From: an uncultured Lentisphaeraceae bacterium
GTDB taxonomy: Bacteria > Verrucomicrobiota > Kiritimatiellia > RFP12 > DVOR01
Direction of reading: 5' to 3'
Assembly: GCA_949282555.1 (NCBI GenBank)
Contig: CASDPK010000001.1
Location: 1-64,000 of the forward strand
DNA: 64,000 nucleotides
Each line of letters opens with the position of its first letter. Position 1 is the first letter of the stretch. The notes beneath the pieces were generated by a model. That model made no database searches, was not told the origin of the DNA, and worked only from the letters and a program-made list of their open reading frames with translations. The position numbers were made by a program, and so were the translations under genes. This document shows positions 1 to 64,000 of the stretch, piece after piece.

Positions 1-3000
1 CGATCTGCCCGGCGGAGGCCGCAAGGCGCGGCACGCGGGCGCTGTCCGTCGCGGCGGTGGCGGCCCACTGGAAGGTGCCCTTGGGCGCGATCGGGGCGCC
101 GCTTTCGGCATCCGCCTCGGCATTCACGGACATCCGCACGTCGCCGGCCACGGTGAAGGCGCCCGACTGCGAGAGCGTCGCCGTCTCGCCCAGCGTGATG
201 GCGGGCGCCACATCGAAGGCGTCGGCCGCCGACAGCGCCACCGTGCCATCCTCGGCATCGATCGAGGTGACGGCCGAGAGGTCGGAGGCCAGGGTCAGCA
301 GACCGGAGACGCCGACGCCCGACGTGCCGTAACGCTTCCGGATGCGGCCCGTGCCGTCGCCATCGATCAGACCCGAGAGCGTCCAGCCGGACGTGCCCTC
401 GAAGACCAATTCCGCATCGCCCGCCAAGGTGACGGGCTTGGTGAACATGCCGCCGGCGGAGGCCAACGTGGAGGAGAAGACCGTGGTGCCGCCGAGGAGG
501 CGCAACGCACCGTCGACCCCGAAGGAGACCGGGCGGCGCACCGTCAAGCTGGCCGAGCCCGTCTTCAGGAAGTCGCCCGCCACCGTCAGTTGCGGCGAGG
601 TGGCGCCCTTGGCGGTGAGCTCGTAATCGTGCGAGGCCTCGGTATCGCCTTCGCCGGGCTTGTCGTTGTCCACGCGCAAGGCCGCGAGGGTCTGCGCCGC
701 CAACTGCCAATCCACCTTGCGGGCGGCGGCGGGGATCTCATCGCCGTTGTGGTCACGATCGGCGAAGAAGGCCGCCGGCTGTTCGCCGGTCATCGCGTCG
801 GGCCACGCCTGCGGCGTGTCTTCGCCGCGCTTGACCCACACGGAAGAGGCCCACGTGTCCTCGGCCGTCTTGCCTTCCCACGCGTAGTAACCCGCGTCGC
901 CGCCGAAGGATTCCAGCAAGAGCTGGTTGCCCGAGTAGCGGAGCGTCCAGCCCGCGCGGGCCCAATCGACCAGCTTCTTTCCGCCCAAGACGAACGAACC
1001 GGAGCCGGTGGGCGTGCGCCCGAACTCGAAGATGGGATAGCTCACGTTGCCGCTGCCCTGACCGAAGGTCTCGGGATCGAGCGCGTCGAGATCGATGGTC
1101 ACGAGGCCCTGGAGGGCCACTTCGCCGCCGATCGCCATCGGGGCGATGGTCCGCATCCCCGCGCCCACGCGCACCACCGCGCCATCCTCGAAGGTCACCG
1201 CGCTGGAGAAAGTCATCCGCGTGGGGAAGGCCAGCGTCAGCTCACCGCCCGAAGCGAGGGTGAGCGTGCCGCCGTTGAGCTGGCAGGCGAGCGTGTCGGC
1301 GAATTCCAAACGCGCCCCCTTCATCACCGTCCAATCGGCCGTGGTGGAGTAGTTGTTGTTCACGGCGCTGATGTTGGCCACGCCATAGGACGTGCCGTCG
1401 CCGACGATCACCGCGCCCGACGCCACCGTCATGGGAAGGTTGGGGCCGAACTCGCCGAGAATGCGGAGCGTCCCCGCGCCGCGCTTCGCCAGCGCGCCGC
1501 CCGTCGCGTCGGAGGGCGTCAGCCAAGAACCGGCCAGCTGCAACTCCGTGCCTTCCGGCACCTCGAGGGCGAGGTCGCCATCCATGCTGCCGCGGCTCGA
1601 GCCCAACGTGGCCACGCACGCCTCATCCGCCCCGGCGGAAGCGACGCGGGAAACCTCCACGCGGCCACGCACGCGGGCATCGGATTCCGCGGAGACGCGG
1701 GCGCCGACGGAGGTGCCGTCGCCGCTGACGGGCGCGGCTTCCAAGCGGATCACGCGATTGGTCGTCCAGCCCAGCGCCCCTTCGGCCGCGAGCTCCAAGC
1801 GGGCCCCGGCGGCCACCGTCGCCACACGGCGGGCGGAATGGACGGACTTGCCGATGTTGCCCGCCAGGCGCAACGTGCCCGAGCGGACGTCATAGTCCAA
1901 ATCGCTGTCCTCCGTGCCCAACAAGGTGACCTTCGCGTTGGCATTGGAGGGCGCGAGCGCCACCGTGCCGGCGCCGGTCACCGGACCGGCCAACGTCTGC
2001 TCCACGGGATTGAAGCCCAGCGCGTCCTCGGTCGCCGCCGCGCCGCCGAAGGCGAAGCGGAGCTCCGCATCCTCGGCGATCTCGGCGGAGAAACCGGTCG
2101 GCAACTGGTTCTTGTTGGGATAGGTGCTGTCGGCATCCTCCTTGGAGAAGGGAAGCGCCAGCTCCAGCGTGCCCGCGCTCACATGGAGATTGCCCGAGGA
2201 GGCGAGGTTGGCGAAGCACAGGGGCACTTGGGCACGAACCGTGCCGGCGCCGATCTTCCAAAGGCTGGTGGCCACGGAGAGACCGTTGGGCTTCTGCGCC
2301 GGATCCGAAGAGCCCTGCGTCAGCGCAAGGGTGCGCCCGGCCTCGGCGGAGAGCACGAGTGCCTGATTGCCCCAGAAGATGCCATCCTCGGGGACGGTGG
2401 GCAAATCGGGCTTGTCCACGGCGAGGGCGACGTCCTTCGTGGAGGCGACCACACGGGCGGTGGGCGCCTCTTCGGAGGAGGCGTCCTTCTCGTAGGGGAT
2501 GATGTCCGTGCGCGTGCCGGCATCGTCGGTGATCGACCACGTCGCATCGCCCCAATTGCCATCCTGATCGCCCCACACGTAGCCGCCGAAGGTCGGCTCC
2601 AGCCACAGGTTGCCATCGCGCAGCACCACCTCAGAGCCGAGGGCGATCGCCTCGGAGCAGGTGATCTTGGGTGACCCGATGGGAGCCATGGCGAAGTCGG
2701 TCAGCTGGCGGGCCTCCGTGAGCGTGGCGGGGAGATTCGTCAGGCGCACCGTGAGCGTCTGTTGGAAGGTGACCTGCCCATCCACGTCGAGCGCGTTGGG
2801 ATTGGCCAAGTTCACCTCGAGGATGGCCCCATCCTTGAAGTCCACGGTGCGATCGATCCGAAGTTTCCGGATGGAGTCGGAAGGCTCTCCCTTGAAGCGA
2901 TCGGGCACCGAGCCATACCACTTGTGGTCGGTGGGCAACCAGGCGACATTGGAGGGGAGGCCGGAGGAGAGCGTGCCGCCTTCCTCAACCACGACATCCG

Positions 3001-6000
3001 TCATCTGGAGCCGCCCAGCGCCATCCATGCGCGATCCTGTCTCAATGGTGACGTCGAAATCCCAGTCCGAGGGATAACCCACCTGCGAATCACCGCCGAG
3101 GTTCCACCGCAACGTGGAGCCGTCGTGGATCCGGCACGCATCCGTGGTGTACCCACCGGAGATGACACTGTTGCCGGAAATGCGCTTGGTCTGCACCAAC
3201 GTGCCACCGCCATAGATGTGGAGAATGCGATTGGCATTGTCCGTGGTGGGCTGGATGGGATACTCGCTGTAAACCGTGGCGCCCTTCTTGATGGTGAAGC
3301 CATTGCCACCGCTCTTGTTCGGGAAGGAGAGGCAGTTGTTGGCGCCGTGGTTGTTGGACCAAATGGCGAGAGTGCCCGATTCCACCGTCAGGGTATCCTC
3401 ACCCCAAAGTGTCATTGACTTTCGGCGCCAGCCGTTGTTGCCGTTACCACTGAAGTAGAAGGCGGAGTTGCCGCGCGTGGTGATGGAGTAGAGATGGTAG
3501 TCCGTTTCGCCGCCCACCTCGTTCTGGAATATGCCATCCTCCAAGACAACGCGTGGGCGGTTTTCACCCTCGGCGAAGAGGTTGGTGGCACCGCGCAGGA
3601 TGAAGCGTCCCCCCGCAGCCGCACGGATGATGCCCTTGTTGAAGGGCCGCCGCTGATTGCCGCTGTGAAGCTGGAAGAGCACCGTGCCATTCTCGATGGC
3701 CTCGACCGTCTGCCCTGCGGGGAGTTCGCCGTTGTCCGCGTTCAGGTAGAGCACGCCCTCCTTCGCACGGGCAAGGACGCCGGCGGCGCCCGTGGTGCGC
3801 AGGGCGTTCCAGGGGATTTCCAAGTCGCCCGCGCCCACCTTGCCGAAGACGCCGTCGCCGGAGATTTGGGCGGAGCGGGTGTACGCGCCATCCGTCGCCG
3901 TGGAGAGCCACAGGGTGCCATCGTCGATACGAACCTGCCCCTCATACTTGCGGGCGATGACAAGATCCCCCGCGCCGCGCTTGTGAAGCGTGGCGGAGGT
4001 GGGGCTCGTGCCGGAGATTTTTTCGTCGCAAAGCCAACGCCAATCGTTGGTGACCGTGGTCCCCAGCCCACCCTCAGGCACCGAGAGGGTGATCTCCGGG
4101 GCGAGGTGAACCATCGGGGGCTCCGCGAAGACATCGTTGGCGAAGGTCACCACCGCATTGGCGGACATCTCGCTGAGATCCAGCGAGGGGGCGTTGATGG
4201 CCCCGGCGGTGCCGGAGAGATTGGCCGAGCCCTCCATGCGCAGGTAAGGCGCGGTCACCGCACGATCCACCATCAGCGAGGAGACCGTGGGGAGCATCGC
4301 CGGGCGCGGGAGGGCATCCGTGGCGTCCTGCCATGCGCCGGTGACGGCGCCATCGCTCAGATACCGCTGCCACCCGAGCGCGTCCGACCACTTGCCGGCG
4401 CCCACACGGTGGAACGCCGCACCGTCATCGCAACGGATGATCTGCAAGGCCGCCAAGCCCACGTTGCCCGCATCGCTGTTGCCATAATCTATGGAAGCGA
4501 TTTCGATGCCGGCCCCGGAGGTGGACTCGATGCGCAGGTGCATTGCGTTGGAGCCGGTGACGAAGCCACCCTCCACGAGGCCGCCTTCGCCCTGCCACAG
4601 GTCATTGCGCCACACGGGGGCGGTCCAACCGTTCACGTTGCCGTAAGCATGCCACTTGCCGGTGCCCACCTTGACATAGACGGGGCTGTAGGTCATCTCC
4701 CGGTCCTCGGCGCCGGCGAAGATCAGATAGAGATCGTAGGATTCAAACGGGATGGCATCCACCCGCACGCGCCAGCCGCCACTGATCGCAAGGCCGGCAT
4801 CCATGTTGGCGGAGGTGAGGAGCGCCGTCGGCAACTGCTCGTCCTTATTGCCGGGAAGGAACCCGGCGGCGAGGCCGGCATTGCCCGAACCGCGGCGCGA
4901 GGCCACCGTGACGGGATCCTTGCCGACATAGGTCACCTCGGCCGTCGGCGCGCGGCCCTCCTCATCGGCCTCCACGCCGAAGAGCGTGGCACGGTGCGAG
5001 AAGGCGGAATACGACCCCTGCGAGGAGATCAAATCCACCGGCGAGGCGTTGTTCCAGTAAACGCCGGCGAAGGGCACCACACCGCACGGCTCCGTTTCGC
5101 TGCCGATCCACGAAGGATCGCCGGTGGAGCGGGCGGTGAAGTTCACGTTGAGCACCGGCTGGGAGGCGGCGGTGTAGACCACCACCGTGCGCTCGGACAC
5201 GGAGACCGTGTAGCCGGGAAGATCCGACACCGTGACGTAGGCCAAGGTTTGGGCCGTGGACCCCGCGGGCGTCTCGATCACCAACGACGGCACCCACGTG
5301 AAGCTGCGCGTCTCGCCCGGGCCCGGCATCGGGGACTGCGAGAGATCGTAGCGATAATAGACCGTTCCGGGGCGAAGCGGCGTGGCGTCGGAGCCGTTCA
5401 CCGCAAAGTCGCTCTCCGCCACGAAGCGCACCGAGGCGAAGGAGACCTCCTTGCCCAGCAGGAGCGTCATCGGCACGGTGGTGCCGTCGGACACCCAACT
5501 GTCGGGCACCACGAAGCAGACGGACACCGCCTCGGAATCGGAGGGATCGTAATCGTGAAGGGCCATCGGGTCCTCACCCTCGCGGTACCAAGAGCTCTCG
5601 GCATACCACGCCAACGTGTAGGAGGTGGGCTTCGCCATGGCGCCCGTGGGGTCGAGGTGGCGCACGTAGACCGAGCGACGCATGACATAAAGCCCATCGT
5701 CGCGCACCTCGATGCCATAACCCTTTTCAAGGAGCGACTCTCCCGGCTGGAAGACGGCCGAGCCGGCCAACGCCGCGCTGTCCCACGCCATCACCTTGAT
5801 GGGGGCCAAGCCCACCGCGTCGGGAATCTCCCCGATGCCCGGCAAGGTCTCCACCAAATAACGCCCACCGGAGGCGAACATCACGCGCCCGGTGCGCAGA
5901 AGCGTGGCGCCCGTGGGATCGAGGAAAAGCGTCGCCTCGCGGCCAAACGACAAGGTCGGAATCGAAAGCCCAGCCTCAATGCCTGCGCCATCGCCCACCG

Positions 6001-9000
6001 TCACCATGGTTTCCGCACCTGTGTCCTCGCTCGAGAATTCAGTGGTGCCACCCATCGTGCCCTCTTCCACTCGGATGATCGTCTTCACCCAAACAATCGG
6101 CGTTTCGAAGAGCACCCGCCCGGCGCCCTTCTTCACGAAAGCCGTCTCCGGCGAACGCGCGGAGGCTCCATAATCGAGCCCGGAACGGACGCGAAGCAGG
6201 GAGTTTGTCCCCACAACGAGGTTCACGCCGGTGTCCTCCACCGTGCCGATGCCGTTGCTCCAGCGGACAAAGCCGGTGCCGTCCTCGGCGTCAATGAAGG
6301 CCGTGATGCCCTCGGTCAACTTGCCGTAGGTCTCCGGGTTCACGGGTTCGCCCGTCACCGGATCGGCCGCGGTGTCGGTCTTCGGGTCCGAAGGGTCGCC
6401 GGGTTCGCCGACACCGGCCACGATCACGGACGCCCCACGCGCCATGAAAAGGCCGCGATAAGAGACATTCTTGCCCGAGGAATCGCCGTCGCCGATGTAG
6501 AGCGTCGCACCGTCGCCGTTCATGCGGAAGCCATAAGGCGTGTACTGCTGGCCATTGGAGCTGCTGAGATAGCGGTATTCCACACGGCTGTCCTTGCCGA
6601 TGACAATCGGCTCGGATTGGATGAGGCTGGCACGCGACCTCTGGCTCCAACCGCCCAGCACACCACGGCACGCCGAGAAGCGGAGCGTCGCCCCGTTCGT
6701 GAGCTCAAAGCCCACCGCGCCATTGTCCCACAGCGGCTGGCGCGCATCGTTGGCCCATGTGCAGAAATAGGCCCATTCGTCGCCGCTCTCGCCATAAGCG
6801 CGGGTGTTGGCGAAGTCGAGCGTCGCCCCGTCGCGAATGGCAAAGGAGCCCTTGAAGCTGCCGTTCCAATTCGTTCCGGGCGTGTTCCCGCCAAACCGCA
6901 CCGTGCCGCCCGAGACGGAGCCATCGGGCGCCGTCTGTCCGCGCACGGTGATGATGCCATCGCCGGCCACGTGCGTGCCGAAGGGCGAAAGGAGCTGCGT
7001 TTCGCCCGCGTGCGGGCTGAGCGTCATGTCGCCCATACCGTCGGGATGCCAAACGCCATGCGTGTTGCCCGAGGCGTTATGGCCGCCACTGCCCACCAAC
7101 GAGGCCGTGCGCCCGCCATCGGAACGCACGCCGACGAGGCGCAACGCCGAAGAGACGCCGTCCAGCGTCACCTTCGTCTGCGCCGTGAAGAGCGGCACGT
7201 CAAAGGTCTGCCCGGCGCCCAAAGGCACCGTGGCCCCCACCGACGAAAGGTCGATGTAAGAGGTGGACGTTCCCTGCAGGAAGTCATACTTGTCAACGGC
7301 GGTGAACGCCATCGATCCGGGGCGAACCGCGCCTTCCACCGTCACTTGCGCGCGGTCCGTCGTTCCGGCCAGCACGTCGCCGAAGGTCACCGCCGCGCCG
7401 TCATTGAAGATCTTTCCATCCGCCCACGGGCCGGACGTGCCGCGCTTCCACACGCCGCTGGGCACATCGGCGCCCCACGTCACCGCCTCAATGGGCAAAC
7501 GGGCCTCTTCCGTGAAGGTCACGGCGCCCGTGCTCTCGAAGACTTCGACCTTTGCGCTGTCGAAGATTTCGCCATTGAGCATGAAGGTGACGGCCTCCTT
7601 CCCGGCGGGGAAGGCAATCGTCGTGGCGATCCGTGCCGTATAAGGAAGCTCCGGCGTCATCGACGTGGTGGCCGAGCAGATTGAGCCCGACTCGAAGGTC
7701 ACATGGCCGGAAACCGCATCGCCCAAATCTCCGCCACCTTCATCGGGGCCCTGCTCCAGCATCGTGCCGAGAGGCAGATTGGCCTTGGCCAACGCGGAAA
7801 CCTCGGCGGCCGAGAGCGCCCGCGACCACATCGCCATGTCATCGATTCCCTCACCGGCCAACAATGAACAGTCATTGTGCCGCGTGAGCGAGAACTCGCG
7901 ATACCACTGGTCTCCCACCGAGGCGGGCGTGACGGCGATATCCATCCCTGCGGGGAGGGCGGCGGTGGCGACGCCCTTGCCATCCACGTAGAGGGTCAGA
8001 ATCGTGCCCTGGCGCGTCCACGCGATGTGGTGCCATGCCGCCGCCGTCCCGAAGACCGGGGCGGTCTCGGCGCGCACGATTTGGGCGCATTCCGTGTTGC
8101 TGATCTTGTCCCCGCCGCGAACGTCGAGCACCAGCGCGCCGGTCTGGCGCAGGGCGATGCCCCACCCGCGCTGCGGGACGGAGCCCCCCGTCCAATAAGA
8201 AACGCCGTGGCAGATGAAGTTGCGGAGGTATTCCTCCGTCTTTCCGGCGTTGGCGACCACGTCGCGGTCGGGCCAATTGCTCACCTCGGTGCCGGTGCGC
8301 ATCCAGAAGGCGTGCGTGAAGTCGCCCGTCCCGGGCTGCAACGGCGCGGCGATGCCGGCGTTCACCGTTTCCTTGCAGAAGGAGGCGCCCTCGGCAAAGC
8401 CCAAACCGAAGACGCCGTCGCCGTAGGCGCCCGTCCCAAGCTCCAAATTCAACGTGCCGGCGGCGGCGGCGCCCGCGCCATCCAACGGCCAGTAGACGTT
8501 GAGCCCTTGGGCGAGGACGTCCTTGTCCCAGGCCTCGCCGTTGCCGAAGCCGGCGGCGCTCGCGCCGCCGCGGAAGCCGCGGGCCTCGAAGGTGGCGCCG
8601 CTCTTCACCATGACGGCGGCGGAACCGAGGGACTGCGCGTTGCTCACCGCGAGCGTGCCTTGCGTGACGGCAATCGCGCCGGAACCGGAATTGGCCCCGG
8701 AAAGCGTGACGGTGGAGAGGGCCGCCGGCGCCACCTCCGTGGGCGAGTCGGAGGAGGCGATGAAGGCCATCGGCAACGTGAATGTCGCCTCCGCCTGTTC
8801 CGTGGTGAGGCGTCCGCCCTCCATCGTGGCTTGAACGGTTCCACTTCCTCCCTTGCCAAGGGTCGTCGCCGTGGCCTCCAAGGTACCCTTTTCGCGGAGC
8901 GTGAGGTTCAGGGTGTTTTCGGCAGACTGCGCACGCAATCCACCACCACCGAGCGCCAACGTGCCCTCGCCGGAGAGGGTAAGATCAACGATCGCCCCCG

Positions 9001-12000
9001 ACTTCCAAGCGTTGATGCCACCGGTTTCCAAGCGGCCACCGGAAATGTTGATTGTTCCGTGACTGTTTGCAATGGCGTACCCGTTAAAAATAAGCATACC
9101 ATCTTGATCACCGGAACTGGAATTGAATACAGCACGTCCACCAGTCTGCGTGTAAGTCCACGTACCGGTCTTGTCCATCAAATGATACTTATTGGGATGG
9201 CGGATCTCATCCCCTTCCTCCACAAGATAATCGTAGTCAGAGTTGTCCGTGCCCACGGTAATATCGGCGTTCCCGAAAGCGAACGTGAGATTCGTCGCAT
9301 TCACTGTGCTGCTCTGCGTGATGGGATAGTCGCGGCGGAGCGTGCCGACGGAGTCGGCGGAAATCGTGATGAGCGGGGAGGAGACGCCGTCATAGTTGGT
9401 GGTGATGCCGCTCTCGGCGCCGAGGGCCAACGTCGCCCCGCGGGTGATAAGATATTCCTTGCCGGCGTTGTCGAAGGGCCCCTCGAAGCGTGAGGTGGCC
9501 TCGGCGGGCGTGAAGGAGACGCCGAGCATCGGGAAGCCGACGGTGAGATTGGCAAGGCGGGCGGCGTTGAGCGCGCCGATGGCCACGCCACCGCCATTGG
9601 CGCCGTTCAGGGTGAGCCAGCCGGAGCCCTCGCAAACGATGCGGGCGGCCTCAAAGCTCTCAGGGAGGGAGAGGGTGACCGCGCGATCGCAGGTGATGGT
9701 GAGGACGTTGTCCGCACCGTTCACCCACTTGCCCAGACCGTCGCCGCCGGAGAGCGTGAGATCGTCGAGCTCGAAGACGTCGCCCTCCTCGGGGATCGTG
9801 CAAGCGAAGGCCAACGACTCGGAAGCGTCCGTCGCGTCGGGGGCCTCGATGAGTTGCAAGGCCGCCAAGCCGGCGTAGCGCCGATCATAAAGGAAGGCGG
9901 GGAGCTCGAAGGTGATCTCGGAATCGGTGCGTGCATCCGTCACCAAGGCATTGTGGCCCAAGAGGATCGCCTCGGAGGCCTGCGTGAGATCGGTGGAGCC
10001 CCACGCCTCATCGCCGGGGATGCGGTCGCCATAGGGCAGGACGTCGCGGCGGACATAGCCCTCGGCATCCATGGCATAACGGGTGCCATTCACGGTGATG
10101 GCCGACCATTCGGCGCCCGCGAGATCGTTGGAGAAGATCAACGCCAAGCGCCACCGCTTGAAGGGGATGTTGGTGATCCGGACGGTCTGCGCCGCCGAAT
10201 CGGAGAGCCACGCGCGCAAGAGCGGCTCCGCGGCGTCCGCGAGGGTGCCGGTCTGTGTGCCGTAGGCCAGCAACTGGGTGGTGAGGCCCTCGGCCGAAAC
10301 CGCCGGGGCCGTCCAGCCGCCGCCCACGTCGGCAATGCGCAGGGAGGAGGAGGAGAAGGCCCCCACCATGTCGTTCCACGCGCTCACGGGCACGCCATAA
10401 ACGCCCGTAACGCTCGGCGGCGCCGTCAGCGGCTGGGCCGCCGTGGCGAAGTTGGCCGAAATCGTCCGGGCGCGGCGGTCGGCACGCACCACATAGTAAA
10501 CGCCATCGGCCGTGGTCTCCACGCTGCCCACGAAGCCTTGCGGCAGGGAGGCGCCCTCCCCCCAATCCGCGGAGAGTTGCACGCTGGCGGGGGCCTTGAC
10601 CACACCGCCGCTGACGAGGCAGACGCTCGCCGGGACATCGCGCACCGCGCCGGCGATCAATTCAGGGAAGGCGGCCTGCCACGCGGAGAGGTCGAAGGTC
10701 ACGTCGGTGGAGAAGGTGTAACCCACGCCGCGCAGGATCGTGTGCGGTTCGGTGCCGCGCGCGACGATGCGGATGGGGCCAGAGCCGGTGAAGGTGGCAT
10801 GGGCCAACGCCAAGCCGCCCTCGGGAAGCCCGAGCAGAGAGTTGGCGCCGTTGCCATTGAAGACCACGAAAGGCCAGCCGTTCGCCGTGGACTGCGGCAA
10901 ATCGTAGGCCGTCTCCGGGCGCAACTCGGCGGTGTATTGGCGGAGCACTTCGTTACCTTCCAAGCTCACGTAGAGGCCGGGGCCGGCATCGCCATCCACC
11001 AGCACGGCCTCCCAATCCGAGAGGGCGCCGTTGGCGTTGTTGCTGACGCTCACGCCGCCGACCTTGGCGGTATCGCCCTCCGAATAAGAGCCGAGCACCA
11101 AAGGCACCTGCGGCAAAATGCTCTCGCTGTCCGGACGATTCGGGTCGAGCGCCAATTCAAAGGTCACCCGCGAGAGATTCGGCAAGCGCGTGCCGGTGGG
11201 CAAGGAGAGGTAGCCGCCCTCGCTCAGGCGCTCACGCAGGGGCACCCGCACCAACGTCGTTGCCGCGGGCTCGATGGCGGAAGCCGTCAGGAAGCCGCCC
11301 TCCAGCCCCACCGTGCCGCCATTGAGGCGCAGGCGCGGGGTGGTGGCCGTGCAGGAGAGAATCAAATCGCCGCCCGCCGTCTCCAACGCCGGAAGCGCCG
11401 AGAACGCACTGCCGGAAAGGCGCACGGTTCCGGAGCGGAAGGTCATGCGCCCCACGTTCTCCGAGGCAAAGGGTTCCGGACGCGCAAGCGTCAGCTCCGC
11501 CTCGCCCAAGCCCTCGAACACGGGATTGCCCGTGACGGAGGCAACCGCCGCCGCCGCGTCCGCCCCAAGCGTGACGTCCTGCCACGCACCGAACGCGCCA
11601 CCGTCAAAGGTGAAGGCCATCTGCCGATTTTCGCGATGCGCGAGGCCGCGCTCACCCACGAGGACGCGTCCGCCCCGCAGATTCACCGGCACGGGATCGC
11701 CCGAACGGTAAACATCGAGACCGTAGACGCGCACCGTCGCATTGTCCTCCACATCGAAGGAGCCCACGGCGCCGTCCAACGCGAAGGCCAGCACCGCCTT
11801 CTCGGCGATCAGGTTCGCATTGTCACGCAACGCGACGTTCGTGGTTCCGTTCCAGTGCGCGAGAAGGAAGGAGGCCGTGTTGCTGCTCGTGGTGGGATTC
11901 GTGGAACCCGTCACCGTGAGCATGGAGTCGTCTTCCATCGTCAAGCGCGACTGACGGCCCGCGCCACCGTCGGAGCCGACCAACCGTTCCGCCACCACGG

Positions 12001-15000
12001 CCGCCTTGTCCCTGAGGGTCACCTCGGCCTGCCCGATGGCGAACGCGGACATCTGCACCCGAACGTCGCCCGAAAGGCGCAACGCCGTCTCCGTCGCCGA
12101 AGGATTCATGCTCGAAAGCGTCACTTCCCCACCGGAGAATTCCGCCACGCCGCCATTGGGCGTGATCGCACCGGCGAAGCCTGCGGCGAATTCCGTTTCG
12201 TATTCCGTGGTGGTTGTGTAATCGCCCTCGTGGGCGTAGTCATAACGCACGCGGCGCGGCAGGGCCTCGGCCGCCTCGGGCACCGTTTCATCGGCGGCGC
12301 CGAGGGCCAACGTGGCGTCGTTGAGGAAGGCCCACTGGCCCACCTGCAGGCGATCGCGGCCAATGAAACGAACCGCATGGCCATTGCCGAACACCTGCAT
12401 CGAGGTCAGCGGCGCCGGCGCCGCCTCCGCGGAGGCGTCCACCGTGGCGTCGCCCTCCAACGTGAGCACCACCGTCGCGGTGGCGCCGGGCGTTCCCTCC
12501 TTGGTGACCCCATCGCCATCCGTCCAAGCGATGTCGCCCCAAGCGACCGTTCCGTTGAGGCGGGCATACCACGCATCGGCCAGCGCCAACGAAGGCGTGG
12601 GCTCCTGCGCCAGCTGCAGGGCCGCCACGGGGCCGCGGTTCTGAAGGTTGGTTCCCGAGAACGTGACATACCACTCGAGCGAGAAATCCCCGCTGAGCCC
12701 GGGCACAATCATGAGGTTCTCGCCTTCCACGAAGTCGTGGCGCGTGGCATTGCTGCCCCACAAGCCCTCCGTGCCAGGCGTCCATTCGCCATCGTTCGGG
12801 TCGTCGGGCGTCTCCATCTTGGAGAGTGCGCCGTCGGCATAAGTGTACCACGCGCCATTCACCTTGCGCGGGGTGAATTGGAGATCTCCCGAGTTCACGG
12901 AACCGTAAATGATCGCCGTGTACCGCCCCCACCCGTCCGGGACGTCGACGGTGAGGTTCGCGTTCTTGCCGGTGGTATTGCCGAGCGGACGGTCATTCAA
13001 GAAGCCGGAAAGCAACCCCTTCTCAGAATTGAACGACCACGTGCTATAGGCCGTCCATGTAAGGGCCCCCGGGAGCGTTGTCACTTCGGCGCCATCGGTC
13101 AAGCGCTGGTCGAAGGGCACGGATTTCAGGTCGATGGAGCCCGACGTCTCCCCGTCATTCTGCGCCCAGTAAGCCAACTTGGCGTTGTAACCCGTGTAGC
13201 CGGAGGTTCCCGTGCCGGAAAGATTGATCTTGCCGCCCCCCGCCACCTTGTTGGTGGAATCCCAGAAGTTCACGGAGATCAACCCGTACTCGGGATAGAG
13301 ACTGTCGGGGAGCGAGATCCGGGCCGTCGCCCCATTGTCCGTCTGCGTCACCTGGGCAAGGGCGCCGTAGCGCAAGCCGTCAATCCAGACGCGCACCCGC
13401 TCCGAATCGTGCTGCGCGGAAAGCAACGTCACATCCATTCCTCCCATGGGAATGTTGAGGTAGTCGTCCTCCGTCATCCACGCCGAGGCGTCGTACCGCA
13501 AGGCCAACGTTCCCTCGCCGAAGAGGCGCATGGACTTCAACGAAAGCGCGTCTTGGCCAACCGTGAGAACGGCGTCACCTTCCATGGTGATCACCACGGT
13601 GGAACCCACGGGCGGCGCGGCGACGGTCGCACCCGTGGACGCATTGGTCCACGCGCCCTCGGCTTCCCACTCCCCATCGCCCGAGACGGTGCGCATGTAA
13701 ACCTCCGTGGCCGCATCGGGCACACGGAAGATCTGGAGGCCGCCCAAACCGCTCAGCACATTCGCGCCGGAGGGCATTTGCCAGTCCAATCCCGGCCCGG
13801 CCGCCGGATCGTCCGAGTCCGTCATCTCAAAGATCAGCGAACCGTCCGCCCCGACCGTCGCGGGAGCCTTGAGCACGGAAACGCCAAAACGCTGCCCGTT
13901 GGTGACCGTGTCGTAGTTGGACTGGCCCCACCCGGCGGCGGGCACCTCGGCCGAGGCCGTCAGCGTCCCGTCCACATACGTGTAGAAGGTGGAACCATCG
14001 GCGTCAATGATGCGCACGGGGGAGTTCGGCCTGTTGGAGGAGCTGCTACCATAGACCACCACCTCATACTTCCCTGCCGGAAGGCCGGAGAAGGTCACGC
14101 GCACCGGGCCGTTGGAGTAGCCCTTCATCATCAAGTCGCGGTAATAGGAGCGATACCACGACCCTCCCTGCGTTCGGAAAGTCATCGAGGCACCCGTGAC
14201 CGTCATGCCGTCATGCCGCTTCAGCGTGGTCAGCGTGGCGTCCGTCCCGCTCACGGAGTTCCACTGCTTGCCCTCCACTTGATACCCTTCGATGCCATAA
14301 AGGGTGGCGGAACCCAGAGCGTCCCACACCGTGTCCACCGAGATGCCCCATTCCCACGCCGGGTCGCCCTCCGCAATCCGGCTGAGGTAGAGGCCATCTT
14401 CCTTTTGCGACAGGCCGGGATCAAATCCCTCCGGCGCGTTGCGCACCGTTCGTTCACCCAACCAGTCGCCATCGGCCACCTTCACATCGCCGCCGCCGGA
14501 AAGCCAGTGCGCCGCCAGTGCGGCCTGAGCGTCGGAGAGATCGAGCGTGAGCGCATTTTCCACGATCCACCGCCCCACCCCGGCCGGCTTCTTCACGACG
14601 GCCTCCTCCAGCGGCGCCGAGAGACGATGCGAGAGGTCGGCACCGGAAAGGCGCAACTCCTTGGCCGCGAACCCCTTGGCGTCCGCGCCCTCCGCGATGG
14701 CCGTGGCGTCCGCGGCGACCGTGAGCGTCGTCAGCGCCGTCATGTTGGTGGCGACATAACCATCGCCGGGATAGGTGCCCATGTTCCCGAGCACATCCGT
14801 CCAGTCCGGACGGGCCGGATCGAGCATGCCCTCCGCGGTGTCGGCCTCATGCCAACGCCACAGGGAGGCCGTCTTGGCCATCGCCTGCGCCAGTTGCCCC
14901 TCGCGGAGCACCGCCCCATAAAGGGCCACATCATCCACCGCACCGGGAGAGGCCAGCCAATCGGCGGAAGGGTGCCCGTTCGTTCCGCCCCCGAATCCAC

Positions 15001-18000
15001 GCCCCACTTGGAACCCACTGACCGCAATTAGGTTTGTCGGTTCGGCCGAGCCGCACAGCTCACCATCCACGTAGAGCTTCACATACTTCCGCGAGCGGCT
15101 CACCGCCAAGAAGTGCCACCCCTGGCTTCCCGTGACGTGGGCCTCCAAGAGTTTGGTCCACGCGGGCGCCTCCGATGCGGTGCGCTCCCAAACGGCGACG
15201 GCATTGCCCGTCCCGCGCGTCACCATGAGCGACCCCATCGTCTGCACGTTTCCGACCGTCAGCAACGTCGCCTCATCCTCCATCTCCCGAAGCGAGACGT
15301 AGGCCGTCAATGTCCAATTGCCGGCATCCAACGTGGCGGAGCCGTAGGGGGTGCCATGGTTGAGGGCCTGCCCATTTTCGGAGGCCTCGTAGGCGACAGA
15401 GTTCTCTCCTGTCAGTCCCATCTGCTCGGTGGCGTCGGCCGCGGCGTTCAGATTCCCATCGAACGCCCAGTGATACTTCGGCGCGGGCAATTCGGCCGCA
15501 TCGCTCACGATGGCGGAAGGATCGTTGAGCGTGATGGTGTTCCCGCTGGCGCCCCACGAGCCCTCAGGCGCGGGTTGCCCATCGGCGCCCAACACCTCAA
15601 AGGTCGCCGAAGCGGTCGCCCCCAACACTTGGAAGGTGTAAGGGAAGGAAAGCTCATCGGCCAAATCCACGCCCAGCCGCACCTTGTAAGGCGTGGCGCG
15701 CTGGGGGATGAAGCCCTTCGGGAAGTACTTGGAAAGGTCGGACCTCGTGTCGTAACGGACAATCCCGCCCTCCTTCAAGGTGAAGTTGGCCACGGTGGCG
15801 TCATCCGCGGCCACCATGGCGGGCTTCGCCTCATCGGCGGCGCCGGCAAGGGTCAGCTCCACCGAGCCCATGGTCATTTCCGTGTAAGCCGGGGCGAACG
15901 CGCCGGCCGCGGCGGAAAGGATGCCGCCCGTCAGGCGGAAATCGTCAACGGGGCCCGCCGTCGTCACATCCAGCGTGCCGGCCGCCACGACCACCCGCGC
16001 CTCCTGCGGCAAGGTTGCCAGCACCTGACGCAATGCGCCCTGCTTGGTGAGGAGCATTCCCTCCGCCCCACCGGACAGCGCGCCGTTGTGGACGGCGTTG
16101 GCGTAAGTGCTTGTGAGCGTCAGCTCGCCCACATCGCCCAGCTCCACATTGCCCTCGCCGGAGAAGCCCGAAAGGGTGAACGCGCCGAGCGCCCCACCGG
16201 CCCGCACCGTGGCATCCTTGGCAATGGCAAGCTCCGTCTGAGTCAAATCGTTCTCCGGATCGATGGTCAGCGTGCCCGAGGTCACAAAGAGCTGCCGCGT
16301 GCCGAAGGCCGTTCCCCCGATGACGACGGCACCCTGCGTGTCCAGCGCCCCCGTCCCGGCGATCGTGGCCCCATCAAGGCGCAAGACGCGCATGTCAGAG
16401 CCGAGCAACGTGCCACCGCCATTCCGAAGCGTCAGCGAGCCCGAATAAACCACGCGACGAAGCCCCACCTGAAGCGCCGCCAATGGGCCACGGCCATTAT
16501 GGTTCCAAAGGTTGACCTTCAGCGAAGTCTCATCCCGGCCCCGAAGCACCATCACGTTTTGCCCTTCGGCAAGCCCATTGGAAGCGGCATACGTGTGCGA
16601 ACCCCAACCGCTCCGATTGGTCCCAACCGTCAACGTGCCGTTCAGATACGTCGCAAACGTTTCCGCCGCTCCGTCGGCCACAATGCCGCGAGCAGAGAAA
16701 CGGGAAGAGTTCCCGCCGTCTCCCGCGGAATAGAGATAAAGGTCATACCCTTCCTTGGCGATGACCTCCGGCACCGTCAACGTCACCGTGCTCGGGCCCC
16801 CGGCATCGTCCAAATAACTCTTGAGGAACGCATGGCTCCCCGCATTGCTCACCACCGTACCGTTCGTCCAATGGTTCCCCGACCACGCCACCTGAACATC
16901 CCCTCCTGAGACCGCGATTGACGTGGCGGAGGTTGCGTCCGCAATGGCATAAGCGTTCAAGTCCACGGTTCCCGTGGTCGTCGTCACTTGGTGCCACAAC
17001 GCACCCGCCTGCGGCAACAATCCCTCGACCGTTGCATCCGGAATGCGATATTGCGACCCTTCGCTCCCGGCATTGAAACTGATGCCGCCAACGAGAAGCG
17101 CGTCCTTCGGCGGTTGGGAATTGGACAAGGCGCCGCCATCCAGCGTCACGGCTTGTGCGCACGCAAATCCGTTGAGATCGAACAGGCCCCCCTTGGAGAC
17201 CGTCACGGCCCCGGTGCCCAACGATCCCTCACCGCCCCAACGCAAGGCGCCCAGCACCTCCGTGCCGCCGATGTAAGCATTCGCCGTGTTCGTCAGCGTC
17301 ATATCGGCGCCCGCCAGCACCTGGACGCGCCCGGCGCCCGTCACGAGGGCGTCAACCGTCGTCAATGTGCCGGCGGCGAAGGCCAACGTGCCCTCTCCCC
17401 CGATCTCCAAAGACTCCGTCTGCAGGCACGCATCCTTCAAGACCAACGTGCCCGAGGAAACGCTCACACCCTTCACTTGCAACGTATGGCCGGAAAGCGT
17501 CACCGTCCCGGTTCCGTCAAACGAAAGGGAAGCCAACGCGTGCGGAACCGTCACCATCAGCGTGGCATCCGCCTCAACGGTCAGGGTCACGCTGTCCGCG
17601 GCGCCCAACTCGGAGAGTTTCGCCGTCTGCGAGCCATCCGTCGAAGTCACCGTCAGCGAAGCGTCCGCCACGTCCCTTTCGATGGTTCCCGTCCACGACT
17701 GCGCCTGCGCTTCCTTGCGCTCCACGATCTGAACGGCCGCAATGGACGCACGGAACCGATTGCCATCGTGGCGCTGAGGGCAAATCTTGAGCGTTTCACC
17801 GGAGATCCCCGCAATGCGAATGACGTTCACCCCCAGTTCCGGCGTCTCTTGTTGAGGATTGCCCCAGCCTGTGTTCTCGGAGGCCACGGAAGCCGTCTCC
17901 TGCCCCTCCGCCATATAATAGTAGGCAGAAGTGTCATCGTTCAACACCACGGAACCGTTCCGATTCCACATGGACGCCGTCATGTAAACGTAGACATCAT

Positions 18001-21000
18001 AGGTTTCATAAGGGATACCGGAGAGAGAAACCCACGGAGTGGTCGTGTCGGCTCCTGTATCCAACAACGTATCTCGCAGGAGTGCATCGGCACCATCGCC
18101 AAAATTGGCATCCGTGCCGCGCCCATGGATACCGATCGTCACGGTGTTCCCCTCGGAATCTTGACGTTCGCCGCTCCAATTAATGTTCGTTGAGGTGAAG
18201 ACAAGATTATTCCACGCACTCCCAAGGAACGGCACCAGCCCATATTCCCCGTCCGCCGACAACCGGTTGTCCGCCCTGGCAATATTCACGTTGATGGCCG
18301 CACCATCCACCAACGTGACATCCGAGGGCGGCGTGTAGAAGGTGAACGTGATCTGCGGAGAATCCGTGGCCTGGATCGCGCCATTGGAGCCAATCACATA
18401 GAAACCGCTGTCCTCGCCGGTATTGCCGTCGAACGAACCGTAACGGGCGGAGATGATCAGGCTCTCATCGAACGCCTCGCCCACCTCAAGGGCATGATCC
18501 CCAATGAAGTAACCCGCGTAATCCTCGGCGAAATCCACCTCCGTCCCCTCCGGGAAGGGGAAGGTGGTGGAGCAATGATTGTTCGCTCTGGCGAACGTCT
18601 GCGTCATTTCGGAGACGGCCGCCACCTTGCCCTCGGCGTCCACCAGCACCAAACGGCGCACCCCCACATTGACGGCGCCGCCATCATGCCAACGCACCGT
18701 GGCCCCGCGCAGCTCCGCCGTCTCGGGCAACACCGTCGGAGCCAATGCCCCCACATGGCGCACGCCCGAACCGGAGAAACGCACCTGGAAGCCCTTCCAA
18801 GTCCCTTGATTCACGGAAGCGTGCGCCGTGGGGATGGCCCCCCACTCGGTCATCGCCGTCTCGCTCGGCGGCACCGCCGCCTCATGCGAGGAAAGCCACG
18901 CGATGCCCTCATCGGAGATCACGCGGTCGAAGAGCGCCACCTCGTCGAGGTAGACGGTCTTGGGGTTGGCCTCCTTGGAGGGATCGAGATTGTTGTTCGC
19001 GTCGCTGGGCGTCGTCGAACGGCGCGAACGGCCCACGATGACCTCCTTCAGCGCCATGTCCCGCATCGAGACCTTGTTGCTGCCACGGTTGCCGTCAAAG
19101 ACACACGTGCCATAACGCTGACCATTGTAGAAGAAGTCAAGCGTCACGCACGGCTCGCCATCGTTTGCCTTCTCACTGGTGGCCAAGGGGCGCACCGTCA
19201 CGGCATAATGCCCCCACTGCCCCACCGGGAAAGGCGGCGCCTGGGTCGTGGTCTTCCACGTGGCGGAAAGTTCATTCGTGCTGCCGGCCCAAAAGCCACC
19301 CAACGTAAAGGAAGGCGAAGACCCCCATTTCTGGAATTGCACGGTGAAACTCTTGCCGTCTGCCTCTTTCACCTTGCCCAGCGTGATGGAAAAGGGGCCC
19401 TTGCCATCGGCGGACTCCACGTTCTTGAGGAACGCGCTAAGGGTGAAGCCCTTCTCCGCGCCGCATCCCAAGCCCATCTGGTTGCGAAGTCTGAGTCCGT
19501 CGGAGTTGGCGCTCAGCGTGGCGGTGCCCTTGCTGGAGACCAGACCGCCCGAGCCGAAGCGCCCCTCGCCGGGAAGGGTATCCTTTGAGCCCATGTCGGT
19601 GATCACGGGGAAAGCCCGCCCGCCCGCGCCCTTGTCCACCGGCGCCACACGCGTCTTGCCGCTCACGGTCATTGTGTCTTCAAAGTCGAAGCGGTGAAGC
19701 ATCCGCACCCCTTCGCGCGCGATACGGTCGGCCTCCTTCTCCTCCACGATCTGAAGCCCCTGAATCTGGCAGTGGGTGGAATCTCCCCCCGCCTCGACCG
19801 TGAAGGTCTCACCCGTCACGCCGGGGATGCGCATCACGCCAATCCCCTCAAGGCCAACGGAGGAGACATAATTGCCATAACGCCCCCAGTCTCCCGTGCC
19901 TTCAATCAGGTTTCCGGCATTGTCGTAGGTATAGCTTTTCTCTGTACCGTCGGCGGTCGTGAACTTGACGGGCTTGGTGGCCGTGCGCCCCGTGTGGCCA
20001 CCGGCACCCACGTGCGTGGTGTTCATGTGGGTGGCATAAACCAACACCGTGTATTTCCGATAAGGAACACCCTTCACCGTGAAACGGGCAACGTTCTCCG
20101 GACGCGGCGTCTTCTCCGCCAACGCCGGCAAAATCGCCTCCGTCACCGTGACATTCGTGTCCCAAATATTGCCGTTGATGGCCGCCGATTCCAGCGACAT
20201 CCCCTCCACGGTCGCCCCCGTGGCGTCGCGCACCGTGTCAAACGTGGCGGCCTTTCCCTTCTCCAACGGCATCACGTTCCACTTGCCACCCTGCAAGGCA
20301 AAGCGATTGAGGCCATACCACCCCGCCGCCGAGAGAGGCTCGGGCGTGGCCGCACTCGCCACCACGAAGCCAACGCTCCCACGATCCGAACGCAACGGCT
20401 CATGCCAATCATCCACCTGCTCAACGAACGACACCGCACGGAACATCGAACGCCAACTGGCGCCGCTCCCATTGTTATTCTTTTGGGAGAGGCGGAAGGT
20501 AAAGGCCCCATTGCTGTCCGGCCGCTGGTTGGGCAACACCATGATGCCGTCACCCTCGGAATTGCTCCAGTTGATTTCCGGATTCCCCCAAATGCCGACA
20601 TTGTTGTTGCCATCCGGAATCAAGGTGCCGTCCACATACGTCAGCTTCCCGTCTTTGTACGTATATTTGATTGACGTGGAATAGGTGCCGCTCCCACTGG
20701 CCGGGGCCACCGCCTTGGTCACCGTCACATAATCATGGCCATCGGCCGTCGATCCGCTCTGCCCGAGATAAAGCACCACGGCAAACTTCTTGTAGGGCAC
20801 GCCGGTGAAGACGAAACTGTCCTCCCCGTCGGGATTCTCCTTGAAGACGGCCATCTTTGTGCCGCCCGAAGGCAAGAGGCAGTAGTCTGAGGTCACCGTG
20901 GTATCGGTGCGAGAACTGTCATTCACCGTGATGCTCGCCACCTCACCGTGCTTGTTCACGGCAAACGAGGCCCCCTCCACCGTGCTCCCGAGATTGTCCC

Positions 21001-22867
21001 GCACCTCCGACAGCGTGAAGCTTCCGCCCTTGGCGTTGGAGGTCGGCGCAAGATTGTTCCAGCCCGTGCCCGGCACCTGATAGGGCGCCATGCCATAGAG
21101 TGTGCCACCGGCGAGATCCGCGCCCGACGACCCACACGCGCCCAGCACAAAGCTCACGCTTCGCCCGGTCAGCCCGGGCTCGCCATAGCGCTTTGTCGTG
21201 AACGTCCGCACGGGATACAGGCCGCTCCCGGCGTCGTGGGCGTTCGTCGAGGTCGTCGAGCCCGCCCCCCAAAACGTCGAGGCCCCGTTGATGTCCCCGA
21301 AATCCTGGGCGTCAAACATCTCCCACGTCGCGTTGTCGTTGGAGACCTCCACCTTCCAGGCAATGGGGTTTCTTGGCCCATGGTCGGCCAACTCAACGCT
21401 GTAGCCGTCGAAGGCGACCGCACGGCCGAGATCCGCCGTGAAGGTGGCGTTGGCGCCGGAAGCCCAGGCCTTCTGGTTCGCGTTGTAATAGCAGACGTTT
21501 TTGTTGAAGAGGTTCCCCCAGCCGCAATCGGACGGCGTGGACGACCCCGTGACGGAAACCGTCTGCGGCGTCACGTCGCGATTGCCCAAGAGCAGGCGCA
21601 TCTCGCCGAAGGCCGGATAGTCGCCGCCGTTGTCGCGGAGTGTCGTGTACCTGAGGTAACGCCACGCCTTGCGCTCCGGCTGCCCCTCCAAGCCCGTCGC
21701 CGCCACGTTCGGGCCATACCACAGCCGCGCATTGGCGCCCAAGGCGCGGGCCGCACTTTCCGTGCCAAGGTCCCGCACATCCCACAGTTTCCACTCCTCG
21801 CCGTCCTGCGACAGCTCCACCTTCCAGGCGATGGGGTTGCGATAGCTTTGATCCGCAGTTCCCATCAAGTAACTGTCAAAGGAAATGGCACTCCCAAAAT
21901 CATAGGTGAACGACGCGGCTTCCCCTGTCTGATCACTGCGCACCCACCACTTGTTTTGGCTCCCCCACGTGCCGTCCAACAGTTTGGACAGCGCCGTGCC
22001 GTCGTCGATGCCTGCGGTGCCCGAAACCGCCGTCCCGGAGGGTGTCACGTCCCGACCGCCCGAAAGCACCCGGAACTCCGCAATCGCCACGCCATTGCCA
22101 TATTCGCCGGAGGTGGTCGGGATCCACTTCGTGAACGTCACGCGCAGATAACGCGCCGGCGTCGTCGCCAACGCCTGCGCCGCGGGGGTCGTCGAAAACC
22201 GCTCATCCCCCGCAAACGCATAGCCCGAAGTCACGGAGGTCAAGGCGACATTCCCGCCCGACTGGCACCCCCACAGCGCCTCGCGCACCGCATACGTGGA
22301 CACGCCAAACCCCACAATCTTCCCCAGCGAAACCCCATTCACCGAAGCCGAAAGCGTATCGGAGGCCGCGTCATACTCCATCAGCAACGCATAGCTCTTC
22401 TCCGCCCCCGGCGTGGCGTCATACTCCGCGCCGATGGCCGCCGGCGGCGCACTCACATTGGCGTCACCCTTCGACAGACGGAACCGCGGCGGCTTGCCGG
22501 ACTCCTTCACGAGCAAAATCGCCGCCTTCGGCTGCTGCGCCTCCGCCTGCCCCGAGCCACTCCAAAACGTGATGCCCTGCGCCACGCCCCACGAGCCTTC
22601 GTGCGAATAGTCGGCATCCGCCCTCAGCGTCATCGTCGCCCCAAGGGCAAACGACTCCCCCGCCGCCACGATCCCATTGGCGGTGTAGCGGATTGTGGCC
22701 GTCGCATGGGCTATGGCCGGCGTCTGCCAGCCCACCCAATCCTCGTGCGCCGCGTGGGCCGTGTTTGGCAACGACGCCATAAGCCCCGCCAAGGCAAGGA
22801 CAAAAAGGCCACCCGCCACGCCGACACTCGCCGACGCTCCAAAAAGCTTCCGCAAAACAGTCTTCAT
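1..22867 (-). CDS. Giant secreted beta-rich protein with discoidin-like, LamG and autotransporter-type repeats (3' end outside window)
   Basis: One frame stays open on the minus strand from ATG 22867 to the window edge, giving at least 7,622 residues with no stop. A GAGGT ribosome site lies 5 bases before ATG. The N-terminus is a signal peptide: basic MKTVLRK, a hydrophobic core, and AHA near residue 39. Two F5/8-type-C (discoidin)-like regions follow (about 235-360 and 395-535). LamG-like domains lie at about 1050-1325, 2460-2665 and 4790-5035. The rest is Gly/Thr/Val-rich beta-strand repeat, including KRGAGTLRI, KRGAGDLVI and KKGAGRVLF, which match the K-x-GAG-x-L pattern of autotransporter-associated repeats. 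A module ending AALQI recurs. It is probably a surface adhesin or glycan-binding protein. The anchoring domain (PEP-CTERM or autotransporter barrel) is not in the window. Confidence 0.9.
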   Translation of the reverse strand, partial: MKTVLRKLFGASASVGVAGGLFVLALAGLMASLPNTAHAAHEDWVGWQTPAIAHATATIRYTANGIVAAGESFALGATMTLRADADYSHEGSWGVAQGITFWSGSGQAEAQQPKAAILLVKESGKPPRFRLSKGDANVSAPPAAIGAEYDATPGAEKSYALLMEYDAASDTLSASVNGVSLGKIVGFGVSTYAVREALWGCQSGGNVALTSVTSGYAFAGDERFSTTPAAQALATTPARYLRVTFTKWIPTTSGEYGNGVAIAEFRVLSGGRDVTPSGTAVSGTAGIDDGTALSKLLDGTWGSQNKWWVRSDQTGEAASFTYDFGSAISFDSYLMGTADQSYRNPIAWKVELSQDGEEWKLWDVRDLGTESAARALGANARLWYGPNVAATGLEGQPERKAWRYLRYTTLRDNGGDYPAFGEMRLLLGNRDVTPQTVSVTGSSTPSDCGWGNLFNKNVCYYNANQKAWASGANATFTADLGRAVAFDGYSVELADHGPRNPIAWKVEVSNDNATWEMFDAQDFGDINGASTFWGAGSTTSTNAHDAGSGLYPVRTFTTKRYGEPGLTGRSVSFVLGACGSSGADLAGGTLYGMAPYQVPGTGWNNLAPTSNAKGGSFTLSEVRDNLGSTVEGASFAVNKHGEVASITVNDSSRTDTTVTSDYCLLPSGGTKMAVFKENPDGEDSFVFTGVPYKKFAVVLYLGQSGSTADGHDYVTVTKAVAPASGSGTYSTSIKYTYKDGKLTYVDGTLIPDGNNNVGIWGNPEINWSNSEGDGIMVLPNQRPDSNGAFTFRLSQKNNNGSGASWRSMFRAVSFVEQVDDWHEPLRSDRGSVGFVVASAATPEPLSAAGWYGLNRFALQGGKWNVMPLEKGKAATFDTVRDATGATVEGMSLESAAINGNIWDTNVTVTEAILPALAEKTPRPENVARFTVKGVPYRKYTVLVYATHMNTTHVGAGGHTGRTATKPVKFTTADGTEKSYTYDNAGNLIEGTGDWGRYGNYVSSVGLEGIGVMRIPGVTGETFTVEAGGDSTHCQIQGLQIVEEKEADRIAREGVRMLHRFDFEDTMTVSGKTRVAPVDKGAGGRAFPVITDMGSKDTLPGEGRFGSGGLVSSKGTATLSANSDGLRLRNQMGLGCGAEKGFTLSAFLKNVESADGKGPFSITLGKVKEADGKSFTVQFQKWGSSPSFTLGGFWAGSTNELSATWKTTTQAPPFPVGQWGHYAVTVRPLATSEKANDGEPCVTLDFFYNGQRYGTCVFDGNRGSNKVSMRDMALKEVIVGRSRRSTTPSDANNNLDPSKEANPKTVYLDEVALFDRVISDEGIAWLSSHEAAVPPSETAMTEWGAIPTAHASVNQGTWKGFQVRFSGSGVRHVGALAPTVLPETAELRGATVRWHDGGAVNVGVRRLVLVDAEGKVAAVSEMTQTFARANNHCSTTFPFPEGTEVDFAEDYAGYFIGDHALEVGEAFDESLIISARYGSFDGNTGEDSGFYVIGSNGAIQATDSPQITFTFYTPPSDVTLVDGAAINVNIARADNRLSADGEYGLVPFLGSAWNNLVFTSTNINWSGERQDSEGNTVTIGIHGRGTDANFGDGADALLRDTLLDTGADTTTPWVSLSGIPYETYDVYVYMTASMWNRNGSVVLNDDTSAYYYMAEGQETASVASENTGWGNPQQETPELGVNVIRIAGISGETLKICPQRHDGNRFRASIAAVQIVERKEAQAQSWTGTIERDVADASLTVTSTDGSQTAKLSELGAADSVTLTVEADATLMVTVPHALASLSFDGTGTVTLSGHTLQVKGVSVSSGTLVLKDACLQTESLEIGGEGTLAFAAGTLTTVDALVTGAGRVQVLAGADMTLTNTANAYIGGTEVLGALRWGGEGSLGTGAVTVSKGGLFDLNGFACAQAVTLDGGALSNSQPPKDALLVGGISFNAGSEGSQYRIPDATVEGLLPQAGALWHQVTTTTGTVDLNAYAIADATSATSIAVSGGDVQVAWSGNHWTNGTVVSNAGSHAFLKSYLDDAGGPSTVTLTVPEVIAKEGYDLYLYSAGDGGNSSRFSARGIVADGAAETFATYLNGTLTVGTNRSGWGSHTYAASNGLAEGQNVMVLRGRDETSLKVNLWNHNGRGPLAALQVGLRRVVYSGSLTLRNGGGTLLGSDMRVLRLDGATIAGTGALDTQGAVVIGGTAFGTRQLFVTSGTLTIDPENDLTQTELAIAKDATVRAGGALGAFTLSGFSGEGNVELGDVGELTLTSTYANAVHNGALSGGAEGMLLTKQGALRQVLATLPQEARVVVAAGTLDVTTAGPVDDFRLTGGILSAAAGAFAPAYTEMTMGSVELTLAGAADEAKPAMVAADDATVANFTLKEGGIVRYDTRSDLSKYFPKGFIPQRATPYKVRLGVDLADELSFPYTFQVLGATASATFEVLGADGQPAPEGSWGASGNTITLNDPSAIVSDAAELPAPKYHWAFDGNLNAAADATEQMGLTGENSVAYEASENGQALNHGTPYGSATLDAGNWTLTAYVSLREMEDEATLLTVGNVQTMGSLMVTRGTGNAVAVWERTASEAPAWTKLLEAHVTGSQGWHFLAVSRSRKYVKLYVDGELCGSAEPTNLIAVSGFQVGRGFGGGTNGHPSADWLASPGAVDDVALYGAVLREGQLAQAMAKTASLWRWHEADTAEGMLDPARPDWTDVLGNMGTYPGDGYVATNMTALTTLTVAADATAIAEGADAKGFAAKELRLSGADLSHRLSAPLEEAVVKKPAGVGRWIVENALTLDLSDAQAALAAHWLSGGGDVKVADGDWLGERTVRNAPEGFDPGLSQKEDGLYLSRIAEGDPAWEWGISVDTVWDALGSATLYGIEGYQVEGKQWNSVSGTDATLTTLKRHDGMTVTGASMTFRTQGGSWYRSYYRDLMMKGYSNGPVRVTFSGLPAGKYEVVVYGSSSSNRPNSPVRIIDADGSTFYTYVDGTLTASAEVPAAGWGQSNYDTVTNGQRFGVSVLKAPATVGADGSLIFEMTDSDDPAAGPGLDWQMPSGANVLSGLGGLQIFRVPDAATEVYMRTVSGDGEWEAEGAWTNASTGATVAAPPVGSTVVITMEGDAVLTVGQDALSLKSMRLFGEGTLALRYDASAWMTEDDYLNIPMGGMDVTLLSAQHDSERVRVWIDGLRYGALAQVTQTDNGATARISLPDSLYPEYGLISVNFWDSTNKVAGGGKINLSGTGTSGYTGYNAKLAYWAQNDGETSGSIDLKSVPFDQRLTDGAEVTTLPGALTWTAYSTWSFNSEKGLLSGFLNDRPLGNTTGKNANLTVDVPDGWGRYTAIIYGSVNSGDLQFTPRKVNGAWYTYADGALSKMETPDDPNDGEWTPGTEGLWGSNATRHDFVEGENLMIVPGLSGDFSLEWYVTFSGTNLQNRGPVAALQLAQEPTPSLALADAWYARLNGTVAWGDIAWTDGDGVTKEGTPGATATVVLTLEGDATVDASAEAAPAPLTSMQVFGNGHAVRFIGRDRLQVGQWAFLNDATLALGAADETVPEAAEALPRRVRYDYAHEGDYTTTTEYETEFAAGFAGAITPNGGVAEFSGGEVTLSSMNPSATETALRLSGDVRVQMSAFAIGQAEVTLRDKAAVVAERLVGSDGGAGRQSRLTMEDDSMLTVTGSTNPTTSSNTASFLLAHWNGTTNVALRDNANLIAEKAVLAFALDGAVGSFDVEDNATVRVYGLDVYRSGDPVPVNLRGGRVLVGERGLAHRENRQMAFTFDGGAFGAWQDVTLGADAAAAVASVTGNPVFEGLGEAELTLARPEPFASENVGRMTFRSGTVRLSGSAFSALPALETAGGDLILSCTATTPRLRLNGGTVGLEGGFLTASAIEPAATTLVRVPLRERLSEGGYLSLPTGTRLPNLSRVTFELALDPNRPDSESILPQVPLVLGSYSEGDTAKVGGVSVSNNANGALSDWEAVLVDGDAGPGLYVSLEGNEVLRQYTAELRPETAYDLPQSTANGWPFVVFNGNGANSLLGLPEGGLALAHATFTGSGPIRIVARGTEPHTILRGVGYTFSTDVTFDLSAWQAAFPELIAGAVRDVPASVCLVSGGVVKAPASVQLSADWGEGASLPQGFVGSVETTADGVYYVVRADRRARTISANFATAAQPLTAPPSVTGVYGVPVSAWNDMVGAFSSSSLRIADVGGGWTAPAVSAEGLTTQLLAYGTQTGTLADAAEPLLRAWLSDSAAQTVRITNIPFKRWRLALIFSNDLAGAEWSAITVNGTRYAMDAEGYVRRDVLPYGDRIPGDEAWGSTDLTQASEAILLGHNALVTDARTDSEITFELPAFLYDRRYAGLAALQLIEAPDATDASESLAFACTIPEEGDVFELDDLTLSGGDGLGKWVNGADNVLTITCDRAVTLSLPESFEAARIVCEGSGWLTLNGANGGGVAIGALNAARLANLTVGFPMLGVSFTPAEATSRFEGPFDNAGKEYLITRGATLALGAESGITTNYDGVSSPLITISADSVGTLRRDYPITQSSTVNATNLTFAFGNADITVGTDNSDYDYLVEEGDEIRHPNKYHLMDKTGTWTYTQTGGRAVFNSSSGDQDGMLIFNGYAIANSHGTINISGGRLETGGINAWKSGAIVDLTLSGEGTLALGGGGLRAQSAENTLNLTLREKGTLEATATTLGKGGSGTVQATMEGGRLTTEQAEATFTLPMAFIASSDSPTEVAPAALSTVTLSGANSGSGAIAVTQGTLAVSNAQSLGSAAVMVKSGATFEARGFRGGASAAGFGNGEAWDKDVLAQGLNVYWPLDGAGAAAAGTLNLELGTGAYGDGVFGLGFAEGASFCKETVNAGIAAPLQPGTGDFTHAFWMRTGTEVSNWPDRDVVANAGKTEEYLRNFICHGVSYWTGGSVPQRGWGIALRQTGALVLDVRGGDKISNTECAQIVRAETAPVFGTAAAWHHIAWTRQGTILTLYVDGKGVATAALPAGMDIAVTPASVGDQWYREFSLTRHNDCSLLAGEGIDDMAMWSRALSAAEVSALAKANLPLGTMLEQGPDEGGGDLGDAVSGHVTFESGSICSATTSMTPELPYTARIATTIAFPAGKEAVTFMLNGEIFDSAKVEVFESTGAVTFTEEARLPIEAVTWGADVPSGVWKRGTSGPWADGKIFNDGAAVTFGDVLAGTTDRAQVTVEGAVRPGSMAFTAVDKYDFLQGTSTSYIDLSSVGATVPLGAGQTFDVPLFTAQTKVTLDGVSSALRLVGVRSDGGRTASLVGSGGHNASGNTHGVWHPDGMGDMTLSPHAGETQLLSPFGTHVAGDGIITVRGQTAPDGSVSGGTVRFGGNTPGTNWNGSFKGSFAIRDGATLDFANTRAYGESGDEWAYFCTWANDARQPLWDNGAVGFELTNGATLRFSACRGVLGGWSQRSRASLIQSEPIVIGKDSRVEYRYLSSSNGQQYTPYGFRMNGDGATLYIGDGDSSGKNVSYRGLFMARGASVIVAGVGEPGDPSDPKTDTAADPVTGEPVNPETYGKLTEGITAFIDAEDGTGFVRWSNGIGTVEDTGVNLVVGTNSLLRVRSGLDYGASARSPETAFVKKGAGRVLFETPIVWVKTIIRVEEGTMGGTTEFSSEDTGAETMVTVGDGAGIEAGLSIPTLSFGREATLFLDPTGATLLRTGRVMFASGGRYLVETLPGIGEIPDAVGLAPIKVMAWDSAALAGSAVFQPGESLLEKGYGIEVRDDGLYVMRRSVYVRHLDPTGAMAKPTSYTLAWYAESSWYREGEDPMALHDYDPSDSEAVSVCFVVPDSWVSDGTTVPMTLLLGKEVSFASVRFVAESDFAVNGSDATPLRPGTVYYRYDLSQSPMPGPGETRSFTWVPSLVIETPAGSTAQTLAYVTVSDLPGYTVSVSERTVVVYTAASQPVLNVNFTARSTGDPSWIGSETEPCGVVPFAGVYWNNASPVDLISSQGSYSAFSHRATLFGVEADEEGRAPTAEVTYVGKDPVTVASRRGSGNAGLAAGFLPGNKDEQLPTALLTSANMDAGLAISGGWRVRVDAIPFESYDLYLIFAGAEDREMTYSPVYVKVGTGKWHAYGNVNGWTAPVWRNDLWQGEGGLVEGGFVTGSNAMHLRIESTSGAGIEIASIDYGNSDAGNVGLAALQIIRCDDGAAFHRVGAGKWSDALGWQRYLSDGAVTGAWQDATDALPRPAMLPTVSSLMVDRAVTAPYLRMEGSANLSGTAGAINAPSLDLSEMSANAVVTFANDVFAEPPMVHLAPEITLSVPEGGLGTTVTNDWRWLCDEKISGTSPTSATLHKRGAGDLVIARKYEGQVRIDDGTLWLSTATDGAYTRSAQISGDGVFGKVGAGDLEIPWNALRTTGAAGVLARAKEGVLYLNADNGELPAGQTVEAIENGTVLFQLHSGNQRRPFNKGIIRAAAGGRFILRGATNLFAEGENRPRVVLEDGIFQNEVGGETDYHLYSITTRGNSAFYFSGNGNNGWRRKSMTLWGEDTLTVESGTLAIWSNNHGANNCLSFPNKSGGNGFTIKKGATVYSEYPIQPTTDNANRILHIYGGGTLVQTKRISGNSVISGGYTTDACRIHDGSTLRWNLGGDSQVGYPSDWDFDVTIETGSRMDGAGRLQMTDVVVEEGGTLSSGLPSNVAWLPTDHKWYGSVPDRFKGEPSDSIRKLRIDRTVDFKDGAILEVNLANPNALDVDGQVTFQQTLTVRLTNLPATLTEARQLTDFAMAPIGSPKITCSEAIALGSEVVLRDGNLWLEPTFGGYVWGDQDGNWGDATWSITDDAGTRTDIIPYEKDASSEEAPTARVVASTKDVALAVDKPDLPTVPEDGIFWGNQALVLSAEAGRTLALTQGSSDPAQKPNGLSVATSLWKIGAGTVRAQVPLCFANLASSGNLHVSAGTLELALPFSKEDADSTYPNKNQLPTGFSAEIAEDAELRFAFGGAAATEDALGFNPVEQTLAGPVTGAGTVALAPSNANAKVTLLGTEDSDLDYDVRSGTLRLAGNIGKSVHSARRVATVAAGARLELAAEGALGWTTNRVIRLEAAPVSGDGTSVGARVSAESDARVRGRVEVSRVASAGADEACVATLGSSRGSMDGDLALEVPEGTELQLAGSWLTPSDATGGALAKRGAGTLRILGEFGPNLPMTVASGAVIVGDGTSYGVANISAVNNNYSTTADWTVMKGARLEFADTLACQLNGGTLTLASGGELTLAFPTRMTFSSAVTFEDGAVVRVGAGMRTIAPMAIGGEVALQGLVTIDLDALDPETFGQGSGNVSYPIFEFGRTPTGSGSFVLGGKKLVDWARAGWTLRYSGNQLLLESFGGDAGYYAWEGKTAEDTWASSVWVKRGEDTPQAWPDAMTGEQPAAFFADRDHNGDEIPAAARKVDWQLAAQTLAALRVDNDKPGEGDTEASHDYELTAKGATSPQLTVAGDFLKTGSASLTVRRPVSFGVDGALRLLGGTTVFSSTLASAGGMFTKPVTLAGDAELVFEGTSGWTLSGLIDGDGTGRIRKRYGTSGVGVSGLLTLASDLSAVTSIDAEDGTVALSAADAFDVAPAITLGETATLSQSGAFTVAGDVRMSVNAEADAESGAPIAPKGTFQWAATAATDSARVPRLAASAGQI

Positions 22868-22890
22868 TGCGTACCTCATATCACATCATT

Positions 22891-22918
22891 AGTTTATCAA
22901 ATCCGACACCGCACGCAA
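22891..22918 (-). promoter_or_regulatory. Probable promoter of the giant surface-protein gene
   Basis: On the minus strand TTGCGT (22918-22913), a 16-base spacer and TAAACT (22896-22891) precede the ATG at 22867. This leaves a leader of about 17-20 bases that contains the ribosome site. The match to sigma-70 consensus is moderate. Confidence 0.5.
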
Positions 22919-22936
22919 ACCTTTTTGAATCGTCCA

Positions 22937-23098
22937 CAATGGTGTGGAGATGGCAACAATAATTTGCCCGACCGTATCGATGGCTCGTACACCTTCAAAG
23001 ACTTCCAATATTCCACCACGCTCCTCCCCGAGCCGACGGCGCTGGCGCTCCTTGCGCTTGGCGTGGCGGGACTGGCGTTGCGCCGCCGCGTGGCGTGA
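22937..23098 (+). pseudogene. C-terminal remnant of a PEP-CTERM surface-protein gene
   Basis: The plus frame ending with TGA at 23096-23098 encodes a perfect PEP-CTERM-type tail: LLPEPTALALLALG, a further hydrophobic stretch, then ALRRRVA. It is nearly identical to the tails of the two PEP-CTERM genes at 49.7-51.6 kb. Only about 50 residues upstream look protein-like (IDGSYTFKDFQYSTTLLPEP). There is no ATG or ribosome site in frame, and the frame then runs antisense into the start of the giant gene. I read it as the 3' end of a gene whose 5' part was lost, perhaps when the giant locus arrived. A short TTG-started gene cannot be excluded. Confidence 0.6.
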
Positions 23099-23117
23099 GC
23101 CCTCGCTGTGAGGATAC

Positions 23118-23148
23118 AAAAAAAGCCGCCCGCAAGGGCGGCTTTTTT
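23118..23148. terminator. Bidirectional intrinsic terminator
   Basis: GCCGCCC-GCAA-GGGCGGC is flanked by a run of A on the left and T on the right, so it can stop transcription from either side. It lies between the PEP-CTERM remnant and the convergent GH20 gene. Confidence 0.9.
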
Positions 23149-23223
23149 GCCTTTGGGCAGGGCAACAATGCGGCGCGGTTTGGTCGCCGCGCACCGTGGA
23201 AGGTGCGCCGCGATGGAGGATGC

Positions 23224-26200
23224 TTACTTGCGCAACGTCTTCACCCGCTCGGGGGTGGCGGCGAAGTCGTAGAGGCGCAAGCCGTCGATCTGGCCCTTGA
23301 AGGCCTTGGTCTGGCTGCCAATGCGCATGAGGGGCGTGACCAACGAGGCCCACTTCCCGACCCATTTCTTGTTGTCCGCGCTGCGCACGCGCTCCAGCGT
23401 CTGCACCTTCTCGCCGTTGACGTACAAGGTGGTCTTGGTGAACTGCATCACGAGCGTGATGCGCACCCACTCGCCCTTGGGCAACGCATAGTCGAAGGTG
23501 TAGTCGCGGGCTTCGCGGGAGAAGCCCAGCTTGCCGGTCCGCGCCTGCACCGCCGAGATCTTGCCAATCTCGGATTCGAACAGAATCTGCTCATCGTCGC
23601 CGCTGTTGGCATCGCGCTTGACCCAGAAGTCCAACGTGGTGTCCACGCCCTTGTCGGTCAGCGGCGTCTTCACATAACTGGCGCCGCCCTTCAAGGAGAG
23701 GGCCGTGCCGTCGTGCCCCTGCTCATAGGCCACGTTCTCGCCCTCGGAGAGCAGGTTGTAACCGTTCTTCGAGCCATCCCGCGTCGTGGCCCCCGCGTCA
23801 AAGTCGTAGGCCAAGACGAGTTCGTCCTTGGTCTCCACCTTATAGGTGGGATTGGTGTTGGGGGCGTAGCCCACCTGCTTGACGATGGCTTCCAGCTCCG
23901 GAAGGGTGTTGTCCTTGCCGTCGCCCCACGTCTTGGCCGCCATGACGGGCAGGGCGTGGAAGAGACGGTCGAACGACTCCAAGTCCGCCGTGCCGTTGTC
24001 GGTGCCGCCCGTGCAGTCGTTCCACAGCGCATAGGCGGCGCCCAAGATCTGCGGATCGCCCGCGGGCACCTTGAAGGAGCGGTAGATGTTGCTGGGGTCG
24101 AACTTGGTGTAGAGGTAGGATTTGTCCAGATAGTCGTAGTAATAGCCGGCGCCGGGCACGATGTAGGTCTCGCCGTCGTTGATGTTGATCATCTGATAAC
24201 CCAGGTCATACATTGCCTTGGCGTTGGCGTAGCCGATGTACCACATGTAGAGCTGCACCCCCTCCACCTGCACGGGCGTGGTGCCGTGGTTCTCGGTCTG
24301 AGACCCCCACGCACGGGGCGTGTGGCCCTTCTTCAGCACATATTTGAGCAGGGTGTCCTGATACTTGCGGAAGGCCTCCTTCTCGGCCTGACCGCCGCCC
24401 TTGTATTCGTCGGTGCCGATGTTGATGACGGCATCCTTGAGGAAGACGGGGTTCTCGCCGTCCAGATACTCGTCAAAGACGCTCTGGACGAAGGGGGCCG
24501 AACCGGGATTCTGAACGTCCAAATACTCCTTCTTGCCGGGGCGGGCCAAGTCGGGGCGGGCCTCGGTGAAGGGCAACGCATGGCCGGGGCTGTCAAACTC
24601 CGGCACCACCTTCACGCCCTGCTCCCGGGCCTCCAGCTGGAACTGGCGGAAGGCCTCCTTGGTGTAATACATGCCCTCGGGGTTGGTCAGGTTGGGCACC
24701 TTCGACTCCAAGGGGAACCCGCCGAAGGAGAGGTCGAAGGTGTTGTCGGTGAGGTGAAGGCCGAAGTCGTTCATCTTGTACCACGCCATCTGCGAGGCCC
24801 AGCTCTTCAGGAAGTGCAGGGGCACAAACCGCCGCCCCACGTCAAGGCTCAGACCGCGCACCTTGTATTTGGGATAATCCCGCACGTCGCCCCGGGGAAT
24901 CGTGCCCCCCGTCTGCTTGAGGATTTGGAGGATGGTGCGGGTGGACCAAAAGGCGCCGGTCGGGTGGCTGGCCTCAATCGTCACGGCCTCCCCGATGTGC
25001 ATCTCGTACGTTTCCTCATCGAACGGGAGATCGCTGGCCACGAAGAGGAAGTCGCCGGCGGCAGGCTTGCTCCCCCGCGCCACGGCGATGGGCTTGCCCA
25101 CAATGTCCTGATAATCCTTGGCAAAACGGTTCGCCACCGTGAGGTACGCATCGCCCAATGCGGGGGACACCCAAATGCGGGCGCCATCCCGAACCGAAAA
25201 GGCGCCGGTGGCGCCATACCACTGCTGCAATTCGGGGATGACCTTGGGCTTCTTGTTGATGGACGTGCCGGCCTCATGCAGACCGGGCACCGTCACGTTC
25301 ACTTCGTGCAACTGGTAATTGTCGGGGCGGTTCTTGCTTTCCAGACGGAAGCCCACCGCCACGGTGGTGTCCACGAGGGGACGGATGATGTTGCGCTCCG
25401 CGTCGATGACCTGCTCGTAGTCCGTGCCGCGATAGGTGACGGCGATGGATTTGGGGAAGCGCTCGGGCAGGGCCAAGCGCGTGTCCTCCTTGCCGACCGC
25501 GATCCCATCCAGCATCCGCTTGGCCAAATCGAACGCATTGACGAAGTCGAGATCCTGGAAGAGCGCGAATTCGCTCACGGCGCCCGCACCCTCCAGCGTC
25601 ACCCGGATATAACGCTGGTTGTGGCTCAGCTCCAGCGTCACCTCCGTGGACGCCTCCGGCGCCTCGCGGGCGACATACGCGCGCTCCCACCGCTTGCCGT
25701 CGTTGGAGACCTCCACGCGGTAAGGGGCGGCCTTCGCCCACTCCATGCGATAGCGGTTGTACTTCAAGGACGCGCCCAAATCCACGGTGAAGGCATCGCC
25801 GCGGACGCCCTGCCACGCCGTCTCCCGCTTGTCGTCGATGACCGCCGCGGCATCCGCGCCGTTGGAGGCGCTCACCGCCTTGTGGGTGGTCTTGTCGGTG
25901 CCGCTCACATGGGGGGCGTAAATCTCCACTTCATACAGGGACACGCTGGGATAGGCGCCCTCTTTGAGCTTATCGACGACCACCTTCACATAACGGGCCG
26001 TCACCGGTGCCTCCAGCGTGACCCGGTCGGACACGGGGTGCCCCTCCGCCACCTTCTTGGAGGCAAAGGCCGTGGCCCACGCGGCGCCATTGTCCGAAAG
26101 CTCAATGTGATACGCCTCCACCACCGGCTGCTCCCACTCCAGCTGGAGGATCTGGAAGGTCTGAGGCCGGCACAAATCAACCTGCACCCATCCCGGAGCA

Positions 26201-26427
26201 CCCCGCTCGCTGGACCATCGGGACTGGTTCGACTTCGGCGCCGCGCGATTGACGACGCCATCCGTCAGCTTGTCCACGCCCCACGCGGCGACGGGGGAAG
26301 CATAGGCCGAAGCCGTCTTGCCCAACGCCACATTGGCCGGATCTTGATTCAAGGGCGCCTGCGCCCACCCGGTGAACGCCACCGCACCCGCCAACATCAA
26401 CGCGGGCCCTCGGCAATGCTTCTTCAT
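23224..26427 (-). CDS. Secreted GH20 beta-N-acetylhexosaminidase with discoidin-like and LamG domains
   Basis: The product is 1,067 residues with a signal peptide (MKKHCRG, hydrophobic core, GWAQA). Two F5/8-type-C-like domains come first (about 35-155 and 175-295), then a GH20 N-terminal domain and the catalytic barrel. GH20 marks are GLSLDVGRRFVP, the HLTDN segment, EFDSPGHA, and the Asp-Glu pair in NIGTDEYKGG near residue 670 that serves substrate-assisted catalysis. A LamG-like domain closes the protein (about 865-1065). An ATG six bases upstream abuts GGAGG, so I chose the second ATG, which is 7 bases from it. The enzyme should remove terminal HexNAc from host glycans outside the cell. 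The GTDEY form, rather than the usual GGDE, also occurs in lacto-N-biosidase-like GH20 enzymes, so the substrate is uncertain. Confidence 0.92.
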   Translation of the reverse strand: MKKHCRGPALMLAGAVAFTGWAQAPLNQDPANVALGKTASAYASPVAAWGVDKLTDGVVNRAAPKSNQSRWSSERGAPGWVQVDLCRPQTFQILQLEWEQPVVEAYHIELSDNGAAWATAFASKKVAEGHPVSDRVTLEAPVTARYVKVVVDKLKEGAYPSVSLYEVEIYAPHVSGTDKTTHKAVSASNGADAAAVIDDKRETAWQGVRGDAFTVDLGASLKYNRYRMEWAKAAPYRVEVSNDGKRWERAYVAREAPEASTEVTLELSHNQRYIRVTLEGAGAVSEFALFQDLDFVNAFDLAKRMLDGIAVGKEDTRLALPERFPKSIAVTYRGTDYEQVIDAERNIIRPLVDTTVAVGFRLESKNRPDNYQLHEVNVTVPGLHEAGTSINKKPKVIPELQQWYGATGAFSVRDGARIWVSPALGDAYLTVANRFAKDYQDIVGKPIAVARGSKPAAGDFLFVASDLPFDEETYEMHIGEAVTIEASHPTGAFWSTRTILQILKQTGGTIPRGDVRDYPKYKVRGLSLDVGRRFVPLHFLKSWASQMAWYKMNDFGLHLTDNTFDLSFGGFPLESKVPNLTNPEGMYYTKEAFRQFQLEAREQGVKVVPEFDSPGHALPFTEARPDLARPGKKEYLDVQNPGSAPFVQSVFDEYLDGENPVFLKDAVINIGTDEYKGGGQAEKEAFRKYQDTLLKYVLKKGHTPRAWGSQTENHGTTPVQVEGVQLYMWYIGYANAKAMYDLGYQMININDGETYIVPGAGYYYDYLDKSYLYTKFDPSNIYRSFKVPAGDPQILGAAYALWNDCTGGTDNGTADLESFDRLFHALPVMAAKTWGDGKDNTLPELEAIVKQVGYAPNTNPTYKVETKDELVLAYDFDAGATTRDGSKNGYNLLSEGENVAYEQGHDGTALSLKGGASYVKTPLTDKGVDTTLDFWVKRDANSGDDEQILFESEIGKISAVQARTGKLGFSREARDYTFDYALPKGEWVRITLVMQFTKTTLYVNGEKVQTLERVRSADNKKWVGKWASLVTPLMRIGSQTKAFKGQIDGLRLYDFAATPERVKTLRK

Positions 26428-26583
26428 GTTCATACCTCCATGTCAAAGGGTGAATGGTGCTCCGGAACCGTCGGATTGGTCATCCTTCCAGCAACATGCT
26501 CAATTCTATCACATCCGCCCCGACACTCCCAACAGATTTCAATTCGCCCCCCGCCCCCCGCAACACACCCTGCCATCACCAAG

Positions 26584-26638
26584 CCCTCCGTATCGCAAGG
26601 CGAGAAGCTCCGTATCTCACCCACAAACCCTCCGTATC
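26584..26638. repeat. Dispersed CTCCGTATC repeat, copy A
   Basis: The 328-base gap between the divergent GH20 and hom genes carries three CTCCGTATC words. The 31 bases at 26608-26638 match 49557-49587 in inverted orientation with one difference; an extra half copy lies at 26584-26594. I see no gene or RNA in the rest of the gap, which must hold the promoters of both neighbours. Confidence 0.75.
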
Positions 26639-26755
26639 GGAAAACGCGGTGCCGCCCACCACGCCACGCAAGGAAAACCGTCGCAGGTTTGCGCACGCTA
26701 CGGCACTTATGATACGTTATGCAACGTTTTGCAACCACGCATCAGGGAGAAGACG

Positions 26756-28060
26756 ATGAAGGAAGTCGGCGTTGGAATCATAGGATTCGGCACCGTGGGT
26801 GCCGGCGTAGCCGAGGGGCTCTTGAAAGGGGCCGACCTGATCACCCGCCGTTGCGGTGTGACCGTGGCGCTCAAGGGCGTCGCCGACCTCGACATCGAGA
26901 CGGACCGTGGCGTGGAGGTCCCCAAGACGTTGCTCTCCACCGATGCGCTGGCGCTCGTGGCGCGCCCCGACGTCGCGGTGGTGGTGGAGCTCATCGGCGG
27001 CACCGGCATTGCCTATACCGTGGTGAAGACCGCGCTTGAGGCCGGGAAATCCGTCGTCACCGCCAACAAGAAGTTGCTCGCCGAGAAGGGCGAGGAGCTC
27101 TTCGCCTTGGCCCGCGCCAAGGGGGTGGACCTCTACTTTGGGGCCAGCGTGGGCGGCGGCATCCCCATCATCCGCTCCCTGCGCGACGGCTTGGTGGCCA
27201 ACGACATCCGCGCCATTTACGGCATCCTCAACGGCACGTGCAACTACATCCTCACGCGCATGGCGCGCGAGGGTTCCGGCTTCGACGCCGTGCTGGCCGA
27301 CGCCCAACGCTTGGGCTACGCCGAGGCCAATCCCTCGCTGGACATCGACGGCTTTGACACCGCCCACAAGATTTGCATTTTGGCCTCGCTGGCGCATGGC
27401 GTGAGCGTGCCGCTCGACCAGGTGCCCGTCACCGGCATCCGCGGATTGGACCCGGTGGATGTGCATTACGCCGATGAGTTGGGCTACGTCATCAAACTGC
27501 TGGCCGTCTGCAAGGCCCATGGGAACCGCCTCGAAGTGCGCGTGAACCCCACGCTCGTGCCCAAGGATCACCCGCTGGCCTCGGTGAATGACGTCTTCAA
27601 CGCCGTGCTCGTCGATGGCTCCATGACCGGCGACACCCTCTATTATGGCAAGGGCGCCGGCCGCGCCGCCACCGCCAGCGCCGTGATTTCCGACATCGTC
27701 TCCGTGGCCCGCCATGTGGCCTCCGGCACGCCCCGCGAGGCGGAGCCGCTCCCGCCCTTGGCCCAGTCGGGCAAGGCGCTGTTGGCGCCGGAGGATTGCA
27801 CGAGCCGCTTCTATATCCGCCTCATGGTGCGGGAAGCCTGCGGCATGGTGGGGCGTTTCGCCACCATTTTGGGCGATCACGGCGTGAGCATCTTTGCCGC
27901 CAGCCAGCACGAGGCCACCGAGGCCCAGCGCGAGGCCGGCTACGTGCCGGTGGTCATCCTCACCCAGCCCGCCCGCGAAGGCGACATCCTTGCCGCCCTC
28001 ACGGAAATCACCGCGCAGGGCATCGTCCGCTCCATGCCGCTGCATATGTGCATGCTCTGA
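26756..28060 (+). CDS. hom: Homoserine dehydrogenase with C-terminal ACT domain
   Basis: This 434-residue enzyme reduces aspartate semialdehyde to homoserine for threonine and methionine synthesis. It shows the Rossmann motif GIIGFGTVGAG near the N-terminus, the TANKKLLA segment, the family signature GILNGTCNYIL, and a C-terminal ACT-like region (FYIRLMVREACGMVGRFATIL) expected to bind a feedback amino acid. Length is normal for the Hom-ACT family. A longer frame reaches upstream, but AGGGAGA 7 bases before ATG 26756 and the Rossmann start fix this choice. Aspartate kinase follows 98 bases downstream, so the pair forms the head of the aspartate pathway. Confidence 0.97.
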   Translation: MKEVGVGIIGFGTVGAGVAEGLLKGADLITRRCGVTVALKGVADLDIETDRGVEVPKTLLSTDALALVARPDVAVVVELIGGTGIAYTVVKTALEAGKSVVTANKKLLAEKGEELFALARAKGVDLYFGASVGGGIPIIRSLRDGLVANDIRAIYGILNGTCNYILTRMAREGSGFDAVLADAQRLGYAEANPSLDIDGFDTAHKICILASLAHGVSVPLDQVPVTGIRGLDPVDVHYADELGYVIKLLAVCKAHGNRLEVRVNPTLVPKDHPLASVNDVFNAVLVDGSMTGDTLYYGKGAGRAATASAVISDIVSVARHVASGTPREAEPLPPLAQSGKALLAPEDCTSRFYIRLMVREACGMVGRFATILGDHGVSIFAASQHEATEAQREAGYVPVVILTQPAREGDILAALTEITAQGIVRSMPLHMCML

Positions 28061-28158
28061 TAAGGGAATGGAGGGAAACCGCAGGCGCGGGACGCCCGCA
28101 CGGAATCCCAACCGTTTTCCCTCCGTCCCCGACCGTTCACAACCTAAGGAAAGCCTCC

Positions 28159-29535
28159 ATGAAAGTCTGCAAGTTCGGTGGTTCCTCCGTCGCTGATGAC
28201 GTCCAAGTCGCCAAAATCTGCGACATCGTGTCTGCCGATCCCGCCCGCCGCATCGTCGTGGTCTCCGCCCCCGGCAAGCGCAACAAGGCCGATACCAAGG
28301 TCACCGACCTCCTCATCGAGTGTGCCGGTGCCCGCCTCACCGACAAGGACCCGCAGGAGGTGCTCGAGGCCATCGTCGAGCGCTACGCCATCATTTATCG
28401 CGGCCTCGGGCTGGATCGCCACCCCGAAACGGAAGACGTGCTCGGCGAAATCCGCGCCGACCTTGAGCGCCGCCTGACGATGGAATTCACCGACGCCGCG
28501 CGCTTCATGGACGCCATGAAGGCCGCCGGCGAGGACAACGCCGCGCGCATCGTGGCCGCCGCCTTCCGGGCCCGCGGCATCCGTGCGGTCTACAAGAACC
28601 CCGGCGATGCGGGCCTGCTCATGTCCGACGACTTCGGCAACGCCCAGGTGCTCCCGGAATCCTACGGGCACCTCGCGGCCTTGGCCGACGCGGCCGAGCG
28701 CGAAATCGTCGTCTTCCCCGGCTTCTTCGGCGTCACCCGCGCGGGTGAGATCGCCACCTTCCCGCGGGGCGGCTCGGACATCACCGGCTCCATTCTCGCC
28801 GCCGCCGTCAAGGCCGAGGTCTACGAGAACTTCACCGACGTGGACGCCGTCTATCCCGTCGATCCCCGGTTGGTCCCCGAAGTCTCCGTGGGCATCCCCG
28901 AAATGACCTACCGCGAGATGCGCGAGCTCTCCTATGCCGGGTTCGGCGTCTTCCAGGACGAGGCGATCATCCCCGCCGTCAAGGCCGCCATCCCCATCAA
29001 CATCCGCAACACCAACCGCCCCGAGGCGCCCGGCACCATGATTGTGCACCACCGCCGCGCCCGTCAGGGCTCCGTGGTCGGCATCGCCTCCTCCGCGGGC
29101 TTCTGCACGCTGTATGTGGACAAGTACATGATGAACCGCGAGGTGGGCTTCGGGCGCAAGCTCCTCCAAATCCTCGAGGAGGAAGGCATTTCCTACGAGC
29201 ACATGCCCTCGGGCATCGACAACGTCTCCGTTGTCTTCCGCGAGAATGGCTTCACCCCGGACGTCGAAGCCCGCGTGCGCGACCACATCATGCGCGACCT
29301 CCAGCCCGACAATCTCCAGATCGAGCGCGGCACCGCCCTCATCATGATCGTTGGCGAGGGGCTCTATTACACCCCCGGCATGGCCGCCCACGCCACGCTC
29401 GCCCTCTTCCGTGAAGGCATCTCCCTCGACATGATGAACCAAGGCTCTTCCGAGATTTCCATGATGTTCGGCGTGCAGAGCTCCCACCGTGAAGCCGCCG
29501 TCCGCGCCCTCTATCATGCCTTCTTCAAGGACTGA
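28159..29535 (+). CDS. lysC: Aspartate kinase
   Basis: This 458-residue enzyme phosphorylates aspartate, the first step to lysine, threonine and methionine. The start MKVCKFGGSSVAD is the classic kinase motif KFGGSS, and FPRGGSDITGS is the conserved nucleotide/aspartate-binding loop. Two C-terminal ACT domains follow (from about residue 300). Its layout resembles the single-polypeptide kinase paired with hom in several bacteria (the YclM type). TAAGGA lies 8 bases before ATG. It is probably cotranscribed with hom; the spacer at 28070-28124 contains a GGAGGGAAA/TTTCCCTCC inverted repeat that could modulate the pair. lysC is used for the family; the isozyme type is unknown. Confidence 0.95.
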   Translation: MKVCKFGGSSVADDVQVAKICDIVSADPARRIVVVSAPGKRNKADTKVTDLLIECAGARLTDKDPQEVLEAIVERYAIIYRGLGLDRHPETEDVLGEIRADLERRLTMEFTDAARFMDAMKAAGEDNAARIVAAAFRARGIRAVYKNPGDAGLLMSDDFGNAQVLPESYGHLAALADAAEREIVVFPGFFGVTRAGEIATFPRGGSDITGSILAAAVKAEVYENFTDVDAVYPVDPRLVPEVSVGIPEMTYREMRELSYAGFGVFQDEAIIPAVKAAIPINIRNTNRPEAPGTMIVHHRRARQGSVVGIASSAGFCTLYVDKYMMNREVGFGRKLLQILEEEGISYEHMPSGIDNVSVVFRENGFTPDVEARVRDHIMRDLQPDNLQIERGTALIMIVGEGLYYTPGMAAHATLALFREGISLDMMNQGSSEISMMFGVQSSHREAAVRALYHAFFKD

Positions 29536-29557
29536 GCCCCGCGGCGCCATCCGCGCC

Positions 29558-29582
29558 AAGGGCCGCCCCCGGGGCGGCCCTT
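29558..29582 (+). terminator. Terminator after the hom-lysC pair
   Basis: AAGGGCCGCCCC and GGGGCGGCCCTT form a perfect 12-bp stem around one C, 20 bases after the lysC stop, followed by TTCCGTTTCC. The T-run is weak. Confidence 0.7.
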
Positions 29583-29670
29583 CCGTTTCCCGGGGAAGCC
29601 CGCCCAAAGAGGGTCGCGGCAGGGGGACTTCCGCCCCTGCGTTCCCATGTATGCCCCGGCTCAAAAGCCG

Positions 29671-29699
29671 TTGCCGAGGGGTGGGTTTTCTGCTATTCT
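29671..29699 (+). promoter_or_regulatory. Sigma-70-type promoter of the LysM lipoprotein gene
   Basis: TTGCCG (29671-29676), 17 bases, then TATTCT (29694-29699), the latter with an extended TGC. Transcription would start about 48 bases before the ATG. Confidence 0.65.
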
Positions 29700-29753
29700 A
29701 TGAGGCAATCGGATGGGAAATCCGATGCCGTTTTTCCTCCAGAGGAGTCTGTC

Positions 29754-30800
29754 ATGAAAAAACAAGCCTTGTTCGCCCTTTGCCTTACGGCCGCCTCCGC
29801 GCTGGTGGTCACGGGTTGCGCCACGAAGCAGGAAGCCGCCGAGTTGCGCGCCCAGCAGGAGGCCGCCGACGCCACGACCACGGAAGCCCGCGAAACCGCC
29901 TCCGACGTCAGCGCCGAGCCCCTTCCCGAGCCGGAAATCGTGCCCACCGTCACCGAGCCTCAGCCGAAGCCCGCCGAAAAGCCCGCCCCCACGGTGCGCC
30001 CGGTTCACCCGCAGCCCGTGCCCTACACCGTCACCGCCGGGGATTCGATCAGTGCGCTGGCCGTGCGTTTCGGCGTGCGCCAGCCTGACATCCTCGCGCT
30101 GAACCCCGAGATCCGCGCCAACCCGAACCGTCTGCGCATCGGCCAGAAGGTCATGTTGCCGCCCGGCACCGACGTTTCCAAGAAGCCCGTGCCCCGCAAA
30201 GCCGCCGCCCCGAAGGCCGCCACCGGCGGTGTGGTCTACACCGTGCAGTCCGGCGATGTGCTGGGAGGCATTGCCGCCCGCCACGGCGTGACCGTCAAGG
30301 CCATCAAGGAAGCCAACGGCCTGAAGAAGGATTTCATCGTTGTTGGGCAGAAGCTGACCATCCCGGGCGCCAAGAAGGTCGTCGCGCCCGCCAAGAAGTC
30401 CGCTTCCACCGCCAAGGCTGAGCCGAGGAAGGCGTCCGCCAAGCCCGCCGAAAAGCCCGCCAAGGCCGAACCCACGCCCGCGCCGGCCCAGGACAAGGCC
30501 GAGCCCGCCGCCGATGTGGTCGTGCCCGCGCCCGCCCCTGAAGGTGAGCAGGCCGGGGAAGAGGCGCTTCCGCCCCCGCCCCCGCCGGTCGCCCAGCCGC
30601 AGGGTGAGCCCGCCAAGGAGGCCACTCCCGCCCCCGCCACCCGTGACTACACGGTTCAGGAGGGTGAGGATCTCGTGAGCGTGGCGCTGCGTTGGGGCGT
30701 TTCCCTCCCGGCCCTGCGCGCGGCCAATGGCATCGACGAGGCCGCGGGCAACGCCGTCGCCCCGGGAACGACGCTCAAGATCCCCGTTGCCGCCGAGTGA
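29754..30800 (+). CDS. LysM-domain lipoprotein
   Basis: The 348-residue product begins MKKQALFALCLTAASALVVT and then has GC, a lipobox with the lipidated Cys at 22. Three LysM domains bind peptidoglycan: about 90-135 (YTVTAGDSISALAVRFGV), 160-205 (YTVQSGDVLGGIAARHGV) and 300-346 (YTVQEGEDLVSVALRWGV). They are joined by Pro/Ala/Lys-rich linkers that probably span the periplasm. AGAGGAG lies 6 bases before ATG. No enzymatic domain is visible, so it is likely a cell-wall-binding scaffold. Its position just before ftsW fits a role in envelope growth or division. Confidence 0.9.
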   Translation: MKKQALFALCLTAASALVVTGCATKQEAAELRAQQEAADATTTEARETASDVSAEPLPEPEIVPTVTEPQPKPAEKPAPTVRPVHPQPVPYTVTAGDSISALAVRFGVRQPDILALNPEIRANPNRLRIGQKVMLPPGTDVSKKPVPRKAAAPKAATGGVVYTVQSGDVLGGIAARHGVTVKAIKEANGLKKDFIVVGQKLTIPGAKKVVAPAKKSASTAKAEPRKASAKPAEKPAKAEPTPAPAQDKAEPAADVVVPAPAPEGEQAGEEALPPPPPPVAQPQGEPAKEATPAPATRDYTVQEGEDLVSVALRWGVSLPALRAANGIDEAAGNAVAPGTTLKIPVAAE

Positions 30801-30825
30801 CCTGACCCGGCTCCGCCGGATGGAC

Positions 30826-30856
30826 GAGGGGCGCGGGTTGCCGCGCCTCTCTTTTC
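30826..30856 (+). terminator. Terminator between the LysM gene and ftsW
   Basis: GGCGCGG-GTTG-CCGCGCC, extended by GAG/CTC pairs and followed by TCTTTTC, 26 bases after the LysM gene stop. Confidence 0.65.
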
Positions 30857-30899
30857 ATGTGAGAGACGCCCCAAAGATCCCCGGGAGAGGAGAGGAACG

Positions 30900-32015
30900 A
30901 TGCTGAAATTCTGCGTGCGCATGGTGATGATGCTGACCTTCGCGATGGCGGCGTTCGGCTTGCTCATCGTCTCCTATGCGGGGAAATCCCAAGGCCAGGG
31001 CCCCTATCACTTCTTCATCATGCAGGCGGCCTTCCTCGTGGCGGGGCTCATCGCGGCGGCCGTGATCTGCCGCGTGGACTACCGTTTCTTCCGGAATCCG
31101 GCGATCCTTTGGACGCTGGGGGCGGTGATGGTGGTGGCGTTGCTGATGGTCTTGACGCCGGGCATCGGGAAATCGGTCAAAGGTTCGCATCGTTGGATTG
31201 CGCTGGGCCCCATCAACGTGCAGCCCGTGGAGTTCGTCAAAGTGGGCATGGTGGTCTTCCTTTCGGCCTACTTGGAGCGGCTCGGAGGCATGGTCAACCG
31301 TTTCCGGCAGGGCTTTTTGATTCCCGTGGGGCTGCTCGGCGTTGTGGCGGGGCTGCTGGTGCTTCAGCCGGACTTCGGCGGCACGGCGGTGGTCTGCTTC
31401 CTCTCGGGGCTGATGCTCCTCATGGGTGGCGTGGGCGTCCGCAAGTGTTTGGCGCTGGCCGTCTTGGGCTTGCTCGCCATCGGTCTGCTCGTGCTGACGA
31501 ACGAGAACCGCATGCGCCGCCTCATGAACGAAAAGGAAGGCGAAAACTATCAGGCCCAGCAATCGGAAATCGCGTTCCGCAACGGCGGGATGTTCGGCGT
31601 CGGCCTCGGCGAGGGGATGCAAAAGGAGCACTACTTGCCCGAATGCCACACCGACTTTGTCTTTGCCGTCATCGGCGAGGATCTCGGGCTCGTGGCCACC
31701 GGCGCCGTGTGGACGGCGTTTGTGCTCCTTTTGGGCTGCGGCACCGTCATCGCCTTCCGTGCCCGCGACAAGCAGGGAATGCTGTTGGCCTTTGGCGCCA
31801 CCATGGTGCTCTGCGCGCAAGGCGCGGCCAACATGGCCGTGGTCACCCACGTCTTCCCCACCAAAGGGCTGGCGCTCCCCTTCTTCTCCTATGGGGGCTC
31901 CTGCTTGCTGGCCTCCTTCTGCGCCGTGGGTCTGCTGTTGGGCGTCGGACGGGTGACGCTGGAGGAGGAAGCCTCCCCGGAATCCGCCGCCAAACGCCTC
32001 CTTTCGCTGGATTGA
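30900..32015 (+). CDS. ftsW: SEDS-family peptidoglycan glycosyltransferase, FtsW-like
   Basis: This 371-residue polytopic membrane protein has about ten hydrophobic segments. SEDS signatures are present: KGSHRWIALGPINVQPVEF, LQPDFGGTAVV, the conserved HTDFVFAVIGEDLGL loop, and LPFFSYGGSCLLAS near the C-terminus. The family polymerises lipid II into glycan strands at the septum (FtsW) or side wall (RodA). The LPFFSYGGS form and length fit FtsW slightly better, but the paralogues are hard to separate by eye and no partner PBP lies here. GAGGAGAGGAACG precedes ATG. The HAD gene starts 18 bases downstream. Confidence 0.88.
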   Translation: MLKFCVRMVMMLTFAMAAFGLLIVSYAGKSQGQGPYHFFIMQAAFLVAGLIAAAVICRVDYRFFRNPAILWTLGAVMVVALLMVLTPGIGKSVKGSHRWIALGPINVQPVEFVKVGMVVFLSAYLERLGGMVNRFRQGFLIPVGLLGVVAGLLVLQPDFGGTAVVCFLSGLMLLMGGVGVRKCLALAVLGLLAIGLLVLTNENRMRRLMNEKEGENYQAQQSEIAFRNGGMFGVGLGEGMQKEHYLPECHTDFVFAVIGEDLGLVATGAVWTAFVLLLGCGTVIAFRARDKQGMLLAFGATMVLCAQGAANMAVVTHVFPTKGLALPFFSYGGSCLLASFCAVGLLLGVGRVTLEEEASPESAAKRLLSLD

Positions 32016-32033
32016 ACCAAGGAACCCCACCCC

Positions 32034-32708
32034 ATGCCCACGCTTTCCGAGCGCCCCCTCCTCGTTTGGGACTTCAACGGCACCCTGATTGACGACGTGC
32101 AGGCCTGTCTCGACGCCTTGAATGCCCTTCTGCGCCCCCGCGGCATCGCCCCGCTCTCGCGCGAAGACTACCGCCGCACCTTCCGTTTCCCCGTGGCCGA
32201 GTTTTACCGCGGCCTCGGCATGGCCCCCACCGATCCCTTCGACTGGGAGGCGCTGGCCGAAAGCTTCCACATGCGGTATCTCTTCTCCAAAACCATCGCC
32301 CCCCAACCCGGCGCCGCCGAGGCCATTGCCGCCTTCCGCGCCGCCGGCATTCGCCAAGGCGTCCTCTCCGCGCTGGAGCAAGGGTTGCTTGAGATACAGC
32401 TCCGCCAATTCGGGTTCGCCGAAGCCATGGACTTCGTCTGCGGCAGCCGCAACTACGACGGCGCCTCCAAGGAGGCCGCCGCCCGCGCGCTGGCCCTGCG
32501 CGATCCCGTTGTCCTCGTCGGCGACACCCTTCACGATGCCGAAGTCGCCCACTCCCTTGGGTGGGACTGCATCCTCTGTGCCGCCGGCCATCAGACCGAG
32601 GAGCGTCTGCGCACGGCAGGCGTCCCCGTGATTCCCACCCTGCACACCCTCCCCGAGATTATTTTTGGAAAGTTTGGAAAACCGCTTGCATCCGACACCC
32701 GCCTTTGA
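32034..32708 (+). CDS. HAD-superfamily hydrolase, phosphoglycolate-phosphatase-like
   Basis: The 224-residue protein has HAD motif I as LVWDFNGTLIDD (the first Asp is the nucleophile), a helical cap domain, motif II around GVLSALEQ, a lysine in YDGASKEAA (motif III), and VLVGDTLHDAEVAHSLG (motif IV acidic residues). The family dephosphorylates small metabolites such as phosphoglycolate or sugar phosphates; the substrate cannot be told. DFNGT in place of DFDGT is a tolerated variant. AAGGA lies 8 bases before ATG, and the 18-base spacing suggests cotranscription with ftsW. The promoter of the next tRNA gene lies inside its 3' end. Confidence 0.85.
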   Translation: MPTLSERPLLVWDFNGTLIDDVQACLDALNALLRPRGIAPLSREDYRRTFRFPVAEFYRGLGMAPTDPFDWEALAESFHMRYLFSKTIAPQPGAAEAIAAFRAAGIRQGVLSALEQGLLEIQLRQFGFAEAMDFVCGSRNYDGASKEAAARALALRDPVVLVGDTLHDAEVAHSLGWDCILCAAGHQTEERLRTAGVPVIPTLHTLPEIIFGKFGKPLASDTRL

Positions 32709-32714
32709 TATCAT
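32686..32714 (+). promoter_or_regulatory. Promoter of tRNA-Leu
   Basis: TTGCAT (32686-32691), a 17-base spacer and TATCAT (32709-32714), 17 bases before the mature tRNA 5' end. It overlaps the last codons of the HAD gene. Confidence 0.7.
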
Positions 32715-32731
32715 GAAAGGCGTTTTCCACC

Positions 32732-32815
32732 GCTCGGGTGGTGAAATGGCATACACGCATGCTTGAGGTGCATGTGGAGAGATCCGTGGGGGTTCGAGTC
32801 CCCCCCCGAGCACCA
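32732..32815 (+). tRNA. tRNA-Leu(GAG)
   Basis: The acceptor arms GCTCGGG and CCCGAGC pair fully, with a CCA end encoded. The anticodon stem CATGC/GCATG holds the loop TTGAGGT, anticodon GAG. There is a long variable arm as in class II tRNAs, and the T-loop TTCGAGT is present. Length is 84 bases. Confidence 0.96.
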
Positions 32816-32819
32816 TCCC

Positions 32820-32849
32820 AAGGCCGTATCCGAAAGGACGCGGTCTTTT
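32820..32849 (+). terminator. Terminator of tRNA-Leu
   Basis: AAGGCCGTATCC-GAAA-GGACGCGGTCTT forms a hairpin with one mismatch, followed by TT, four bases after the tRNA. Confidence 0.75.
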
Positions 32850-32864
32850 GTTTCGCCCCCGCGC

Positions 32865-32899
32865 CGAAAACCAAAACGGGGAGGCCGAAGCCTCCCCGT
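32865..32899 (-). terminator. Terminator of the YXW-repeat secreted-protein gene
   Basis: Read on the minus strand, ACGGGGAGGC-TTCG-GCCTCCCCGT is followed by TTTGGTTTT. It is a strong UUCG-capped intrinsic terminator 26 bases after the stop of the gene at 32925. Confidence 0.92.
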
Positions 32900-32924
32900 C
32901 ATGCACGTGCGCACAAGCGCAAGC

Positions 32925-33419
32925 TCACTCCTCCCAATGTCCTGGCACCCACGTGCGCGACGTCTCTTTGCCCTCCGGGTCGCGAACCACCTTCCAGTAG
33001 CCCTCCACCCATGTTTTGGCCGTTGCCTTGTCGTCAGGCTTGGGGACATAGGCCGGAAGGATTCCCGGCGTGCGCTCAGGCGTCACCACAGGCTGGACAA
33101 CCGTTGGCTGAACGACCACCGGTTGCGGCTGAACCACGGTGGGCGGCTGAACCACCACGGTGGTCTTGCGAACCACGGGCGTAGGCACAAGCGGAACGGA
33201 AAAGCCAAAGCTTCCATGGCGGCCCACGCGGGTGCCGACGCCAAAGCTCGCGCCCCAAGGGGTCACATGGACGCCCCATCCCCAGCTCGGCGGACGATAG
33301 TGCCCACCACGCCAGACCGGAGGCGGCGGGTGCGGCGGTCGAGGCCCGCCGTGTGGGCGTGCAAAGGTCGCACCGGCCACCAGAAGGATTACGGAGAAAG
33401 CGATTGTCAGACGTTTCAT
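32925..33419 (-). CDS. Small secreted protein with a Pro/Val/Gln repeat and a C-terminal W-x-x-G-x-W pair
   Basis: The 164-residue protein has a signal peptide (MKRLTIAFSVILLVAGATFA), then a Pro/His/Gly/Trp-rich stretch, then a Val-Val-Gln-Pro repeat region (about 85-115). The tail has two copies of W-V-x-G-x-W (WVEGYWKV and WVPGHWEE), a short motif seen in many small secreted proteins of PVC bacteria and proteobacteria. AGGAGG lies 4 bases before ATG, and a strong terminator ends the gene, so it is monocistronic. No enzymatic motif is visible; a cell-envelope or stress-related role is possible but unproven. Confidence 0.8.
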   Translation of the reverse strand: MKRLTIAFSVILLVAGATFARPHGGPRPPHPPPPVWRGGHYRPPSWGWGVHVTPWGASFGVGTRVGRHGSFGFSVPLVPTPVVRKTTVVVQPPTVVQPQPVVVQPTVVQPVVTPERTPGILPAYVPKPDDKATAKTWVEGYWKVVRDPEGKETSRTWVPGHWEE

Positions 33420-33516
33420 GGCGCCTCCTTTCTTCTGGGAAATAGAATATCAGGCCCCGCGGAATATGGCAACCACCCCCCAAAAATCCCCTTTGGACGG
33501 AAGCCCTAAATAATGC

Positions 33517-33546
33517 TTGACTCCAAGGTGTGGGAATCGCTATAAT
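33517..33546 (+). promoter_or_regulatory. Promoter of the tRNA-Val/tRNA-Pro operon
   Basis: TTGACT (33517-33522), an 18-base spacer and a consensus TATAAT (33541-33546). The likely start lies about 17 bases before tRNA-Val. Confidence 0.85.
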
Positions 33547-33569
33547 ATTTCCCGTTTTCACCCGTCTTT

Positions 33570-33646
33570 GGGGGATTAGCTCAGTTGGTTAGAGCGTCTG
33601 CTTGACATGCAGAAGGTCACTGGTTCGAGTCCAGTATCTCCCACCA
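33570..33646 (+). tRNA. tRNA-Val(GAC)
   Basis: The acceptor GGGGGAT pairs with ATCTCCC (one G-U), and CCA is encoded. Anticodon stem TCTGC/GCAGA with loop TTGACAT gives anticodon GAC. D-loop AGTTGGTTA and T-loop TTCGAGT are normal. It is three bases upstream of tRNA-Pro. Confidence 0.97.
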
Positions 33647-33649
33647 AAT

Positions 33650-33726
33650 CGGACCGTAGCGCAGCCTGGTAGCGCGTTTGCTTGGGGTGCAAAAGGTCTC
33701 GGGTTCAAATCCCGACGGTCCGACCA
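33650..33726 (+). tRNA. tRNA-Pro(GGG)
   Basis: Acceptor CGGACCG pairs with CGGTCCG, and CCA is encoded. Anticodon stem TTTGC/GCAAA with loop TTGGGGT gives anticodon GGG. T-loop TTCAAAT. It is cotranscribed with tRNA-Val. Confidence 0.97.
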
Positions 33727-33734
33727 TCCCTTTC

Positions 33735-33760
33735 GGCAGACCTTTGGGTCTGCCCTTTTT
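33735..33760 (+). terminator. Terminator of the tRNA operon
   Basis: GGCAGACC-TTTG-GGTCTGCC followed by CTTTTT, eight bases after tRNA-Pro. Confidence 0.92.
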
Positions 33761-33794
33761 GTTCCCAGAGAAGTTTCGCGCATCCTTTTTGGGC

Positions 33795-33825
33795 TTGACC
33801 TGGAGTGGGCTCCATGCGTTATCCT
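33795..33825 (+). promoter_or_regulatory. MerR-type promoter (19-bp spacer) of the flavin-reductase gene
   Basis: TTGACC (33795-33800), a 19-base spacer and TATCCT (33820-33825). The spacer holds the inverted repeat CCTGGAG-TGGG-CTCCATG (33799-33816, one mismatch). A dyad filling an over-long spacer is the mark of promoters activated by MerR-family regulators. The same design occurs at 40768-40798. Confidence 0.75.
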
Positions 33826-33883
33826 ATGGTTTGACACGTGGCAAAAGGGCCGCAGCGGCCCCACCACGCAAAGGAGACTTACA

Positions 33884-34426
33884 ATGGAGAGCAAAAACGT
33901 CCTGATTCTGTCCGGCTCGCCCCGCAAGGGCGGCAACTCCGACACACTCTGCGCCGAACTTGCCCGAGGCGCACGCGACGCGGGGCATACCGTCGAAACC
34001 ATCCGCGTGGCCGATCGGCACATCGCTTACTGCACCGGCTGCGGCCTCTGCTCCTTCCAGGGGAAACCCTGCCCGTTGAAGGACGACGCGGCGGAAATCC
34101 AAGAAAAGATGCTCGCGGCCGACCTCATTGTGATGGCCACGCCCGTCTATTTCTACAGCGTCTGCGCGCAACTGAAGACGTTGATCGACCGTTCCTGCCC
34201 CTACTACGAACGCATGGGCGGCAAAACCTTCGGCTTTGTGATGACCTCTGCCGACGATGACCCCGCCTGCATGGATCGCACCTTGGAATGTTTCCGAGGT
34301 TATCTGGCCTGCTTGGACGACCCCAAGGAAGCGTTTGCCCTCCGCGCCGCCGGCCTCACGCACCCCAACGAAGCCAAGGCTTCCCCCTACTTTGCCGAGG
34401 CCTACCGCTTGGGCCGTGCCCTGTGA
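33884..34426 (+). CDS. Flavodoxin-fold NAD(P)H-dependent FMN reductase family protein
   Basis: The 180-residue protein begins VLILSGSPRKGGNSDTL, the phosphate-binding loop of the NADPH-dependent FMN reductase / iron-sulfur flavoprotein family. A cysteine cluster follows, CTGCGLCSFQGKPCPLKD (about 50-67), typical of members that may bind an iron-sulfur centre or use redox cysteines. ATPVYFYSVCAQLKTLIDR is the second FMN-contact region. AAGGAG lies 7 bases before ATG. The likely role is electron transfer to flavins, quinones or metals under redox stress, which fits the MerR-type promoter upstream. It appears monocistronic, with a terminator downstream. Confidence 0.88.
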   Translation: MESKNVLILSGSPRKGGNSDTLCAELARGARDAGHTVETIRVADRHIAYCTGCGLCSFQGKPCPLKDDAAEIQEKMLAADLIVMATPVYFYSVCAQLKTLIDRSCPYYERMGGKTFGFVMTSADDDPACMDRTLECFRGYLACLDDPKEAFALRAAGLTHPNEAKASPYFAEAYRLGRAL

Positions 34427-34447
34427 AAGGCTCCACCCCGAAAAGCG

Positions 34448-34474
34448 AAAAGGGCCCGCGATCGCGGGCCCTTT
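34448..34474. terminator. Bidirectional terminator between the FMN reductase gene and the oxidoreductase operon
   Basis: AAAGGGCCCGC-GATC-GCGGGCCCTTT is a perfect palindrome between two convergent genes, with A and T flanks on both sides. Confidence 0.85.
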
Positions 34475-34497
34475 GTGTCGTACGTCTCGCCTTATGC

Positions 34498-35175
34498 TCA
34501 GTGGAGCTTGTAGGTGGCGTTGACGGCCTCGGGGGAGGTCTTCGCAAAGAACGAGGCGATGGCGGTGTCGTAATCGGCCGTATGGGCGAACGCCTTCTTC
34601 ATGAGGTAGAAGCGCGTATCAAGGCCCAAGGTGCCATTCTGCTCCGCCAACTCGGCGGCGAGGCGGGGATAATCCTGCGGATCGGTGACGGACGCCACGC
34701 GGAGGTAGTTCTTCGCCGAGGCACGCACCATGCAGGGGCCTCCGATGTCGATGTTGGTGCGGGCCTGCTCGGGTGTGACGCCGGGGAGGGCGACGGTGTT
34801 CTTGAAGGGATAGAGGTTCACCACCACCATGTCGATGGGGACGGCATTGAGGCGGCGGATGTCGGCCTGATGGGCGTCGTTGTAAGTCTCGGAAAGAATG
34901 CCAAGATAGATCTTGAAGTCGAGGGTCTTGACGAGGCCGCCCTGCATCTCCGGCTGTCCGGTGTAGTCGGAAACCGCGACGAGCTGCCCTTCCTGTCCGG
35001 GCTTGAGGAGGGAGCGGATGGCATTGTACGTGCCGCCGGTGGAATAGAGCGTCACGCCGGGGCAAGCCGCAAGCAAGGCCGGCACGAAGGCATCGAGCCC
35101 GGTCTTGTCGGAAACGGAGATGAGGACGTGGCGCACGGGCACGCGATTGTCGATGTCTTGGACGATGTTGAGCAT
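34498..35175 (-). CDS. purH: Stand-alone IMP cyclohydrolase (PurH N-terminal domain only)
   Basis: The product is 225 residues. It carries the MGS-like fold of PurH: ISVSDKTGLDAFVPAL, LYSTGGTYNAI, the MQGGLVKTLDFK segment (HPKVHGG in ordinary PurH is changed), VVNLYPF, NIDIGGPCMVRASAKN, and a C-terminal AFAHTADYDTAIASFF ending. It closes the purine ring, converting FAICAR to IMP. The AICAR transformylase half of bifunctional PurH is absent, and the terminator and stop are clean, so this is not a truncation at the edge. A TTG start at 35208 is possible; I chose ATG 35175 because homology begins there, though its ribosome site is weak. It follows the ferredoxin oxidoreductase genes and ends that operon. 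Confidence 0.85.
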   Translation of the reverse strand: MLNIVQDIDNRVPVRHVLISVSDKTGLDAFVPALLAACPGVTLYSTGGTYNAIRSLLKPGQEGQLVAVSDYTGQPEMQGGLVKTLDFKIYLGILSETYNDAHQADIRRLNAVPIDMVVVNLYPFKNTVALPGVTPEQARTNIDIGGPCMVRASAKNYLRVASVTDPQDYPRLAAELAEQNGTLGLDTRFYLMKKAFAHTADYDTAIASFFAKTSPEAVNATYKLH

Positions 35176-35217
35176 GGCGTTCGGGCTTTCGGGGTTAAGT
35201 GAGGGCAAAGGGCCCCA

Positions 35218-36642
35218 TCACGGCAATTCGCCGGTGAGGCCGTGATGGCGGCAGTAATCGATGGCGGCCTGGAGCACCTGACGGTTGGCAGGGATCAGCT
35301 TCGGCTTCTTGGCGAAGGAGCGCTCCAGCGCCTCCACAAGGGCGTGCTCCGGCATCCCCAGCGCATTCAGCGCGATGAGTCCGCCGAGGATGGCCACGTT
35401 GGCGGCCTTGGGCACGCCGTTGGCGGTGGCGATGTCGATGGCCGGGATGCTGACCACGCGCACCCCTTCGGGGAGCGGGTCAGGCAGCTGGACGGTGGCA
35501 TCGGCCAACACCAGCCCGCCGGGGCGCACCGTCGGCAAGTGCTTGGCGCAGGCGGCCTGATTCATGACCACGAGCAACTCCGGGTGATCCACGGCCGGCG
35601 CGCCGATCAGATGGGTGGACGTGACCACGGTGCATGCGGCATCGCCGCCGCGCTGTTCGGGGCCGTAACTCGGGAGCCACGTGGTCTGGAGCCCGATGGC
35701 ACGCGCCGCGTCGGCCACCACCAAGCCAAGCGAAAGGATGCCTTGTCCGCCAAAGCCGGTGAACTTGAAGTGGCGCTCCTTCACCTCGGCGGCCTCATGC
35801 ACGGGATCTTCGGAACCATCGTCGCCGAAGAACTCCGCCAGCGGCTTCCACGGGGCCGGCTCGGGGCGCACGGGCGCCTCGGCCGAACGGTCGCGCAGAC
35901 ATCCGAGGGGATATTCCTTCTCCATCTTCTCGATGACGAACTTCGCCGCCTCCAACGGAGGCTTGCCCACGGAGGTGGGACAGGGCGAAAGGATCTCCAC
36001 AAACGCATAGCCCTTGCGGTCGCGCTGGATCTCCAGCGCCTTGCGGATGGCGCGCTTGGCCTGCATGATGCGCTTGGTGTCGGCCACCGACACCCGCTCC
36101 ACGTAGACCGGCAGATCCAAGCGATCGATCAGCTCGGCCATGTGCAAGGGCATGCCGTCGGTGGCGGGGTTGCGTCCCAGCGGCGAGGTGGTCGTCTTCT
36201 GGCCGATCAGCGTGGTGGGGGCCATCTGACCGCCCGTCATGCCGTAAATCGAGTTGTTCACGAAGAAAACGGCCATGTGCTCGCCGCGCGCGGCCGCCTG
36301 CAACGTATGGCCCAAGCCAATGGCCGCGAGGTCGCCGTCGCCCTGATAGGACACCACGATCGCCTTGTCCCGCAGACGGCTGATGGCCGTGGCCATGGAA
36401 GGCGCCTGCCCGTGCCCGGCGCTGACGCCGCCGACGTCCCAGTAGTAGTAGCCGAAAACGGCGCAACCAATGGGGTTCACGATCACCGTGCGGTCCTGCA
36501 AGCCCAGCTCGGTGTAGGCCTCGGAAAGCAACTTGTGGACGATGCCATGGCCACAACCCGCGCAATAGTGCGTCGCACGGCTGCCGACGTGTCCGGAACG
36601 GTCAAAGTGGGGGAACATCCCCTGGGTCTCAAGCGTGGCCAT
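35218..36642 (-). CDS. 2-oxoacid:ferredoxin oxidoreductase, fused beta (TPP) and gamma subunits
   Basis: The 474-residue protein joins two subunits that are usually separate. Residues about 1-270 are the TPP-binding beta subunit: HYCAGCGHGIVHKLL, NPIGCAVFGYYY, and the TPP/Mg motif SYQGDGDLAAIG with VFFVNNSIYGMTGGQ. Residues about 290-470 are the gamma subunit: FTGFGGQGILSLGLVVADAA, SYGPEQRGGDAACTVV and LVVMNQAACAKH. The complex oxidatively decarboxylates a 2-oxoacid (2-oxoglutarate or branched-chain, by resemblance to Kor/Vor) to an acyl-CoA and reduces ferredoxin, or runs in reverse. The start lies one base after the alpha stop, with GGAGG inside the alpha gene end, so translation is coupled. 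Confidence 0.93.
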   Translation of the reverse strand: MATLETQGMFPHFDRSGHVGSRATHYCAGCGHGIVHKLLSEAYTELGLQDRTVIVNPIGCAVFGYYYWDVGGVSAGHGQAPSMATAISRLRDKAIVVSYQGDGDLAAIGLGHTLQAAARGEHMAVFFVNNSIYGMTGGQMAPTTLIGQKTTTSPLGRNPATDGMPLHMAELIDRLDLPVYVERVSVADTKRIMQAKRAIRKALEIQRDRKGYAFVEILSPCPTSVGKPPLEAAKFVIEKMEKEYPLGCLRDRSAEAPVRPEPAPWKPLAEFFGDDGSEDPVHEAAEVKERHFKFTGFGGQGILSLGLVVADAARAIGLQTTWLPSYGPEQRGGDAACTVVTSTHLIGAPAVDHPELLVVMNQAACAKHLPTVRPGGLVLADATVQLPDPLPEGVRVVSIPAIDIATANGVPKAANVAILGGLIALNALGMPEHALVEALERSFAKKPKLIPANRQVLQAAIDYCRHHGLTGELP

Positions 36643-36643
36643 G

Positions 36644-37708
36644 TTACAGCGCCTCCCTCACCGTCTGCACGATGTCTTTCACGGGAATCAGCATTCCGCC
36701 CATCCGGTGAATCAGCCCGATCGGAGGAACGGTGGCCGGACGCCCCGGAGCCGCCGCCTTGGCCAAATGGAGCAACGCATCGTCGCGGAACTGCCCCGCG
36801 CTCATCTCCACCGTCCACAGGCGGCGATCCGCCAGCGGCAACAGCGCATCGATCGGGAAGGGCGACAGCGTGATCGGGCGGAAGAGGCCCGCGCGGATGC
36901 CCTGCTCGCGCAGCTCATCCACCGCCGTGCGCGCCGTGCGCGCGCAAGACCCAAACGCCAACAGCACCGCCTCCGCGTCCTCGCAGCGATACAGCTCCGC
37001 CCGCTGGAACTCCCGATCCATGCGTGCATACTTCTCCTGCAAGGCCACGTTCATCCGCTCCTGCGCGGGCGCATCGAGGTAAATCGACGTGAGCAGATTC
37101 CGCCGCGTCTCGGCGGTTCCCTGCGTGGCCCAAGCTGAGGTGTCGATCGGCTCGGCCTCCCGCTTCGGCAAACGCAGCGGCTCCATCATCTGCCCCAGCT
37201 GGCCATCCGCCAGCACAATCGCCGGCGTCCGATACTCAAAGGCCTTCTCAAAGGCCAACATCGTGAGGTCGCACATCTCCTGCACGCTGCCCGGCGCCAA
37301 CACCACGCAACGGTAGGAGCCGTGTCCGCCCCCCTTCACCACCTGGCTGTAATCGGCCTGCTCCGGGTAAACATTGCCCAAGCCCGGCCCCGCGCGCATC
37401 ACATCCACGATCACCGTCGGGATGTCCGTCGCGGCCATGTACGAAATCGCCTCCTGCATCAGCGAGAACCCCGGCCCGGACGTCGCCGTGAGCGCACGGC
37501 ATCCCGCCGCCGCCGCACCATAAAGCATATACGCCACCGCGTCCTCGCTCTCGCCCTGCACGAACACGCGCCCCGTGGCGGGGAAATACTCCGCCGCCTT
37601 ATGCGCCACTTCGCTTGCCGGCGTGATGGGATAGCCAAAATAACCCTGTGCGCCGGCATACAGCGCACCGATGACCACGGCCTCGTTGCCCTTCACAAAC
37701 TTTGTCAT
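36644..37708 (-). CDS. 2-oxoacid:ferredoxin oxidoreductase, alpha subunit
   Basis: The 354-residue protein starts MTKFVKGNEAVVIGALYAGA and shows the alpha-subunit marks YFGYPITPASEVAHKAA, VQGESEDAVAYMLYGAAAAG, TSGPGFSLMQEAISYMAATD and DVMRAGPGLG. This is the pyrimidine-binding half of the TPP site plus the transketolase C-terminal-like domain. The ATG overlaps the delta stop by four bases (ATGA), and the beta-gamma gene follows after one base, so the complex is made stoichiometrically. It is cytoplasmic and needs ferredoxin as partner. Confidence 0.94.
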   Translation of the reverse strand: MTKFVKGNEAVVIGALYAGAQGYFGYPITPASEVAHKAAEYFPATGRVFVQGESEDAVAYMLYGAAAAGCRALTATSGPGFSLMQEAISYMAATDIPTVIVDVMRAGPGLGNVYPEQADYSQVVKGGGHGSYRCVVLAPGSVQEMCDLTMLAFEKAFEYRTPAIVLADGQLGQMMEPLRLPKREAEPIDTSAWATQGTAETRRNLLTSIYLDAPAQERMNVALQEKYARMDREFQRAELYRCEDAEAVLLAFGSCARTARTAVDELREQGIRAGLFRPITLSPFPIDALLPLADRRLWTVEMSAGQFRDDALLHLAKAAAPGRPATVPPIGLIHRMGGMLIPVKDIVQTVREAL

Positions 37709-37956
37709 TCCGCGCCCCCCTTCTTCGGGGCGTCCGCCCGCTCAATGTGCAGCGCATAGGGCTCCGGGCAGTTGTAGAAACAGATCCCGCAGCCGATGCA
37801 CCCCGATCCCTTGTACGCCACGGCCTTCACGCCGTAACGGTTATAGGTCTCCGAGATCGTCAGGCAGCCCCGCGGACACGCCGCCACGCACCGCCCGCAA
37901 CTCTTGCAGCAGTCACTCTCAATGCGCGGATAAGGCAGATCAAATGGTTGTTCCAC
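37705..37956 (-). CDS. 2-oxoacid:ferredoxin oxidoreductase, delta subunit (2x[4Fe-4S] ferredoxin)
   Basis: The 83-residue ferredoxin subunit has two cluster motifs, CCKSCGRCVAACPRG and CIGCGICFYNCPEP. It passes electrons from the TPP subunits to free ferredoxin. Longer frames exist, but AAAGGAGACAGT places a ribosome site 5 bases before a GTG at 37956, directly before EQPFDLPYPRIESD where homology starts. It leads the operon delta-alpha-beta/gamma-purH, and its end overlaps the alpha start. Confidence 0.93.
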   Translation of the reverse strand: MEQPFDLPYPRIESDCCKSCGRCVAACPRGCLTISETYNRYGVKAVAYKGSGCIGCGICFYNCPEPYALHIERADAPKKGGAE

Positions 37957-38116
37957 ACTGTCTCCTTTCGGTTGGGTGGTCAAGCCCGCCTTGCGGTCGT
38001 GCTCCCCTCCGCTTTGCCTGTATGCTACCAAATCTCCCCGCGCCCCGTAAAACCCGCCGCGCCGAGGCGAAACGTCGGGCACGTTTCGGGGAGGGGATGC
38101 CGCCTTTGGGGCAGTG

Positions 38117-38125
38117 TGCTATACT
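38117..38125 (+). promoter_or_regulatory. Extended -10 element before the unknown gene pair
   Basis: TGC-TATACT with no convincing -35, 52 bases before ATG 38178. It matches other extended -10 sites in this window. Confidence 0.5.
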
Positions 38126-38177
38126 TCCCCCACACAACCTCATTGACCCTTTGCGAACCTCCCCGTAGGAGAACCTT

Positions 38178-38963
38178 ATGACCCCTGAACTCACCGCCCC
38201 CGATGGCGCAACGTTGGCCCTGCGCGCCCCCCGCCGTCACCTCTGCCTCTCCCTTCCCGAGGGCTTTGAGCCCCCGGCCCACCCCGAGTGCCAGACCCGA
38301 CTTTCACAGGCCGTCGCCGATCTTTTGGGCGTGCGGTCGCTTACGCCCGTCTGCCGCGAGATTGCCCGCCATGTGTGGATGTGCGCCTTTCTCCATGGGG
38401 CGGGGCGTCCCCGCCGTGCGGCCACCTACGAAAATGGCTGTCCCGGGAGCGTGGTCTATGTGCCGCGCAGCGCCGAAGTCGCCGTCATCGATTGGCCGCG
38501 CGGACTGCTCTACGTCTCAAGCCCCCACCCCGAACGTCTGCCCGCGCTGCTCACCGCCCTCAACGGCACCCTCTTTCCCCATCGGCGGCCGGCGACCCCC
38601 TTTTCCGAGCTGAACTTCGAGCTTTCCCCTCTGCGCCTCATGGGCCCGGCCGATCGCCGCCCCGCCCACGCCCCATGGGAAGCCCTCGCCCTCAAAAGCC
38701 TCACCTGGCGCGAACCCGGCGAGGGGGCCTCGCTGGCGCGGCGGTTGTGGCCCGGCGATGGCTTTGAGGAGTTCGACGCCACGGGCGACCCTTGGCCGCG
38801 GCGGTTGGTGGCGCTGGGGCTCACGGTGCTCCCTGCCGGCGCCCGCCATGCTTACGTGGCGGAGCTTTTTCAAGGCACGGGGTTCCTGCGGGCCTCCCTC
38901 TCCCCCGCCACGCTGAACGCACTGGCCGCCCTCCTTGCCCTTGCCAATGCGCGGGCCTCCTAA
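38178..38963 (+). CDS. Protein of unknown function, first of a two-gene unit
   Basis: I do not recognise this 261-residue protein. It is soluble-looking, with no signal peptide or membrane segment. Visible features are an N-terminal beta-rich stretch, a Cys/His-containing helix (CREIARHVWMCAFLHGAG), a region YENGCPGSVVYVPRSAEVAV, then LYVSSPHPERLPALLTAL and a C-terminal Leu/Ala helix. TAGGAG lies 6 bases before ATG. The next gene starts 14 bases after its stop with its own strong ribosome site, so the two are likely cotranscribed. Base composition matches the surroundings, so recent transfer is not indicated. Confidence 0.7.
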   Translation: MTPELTAPDGATLALRAPRRHLCLSLPEGFEPPAHPECQTRLSQAVADLLGVRSLTPVCREIARHVWMCAFLHGAGRPRRAATYENGCPGSVVYVPRSAEVAVIDWPRGLLYVSSPHPERLPALLTALNGTLFPHRRPATPFSELNFELSPLRLMGPADRRPAHAPWEALALKSLTWREPGEGASLARRLWPGDGFEEFDATGDPWPRRLVALGLTVLPAGARHAYVAELFQGTGFLRASLSPATLNALAALLALANARAS

Positions 38964-38977
38964 CCCCGGAGGACGCG

Positions 38978-39655
38978 ATGCCCGACCCCACCGATTTCCC
39001 CTACATGCTGTGCGAAACCGCGCCGTGGCGCCCGCCCACGCCGCCGCGCGAGGCCGATTGCCCCCACGTGCCCGAAGGCGAACGGGCGGTGCTCCTCCGC
39101 CCCCGTTCGCGGGCCGATCTCCTGCGGGCGGCCCGCCCATTGGCGGCCGAAGCGGCGGTGCGCTGTCTCCTGCTGGCGCCCCCGGAAGACGTCGCCGACC
39201 TCCTGCCCGAGGATGTGCGCCAATGGGCCGCCGAAGCGGAAGACCGTCTGCATCGGCCCGTTTCCCTGCTGATGCCCGGGGCCCCCTGCCCTTGCGGCAA
39301 CGCCACGCGATGCAAAGGGCGCACGGGAACCCTGTTGCGCGAACAAGACCTCCACCTCGCCGGGCTGGGCCTTCGGGCCGAGAGCCTTTCCGAGGCGCTG
39401 GCGGAGGCCTTCCCCCACCTCACCCCGCGCGAACGCGAATTGCTCCACGCATGGGCGCACCGTCCGGAGCCGAACCAACCCCGGCGGCCCATCTTTCAGA
39501 CCTCGCTGGCGCTGGCCTTCAAGGGCAACGTCCGCTGGGTGCAACGTGTCCTCGGACGCGCACGGGCGGACAATCCGGCGCTGTTTGCGCGCTTGGAGAC
39601 CCTCCGCAATCACCGTCTCCGCCGCACGGGCGCCTATGAGGTGCCGCAAGGGTGA
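38978..39655 (+). CDS. Protein of unknown function, second of a two-gene unit
   Basis: The 225-residue protein is not recognised. It has a mid-protein cysteine cluster (CPCGNATRCKGR, about 107-118). The C-terminal third, LTPRERELLHAWAHR and ALAFKGNVRWVQRVLGRA, is helical and basic and could hold a DNA-binding helix-turn-helix; this is only an impression. CGGAGGACGCG precedes ATG; a longer frame exists but overlaps the previous gene in another frame. It is the partner of the gene at 38178. Its TGA and the convergent gene's stop form the two ends of a TGAGGCG/CGCCTCA hairpin. Confidence 0.7.
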   Translation: MPDPTDFPYMLCETAPWRPPTPPREADCPHVPEGERAVLLRPRSRADLLRAARPLAAEAAVRCLLLAPPEDVADLLPEDVRQWAAEAEDRLHRPVSLLMPGAPCPCGNATRCKGRTGTLLREQDLHLAGLGLRAESLSEALAEAFPHLTPRERELLHAWAHRPEPNQPRRPIFQTSLALAFKGNVRWVQRVLGRARADNPALFARLETLRNHRLRRTGAYEVPQG

Positions 39656-39673
39656 GGCGGGAAACGCGCCTCA
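39653..39673. terminator. Hairpin joining two convergent stop codons
   Basis: TGAGGCG-GGAAACG-CGCCTCA is perfect over 7 bp. The stop of the plus gene and the stop of the minus gene are its outer bases. There is no T-run, so termination strength is unclear. Confidence 0.45.
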
Positions 39674-40738
39674 CTGCGCCCGGGCCGCGGCCTCCACGGC
39701 GTCGAGCTCGGCGGCGGTGAGGCCCTGACGCTCGGCGGCGCCGCGATGGGCGGTGAGTTGCGCCTCCGCGCCGGGGAGCGCGGCCAGCATGGCCACCGTG
39801 CACAGCTCGCGTTCACGTTCGGAGAGGACGCCGCGGGCGAAGAGATCCGCAAACAGGTGTTCTTTCAGGAAGCGCTCGGCGCCGGGGGCGAAACGTTGCC
39901 ACTCGGCTTCGGGGGCCTCGGGATCGGAGCCGAAAAGGCGGGCCCGCGTCTCACGGCCCAAACGTTCGCGGTCGGTGCCCTCGGGCAGGGCGCGGGGGGC
40001 GGGGCCCTCGGGGTCGGTCACGCCCCGGGCACGGCGGGCGGCAAGCACGCGGGCAAAGGCGGCGTTGGCATTCAGGCACCGGGGGAATCCGGCGTAGGCA
40101 TACAGTTGGAGCAAGGCTTCCTTGATGGCATTGACGGTGAGTCCGGCGTCGAGCCCCGCCTCAAGGGCGCGTTCCAATCCGGGGATGTCCCCCGCGGAGG
40201 CCCGCCCGCTCAAACGGGCCAAAGCCGCATCGGGCGCGGAGAGCGCGACCGCGGCGGGGCGAGGCTGGGCGGCGGCATAGTCGGCATCGGAAACAGGCTC
40301 CAGCCAAGTGTTTTGGTTGCTTTCGGGATGGCACTCCACGGAGAGATGGGAGAACCAACGGTCGGCGACGGCGCCATGCCAGTGATCGGTGTCCGGCGGG
40401 ATCTCCACCACGTCGCCGGGAAGCAGACGGCGGGCGGCCTTGCCGCGCTCTTGGTAGAGGCCCTCACCCGCCACGCACAAGAGAATCTGGCCGCCCGTGT
40501 GGCGGTGCCAGTGGTTGCGGCAACCGGGGGCGAAGGTGACGTTGGCGATCGGGACGCCATGGCGCGCGGCCGAGGGGGTGAGCGGCGCAAGGAACGATTG
40601 CCCACGGAAATAACGGGCGTAGGCGACGTTGGGTTCTCCGAAGGGGAAAACGGGGTTGAAGTCGGTGGGTGGGGTCATGGCGGTTCCTTTCGTAAACAGT
40701 GCCAGCAAAAGGGCGACAAGGGGGACAAAACGGCGCAT
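39671..40738 (-). CDS. Exported cupin-carboxymuconolactone decarboxylase fusion protein
   Basis: The 355-residue protein starts with a signal peptide (MRRFVPLVALLLALFTKGTA). Residues about 40-150 are a cupin: CRNHWHRHTGGQILL and DVVEIPPDTDHWHGAV supply the metal-binding histidines. Residues about 190-350 hold two CMD/AhpD-like helical repeats (LEAGLDAGLTVNAIKEALLQLYAYAGFP and ERELCTVAMLAALPG with an HRGAA histidine). Such fusions are linked to peroxide, carbonyl or quinone detoxification, but the reaction is unknown. A second ATG at 40678 has a similar ribosome site; the signal peptide and promoter position favour 40738. Its promoter carries a MerR-type operator. Confidence 0.88.
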   Translation of the reverse strand: MRRFVPLVALLLALFTKGTAMTPPTDFNPVFPFGEPNVAYARYFRGQSFLAPLTPSAARHGVPIANVTFAPGCRNHWHRHTGGQILLCVAGEGLYQERGKAARRLLPGDVVEIPPDTDHWHGAVADRWFSHLSVECHPESNQNTWLEPVSDADYAAAQPRPAAVALSAPDAALARLSGRASAGDIPGLERALEAGLDAGLTVNAIKEALLQLYAYAGFPRCLNANAAFARVLAARRARGVTDPEGPAPRALPEGTDRERLGRETRARLFGSDPEAPEAEWQRFAPGAERFLKEHLFADLFARGVLSERERELCTVAMLAALPGAEAQLTAHRGAAERQGLTAAELDAVEAAARAQ

Positions 40739-40767
40739 CGGCGGATTCCTTTCCAAAAAACGCGCCC

Positions 40768-40798
40768 ATTCTATTCCTTGGAGCGAACTCCAAGTCAA
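40768..40798 (-). promoter_or_regulatory. MerR-family operator/promoter (19-bp spacer) of the cupin-CMD gene
   Basis: On the minus strand TTGACT (40798-40793), 19 bases and TAGAAT (40773-40768). The spacer contains a perfect dyad, CTTGGAG-TTCG-CTCCAAG (40794-40777). TTGAC-TTGGAG-N4-CTCCAA is the known operator form of the NmlR/AdhR type of MerR regulators, which untwist over-long spacers on carbonyl or redox stress. No MerR gene lies in the window. Confidence 0.85.
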
Positions 40799-41052
40799 GC
40801 GGTCATGTGCGGTTCGAAATATAAAACACCCCTGACTCGAATTCCCTCTTAATCTTCTATAAACGACACAAGTCGTTCTTCTATTGTGTACGCTTGAACA
40901 TCATAACCAGCGGTAAATGATCATGTTTATATTGCATAACACATTCATATCCCTCTTTGTCGCTTGATCATAACAAATGATGAAAAGATACCTATACAAC
41001 TTTACTTGGTTATGTTACAGTCTGAACCAGTCGGTACTGATGGAGGATACCT
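40799..41052. other. AT-rich gap before the two-TM protein gene
   Basis: Composition drops sharply to AT-rich from about 40800. I see no gene, tRNA or clear repeat. TGATCATTT and ATGATCATG words recur, and the promoter of the following gene must lie here, but no single hexamer pair stands out. Confidence 0.4.
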
Positions 41053-42246
41053 ATGAAGTTAATAAATCGGATGAATGGCGTTCTTGAGACCCTTTTGGAT
41101 GACGTTTCCTCTGTCTCTAAAATAGTGTATCCTTTTGCCCAAGGCGGTGGCTATATTTTGACGGTTGTAACTGTACTTGCAGCAATAGCCAATCTTTACT
41201 CCGAATTCAGAGTGATACACTATATTGTCACAGGCGTACTGGTGGCAATTGCTTTTTGTATTTTTTGTACAACGATTTTTGTTAAACGCGCCCGAGAGGC
41301 AGAACTAGAGATTTGGGATGCTCAGTCTTTCGATTATAAGTTCTATGCTTCACAAACATCTGGCTCCTTCAACGCTTTGTTAACAGAGTATGACGTTAAT
41401 GCAATCGAAGAAGGGCGACCAAGATGTATCTGTGCGTACGACAAGAAATATGTCAAAGTTGAGAACTTTTTTAAGGGCGAAAACAAACTTTCAAAAGATT
41501 TTCATTGTCTTCCTGTACGTACTGGTGAAAAAAGAAAAGGTTGTTGTTTGCAAATCTCTTTTGTTCCAATGGACAAAGATGGTAATGTTCCTCTGATTCT
41601 CAGACTACCGACCAACCATGGAAGGGCTGCAATGAGTAAACATAAGAAAAATGACTTTTTCACGTTTCTTTCTTTCAGCCCCGTTCCCATGAAGTTCAAC
41701 AGTCCATTCTCTATTTCCGAATGTTACTACCGTGAAGTTCCTAGGCCTAGGGATGAACAAGAAGATCATTTCCCTAGGTTTGTAGAAGTTGCTATGCTCC
41801 TTCAAAAAATCTCAGACAACCGCTATTACCATTTTTACGTTATCATTGCGAAATATGACAAACTCTCTTTTGTAACAAATGAGATGCCCAATTGGGAACT
41901 GTTATGCGATCTTTTTGCACCAAAAGATGAGTCTCCTGAAGAGCATTTCACAGACACAAAATCGCATAGCGTTCGTTTCTTTGTAAAAGATCACGACCCC
42001 ATCTTGTACGTCGCTCCTGCAAAGAGCCTCTATCATGCGTTTTGTGAGAATCATAATGTCACATCCGATTCTCCTATTCTTAAGAAGATCCCAAAAGAAT
42101 ATGTATATAGAGTTGGTAACCGTCATAGAACTCATAAAATTAAACTTTCAAATCCAAAATATCAGAAAGTAGAAGAAACTATTCTTGAATTGATTAGTAA
42201 TTCACGAAGTTTATCTAGTCAACTTTTTCAGCAAGGGAATTGTTAA
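41053..42246 (+). CDS. AT-rich two-TM protein of unknown function, probably horizontally acquired
   Basis: The 397-residue protein has two N-terminal hydrophobic helices (about 32-50, YILTVVTVLAAIANL, and 55-78, VIHYIVTGVLVAIAFCIFC). A long soluble region of about 310 residues follows, rich in Lys, Phe and Tyr, with no motif I recognise. GGAGG lies 6 bases before ATG. Codon use (AAA, TTT, AGA, ATA) is wholly unlike its GC-rich neighbours. Two TM helices plus a cytoplasmic domain in a foreign island is a layout seen in some phage-defence effectors, but nothing here proves that. It stands alone, without integrase or partner gene. Confidence 0.85.
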   Translation: MKLINRMNGVLETLLDDVSSVSKIVYPFAQGGGYILTVVTVLAAIANLYSEFRVIHYIVTGVLVAIAFCIFCTTIFVKRAREAELEIWDAQSFDYKFYASQTSGSFNALLTEYDVNAIEEGRPRCICAYDKKYVKVENFFKGENKLSKDFHCLPVRTGEKRKGCCLQISFVPMDKDGNVPLILRLPTNHGRAAMSKHKKNDFFTFLSFSPVPMKFNSPFSISECYYREVPRPRDEQEDHFPRFVEVAMLLQKISDNRYYHFYVIIAKYDKLSFVTNEMPNWELLCDLFAPKDESPEEHFTDTKSHSVRFFVKDHDPILYVAPAKSLYHAFCENHNVTSDSPILKKIPKEYVYRVGNRHRTHKIKLSNPKYQKVEETILELISNSRSLSSQLFQQGNC

Positions 42247-42310
42247 CGTTCATCTGAAGATTGTCACAATCGTCTAACGCGACAAGGAGTGTTTTCCATT
42301 TTCCACATCT

Positions 42311-42324
42311 GTTATACTTCGGGC
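42311..42324 (+). promoter_or_regulatory. Leaderless promoter element (-10 six bases before ATG)
   Basis: TATACT at 42313-42318 ends exactly six bases before the ATG at 42325, so transcription should begin at or next to the A of ATG. There is no ribosome site. The -35 is poor. Confidence 0.6.
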
Positions 42325-42993
42325 ATGGAAACGATGACCACCTCTGTCAATAAGGAATATGCCCTGCGGTTTTTGGGCGTGGCACTGCTGTTCGCCGGGT
42401 TTGCCGGTTGGTTCCTCTACGATGGCGCCATCGGCTATCCGGAGCGGAACGCCGCGGTGGCCCCCGTGGCCGAAGCCCTGGCGGCGCGCGACCTCACGCC
42501 GGCGGACTGGGTCAACACCGCCAAAACCGGCACCGCCCCCCTCACCGAAGCCTTCCGCAAGGCCGGGTTGGAGCCCCCGGCCAAAATCGCCGACACCTTC
42601 ACCTCGTGGGTGCGCGCGGAGGATCCGCGGGCGCACCGCACCGAAGAGGCCCGGCAAACGTTGCTCCGGCCCGTCTACGGCGAAGAGGACATCCGGGCCC
42701 AATTCGTGAGCGCGGTGGTGGCCCTCCTCGCGGCCTTGGGGCTGTTGGTGCTTGTGGCGCTGCGCTTCCTCACGCGGCATACGCTCGACGACGCGGCGCT
42801 CACCGTCTCCACCCCCCTCGGCACGCGCCGTTATCCGCTGACTTCCCTGGAGCGGGTGGACGACACGCAGTGGGAGAAGCGCGGCATCCTGAAAGCGACC
42901 TTCGCCGAGGGCACCGTGACGCTCGATGTGTGGCACCACGCCGGAATGCGCCCTCTGGGCAACGCCCTCCGCGAACGGCTCCCCCACGCCTGA
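42325..42993 (+). CDS. Membrane protein of unknown function with two TM segments
   Basis: The 222-residue protein has a first membrane helix near the N-terminus (ALRFLGVALLFAGFAGWFLY), an exposed helical segment of about 100 residues, a second helix (VSAVVALLAALGLLVLVAL, about 132-150), and a C-terminal PH-like stretch (HTLDDAALTVSTPLGTRRYP, then WEKRGILKATF and VTLDVWHH). The last part resembles small bacterial PH-domain proteins, a weak suggestion. I chose ATG 42325 because a -10 hexamer sits just upstream, and the alternative start at 42289 precedes that promoter. trpS follows 85 bases downstream with its own promoter. Confidence 0.78.
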   Translation: METMTTSVNKEYALRFLGVALLFAGFAGWFLYDGAIGYPERNAAVAPVAEALAARDLTPADWVNTAKTGTAPLTEAFRKAGLEPPAKIADTFTSWVRAEDPRAHRTEEARQTLLRPVYGEEDIRAQFVSAVVALLAALGLLVLVALRFLTRHTLDDAALTVSTPLGTRRYPLTSLERVDDTQWEKRGILKATFAEGTVTLDVWHHAGMRPLGNALRERLPHA

Positions 42994-43046
42994 CGCCCCG
43001 GCGGATGGGCACCTCTCGGCGTGACACTGTCGGGACGCCGCCCATG

Positions 43047-43055
43047 TGCTATCAT
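43047..43055 (+). promoter_or_regulatory. Extended -10 promoter of trpS
   Basis: TGC-TATCAT at 43047-43055, with CTGTCG as a possible -35 seventeen bases upstream. The leader is about 18 bases and contains CAAGGAG. Confidence 0.6.
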
Positions 43056-43078
43056 TTCCCCTTCCAAGGAGCAGAACC

Positions 43079-44044
43079 ATGCGTATTCTCACCGGTATTC
43101 AGCCTTCGGGCAAACTCCACTGGGGCAATTATTTCGGGGCCATGAAGCCCATCATCGACCTTCAGGGCAAGGGCGAGACCTTCGTTTTCGTGGCGCAGTA
43201 TCACGCGTTGACGACGGTGCACGACGCCGAGGCCCTGCGGCAGGCCACGCGCGACGTGGCGCTCGATTTCTTGGCCTGCGGGCTCGATCCCGCCAAGGCT
43301 TGCCTCTTCCGGCAGGCCGACATCCCGGAATTGCACGAGCTGGCGTGGCTCCTCTCCGTGGTCACCCCGATGGGCCTGCTGGAGCGTTGCCACTCCTATA
43401 AGGACAAGCTCGCGCGCGGCATCGCCGCCAGTCATGGCCTCTTTGCCTACCCGGTGCTCATGGCCGCGGACATCTTGGCCTATCAGAGCGATTTGGTGCC
43501 GGTGGGGCGCGATCAGAAGCAGCACGTGGAGGTGACGCGCGACATCGCCGCCAAGTTCAACCAAACCTTCGGCACCGACGTTTTCCGTCTGCCCGAGCCG
43601 ATGATTTCCGAATCGGTGGCCGTGATCCCCGGCCTGGACGGGCAGAAGATGTCCAAGAGCTACAACAACACGATCGGCCTCTTCGACGACCCCAAGGAGG
43701 TCAAGGCCAAGATCATGCGCATCGCCACCGATTCCACCCCGCTCGAAGCGCCGAAGAATCCCGACACCTGCCGCGTCTTTGCCCTCTACCGCCTCTTCGC
43801 CGACGAGGAGGAGCTGGAGACGATGCGCCAAAATTACCTCCGCGGCGGCTACGGCTACGGCCACGCCAAGAAGGCCCTCTTCGAGATCTACCAGCGCAAG
43901 CTCGGCCCCTTCCGCGAGCGCCGCGAACATCTCGCCGCCCACCCCGAACAGGTGGAGGAGATTCTCCGCGAGGGCGCACGCAAGGCCCGCGCCGCCGCGC
44001 TTGAGACCCTCGCCGCCGCCCGCCGCGCCGTGGGCTTGGACTGA
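43079..44044 (+). CDS. trpS: Tryptophanyl-tRNA synthetase
   Basis: This class Ic synthetase of 321 residues charges tRNA-Trp. The N-terminus ILTGIQPSGKLHWGNYFGA contains the HIGH-type site (KLHWGN). AYPVLMAADILAYQSDLVPVG and GRDQKQHVEVTRDIA are family landmarks, and LDGQKMSKSYNNTI is the KMSKS loop. Length is normal. AAGGAG lies 8 bases before ATG. scpA follows 49 bases downstream. Confidence 0.98.
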   Translation: MRILTGIQPSGKLHWGNYFGAMKPIIDLQGKGETFVFVAQYHALTTVHDAEALRQATRDVALDFLACGLDPAKACLFRQADIPELHELAWLLSVVTPMGLLERCHSYKDKLARGIAASHGLFAYPVLMAADILAYQSDLVPVGRDQKQHVEVTRDIAAKFNQTFGTDVFRLPEPMISESVAVIPGLDGQKMSKSYNNTIGLFDDPKEVKAKIMRIATDSTPLEAPKNPDTCRVFALYRLFADEEELETMRQNYLRGGYGYGHAKKALFEIYQRKLGPFRERREHLAAHPEQVEEILREGARKARAAALETLAAARRAVGLD

Positions 44045-44054
44045 CCGGACCGAG

Positions 44055-44096
44055 GGAGGAAGGGCGCACCCTCCCCGCAGGGTGCGCCCGGCCATG
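44055..44096 (+). promoter_or_regulatory. Structured ribosome-binding region of scpA
   Basis: GGAGG (44055-44059) lies 34 bases from ATG, too far to work if linear. Between them GGGCGCACCCT and AGGGTGCGCCC (44062-44089) form an 11-bp stem with a 6-base loop. When folded, only six unpaired bases separate GGAGG from ATG, the ideal distance. It may equally attenuate read-through from trpS. Confidence 0.65.
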
Positions 44097-44909
44097 GACG
44101 CCACCCTGCCGCTCTTCGATGATTACAAGGTGACCCTCGAGGCTTTTGAGGGGCCGCTGGATCTCTTGCTCCATCTCATCCGAAAGGAGGAGGTGGACAT
44201 TTACGACATCCCCATCGGCCGCATTGCCGAGCAGTACATGGCCTACCTCGGGCGGATGCGTGCGCTGGACATCAACGTGGCGGGGGAATTCGTGGTGATG
44301 GCCGCCACGCTCATGCTCATCAAGAGCCGCACCCTCCTGCCCAAGGACGAACGCGCCGGGGAGGACGAAGACCCGGAAGAGGCGCTCGACCCGCGCCTCG
44401 ACCTCGTGCGCCAACTGGTGGAATACAAGCGTTGCAAGGATGCCGCGGCCGCCCTCTCCCTGCGTGAGTTCCTCCGCGCCGCCACCTATCCCAAAGGCGG
44501 CGCCCCCGAACCGCCGCCCCCGAATCCCGAGGATCTCTTGGCCGGGAAACTCGGGGACATCGGCACGTTGGAGCTCTTCGAGGCCTTCCGCCGCGTGCTG
44601 GAACGCGCCCGCGAGACCGTCTCCTTCGGGCACCTCAAGATGATGCGCTGGAGCGTTCCGGACAAGATGCAGGGCTTGCTGGCCCGGGTCTCCGCCGCGC
44701 CGCGCGTGGCCTTTTCCTCGCTCTTTCCGCCGGACGCCCCGAAGGGGGAAATCATCGTCACCTTCATCGCGTTGCTGGAACTGCTGCGTCTGCGCCACGT
44801 GACGGTGGCCCAAGCGGAAACCTTCGGCGAGCTGGACGTCTTCCCCGTGCCGCCCGACACGCCCGACGCCCACCTTCCCCTGCCGACCTTCGATGAGCTG
44901 ACCTACTGA
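44094..44909 (+). CDS. scpA: Segregation and condensation protein A
   Basis: The 271-residue kleisin subunit bridges SMC heads in chromosome condensation. The N-terminal signature YKVTLEAFEGPLDLLLHLIR, then EEVDIYDIPIGRIAEQYMAYL, EFVVMAATLMLIKSRTLLP, and a C-terminal winged-helix part (GEIIVTFIALLELLRLRHVT) are all typical. ScpB is not adjacent. Start ATG 44094 immediately precedes the conserved N-terminus; longer frames run into trpS. Its ribosome site lies behind a hairpin (44055-44096). Confidence 0.95.
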   Translation: MDATLPLFDDYKVTLEAFEGPLDLLLHLIRKEEVDIYDIPIGRIAEQYMAYLGRMRALDINVAGEFVVMAATLMLIKSRTLLPKDERAGEDEDPEEALDPRLDLVRQLVEYKRCKDAAAALSLREFLRAATYPKGGAPEPPPPNPEDLLAGKLGDIGTLELFEAFRRVLERARETVSFGHLKMMRWSVPDKMQGLLARVSAAPRVAFSSLFPPDAPKGEIIVTFIALLELLRLRHVTVAQAETFGELDVFPVPPDTPDAHLPLPTFDELTY

Positions 44910-44970
44910 ACGCCCCGCCGGGGAAGGCCATCCCTCCCCGGTCGCTTGTGGCGTTTGCGGGAATCCCGCG

Positions 44971-45660
44971 TCACAGCAACGCGAAGAAACGGTCTTGGTA
45001 GAGCTCGAAGAGCCCCTTTTCCTTGAGCAGGCGGCCCAACGGCTTCACGAGGCTGGCATCCTTCTCCGCCGCGGCGAAGGCGCGCTCAATCTCCGCGCGG
45101 TCATCCCCCGCCACCCGTTCGCGGAAGGCGGCCTTGGCCCGCGCCTCCAGCGCATGGATCGCCCGCGGCACCGAGGCTTGCACCAGCCGCATGAAGAGGT
45201 GCAGAAGGCAGACATCCCACGGCTCATCCACCCCCACCACCAGCGCGGCCATCGGATTGTTCTTCCGCTCCAACGCGGCGGAGGCGCGGTCGCGCACGGC
45301 CTCGATCGGCTCACTCAGCAACGTTTCGCTGTAGGTCTCGCGCCGCAGACGGTAGGAGTAGCGCAGGATGCGGATTTGCGCGGCGTGCGCCCGGAGAAAC
45401 TCCAAATAGCGCTCCGCCTGGGGGCCAAACCCCTCCAGCTCCTGCGTGGAGAGATCGCCCGGCAGGAGCAACCGCGGCGGGAAGGTCTGCAACTTCCCCT
45501 CGCGCACACGCGTCTTCGTCGGGTCGTCCATCGGTTGCGTGAGCAGGGTGTAATCCACGGTCGTTTGGTCAAAGGGGTCCAACAGCCGCTCGGGCGCACG
45601 GACAATCTCCGTGTGCCGCACCGCATACACAAAATCAAACTCGCTGGGGCCTCGCTTCAT
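44971..45660 (-). CDS. Conserved-looking cytoplasmic protein of unknown function
   Basis: I do not recognise this 229-residue protein. It begins MKRGPSEFDFVYAVRHTEIV and is predicted soluble and largely helical, with a middle segment ALVVGVDEPWDVCLLHLFMRL and a charged C-terminus. A longer frame exists, but TACACT ends 7 bases before ATG 45660, which indicates a leaderless start here. It is divergent from the PL8 lyase gene, 56 bases away, and the two leaderless promoters face apart. The stop is 59 bases from the scpA stop, so the genes converge. Confidence 0.75.
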   Translation of the reverse strand: MKRGPSEFDFVYAVRHTEIVRAPERLLDPFDQTTVDYTLLTQPMDDPTKTRVREGKLQTFPPRLLLPGDLSTQELEGFGPQAERYLEFLRAHAAQIRILRYSYRLRRETYSETLLSEPIEAVRDRASAALERKNNPMAALVVGVDEPWDVCLLHLFMRLVQASVPRAIHALEARAKAAFRERVAGDDRAEIERAFAAAEKDASLVKPLGRLLKEKGLFELYQDRFFALL

Positions 45661-45716
45661 CCCCCACAGTGTAGCACATCGCCGACAACGGAAGCGACTT
45701 GTGCTATTTTGGGGGA
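45661..45716. promoter_or_regulatory. Divergent leaderless promoter pair
   Basis: Minus strand: TACACT (45673-45668), 7 bases, then ATG 45660. Plus strand: TGC-TATTTT (45702-45710), 6 bases, then ATG 45717. Both genes lack ribosome sites, and only 56 bases separate the two start codons. Confidence 0.7.
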
Positions 45717-47780
45717 ATGAAATGCTTGTCGCTTCTGTTGTCCGGCTTTGTCTTTGCCGCCGTTCTCCGCGCCGCGGAGATTCCCTATGACACCCTCCGC
45801 GAACGGATTGTGGAAGATTTGGCCTCCGGCGGTGTTTGGCAATTGCCGGACAGCAAGGAGACGAAAGACCCCGTGGCCGCGGCCAATGCCGAATGCGCCC
45901 AACTGCTTGCCTCGCTCGGCCCCGACGGCGCATGGCCCGACGTGGACTATGCCAACCGTCACCGCACCCTTTGGGCCCCGGGCACCCATCTCACGCGCCT
46001 GCTCACCCTCGCCACCGCCTATGGCGTGCCCGCCTCGCCGCGTTTCCGCGACCCCGTGCTGCACGAAGCCCTCCTGCGCGGTCTGCGGAAGTGGCACGCC
46101 GCCCATCCGCGCAGCGACAACTGGTGGTACAACCACATCTACGCCCCGCAGCGCCTCGGCGAAATCCTCCTGCTCCTCCAGAACGGCGGCGGCGCACTGC
46201 CCCCCGACCTCCTCAAACCCATGCTCGAACGGTGGCGCGCCGAGGGGGCCGACCCCACCCGAAAAGGCTTCAACACCACCGGCGCCAACCTCATGAACAT
46301 CTCCGCGCATTGGTGCTACCGCGGCATCCTCACGCGCGACGCCAAGACCTTGCGCATCGGGGCCGAAGGGCTCTTCCGTCCGCTCTGCCTCACCGAGCGC
46401 GAAGGGCTCCAGCACGACTTCTCCTACCATCAGCACGGCCCCCAGCTCTACCTCGGCAACTACGGCTACGATTGGCTCTTCCTCCAAGCCGCCTGGCTCT
46501 GCCGCTTCCGCGGCACCCCCTTGGCCCCGCCGCCCGAAGCCGCCGATCTCGCCGTGCGCTATGCCCTTGAGGCCTATTTCCCCGCCACCCGCGGCGCGTG
46601 GTACCTCTTCAACGCCATTGGCCGCCAGCAAGCCAGCGAACCCACCCGTGGCTCCGCGGCGAAATCGCTCCCCATCCTCCGCTGGCTCGAGCGGCTGGCG
46701 CCCGACCACGCGGAAGCCTTCCGCGCCGCCGCCGCGCGCCTCCAAAAAGATCCCAAGGCCCCGCCGCCGGAACCCTACGCCCGCGTCTTCTGGCGTTCAG
46801 ACTACGCCCTCCATGTCCGCCCCGCCTTCACCTTCGATGTCCGCGCGGCCTCCCGGCGCACCAACCGTTGCGAACGGGGCAACGGCGAGAACAGCCTCGG
46901 CCACTGGCTCTCGGAGGGCTCCACGGGCTTCACCCGCGACGGCGGCGAATATGCCGACATCGCCCCGCTGTGGGATTGGCACCACGTGCCCGGCACCACC
47001 GTCGTGGATCACGCCGACGATGCGGCCATCCCCCGGCGCGGGGAGTGGGGCGTCCGCGGCAAGGAAACCTTCGTCGGCGGCGTTTCGGACGGCGAGAGCC
47101 TCGCCTTCGCCTACCGCCGCGAAGCCAAGGGATTGCCCGCCCGCCTCGCTTGGTTCGCCCTCGGCGATGCGGTGGCCTGCCTCGGCGCGGGATTGGGAAG
47201 CGAAGGCTCCGCGCCCCTCGTCACCACCGTGGATCAATGCTGGGCGCGCGGCCCCGTGGAGCCCGCCGAGGCCCTCACCCAAGGCCGTTTGGAGACGCCC
47301 GCCGCCCTCACCCACGCGGGCTTCCGTTACACCTTCCCCGAAAAGGGCGTCCTTCACATGTCCAAGGAGCACCGCAAAAACAACTGGAAGCGCGTCTCTT
47401 CCACGCAAAACGCGCCCGTCGAGGGCGACGTCCTCACCCTTTGGCTCGACCACGGCGCCGCCCCGAGGAACGCCGCCTACGCCTACATCGTCTCCCCCGC
47501 CGATCGGCCCGCCCCCACCCTTCGCATCCTCTCCAACACGCCCGACCTTCAGGCCGTCGAGGACGCCACGGGCCGTCTGGCCGCCCTCTTCCACACGCCG
47601 GGCGCCTGCCGCAATCTTACCGTGAGCGCCCCCTGCGCCCTCCTGCGGACGCCTCGAGGGCTCTTCGTGGCCGACCCTTCCCAAAGCCTCGCCACCCTCA
47701 CCGTCACCGAAAACGGCGCCGCCCACACCCTCACCCTGCCGACCGGCCCCCTCGCGGGAAGCCCCGTCCGCGTGCGGTAA
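45717..47780 (+). CDS. Secreted polysaccharide lyase, PL8-like
   Basis: The 687-residue protein has a signal peptide (MKCLSLLLSGFVFAAVLRAA) and the all-alpha toroid plus beta-sandwich pattern of PL8 lyases (hyaluronate, chondroitin or xanthan). Catalytic-region marks are SDNWWYNHI (about 133-141), TTGANLMN (187-194), the His/Tyr segment SYHQHGPQLYLGNYGYDW (236-253) and NRCERGNGENSLGHW (about 390), which carries the Arg/Glu of the active site. It should cleave uronic-acid polysaccharides outside the cell by beta-elimination. The promoter makes the mRNA leaderless. The last 12 codons and bases after the stop recur as a 36-base repeat at 49483. Confidence 0.88.
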   Translation: MKCLSLLLSGFVFAAVLRAAEIPYDTLRERIVEDLASGGVWQLPDSKETKDPVAAANAECAQLLASLGPDGAWPDVDYANRHRTLWAPGTHLTRLLTLATAYGVPASPRFRDPVLHEALLRGLRKWHAAHPRSDNWWYNHIYAPQRLGEILLLLQNGGGALPPDLLKPMLERWRAEGADPTRKGFNTTGANLMNISAHWCYRGILTRDAKTLRIGAEGLFRPLCLTEREGLQHDFSYHQHGPQLYLGNYGYDWLFLQAAWLCRFRGTPLAPPPEAADLAVRYALEAYFPATRGAWYLFNAIGRQQASEPTRGSAAKSLPILRWLERLAPDHAEAFRAAAARLQKDPKAPPPEPYARVFWRSDYALHVRPAFTFDVRAASRRTNRCERGNGENSLGHWLSEGSTGFTRDGGEYADIAPLWDWHHVPGTTVVDHADDAAIPRRGEWGVRGKETFVGGVSDGESLAFAYRREAKGLPARLAWFALGDAVACLGAGLGSEGSAPLVTTVDQCWARGPVEPAEALTQGRLETPAALTHAGFRYTFPEKGVLHMSKEHRKNNWKRVSSTQNAPVEGDVLTLWLDHGAAPRNAAYAYIVSPADRPAPTLRILSNTPDLQAVEDATGRLAALFHTPGACRNLTVSAPCALLRTPRGLFVADPSQSLATLTVTENGAAHTLTLPTGPLAGSPVRVR

Positions 47781-47784
47781 ACCA
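47749..47784. repeat. 36-bp repeat at the PL8 3' end, copy 1
   Basis: The 36 bases starting CCCTCGCGGGAAGCCCCG and ending GGTAAACCA are identical to 49483-49518. The TAA inside this copy is the PL8 stop codon. A shorter third copy lies at 49623-49645. Confidence 0.85.
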
Positions 47785-47804
47785 AGGGACTGCCAACACG
47801 CGGC

Positions 47805-48803
47805 CTAGGGGCGCAACGCCATCAGACGATCCCGGAAGATGGCAAGGTAGCGCTCTTGGGCCTCTGCGGAAAGGAACGAGCGCCGCACCAGCGCCTCCAC
47901 CTCCGCCGCCCGTTCGGAAAATCTGTCCATGTAAGCCGAAGCCTCGGCCTCAGGGATTCCAAGACGTTCCGCAAACAACAAAAAGTCCGGTCGCCCATAA
48001 AACCCATTGTCGGCGAAAAAGGCGGTTTCGGCGCCATCCTTGAAGAGGTCAAGCGCCATCCGCGCCTCGTTGGGCAGGTGCAACGTCGTGCACAGCAAAT
48101 CGTAGGCCGGGGACAATCGATAATCTTGGGGAGCGTATTCCAACAACGCAAAGTTCTTGCGATGCGCATCCCCATTGGCAAACGCATAATCAAAGACCAC
48201 GCGGCGGAAATATTCCCGCAGGTCCGGAAGCGGCGCCCGCGACAACCGCTTGAGCCCCTCGCCCATCCATTCGTAGGAGCCCTCGTACTTGCTTTCCCCT
48301 CCGTGGGGGCGGTCGGGGGCATCCATCAACTGGCAAAAGTCCTCAAGCCGGCGCCGCGTTCCCTCCGGCGTCCGATCGAAGCGAAGCACGACATACGCCT
48401 TGCTCCCGTCCGCCAAATCCAGCAACGCGTTGGGGGCGATCCGAATGCCGAAGAGTTGCCCCGCCAGTTGCATGGTCAAGTGCTCATTGGCCGGGACATC
48501 CTCACGAAACGCCAATCCCGCCTGTTCCGGGACGGGCTTCAGCAGATGCGTCGCGACCTCATCCGCGTTCCGCAACGTGAGTTTCCCACGCCGAAGCACC
48601 AACGAACACTTCGTTTGCGCCCCCGAAAGCGACATCCGGGAAAGCACCCCGGGCTCCGCATATCCGGCCAGCACATCCTCCCGCGTGTAAGGCAACGCCG
48701 CCGGGAATTGGGCGCCGCAACTGCGGCCCGTCAGCGCCTTCCGAGCCGCCCCCGAGAAGGCTCCGCAACGGATCTCCGCCAACGTGGAACGGCAAATGGG
48801 CAT
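47805..48803 (-). CDS. hipT: HipT-like Ser/Thr kinase toxin
   Basis: The 332-residue kinase is shorter than HipA because the N-terminal subdomain is a separate gene. The Gly-rich loop contains RMSLSGAQTKCS with serines 58 and 60, the S-x-S autophosphorylation motif of HipT. The catalytic loop is FANGDAHRKN (D212, N217), the metal motif LSPAYD (D235), and THLLKPVP carries the ATP-binding Lys. E. coli HipT phosphorylates TrpRS and stops growth; whether this one shares that target is unknown. It starts one base after hipS. The strand opposes the PL8 gene, which ends 24 bases away. Confidence 0.9.
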   Translation of the reverse strand: MPICRSTLAEIRCGAFSGAARKALTGRSCGAQFPAALPYTREDVLAGYAEPGVLSRMSLSGAQTKCSLVLRRGKLTLRNADEVATHLLKPVPEQAGLAFREDVPANEHLTMQLAGQLFGIRIAPNALLDLADGSKAYVVLRFDRTPEGTRRRLEDFCQLMDAPDRPHGGESKYEGSYEWMGEGLKRLSRAPLPDLREYFRRVVFDYAFANGDAHRKNFALLEYAPQDYRLSPAYDLLCTTLHLPNEARMALDLFKDGAETAFFADNGFYGRPDFLLFAERLGIPEAEASAYMDRFSERAAEVEALVRRSFLSAEAQERYLAIFRDRLMALRP

Positions 48804-48804
48804 C

Positions 48805-49146
48805 TCACGCCTCCCCCGGCATCCGCGCTTCCGGGCGCACCGTCACGGCCCCGACGCTATCGTCCCCGGCGGTCGCCAACAACCGCCCAAACGCATCCCG
48901 TTCGTCCAATTTGAGCACATGACACTGCGCACGCGCCAAATCCCCCTCGGCCAACAACCCGACAAAGAAGGGAAAAAGATACGGCGCCTCATGCACCGCC
49001 TTCTCCATGGGGAGCGACAACGCCACCGGCCCGTGCGCCGGATCGGCCCGGTAATCCGGATCGTAGGTAAAGCGATAACCGACCGGCGTCTCTTCAAGAC
49101 GCCCGGCATAGAGACCATTGCAATAAACGGAGCCGACGCGCATCAT
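48805..49146 (-). CDS. hipS: HipS-like antitoxin (HipA N-terminal subdomain as a separate protein)
   Basis: The 113-residue protein matches the N-subdomain 1 of HipA (GSVYCNGLYAGRLEETPVGYRFTYD, then ALSLPMEKAVHE, LFPFFVGLLAEG and GDDSVGAVTV). In the tripartite HipBST system this small protein, not HipB, neutralises the kinase. GAGGAGG precedes two tandem ATGs (49146, 49143); the first overlaps the hipB stop as ATGATG. It sits between hipB and hipT with almost no spacing, so all three are translated from one message. Confidence 0.9.
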   Translation of the reverse strand: MMRVGSVYCNGLYAGRLEETPVGYRFTYDPDYRADPAHGPVALSLPMEKAVHEAPYLFPFFVGLLAEGDLARAQCHVLKLDERDAFGRLLATAGDDSVGAVTVRPEARMPGEA

Positions 49147-49370
49147 TCGTCCTCCTCATCCATGGGCGGAGGCGTCAACGTCAGCGCCAAGTGGTAGCCC
49201 AGCGTCGTGGCGACCGCTTCGATCGTGCGCAACGTCGGCGAGCCCCTTCCCGCCTCCAAATTGATCAACGTATGCACGGAAATGCCACTCAGCCGCGCCA
49301 GCTCAGGTTGGCTGAGCCCCAACACTTTGCGGCGTTCCCGCAACATTGCATAGAGACGATGAATCTTCAT
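49143..49370 (-). CDS. hipB: HipB-like helix-turn-helix regulator
   Basis: The 75-residue protein is an HTH_3/Xre regulator: LRERRKVLGLSQPELARLSG, then ISVHTLINLEAGRG, is the DNA-binding motif, followed by a dimerising helix (TLRTIEAVATTLGYHLAL). It should repress its own operon together with HipS/HipT. The -10 ends eight bases before ATG, so the message is nearly leaderless. An operator half-dyad overlaps the start codon. It is first of the hipB-hipS-hipT operon. Confidence 0.92.
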   Translation of the reverse strand: MKIHRLYAMLRERRKVLGLSQPELARLSGISVHTLINLEAGRGSPTLRTIEAVATTLGYHLALTLTPPPMDEEDE

Positions 49371-49380
49371 AAAAGTGAAG
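49365..49380. promoter_or_regulatory. Proposed HipB operator O1
   Basis: CTTCA-TAAAAG-TGAAG is an inverted repeat overlapping the hipB start codon and the -10. Confidence 0.65.
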
Positions 49381-49407
49381 AATACACGATTGAACGCAAT
49401 CCTTCAA
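49379..49407 (-). promoter_or_regulatory. Promoter of hipBST
   Basis: Minus strand TTGAAG (49407-49402), 17 bases, TATTCT (49384-49379). The hexamer ends 8 bases before the hipB ATG. It lies between the two CTTCA/TGAA dyads. Confidence 0.72.
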
Positions 49408-49425
49408 GCATAAAATCCATCAAAT

Positions 49426-49441
49426 CTTCATTAAAGTGAAC
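49426..49441. promoter_or_regulatory. Proposed HipB operator O2
   Basis: CTTCA-TTAAAG-TGAAC, 14 of 16 bases as in O1, 61 bases away (about six helical turns) and upstream of the -35. Paired sites suit cooperative binding. Confidence 0.62.
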
Positions 49442-49482
49442 GCTTGCCCTCCATTCGGTTTCACGTCGACCGACTCGAGCGT

Positions 49483-49518
49483 CCCTCGCGGGAAGCCCCG
49501 TCCGCGTGCGGTAAACCA
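49483..49518. repeat. 36-bp repeat, copy 2
   Basis: Identical over 36 bases to the PL8 gene end at 47749-47784, here with no lyase coding sequence upstream. The gap 49442-49646 is a mosaic of repeat pieces and holds no gene. Confidence 0.85.
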
Positions 49519-49556
49519 CCCGGAGATCATCCGAAATCCAAAGCCCTCGCCTTCGG

Positions 49557-49587
49557 GATACGGAGGGTTTGGGGGTGAGATACGGAG
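49557..49587. repeat. Dispersed CTCCGTATC repeat, copy B
   Basis: Begins GATACGGAGGGTTTG and ends GAGATACGGAG. It is an inverted match to 26608-26638 with one difference in 31 bases, about 23 kb away. Confidence 0.8.
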
Positions 49588-49622
49588 TCTCCCGGATCGG
49601 GCCACAGAGCCTTCCAAAACAT

Positions 49623-49645
49623 CCCCGCCCGCGTGCGGCAAACCA
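49623..49645. repeat. Third, shorter copy of the PL8-tail repeat
   Basis: These 23 bases match 47762-47784 and 49496-49518 with two differences, immediately before the terminator of the PEP-CTERM gene. Confidence 0.7.
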
Positions 49646-49646
49646 A

Positions 49647-49671
49647 AGGGGCGGCCCGCCAAGGCCGCCCC
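49647..49671 (-). terminator. Terminator of PEP-CTERM gene 1
   Basis: Minus strand GGGGCGGCC-TTGGCG-GGCCGCCCC followed by TTTGGTTTG. The 41 bases 49639-49679 are repeated exactly at 50940-50980. Confidence 0.8.
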
Positions 49672-49701
49672 AATGCGTTAGGTGTGATGGAGAGCGCTCG
49701 C

Positions 49702-50366
49702 TTACGCCACCTTGCGCCGCAACGCCACCCCCGCAACCCCCAACGCAAGCAACGCCAACACCGTTGGCTCAGGAAGCGAAAGCGCAATCGCCTCTTCGTC
49801 TGTCAGGAGCGCGTCATACATCTGCGCCTCTATGAGGTTCGCTTCAGAACTAACGAATATACCGTTGGTGTAACGATTAAACTGGGAACTCGTCAACTCC
49901 GCCACCTTGTCCCCATTGCAATAAACCACAACATTCACGTTATTCGCCGTCAAACTGGGCCATTTCACCGTGAAAACCACGGAAATAGCGCCCATCGTAG
50001 CATCATAATCACCGTATCCCGCAGCGCTTGTGTTTCCTACCGCCACCCCCAACGCTCCGTTCTGCATCGCAGAGAAGTAGGTGTTACTCCACCACTGGGT
50101 GCTCTTCAGAGCCTCGCCCGTATAACGATCACTAAGACATTCGGACTGCCCCACGGCAATAAGCGTTCCGGTGTTTGCGCGTTTCGCAGAGTAGACCAAC
50201 TTAATCGTGTATCCATTCGCCCCTACGTTTTTCCGAACTTGTAATACTTGCCCGCACTCGTTGTCGTTCCATCGCCGGCAGTCCTCAAATCCCACGCGGC
50301 GGTGATGGCATGTCCATAAGCCGCAACGACAACCGCCACCAACAAAAAGAATCGCTTCATCATCAT
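49702..50366 (-). pseudogene. PEP-CTERM LamG-like surface protein, frameshifted
   Basis: From the ATG triplet at 50366 the frame reads a signal peptide (MMMKRFFLLVAVVVAAYGHA), then AAWDLRTAG and GKYYKFGKT, then stops at TAG (50225-50223). The sequence continues in another frame from the same point as NVGANGYTIKLVYSAK and ends with a LamG-type LIEAQMYDALLTDEEAIAL and the tail LPEPTVLALLALG...ALRRKVA. One extra A in the A5 run at 50228-50232 would join both halves (KFGKNVGANG). It may be a decayed gene, an assembly error or a slippage switch. The promoter, ribosome site (GGAGAG) and terminator are intact. Confidence 0.8.
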
Positions 50367-50401
50367 CGCTCTCCAAATTAAGCCAAGAAAAACGCATTAC
50401 A

Positions 50402-50457
50402 CGTCCAACAACAGGACGACTTTCGTGATGATATCACCCCTCTTCTTCGAGTGTCAA
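50402..50457 (-). promoter_or_regulatory. Promoter and leader dyad of PEP-CTERM gene 1
   Basis: Minus strand TTGACA (50457-50452), 18 bases, TATCAT (50433-50428). The leader then carries CGTCC-TGTTGTT-GGACG (50418-50402), comparable in place to the dyad in the leader of gene 2. Confidence 0.75.
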
Positions 50458-50484
50458 CCGACTGCACACCTCATCGGCTCTTAA

Positions 50485-50796
50485 GAAAGTTTCCGCCACT
50501 TCTATACACGTCCCAACATCAACGAAGCCCTCGACTTCCTAACGGCCTGGTGCCTTCGCGTCAAAGAGAGTGGCCTTGCGCCCCTCACTCGCGCCGCCCG
50601 AACCATCTACCGACACTCCGGCCAACTCCTCAACGCCTATCGCTTTTTTCATCTCACCAACGCCCTTGCCGGAGGCTTCAACGCCAAGATCCAAGCCCTC
50701 AAAACCGCGGCCCGCGGCTTCCGCAATAGCCAACACTACCGCGTCGCCATCCTGTTCCATTGTGGTGCCCTTCCCCTCCCACACAAATTGACGAAG
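50485..50796 (+). pseudogene. 3' remnant of an IS transposase (ISL3-like)
   Basis: The plus frame after a TAA at 50482 reads ESFRHFYTRPNINEALDFL, then LTNALAGGFNAKIQALKTAA, RGFRNSQHYRVAILFHCG and ALPLPH. This matches the C-terminus of ISL3-type DDE transposases (TNA-x-EG-x-N-x-x-I and RGYRN). The catalytic core and left end are missing. The fragment lies between the two PEP-CTERM paralogues and may mark the event that duplicated their 3' modules. The family name is by resemblance. Confidence 0.78.
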
Positions 50797-50948
50797 AGCC
50801 CACCTCATCCGTTTGTTTGTGCACAAGTTACACAATATAGTGGAGAAGCGAATCCCAAAAAGGAGGATGCCCGCATACCATTGCAACCCCACTTCAAGAA
50901 CTTTCTATCCCTTCTGAGGGATTTCTCACCCGCGCAAGACAAACCAAA

Positions 50949-50972
50949 GGGGCGGCCCGCCAAGGCCGCCCC
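50949..50972 (-). terminator. Terminator of PEP-CTERM gene 2
   Basis: The same hairpin as at 49647-49671, followed on the minus strand by TTTGGTTTG. Confidence 0.8.
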
Positions 50973-51001
50973 AATGCGTTTGTGCCGTGGAAGGCGCCCG
51001 C

Positions 51002-51574
51002 TTACGCCACCTTGCGCCGCAGCGCCACCCCCGCAACCCCCAACGCAAGCAACGCCAACACCGTCGGCTCGGGAGCGGCAGTCCCGGAAATCACCGTACT
51101 GTCGAGGAAGTCCCCTCGCACTGGATCCCCTAAACCCAAGAAAGCCTCTGCATGTTTCCCGTTGTTCATGATAGTCTGCAATCCTGCGGCGCTCCAATCA
51201 TCTGTTCCCCATGAGATCCAGAGACTCGAGGGGTTCGTCGGATCGCTTGTCGCATCTCGGAGCACGAAGTGCATATATCCATTTCCAAACCACGAGCTAT
51301 AATCCTCGGGAAGTTGGAAGGTCGTTTTGAAATGAAGGTTTCCGTTTGCCCCAATAGTGGCTGTTACCTTCTGCGACACGTGACTTTCGGTAGCGATTGT
51401 CGCACTCTGCTCCCGAGGAGAACTGATGATGGCAAAGATCAGCTCTACCGTTCCGCCCTCAGGTTGGAATTTCGTGTTTTGGGCATAAAAGTCCACAGTC
51501 CAAGGCTCCATGACCGCCCGAAGGGGGGCGACAGCCAGCAACGCCAACGCGAGGGCAAACAACATTCGTTTCAT
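51002..51574 (-). CDS. PEP-CTERM surface protein
   Basis: The 190-residue protein has a signal peptide (MKRMLFALALALLAVAPLRA), a soluble beta-rich middle of about 135 residues (ELIFAIISSPREQSATIA, FQLPEDYSSWFGNGYMHF), and the sorting tail APEPTVLALLALGV plus ALRRKVA. The tail should be recognised by an exosortase/archaeosortase-type enzyme and removed on export to the outer surface; no such enzyme gene lies in the window. The last 69 coding bases match those of the frameshifted paralogue with two differences, while the bodies are unrelated. AGGAG lies 7 bases before ATG. Its promoter holds a G10 tract. Confidence 0.88.
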   Translation of the reverse strand: MKRMLFALALALLAVAPLRAVMEPWTVDFYAQNTKFQPEGGTVELIFAIISSPREQSATIATESHVSQKVTATIGANGNLHFKTTFQLPEDYSSWFGNGYMHFVLRDATSDPTNPSSLWISWGTDDWSAAGLQTIMNNGKHAEAFLGLGDPVRGDFLDSTVISGTAAPEPTVLALLALGVAGVALRRKVA

Positions 51575-51598
51575 GATGTTCTCCTGTCTTTTCTTGGA

Positions 51599-51617
51599 TG
51601 TACGGCCAACCCGTACA
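51599..51617. promoter_or_regulatory. Leader dyad of PEP-CTERM gene 2
   Basis: TGTACGG-CCAAC-CCGTACA is a perfect 7-bp inverted repeat just downstream of the predicted start, either an operator or an mRNA hairpin. Confidence 0.55.
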
Positions 51618-51632
51618 TAAAAACACTGATAT

Positions 51633-51663
51633 ATTCTACCCCCCCCCCGTGGCGATAAGTCAA
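51633..51663 (-). promoter_or_regulatory. Promoter with a homopolymeric G10 tract in the spacer
   Basis: Minus strand TTGACT (51663-51658), a 19-base spacer and TAGAAT (51638-51633). The ten spacer bases next to the -10 are all G (plus strand C10, 51639-51648). Losing two G would give the optimal 17-base spacing. The remaining gap up to 51870 shows no gene. Confidence 0.78.
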
Positions 51664-51870
51664 GGTTTTATTTATCCTGCAACATAATCTGTTGTTTCTG
51701 CGATGAATACAATGGATACAGAAGGGGATATTCCCCTCTTTGTCAGTGGCAATAATGGGATACGATGTGTGTTTTTGCTTGATAGAGGGTTTACAGATGG
51801 GCAGTGCGAGGGGTGCCTCTTTCCGGACGCAGGGGGGTAGTGGCGATGTGCCGGTTGGTTGGGCATCTGT

Positions 51871-51882
51871 TACAATGGCGGC
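51871..51882 (+). promoter_or_regulatory. Leaderless promoter element of the TonB-like gene
   Basis: TACAAT (51871-51876) ends six bases before ATG 51883. No ribosome site and no clear -35. Confidence 0.55.
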
Positions 51883-52713
51883 ATGGGAAGCAATGAGAAA
51901 AAGGCACTGCGTGTTTCGGTGGCTGCGAATGCGGTCATCTTCGTGTTGTTAGGGTCCGTATCCTTGGGAGGCTGTTTCGCCCAGCCGAAGGAAGAGATCA
52001 TCCCGATGGAGTTTTTGGTGGTGACGGAGGAGAACGCGGCGGATCGTTTGGCCGAAGAGCCGAACGAAGCGCGCGAACCCGAACCCGAGCCGCCGAAGCC
52101 CGACCCCTTGCCCGAACCCAAGGAGGCCGATCCCCCGCCGCCTCCGCCGCCCGTGCCGGACCCTGACCCCCTGCCGCCGCCCCCGAAGAAGGAGGCGCCC
52201 AAGCCCAAGACGGAAAAGCCCAAGGAAAAGCCGGCGGAGAAGAAACCCGATCCGCCCAAACCCAAGTGGAAGCCCACGCCGGTGAAGATCAGCAAGGTGC
52301 GCGTGGGCCCCGTGACCACGGGCAAGCGCGACGTCACAAAGGCGGCCACGCAAAAGGCCCTCTCGCAGGCGGAGATCCAGCGGCTTCTCAATGCGGGCGC
52401 GAAGTCGGGCAATCGGAACCAAGTCCCGCCCAATGAGGCCTCGCGCTGTTATGGCGTCATTGCGCGGGCGTTCCGGGAGAAGTGCAACGCCTACGGCCTC
52501 GAATCCTCCCCCACGGGGCGCGATCCCGTGCTCACCGTCACCTTTGGCCCGGGGGGAAGCATCCGGAACATCGCCGTGAAGACCTCGTCGGGCGATTCGG
52601 GCTACGACCGCCAGGTGCTCCAAGCGTGCCGACAGGTGCGCCGGGTGGACGGCCTTTCCTCAACCTTTCTCGCATCCTACAAAACCGTGGATATCCGCCT
52701 GAGCGTGGAGTGA
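51883..52713 (+). CDS. TonB/TolA-like energy-transducer protein
   Basis: The 276-residue protein has an N-terminal membrane anchor (ALRVSVAANAVIFVLLGSVSLGG), then a Pro/Glu/Lys-rich rod of about 110 residues (EPEPEPPKPDPLPEPKE and similar) that can span the periplasm. The C-terminal TonB-like fold contains CYGVIARAFREKCNAYGL, LTVTFGPGGSIRNIAVKTSS and YDRQVLQACRQVRRVDGL. It would couple the inner-membrane proton motive force to an outer-membrane receptor or envelope process. ExbB/ExbD are not adjacent. I chose ATG 51883 from the leaderless promoter. The next gene follows 26 bases downstream, probably in one operon. Confidence 0.85.
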   Translation: MGSNEKKALRVSVAANAVIFVLLGSVSLGGCFAQPKEEIIPMEFLVVTEENAADRLAEEPNEAREPEPEPPKPDPLPEPKEADPPPPPPPVPDPDPLPPPPKKEAPKPKTEKPKEKPAEKKPDPPKPKWKPTPVKISKVRVGPVTTGKRDVTKAATQKALSQAEIQRLLNAGAKSGNRNQVPPNEASRCYGVIARAFREKCNAYGLESSPTGRDPVLTVTFGPGGSIRNIAVKTSSGDSGYDRQVLQACRQVRRVDGLSSTFLASYKTVDIRLSVE

Positions 52714-52739
52714 ATCCGAATCCATAAGGAGGAACGAAC

Positions 52740-55700
52740 ATGAAGCGACTCCCACCCCTCTGCCTTGGCCTGCTGGCCTCGGCATCAGTGTGGGCACAGC
52801 AAGCCGTGCTCTACACCGGAAGCGACTGGAACGACGCCGAAGCGCCGTTGCGCGAGGTGTGGTCCGGCCCCGCCTTCGCCCAAGCCGCCGGCGTCACCTT
52901 GGCAACGGTTGACGCCCCTGAACGCGTCGATGACGCACAGAAGGCCGTTTGGGAGAGGCAAAAGGGCATCCGCCTCGACCCCCGGCGCATTCCGGCCTTC
53001 GCGTGGTTCGACGCCAAGGGCCGCTGTGTGCTCCTGCGTGAGGGCGTGGAGGCCCCCACCGCCGAAGCCGCCCGCACAACGCTCGATGGCCTCGTCGCCG
53101 AAGGCCGCGCCCGCGAAAAGCAGGTGGCCGACCTGTTGACCAAGGGCACCGCGGACGCCGCCGGCGAAGCGCTGGCGTTGCTGATCCCCGAAATCGGCCT
53201 GCACCGTTCCCGCGAGGCCAACGGCCTCAAGGAAGCGTGGGACACGCTGAAGGCCAAAGACCCCGAAGACGCCACGGGCTGGGCCTTCGCGCTGACCTTC
53301 GATCCCGCCTCCGACGCCTGCTACAAGGTGCGGGACTTCCTCAAGAAGAAGGATATCGCCGGCGGCGAAGCCTACATCGCCGAGCTGAACGCCAAGCCCA
53401 AGACCCACCTCTCCGCGAATCAACGGCAGGGGCTCCTGTTGTTGCGCTACATCCTCCACCGTTCCGATCCCGCCAAGACCGCCGAGATGGATCAATTGCT
53501 CCGCGACACCTTGGCCTTGGGGGCCGACACCCACTTCGGCTACGCCGCGCAGGGGTTGCTTTGCCTGCGGGGGCTTGGGCCGGTGGCCGTGCCCTATGGG
53601 TGGTTCCCCAAAGACACGAAGGCCGGCACGCAGACGTGGAAGGTCACCGTCGGCGTGGCCAAGACCGTGCGCGCCCCCGGCCGTTACGCCCTCACCCTGA
53701 AACGCGAGAAAGGGGCGGGCGCCATGCGCGTGGAGGCCGTGGAGATCGGCGGCAAATCCTTCGGCCCCGCGGCGGAAATCCCGGCGGGCGGTTCGGCGGA
53801 GATCCCCTTCGTGTGGGATGGCAAGGCGGACAAGACGCTGAACGTCACCGTCACCTTCGCCGGACCGGGCAAGGAAGAGCGCGGACGCCTCGCGCTTCGC
53901 CCGCTGCTCCCCGAGCGCGTGGTGCGCCCCGATGCGCCCATCGACCCGAATGCCCGGCCGTGGGCGGCCCGCGCCGGCGAACCCGCGGCGGCGGCCTATG
54001 CCCGGCTCGTCCTCCCCGAAGCGCTCCTCAAGGACATCGTCGCCCAGCCCGGCGGCGCGAAGTTCCTCTCCGCCTTCTTCGGCGACACGGCCTGGATGGA
54101 AGACTTCTTCGGCTCCGGCGAACCCCTCCGCGGCTGGGAAGCCGCCTTCCGTGCGTTGGACGCCGCGGCCTATCACTGCCCGGAAATCCTCACCTCGCCC
54201 GTGCTGAAACGCTGGGCCGCCGCCGCCGCGCTCAACGCGAACGCCGACCCCACCGAAGCCATCCGCCTGCTGCAAGTGCGCCTTGAATACCGCAAGGCCG
54301 GTTGGCTTGTGCGCGGGGCGGACGACCTGCGGTGCGACCAAATGCGCTTCACCCTGATCCCCGAACAGTGCGACGCCGACAGCACCCGTTGGCTGGCGGA
54401 GCGCCACTGCGTGCCCCCGCGCCTCTATGACGGCGTCTGCTGGGCGGCCCCCTATCGCCTCGACAACTTCTTCGGCGACTCCATCCATGGGCGCGACTAT
54501 TATCCGCCGTGGGATCACGTCTACATCCGCCACGAGATCGCGCGAACCGTCGGCGGCGTCTGCGGCGCGCTGAGTTACTACGGCTCCGCGGCGGCCAAGG
54601 CCCGCGGCGTGCCCTCCACCCCCGGCGGCCAGCCCGGCCACTGCGCCTACATGCTGTGGTCCGAGACGGAGGGCCGCTGGGTGCTGGCCTACAACATCGC
54701 CCCCTACACCGGCCCGCACTTCAGCCTCTGGGATGGCCGAGGCCGCTTCTCCTACCTTGACCTTGCGGCAGATTTCTTCGCCCGCGACGGCGCACGGGAA
54801 TCGATGCGCCGCCTGTGGACGGCCGAAACGACCCTCGCCGCCCGTCCGGAAGAGGCCCGCCACGCCTACGGCCCCGAGCAGGAGGGCCTCTACCGCGCCG
54901 CCCTCGCGGCCTGCCCGGCCAACCTCTCCGCATGGCGGGCCTACACCGCATGGCTCAAAGGCTGCCGCGACGTGCCGACCGCCGCGTGGGAGGCCTTTGC
55001 CCGCGCCGTCGCCGAGGGCCTCAACGGCCACTTGGAGCCCGCGTGGGAGCTCTTGGGCGATTCGGCCCTGCCCGCCATCCAAAAGCAGGGCGGCAAGGAG
55101 GCCCTTCAACGCACGCTCGTGGCGCTCCATGGCATCCTCCGGCAGAGCGACCGCAAGACCTCCGAGTTCTGCAACTACGGCCGCCTGCTCGATGAACAGG
55201 CCAAGTCGCTGGACAACGACCCGAAGGCCTGCTTCGCCCTCTTCGCCGCCGACCTCCCCACGCAGTTCGGCACGGCCGACGCGCTGGGTCAGCTGATGCG
55301 CTGGGGCGGTGCGCGCTTCCTTGGGAACCCGGAGCTGGCCCCGCGCTACGTCGCGGCGCTCAACGATCTCCTCAAAGCGCGCGGCAACGAAGGCAACGCC
55401 TTGGGCCGTTACGTCCGCGAGACCATCCGCGAAGCCTCCCAGGCCGGCAACGCCGAGGCCTTCCGCTCGCTCTGCGCCCTCCAAGACGCCCTTGATCCGC
55501 CGAAGGACCGCAAGCCGATGGACTTCTCCTTCGCCGGCCAGCCGCTCCTCTCCGACCGCGCCCTCCTGCGCCTCTCCACCACCTCCCACTGGGATCACCC
55601 CGAAGCCTACGGCCACGTGCTCGACGGCCTCACCCCCACCGAGTCCTTCCACACCTCCGAAGAGAAGGAGCCTTGGGTGGAGGCCGAGCTCGCGGGCATG

Positions 55701-55949
55701 GCCGAAGTCTCGGCCGTCTACCTCGGCAACCGTCCGGGGCAGGAGGGACGACTGGTGCCCTTCGTGGTCGAAGTCTCCGAGGACGGCAAGGCGTGGCGCG
55801 AAGTCGCCCGCGACGACAAGGTGCGCAACGAATATCGCCTCACCTTCGCCCCCGTCAAGGCCAAGCACGTCCGCGTGCGTTGCCAGCCGAAGGAAAAGAC
55901 CTTCCTGCACCTGCGCAAGTTCTGCGTCTTCGGCAAGAAGCTGTACTAA
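52740..55949 (+). CDS. Secreted thioredoxin-like/transglutaminase-like protein with a discoidin-like C-terminus
   Basis: The 1,069-residue protein has a signal peptide (MKRLPPLCLGLLASASVWAQ). Residues about 20-125 look thioredoxin-like but lack CxxC (VLYTGSDWNDAEAPLREVW). A helical middle is followed by a transglutaminase-type core near 600-650: GGVCGALSYYGSAAAKARG supplies a Cys and GGQPGHCAYMLW a His, then YNIAPYTG. Tetratricopeptide-like helices fill about 680-920, and a C-terminal F5/8-type-C-like domain (about 945-1069, SHWDHPEAYGHVLDG, VEVSEDGKAWREVARDD) suggests sugar binding. AAGGAGG precedes ATG. Its function is unknown; a wall- or mucin-directed peptidase or amidase is possible. Confidence 0.82.
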   Translation: MKRLPPLCLGLLASASVWAQQAVLYTGSDWNDAEAPLREVWSGPAFAQAAGVTLATVDAPERVDDAQKAVWERQKGIRLDPRRIPAFAWFDAKGRCVLLREGVEAPTAEAARTTLDGLVAEGRAREKQVADLLTKGTADAAGEALALLIPEIGLHRSREANGLKEAWDTLKAKDPEDATGWAFALTFDPASDACYKVRDFLKKKDIAGGEAYIAELNAKPKTHLSANQRQGLLLLRYILHRSDPAKTAEMDQLLRDTLALGADTHFGYAAQGLLCLRGLGPVAVPYGWFPKDTKAGTQTWKVTVGVAKTVRAPGRYALTLKREKGAGAMRVEAVEIGGKSFGPAAEIPAGGSAEIPFVWDGKADKTLNVTVTFAGPGKEERGRLALRPLLPERVVRPDAPIDPNARPWAARAGEPAAAAYARLVLPEALLKDIVAQPGGAKFLSAFFGDTAWMEDFFGSGEPLRGWEAAFRALDAAAYHCPEILTSPVLKRWAAAAALNANADPTEAIRLLQVRLEYRKAGWLVRGADDLRCDQMRFTLIPEQCDADSTRWLAERHCVPPRLYDGVCWAAPYRLDNFFGDSIHGRDYYPPWDHVYIRHEIARTVGGVCGALSYYGSAAAKARGVPSTPGGQPGHCAYMLWSETEGRWVLAYNIAPYTGPHFSLWDGRGRFSYLDLAADFFARDGARESMRRLWTAETTLAARPEEARHAYGPEQEGLYRAALAACPANLSAWRAYTAWLKGCRDVPTAAWEAFARAVAEGLNGHLEPAWELLGDSALPAIQKQGGKEALQRTLVALHGILRQSDRKTSEFCNYGRLLDEQAKSLDNDPKACFALFAADLPTQFGTADALGQLMRWGGARFLGNPELAPRYVAALNDLLKARGNEGNALGRYVRETIREASQAGNAEAFRSLCALQDALDPPKDRKPMDFSFAGQPLLSDRALLRLSTTSHWDHPEAYGHVLDGLTPTESFHTSEEKEPWVEAELAGMAEVSAVYLGNRPGQEGRLVPFVVEVSEDGKAWREVARDDKVRNEYRLTFAPVKAKHVRVRCQPKEKTFLHLRKFCVFGKKLY

Positions 55950-55974
55950 GCGCCTGAGGCCCCAAGACATCAAG

Positions 55975-56006
55975 CGCCCCGACGGTCTCCCGCCGGGGCG
56001 CCTTCG
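55975..56006 (+). terminator. Terminator between convergent genes
   Basis: GCGCCCCGACGG-TCTC-CCGCCGGGGCGC with one mismatch, then CTTCGTTTC. It probably serves both sides. Confidence 0.7.
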
Positions 56007-56029
56007 TTTCTCCGTCTCCCAAAAGGGGC

Positions 56030-57637
56030 TCAGTCGCGCGCGGCGGAGAGGGCCTTTTCCGCGGCCTTGGCGGCCATCTCGGCAAAGGGGATCTTGTTCG
56101 TGGGATGGATGTTCTTCGGTTCCCCGAGGCCGGCCGCGAAGGTGTCCAAATAGATGGCGCCCGTCTCGGCGCAGACCTTCTTTTGGAGGGCGCGGTAAGG
56201 CCCCCACGGGCGATTCATCACGGGCAACCCCATCATGAGGAACGGCGTCTGAGGGTTCGGGCGAAGGGCCAGCACCACCGCCCGGAGCGTCTCCTCCATG
56301 TAATCCTCGGGCAAGGGAGCGTCCGGCACCCCGCCAATGGCCGCCGAGGCGTTGGATTCCCCTTGATACCACAGGATTCCCGTCAGCGGAAGGTGGCGCA
56401 ACCGCCCAACGCCCTTGTCGTAGAGCACGGAAACGCCCCAGCCGCCGGCCTCGGCGGTTCGGCGCGCGGCATAAACGGTCTTGCACCACATACGGGGAAG
56501 ATCCTCGTTGTCGCCGAGCGGCTTGCGATTGGTGACGATGCGGCAGAGCGTGGGGAAACGCGCCTTCCCCTCGGCATCGACGGCGGCCATCACCGGCTCC
56601 GGCAAGAAGGCTTCGGTCGGCGCCCCGCCCACGTCCACCAACAGCACGGCGATCGGCTTCCCGGAGGCCTCCGCCCGACGCAGGGCGAAGGAAACGGCCA
56701 CCGCGCTCCATTCCTTGGCGTTCGCGGGCGTGAGACGCCGCCACCGGCCGGAGACGAAATCCCACAGGCGGATGTCATGCCGGGCGGTGGCGGCGGCCTC
56801 CGCATCCGCCCCGACGCAACGCCCCAGCGGCCAGAACATGTTGGATTGCCCGGCGCAAAGCCACGTTTCGGCCCGCCCCGCGATGTCGGCCGGCAATGCC
56901 ACGGGCGCGGGCGCCGGCAACGGCTCGGCCCACCCCACATGGGTGCGCGGACGGCGTTCCAGCGGGGCGGCGGGCGGCGGCGGGTTCAGCGCGGCAAAGA
57001 CCGTCTCGGCGATGACCTTGGCCCCCTCGGCCGTGGGGTGGATCTTGTCGGGGAAGGCCGTGAGCAAGAACGGGCGCAAGGGCGCCTGGAGATCAATGGC
57101 GGTGGCCCCCGAACGTTCCGCCACCTCCGCCAGCGCGGTCTGCATCAGGAAGGGCTCCGGACTGCGGTAGAATTTCTGCCCCGGGGCGAGGGGCGCCAGT
57201 TTGCCCCAGATGTAGAGCCGGGGCTTGCTGGGCAGGGCCTGATAATCGCCCAACAGTTTCAGGTAATCGTCACGGAATCTGCCGGGGTTCGTGCGCTCGG
57301 TCTTGAGGAACTCGCCGTTGTCGTTGATGCCAAGATTGCAGATGACGATGTCGGGCTGCCATTCAAGCGCGGCCCGATGCTCCGGCATATAGCGATAGCC
57401 GCGCCGCTCCTTCCCGCGCCAACTGTGCAGGTAAACGCCGCGCCCGGGATTCCCGAAGTTGCGCACCTCGTAGTCCGGCCCCAGCAACCGCTGGAGCTGC
57501 GCGGGATAGGCCTCCCGCGCACGGTCGGCAAGGCCCGAACCATACGTGATGGAATCGCCGATGCACGCCACCTTCACCGGGGCCGCGCCCAACATCCAGG
57601 CGACACCCGCCGCCAACACCAAAAGCAACGTCTTCAT
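56030..57637 (-). CDS. Secreted double-domain SGNH esterase (GDSL + sialate-O-acetylesterase-like)
   Basis: The 535-residue protein has a signal peptide (MKTLLLVLAAGVAWMLGAA) and two SGNH hydrolase domains. The first (about 22-215) shows ACIGDSITYGSG (Ser 29), the GINDNG block and DKIHPTAEG with the catalytic His. The second (about 255-530) has TWLCAGQSNMFWPL, ILWYQGESNA and NIHPTNK, as in sialate O-acetylesterases and carbohydrate esterases of the SASA type. It should strip acetyl groups from glycans such as sialic acids, helping the glycosidases here. TATCCT ends six bases before ATG, so the message is leaderless. A Pro-rich linker joins the domains. Confidence 0.9.
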   Translation of the reverse strand: MKTLLLVLAAGVAWMLGAAPVKVACIGDSITYGSGLADRAREAYPAQLQRLLGPDYEVRNFGNPGRGVYLHSWRGKERRGYRYMPEHRAALEWQPDIVICNLGINDNGEFLKTERTNPGRFRDDYLKLLGDYQALPSKPRLYIWGKLAPLAPGQKFYRSPEPFLMQTALAEVAERSGATAIDLQAPLRPFLLTAFPDKIHPTAEGAKVIAETVFAALNPPPPAAPLERRPRTHVGWAEPLPAPAPVALPADIAGRAETWLCAGQSNMFWPLGRCVGADAEAAATARHDIRLWDFVSGRWRRLTPANAKEWSAVAVSFALRRAEASGKPIAVLLVDVGGAPTEAFLPEPVMAAVDAEGKARFPTLCRIVTNRKPLGDNEDLPRMWCKTVYAARRTAEAGGWGVSVLYDKGVGRLRHLPLTGILWYQGESNASAAIGGVPDAPLPEDYMEETLRAVVLALRPNPQTPFLMMGLPVMNRPWGPYRALQKKVCAETGAIYLDTFAAGLGEPKNIHPTNKIPFAEMAAKAAEKALSAARD

Positions 57638-57652
57638 GCCGACAGGATAGCA
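57638..57652 (-). promoter_or_regulatory. Leaderless promoter element of the SGNH gene
   Basis: Minus strand TGC-TATCCT (TATCCT 57649-57644), then exactly six bases to ATG 57637. No ribosome site. Confidence 0.62.
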
Positions 57653-57682
57653 CTTCCGGGCGCTTCCCGCAACCTCGCCGCC

Positions 57683-60600
57683 TTAGCGCATCCGCAAGCG
57701 GAAGCCCAGGCGGGAGAAGGGCGCCACCCGCACCGTCGGGTCGCCGACCAACGCCAAGCCCTCCATCCCCTCCGTCGCCAGCGCCTCGCCAATCGTCAGC
57801 CCCGGGGTGCGCATGATCCGCTCCATCAATCGCTGACAGGCCGCATGGATGGGGCTGTTCGCCTCGTCCACCAGCCCCTCGGCGGTGACGAGGGGCGTGT
57901 AAGCCTCCGTCGGCCCCACCAATGCCAACGCGCCGCCATGGGGCGCCAGCACAAGGGTCTCTCCGATCCTCGGCCCATCCGCGCCGCTCTTCCCCGCTTC
58001 CGACGCCGGCGCAACCATCAGCGTGTGCAGGCCCTTCACGGCGCCATCATAAATCCGGTTCGGCTTGGCCGTGGCCCCTTCCGCATAACGGTAAAAGGCC
58101 GTCAGCCGCGCGGCCTCCGATTGCCCCTCAAGCCACATCACCGCCCCCTCCGTCGCACCAAGGTCGCGGCAACTCGGCACATTCACATAGGTGCTGCCGT
58201 CCACATAAAACGACAACTTGGGCGACGCTTGCAGCGCGGGCACCTCCTCATAGAAACGGCGGTAACGTTCACGGAGGGCGAAGGTGGCATGCCGCGGCGG
58301 CCCATAATAGCCTCCGCCGGAAAGCGCCGGCAAGCCATCGTAACGCTCAAAGGGAATCTCCGGGACCGTGTAGGGAGAGGGTGCCTCGGCAAAAACGTCT
58401 CCGACAAGCGTCAGCGCGTCCGGTTGCCACACCGTGCCATGGCGCTGAGCCTTGGCGAGATAGTCGGCGATCTGGGCCTCCGCGTCACGGACAACGGAAA
58501 TGACGGGGCCGTAATTGTCCACCGAAACGTCCGCGAAGGTCATGGTCGCACGGATCGGCAAACGGCCCACGCATTGCCCCTCCGCCGGCGTCACCTCCGG
58601 CACTGCCGACGCCTCCGCCCCCAGCAGGACATAGCGTGCCGGCGTGGCGGCGACCCATGCGGCGGCCGCTTCCCCCGCAGGCACGTTGGCCGGGGAGGCC
58701 AAGAGCACATTCCACCCGCCGCCCTCGGCGGAGCTCTTCCAGCGGGCGAAGGCGTCCCAGTAGCCCAGCTCCTTATGCTCCCGAGGCACGAAGAGCAGAA
58801 GATTCCGCGCCGATGCCGAAGGGTCGAAGGCCGAAGCGTCCGTCTGAGCCCCGCCCACGTAAAGGGCCGGAGGCGTGGAGCCCTCGGACACCAAGCGGTA
58901 GGCATACAGATTGTCCTCCCGCAAGGTGCGCTCCACGGCGAATCCCGCTTCCGTCCGAAACGCCGAAGGCTCCAACGCATTGCCCGCCACGAGGAACACC
59001 CCCACCTTCCGCCCGAACACAGGGAGCGTCCCTTCCGCCGACACGCGCCCCTGCACCGTGAACAGACGCCCGGCGTTCAGCCCCGCGCCCTCGGCAAAGG
59101 TCGCCCCCTGCTTCAGCGGGCCGCCCTCGGGAACCACCGCGCCACGGAAACGCACCGGGAGGTGCACCTCCCCAAAGGTCACATGGGCCGCGGCGTCCCC
59201 CGCCGCCCCGCCGGCGACCGTCAGCGAAGCCCCGCCCGCATCGGCAAGCGGCACGGCGCAGGAAAGCTCCGCCCCCGGCGCCAACGTGAAGGTGCGCGCG
59301 CCCGAGAACGTCAGCGCCGCGTTCTTCCCCTCCGCCGAGAGCACGCACGCCCCCGCGAAGGCGGCATCCGCCATGAGGGTGTTCGCCCCCAAGAGATCCA
59401 CCGCGGCATCCTCCGCCGACAGCCCGGCCGTTCCCAGCCTTCCCGCGGCCAAGCGCAGATGTGCGCCGTTGCGGAGCACGACATCGCCGCCCAACGGGGC
59501 ACTCGGCGCCAAATCCAAACGCGGCCCATCGACCGTCAGCGCGCCGCCCAACGCCAGCGCGGAAAGATTCAGACGCGGCCCGGCGGAAGGGGCCACAAGC
59601 GCCGCCGCGCCCTCCGTGGTGAGGGTGCCGACGGTGAGCGTGCCGTCCAGCGTGAGGGTGACGCCCGCGGCGAGGGTGAGGTCGTTGCCCGGCGCCAAGC
59701 CAATCTCGGAGAGCACGGCGTCCCGCTCCAACCGCACGGCCGGCGTGCTGCGCGGGAACCCATTGTTCAGGAAGTCCCGGAGCGGCTCGCCAAGGCAATA
59801 GGCCGCCATCTGCCCTCCGGGAAGCAACAGCACGGCGGAGGCCGTGGGGCGGGTGGACATCTTCCCCACCTGTTGCACGGTCTCGGGGTGCGCGGCCCAC
59901 AACACATAGTCCGCCAATGCGCCCGCCTCCGCCATGGCGCGGACATCCGCGCGCTGGGCGTCCGTCGTCGGCAAAAGGCAAAGGACGTTTTTCCCCGAGG
60001 CTTGGGCCTGTGCCTGCGCCGCCGCCCACGAGCCGCACAGCTCAAAGGCCGCCACATTGCCCGGGCGGAGCGTGGCCGTGTGCCGCCCGACCGCCGCGCA
60101 CAGGGCGTTGGCCGACACCACGGGCCGGCTCCCGGAAAAGGTCACGAGGCTCTCCTGCGCGGCAAACGTTTGGCTGGCATCCCCACAGCGCACCGTGTGC
60201 GCCCCGCCGAACCACCCCCAGAGGCCATAACGCCCCCGGTGATCCGTCCGCACCGACGCGATGTCGCGGCCATTGCGCGCCAGCGTCACCTCGGCATAGG
60301 GGATGGGGCACCCCTCGGCGTCCTCCACATTCCCCACGATGGGAAAGGCGTAGGCCCCCGACTCCACCCCCTCCGGCCGCCGCGCCACAACGCCCGCAAT
60401 CGCGTTGTCCACCACCGAATCGTTGCCCAGCACCGAAAACCGCGGGAGCGACACCCAGGAAGCGTCTGCCCCGTAACCAAAGAAGACCGCGGTCTTCTCC
60501 TTCCCCTCCGCGTCATAACCGTAACCGCACGCCACCACGGCATGGGCGCCGTATCCCGCCCCCGGAGCCCCCAGCTGGAGGCTCAGCGGCACCGGCGAAC

Positions 60601-61156
60601 CGCACCTCAGCGAAGCCCAAATCACCCCCTCCAGCTGCGTCTGCGTGGTGGCGTCCAACGGCAATTCCACCTTGTACGCGCTGGCATAGCCGGTGACCGC
60701 ATCCACCAACGCCCCGCCCAAATTGATGATCGGCGTGCGCGAGGCGCTGCCGCCGGTGCCATAGCCCATCTCCGTGAGCAACCCGAGGTTGTAGAGCAAC
60801 GCCTGCACCTCCGTCACCCCTTCCGGACGGTTGGGCGCGGGCGAAAGCGCCGCCCAATCCATCGGGCCGGCGCGCAAATCGCGCGGCTTGTCCATGATCA
60901 CGGACTTCTCCCCAAACGCCTCCGGCCACCGCAACGCCTGCATCGTCGCCGCGCCCGCCACGGCCACACAGCCCGGCTCCGTCAGTCGGCCATACACCTC
61001 CTGCGTCCACGCCGAATAAATCCCCGACTGCGTCCAATGCGTGGGAAACGCCGGGCACAACGCCGCCACATCCTCCGGCGCCCCGGTGCGCACCACCCCG
61101 CCCTGCGCCGAAGCCAGCGCAAACGCCGCAAACACGCCTGCCATCCAACGTCCCAT
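57683..61156 (-). CDS. Secreted multidomain protein with C10 (streptopain)-like and C25 (gingipain)-like parts
   Basis: The 1,157-residue protein starts MGRWMAGVFAAFALASAQGG, a signal peptide. Residues about 40-260 resemble peptidase family C10: PGCVAVAGAATMQALRWP places a Cys at 63, and GYGAHAVVACGYG a His at 205. A carboxypeptidase-regulatory-like fold (VTLARNGRDIASVRTDHRGRY, 280-340) follows, then beta-helix repeats (520-770). The last 350 residues resemble C25 peptidases (NLLLFVPREH, CVGRLPIRA, LALVGDPTVRVAP), but I cannot find the gingipain His-Cys pair, so this half may be inactive. AGGAGG sits 7 bases before ATG 61156; the frame continues upstream without a ribosome site. Confidence 0.82.
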   Translation of the reverse strand: MGRWMAGVFAAFALASAQGGVVRTGAPEDVAALCPAFPTHWTQSGIYSAWTQEVYGRLTEPGCVAVAGAATMQALRWPEAFGEKSVIMDKPRDLRAGPMDWAALSPAPNRPEGVTEVQALLYNLGLLTEMGYGTGGSASRTPIINLGGALVDAVTGYASAYKVELPLDATTQTQLEGVIWASLRCGSPVPLSLQLGAPGAGYGAHAVVACGYGYDAEGKEKTAVFFGYGADASWVSLPRFSVLGNDSVVDNAIAGVVARRPEGVESGAYAFPIVGNVEDAEGCPIPYAEVTLARNGRDIASVRTDHRGRYGLWGWFGGAHTVRCGDASQTFAAQESLVTFSGSRPVVSANALCAAVGRHTATLRPGNVAAFELCGSWAAAQAQAQASGKNVLCLLPTTDAQRADVRAMAEAGALADYVLWAAHPETVQQVGKMSTRPTASAVLLLPGGQMAAYCLGEPLRDFLNNGFPRSTPAVRLERDAVLSEIGLAPGNDLTLAAGVTLTLDGTLTVGTLTTEGAAALVAPSAGPRLNLSALALGGALTVDGPRLDLAPSAPLGGDVVLRNGAHLRLAAGRLGTAGLSAEDAAVDLLGANTLMADAAFAGACVLSAEGKNAALTFSGARTFTLAPGAELSCAVPLADAGGASLTVAGGAAGDAAAHVTFGEVHLPVRFRGAVVPEGGPLKQGATFAEGAGLNAGRLFTVQGRVSAEGTLPVFGRKVGVFLVAGNALEPSAFRTEAGFAVERTLREDNLYAYRLVSEGSTPPALYVGGAQTDASAFDPSASARNLLLFVPREHKELGYWDAFARWKSSAEGGGWNVLLASPANVPAGEAAAAWVAATPARYVLLGAEASAVPEVTPAEGQCVGRLPIRATMTFADVSVDNYGPVISVVRDAEAQIADYLAKAQRHGTVWQPDALTLVGDVFAEAPSPYTVPEIPFERYDGLPALSGGGYYGPPRHATFALRERYRRFYEEVPALQASPKLSFYVDGSTYVNVPSCRDLGATEGAVMWLEGQSEAARLTAFYRYAEGATAKPNRIYDGAVKGLHTLMVAPASEAGKSGADGPRIGETLVLAPHGGALALVGPTEAYTPLVTAEGLVDEANSPIHAACQRLMERIMRTPGLTIGEALATEGMEGLALVGDPTVRVAPFSRLGFRLRMR

Positions 61157-61180
61157 CCGTCGTCCTCCTTCTCGCCGCAT

Positions 61181-61186
61181 AGTGTA
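61181..61186 (-). promoter_or_regulatory. Probable -10 of the C10/C25-like gene
   Basis: TACACT on the minus strand, 24 bases before ATG. A clear -35 is not visible. Confidence 0.4.
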
Positions 61187-61239
61187 CACATCCGCCCCGC
61201 CCCCTTCAACCCACCCACCGCCCCGCCGCGCCCCGTAAG

Positions 61240-61268
61240 TTGCGCAAGGAGGGGAAAAAGCGTATAGT
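61240..61268 (+). promoter_or_regulatory. Promoter of the tryptophanase-family gene
   Basis: TTGCGC (61240-61245), 17 bases, TATAGT (61263-61268). The leader is about 40 bases. No TnaC-like leader peptide is visible. Confidence 0.7.
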
Positions 61269-61313
61269 ACGGCGTCAATCTTCTCATACCCCAACGAAAG
61301 CGACGACAGGATT

Positions 61314-62762
61314 ATGGCAAACGTCAAGTTCCACAGCGGCAAGCAGCTTCCCCTTGAGATGCACAAGGTGCGCATCGTTCAGAAACTTTTTCTCCCGCCG
61401 GTGGAGGAACGTCGGCGCCTGATGAATGAGGCGGGGAACAACACGTTCCTGTTGCAGAACCGGGACGTGTTCATGGATATGCTCACGGATTCGGGCGTGA
61501 ACGCGATGAGCGATCTGCAGCAGTCGGCCATGTTGCGGGCGGATGACGCCTACGCGGGCTCCGAGACCTACAACCGCATGGTCGCCAAAGTGCGCGAAAT
61601 CTTCGGCATGACCTATTTCCTGCCCGTGCACCAAGGGCGCGCGGCGGAAAACATCTTGGCCACGGCCTATGTGAAGCCGGGCGATGTGGTGCCGATGAAC
61701 TTCCACTTCACCACCACGAAGGCCCACATCACGCGCCTGGGCGGCTCGGTGGAGGAGCTCATCGTCAAGGAAGGCTTGGAGCCGGTGAACGATTGCCCCT
61801 TCAAGGGCAACTTCGACATCCCCCGGCTGGAGGCACTCATCGCCAAAGTGGGCCCCGAGCATATCCCCTTCGTGCGCATTGAGGCGGGCACGAACCTGGT
61901 GGGCGGACAGCCGCTCTCCCTCCAAAACATGCGCGACGTGGCGGCCGTCTGCCGCAAGCACGGCCTGCGCCTGATCCTCGACGCCTCGCTGCTCCAAGAC
62001 AACCTCTACTTCATCAAGGCCCGCGAAGCCGAATGCCGGAACATGAGCATCCGCGAAATCACCGCGGAGATCGCCTCGCTGATGGACATCATCTACTTCT
62101 CCGCCCGCAAGCTGGGCTTTGCCCGCGGCGGCGGCATCTCGATGCGCCACCGGGAGGACGAACTGCGCATGAAGGAGCTCATCCCCCTCTATGAAGGCTT
62201 CCTCACCTACGGCGGCATGTCCGTGCGCGAGATGGAAGCCATCGTGGTGGGCCTCGATGAAAGCATGGACGAGGACATCATCTCCCAAGGCCCGCAGTTC
62301 ATCGAATACATGGCCAAAGAGCTCCACCGCCGCGGCGTGCCCGTGATCCTTCCCGCGGGCGGCCTCGGTTGCCACGTGAACGCCACGGAATTCCTCTCCC
62401 ACATCCCGCAGGAGCAATATCCCGCCGGGGCTCTCGCCGCCGCGCTCTACATCGCCGGCGGCGTCCGCGGCATGGAGCGCGGCACCCTCTCCGAACAGCG
62501 CAACGAAGACGGCTCCGAGCGCTTTGCCGAGCTTGAGCTCCTCCGCTTGGCCATGCCCCGGCGCGTCTACACGCTCTCGCAGGTGGAATACGCCATCGAC
62601 CGCGTGGAATGGCTGTGGAAGAACCGCGCCCTCGTCGGCGGCCTCCGCTTCGTGGAGGAGCCCAAGGTGCTCCGCTTCTTCTTCGGGCGTTTGGAGCCCA
62701 TCGGCGATTGGCAGGATCGGCTCGTGGCGAAGTTCCGCGAAGACTTCGGCGACTCCCTCTGA
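61314..62762 (+). CDS. Tryptophanase / tyrosine phenol-lyase family PLP enzyme
   Basis: The 482-residue protein aligns with beta-eliminating lyases that break Trp to indole or Tyr to phenol, with pyruvate and ammonia. Family blocks are EAGNNTFLLQNRDVFMDMLT, DSGVNAMSDLQQSAM, DDAYAGSETYNRM, PVHQGRAAE (106-112), and the PLP lysine K266 in YFSARKLGFARGGGI (SAKKD in E. coli tryptophanase). The changed residues around this lysine mean Trp versus Tyr specificity cannot be assigned. ACAGGA precedes ATG. It is monocistronic, with a strong terminator. No aromatic amino acid permease lies next to it. Confidence 0.9.
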   Translation: MANVKFHSGKQLPLEMHKVRIVQKLFLPPVEERRRLMNEAGNNTFLLQNRDVFMDMLTDSGVNAMSDLQQSAMLRADDAYAGSETYNRMVAKVREIFGMTYFLPVHQGRAAENILATAYVKPGDVVPMNFHFTTTKAHITRLGGSVEELIVKEGLEPVNDCPFKGNFDIPRLEALIAKVGPEHIPFVRIEAGTNLVGGQPLSLQNMRDVAAVCRKHGLRLILDASLLQDNLYFIKAREAECRNMSIREITAEIASLMDIIYFSARKLGFARGGGISMRHREDELRMKELIPLYEGFLTYGGMSVREMEAIVVGLDESMDEDIISQGPQFIEYMAKELHRRGVPVILPAGGLGCHVNATEFLSHIPQEQYPAGALAAALYIAGGVRGMERGTLSEQRNEDGSERFAELELLRLAMPRRVYTLSQVEYAIDRVEWLWKNRALVGGLRFVEEPKVLRFFFGRLEPIGDWQDRLVAKFREDFGDSL

Positions 62763-62785
62763 GCCTCGCCCTTCTTTCAAGCGAC

Positions 62786-62814
62786 AACGGCCTCCTTCCG
62801 GGAGGCCGTTTTTG
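62786..62814 (+). terminator. Terminator of the tryptophanase-family gene
   Basis: AACGGCCTCC-TTCCG-GGAGGCCGTT followed by TTTG, 23 bases after the stop. Confidence 0.92.
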
Positions 62815-62899
62815 TTGGGCACGCCCTGCGGGGGCGGAAGAATCCGGACTCACAAGAAAGCCTTGGCTCCGTTTCCATCACATGGCATTGTGTCCGCTT

Positions 62900-62938
62900 G
62901 GGCACGATTCCCAGCCCATAACCCTCTGAATCGTGCCC
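62900..62938. repeat. Perfect 11-bp inverted repeat in an intergenic gap
   Basis: GGGCACGATTC (62900-62910) and GAATCGTGCCC (62928-62938) enclose 17 bases. There is no T-run. The gap 62815-63057 otherwise shows no gene or RNA that I recognise. Confidence 0.6.
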
Positions 62939-63057
62939 CTGAGACTCTGAACCGCTTGCACAGTCATGCGCCGGCGGCAAACGTTGTGGGGTGCCTACGA
63001 CTGTGCGCAACCCCAACGGCCGAACGCCCTGCATCCCCAGACGACACGATGAGGCAC

Positions 63058-63069
63058 TATAATGGGGAT
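63058..63069 (+). promoter_or_regulatory. Consensus TATAAT six bases before a small ORF
   Basis: TATAAT (63058-63063), GGGGAT, then ATG at 63070. This is the same spacing as the other leaderless sites. The -35 is poor. Confidence 0.6.
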
Positions 63070-63123
63070 ATGCCGTGGGTGCATCGCCGGACGGTTTGCC
63101 AAGAAAGGAGCCCCTTCTCATGA
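63070..63123 (+). CDS. Leaderless 17-codon upstream ORF
   Basis: The mini-ORF encodes MPWVHRRTVCQERSPFS and stops with TGA overlapping the next ATG as ATGA. AAAGGAG for the next gene lies inside it. It would be translated from the first base of the mRNA and could couple or gate translation of the phosphodiesterase. The peptide itself suggests no function. Confidence 0.5.
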   Translation: MPWVHRRTVCQERSPFS

Positions 63124-64000
63124 GGAAATGCATAGTGTTGGCCATTATGGCCCTCGTCTCCATCTCCACCGCCCTTGCCGGCACCCCGAAAGCCAAACAC
63201 GTGGTGCTCATTGGCCTGGATGGATGGGGCGCCTACAGTGTGCGCAAGGCTGACCCAACGACCATCCCAAACATCCGAAAGGTGATGGAGAGGGGTGCGT
63301 GGACATTGCGGGACCGCGCGGTGTTGCCCTCCTCCAGCGCAATCAATTGGGCCACGATGTTCATGGGCGTGCCCACGGAAATCCACGGCTACACCAACTG
63401 GAACTCCAAAAAACCCGAAATCAAGCCAAACGTGACAAACGAGCGCGGCATCCAGCCGACCATCTTCTCCGAATTGCGCCGCCAGCGGCCGGACGCACGC
63501 ATTGAGGCGTTCGTGGAGTGGGACGTCTATGAATTCCTGATGGACAAGGCCATCTTGGACAACTTCCACCTCGATCCGGGCAATCACCAAAAACTGCCGG
63601 ACGCGCTCGTCGCCGAGGCCGCCAAGGCCATCAAGCAGCGAAAGCCAACCCTCTTGGCCATCTGCCTTGACATGATGGACAACGTCGGCCACGACGCCGG
63701 CCACGACACCCCCGCCTACTACAACTACCTGGCAAAGGCCGATGGCTACATCGGGACACTCCTCAACGCCATCGAAGAGGCCGGCATCGCCCAAGACACC
63801 ATCGTCATCCTAACGGCGGATCACGGGGGCATCGGCAAAAAGCATGGCGGCAAGAGCTTGGAAGAGTTGGAAATCCCCTTCATCATCGCGGGCTCCAACG
63901 TCAAGGCCTCCGGCGAAATCAAGGAAGAGATGATGCAGTATGATTGCGCGGCGATGATCGCCTACGCGCTTGGCATCCAGCCCCACCCCGTCTGGCGTGG
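63120..64000 (+). CDS. Secreted type I phosphodiesterase/nucleotide pyrophosphatase family protein (3' end outside window)
   Basis: At least 293 residues are present, open at the right edge. After a signal peptide (MRKCIVLAIMALVSISTALA) comes HVVLIGLDGWGAYSVRKAD with metal-binding Asp 34, then LPSSSAINWATMFMGV with the likely Ser nucleophile where many relatives have Thr. LDMMDNVGHDAGHD and ILTADHGGIGKKHGG complete the two-metal site of the alkaline phosphatase superfamily. The family hydrolyses phosphodiesters or sulfated/phosphorylated glycans. AAAGGAG lies 8 bases before ATG, and the start overlaps the small upstream ORF. Confidence 0.9.
   Translation, partial: MRKCIVLAIMALVSISTALAGTPKAKHVVLIGLDGWGAYSVRKADPTTIPNIRKVMERGAWTLRDRAVLPSSSAINWATMFMGVPTEIHGYTNWNSKKPEIKPNVTNERGIQPTIFSELRRQRPDARIEAFVEWDVYEFLMDKAILDNFHLDPGNHQKLPDALVAEAAKAIKQRKPTLLAICLDMMDNVGHDAGHDTPAYYNYLAKADGYIGTLLNAIEEAGIAQDTIVILTADHGGIGKKHGGKSLEELEIPFIIAGSNVKASGEIKEEMMQYDCAAMIAYALGIQPHPVWR

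Follow-up and report, generated by a model that had tools for sequence, protein, structure and literature searches.

Can a run of guanines placed between the two core boxes of a promoter act as a switch for a surface protein in an uncultured Kiritimatiellota bacterium? This question was raised by a locus in the stretch of 64,000 nucleotides (hereafter the window) taken from one contig of the genome. A preliminary description, made from the sequence alone, had noted that TTGACT and TAGAAT were separated by 19 bases, ten of which were consecutive G, in front of a PEP-CTERM gene. It had proposed that slipped-strand changes in the number of G would alter the spacing around a 17-base optimum and turn expression up or down, as in Neisseria porA and opc. 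It had also stated that surface proteins of this type were commonly phase-varied but that no such case was known for PEP-CTERM genes.

Direct reading of the sequence confirmed the observation. On the minus strand, the -35 box TTGACT (51663-51658) was followed by the 19-nt spacer TATCGCCAC+GGGGGGGGGG (51639-51657), whose G10 run (51639-51648, C10 on the plus strand) abutted the -10 box TAGAAT (51638-51633). A Shine-Dalgarno sequence AGGAG (51585-51581) was located 6 nt before the ATG at 51574, and the promoter was 58 nt upstream of the gene (51574-51002, minus strand). A short palindrome, TGTACGG-GTTGG-CCGTACA (51599-51617, minus strand), was present in the predicted 5' untranslated region and was a possible operator or hairpin. 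The pattern TTGACN{0,12}G7N{0,8}TANNNT occurred once in the window and in 0 of 100 dinucleotide-preserving shuffles. However, this -10 box had no TGn extension, and the 19-nt spacer fell outside the 16-18 nt rule of a simple promoter scan, so the site was not listed by that scan. The gene encoded a protein of 190 aa with a signal-peptide-like N-terminus and a C-terminal PEP-CTERM motif (PEP motif, hydrophobic stretch and basic end) that scored above both curated cut-offs (TIGR02595, 19.8 against 16 bits; PF07589, 26.3 against 20.7 bits). A strong hairpin resembling an intrinsic terminator (10 pairs, 9 of them G-C) was located just after the stop codon at 50972-50949 on the minus strand, so the gene looked monocistronic. 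We searched 16 congeneric genomes for orthologues in order to compare the run length of this promoter, but the middle part of the protein had no homologue in any of them.

The next question was whether this promoter was an isolated case. The preliminary description had itself suggested looking for G/C tracts in other PEP-CTERM promoters as a way to check its proposal, and the outcome was strongly positive both in this genome and across its genus. The genome (2.43 Mb, 65 contigs, 94.3% complete) contained 15 runs of G or C of at least 10, and we examined the surroundings of all of them (L numbers below denote the stretches retrieved around individual sites). Seven runs were located between recognisable -35 and -10 boxes, all in front of surface proteins with a signal-peptide-like start. 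Namely, these were the window site, TTGACA-G13-CGTGA-TATCTT (L001), TTGCGCAAAT-G10-TGG-TACTAT (L002), TTGAC-G10-AGGTGTGA-TAAGGT (L004), TTGACA-G12-TGG-TAATAT (L007), TTGACA-G10-TGCGGGGTGG-TATAGT (L011), and TTGC10-GTCGGTTGTGC-TATCGT (L014). When runs of 7 or more were included, 12 promoter-spacer runs were found, of which nine preceded PEP-CTERM genes and three preceded large proteins with a signal-peptide-like start. In total, the genome had 24 PEP-CTERM loci and one exosortase locus (PF09721, 125.7 bits). Several of the remaining PEP-CTERM genes were located in tandem clusters without such a promoter (L038, L041), and one carried a G10 run inside its coding sequence instead (L013). The neighbouring PEP-CTERM gene in the window (50397-49702) had a run-free version of the same promoter type at 50457-50428 on the minus strand, TTGACA-18 nt-TATCAT, with TG before the -10 box and only G4 in the spacer.

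Three or four of the other long runs were inside envelope or surface genes. In addition to the PEP-CTERM gene of L013, where the run was also in frame, runs were found in frame in a bacterial sugar transferase gene (L008) and in a gene for a giant protein with a GDSL-lipase domain (L010). In L006 (4039-4049; G000:C4:151838-151848), a small membrane protein read as two halves in different frames on either side of a G11 run, as a switched-off contingency gene would. That protein had no confident family, so this case was a lead.

The same architecture was observed in most of the congeneric Kiritimatiellota genomes, several of which were 'uncultured Kiritimatiellaeota' MAGs (CALXMT, CALXMV, CALXMW, CALXOF, CALXSE, CALXSF). 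The pattern TTGACN{0,10}G8 was present in 14 of the 17 genomes of the genus, this one included, and the reversed control gave zero except for one match in one congener. When a -10 box was also required (TTGAC-Gn-TA), 12 genomes of the genus gave 81 matches against 0 for the reversed pattern, while most of the phylum gave scattered single hits. Some other families of the order also showed it but with other flanks, for example TTGACAAAA..-G9-12-TAAAAT. Three congeners (G002, G014 and G016) had no site of this G class, although G016 had sites of the second class described below. Of 60 unique congener sites that we retrieved, 56 had a TANNNT -10 box, 33 preceded a PEP-CTERM ORF and 9 preceded a giant ORF of more than 800 aa. 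The arrangement was not limited to secreted proteins, since two nearby poly-G promoters (L102 and L103; genome G003, contig C6, at about 24710 and 27591) preceded zinc-ribbon membrane proteins, one of them with a CD225 domain. A second class of promoters, TTGC(8-10)-TTATGCTANNNT, consisted of TTGC(8-10) followed by about 11 nt, usually ending in TTATGC, and TANNNT. This C class gave 43 matches against 0 in the genus (some sites were matched twice), and all 20 sites examined preceded PEP-CTERM genes. Moreover, AAATAA was conserved just upstream.

We then asked what was constrained in these promoters. Among 54 G-class sites of the genus, the spacers ranged from 14 to 20 nt with the mode at 17, while the run itself was 8-14 and the rest of the spacer was 3-10 nt; three strings with uncertain -10 ends were left out of these statistics. 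When runs and flanks were re-paired at random, the spacer variance rose from 1.68 to 2.95 (P=0.0014), so that total spacing was what selection held. In the C class, C8, C9 and C10 corresponded to spacers of about 16, 17 and 18 nt, which were observed at 9, 17 and 2 sites, respectively. Orthologous G-class promoters with alike flanks differed in run length (G12/G11, G11/G10 and G10/G13), with one pair equal at G11, and two further pairs were G10/G12 and G9/G8. These comparisons were between species, and neither reads nor strains of a single species were examined, so variation between isolates or within a population was not shown. Contigs ended near these runs more often than expected (5 of 65 within 300 bp, 0.88 expected). 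This weak signal fitted unresolved length variants but also poor sequencing of G runs.

The interpretation given in the preliminary description was thus supported, with two refinements: PEP-CTERM genes had already been linked to phase variation by another mechanism, and the site was one of a genome-wide set rather than a lone case. In our preferred reading, in which we are fairly confident, the run is a contingency element. Slipped-strand mispairing during replication would gain or lose G (or C in the sister class), changing the -35/-10 spacing of a sigma70-type promoter by 1 nt per step around the 17-nt optimum and so turning one surface-protein gene up or down. In this view, the lineage uses the device on many PEP-CTERM (exosortase-sorted) and giant secreted proteins, and each cell would show its own combination. 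The anatomy, its repetition across the genome and genus, the gene association, the centring on 17 nt and the length differences between orthologous promoters came directly from the sequences, whereas slippage within a population and its effect on transcription were inferred; no transcription start was mapped and the dependence of expression on run length was not measured. For the window gene, the assembled G10 gave a spacer two nucleotides above the optimum that was predicted to be weak, so the assembled state was probably one of low expression, while G8 would give 17 nt. Loss of mismatch repair was considered as a driver, but a MutS was present in the genome, so slippage need not be fast.

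The main alternative was that the run is a fixed structural or protein-binding part of a dedicated promoter class, for example bound by a regulator or setting DNA shape, with its length held by selection and without meaningful switching. The C-class promoters were indeed stereotyped (AAATAAnnC-TTGC8-10-NNNNNTTATGCTA) and varied only between 8 and 10. Moreover, an unrelated uncultured Clostridia MAG (Lapin-032__bin86; L139, L148, L153, L167, L169, L172, L213 and further contigs) had many copies of TTGACAaRCA-G8-TGGTATAAT, which, where complete, were in front of lipoprotein genes of one family. The run was G8 in all 7 sites compared, which a purely structural role would also give, and this was independent use of the motif in another phylum, apparently without length variation. 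On the other hand, the run and flanks of the G class varied while total spacing was constrained, the orthologues differed by 1-3 nt, and runs of this length are expected to slip, as at Neisseria contingency loci. In addition, interrupted or run-free versions existed before sister genes (the window site at 50457-50428 and L036), so the run was not needed for a promoter. We therefore regard a fixed element as possible but unlikely.

Still less likely was that the run varies but acts through something other than spacing, such as regulator binding or open-complex formation, as discussed for opc or tprL. In the C class the run began inside the -35 hexamer (TTGCCC), as described for opc (PMC7864442), and the A-rich AAATAA was conserved upstream; however, the spacers centred sharply on 17 nt in both classes and flank length compensated for run length in the G class. 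Some G10 runs are expected by chance under independent bases in a genome of 65% G+C, and the draft assembly could contain two-colour sequencing errors. Nevertheless, the reversed-pattern controls were zero in this genome and all but zero in the genus against tens of hits, the window shuffles gave nothing, and the same placement recurred in many separately assembled genomes. Chance or artefact was thus refuted for the set as a whole, although single sites remain possible. Control by DNA inversion was not supported either, since no inverted repeat of 11 nt or more was found in 51400-52000. A sigma54 site was also not found, as the window had no match to TGGCAC-N5-TTGCW with up to 1 mismatch, although this consensus was crude and the negative result was weak.

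The closest described system was the porA promoter of Neisseria meningitidis (van der Ende et al. 1995, as described in PMC7864442), which also has poly-G between -35 and -10, a 17-nt optimum and an outer surface protein as its product. Here the organism was unrelated, there were many promoters per genome instead of one, the product was a PEP-CTERM/exosortase substrate, and switching has not been observed. The N. meningitidis opc promoter (Sarkari et al. 1994, as described in PMC7864442) has a poly-C run that includes the -35 region and resembles the C class, but the latter was a stereotyped family before many PEP-CTERM genes with a conserved AAATAA upstream. In Akkermansia muciniphila, which belongs to the same phylum in the GTDB sense, reversible promoters are present near PEP-CTERM genes (inverton group 138, PMC11892184), but there the mechanism is DNA inversion at inverted repeats. 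The proteobacterial PEP-CTERM genes of one lineage also share an upstream signature (Haft et al. 2006, PMC1569441), but it is a sigma54 -24/-12 motif without homopolymers, associated with PrsK/PrsR. We found no report of homopolymer-spacer promoters for PEP-CTERM genes or in Kiritimatiellota among the open-licence papers searched. Single poly-G promoter-spacer sites were also seen in cultured species, before a long surface-protein ORF in Streptococcus sp. sy004 (L171; G11, spacer 18) and before a porin-like gene in Parasutterella secunda (L189; G10), and these were candidate phase-variable loci. The class of mechanism was already known (porA, opc), and the present case was notable for its scale.

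Homopolymer-spacer switching is known from a few promoters of host-adapted pathogens, while here the same logic appeared as a recurrent promoter architecture of a surface-protein family in an unrelated, uncultured lineage. It also offered a regulatory signature for PEP-CTERM genes outside Proteobacteria, where such motifs were said to remain to be found (PMC1569441). In the boldest reading, which we consider somewhat more likely than not, a whole bacterial genus has put a large share of its exosortase-sorted surface proteins under individual slippage-switched promoters of two stereotyped classes (poly-G and poly-C), creating a combinatorial, stochastic surface coat in uncultured Kiritimatiellota. 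Such an arrangement predicts that cells of one strain carry different surface coats.
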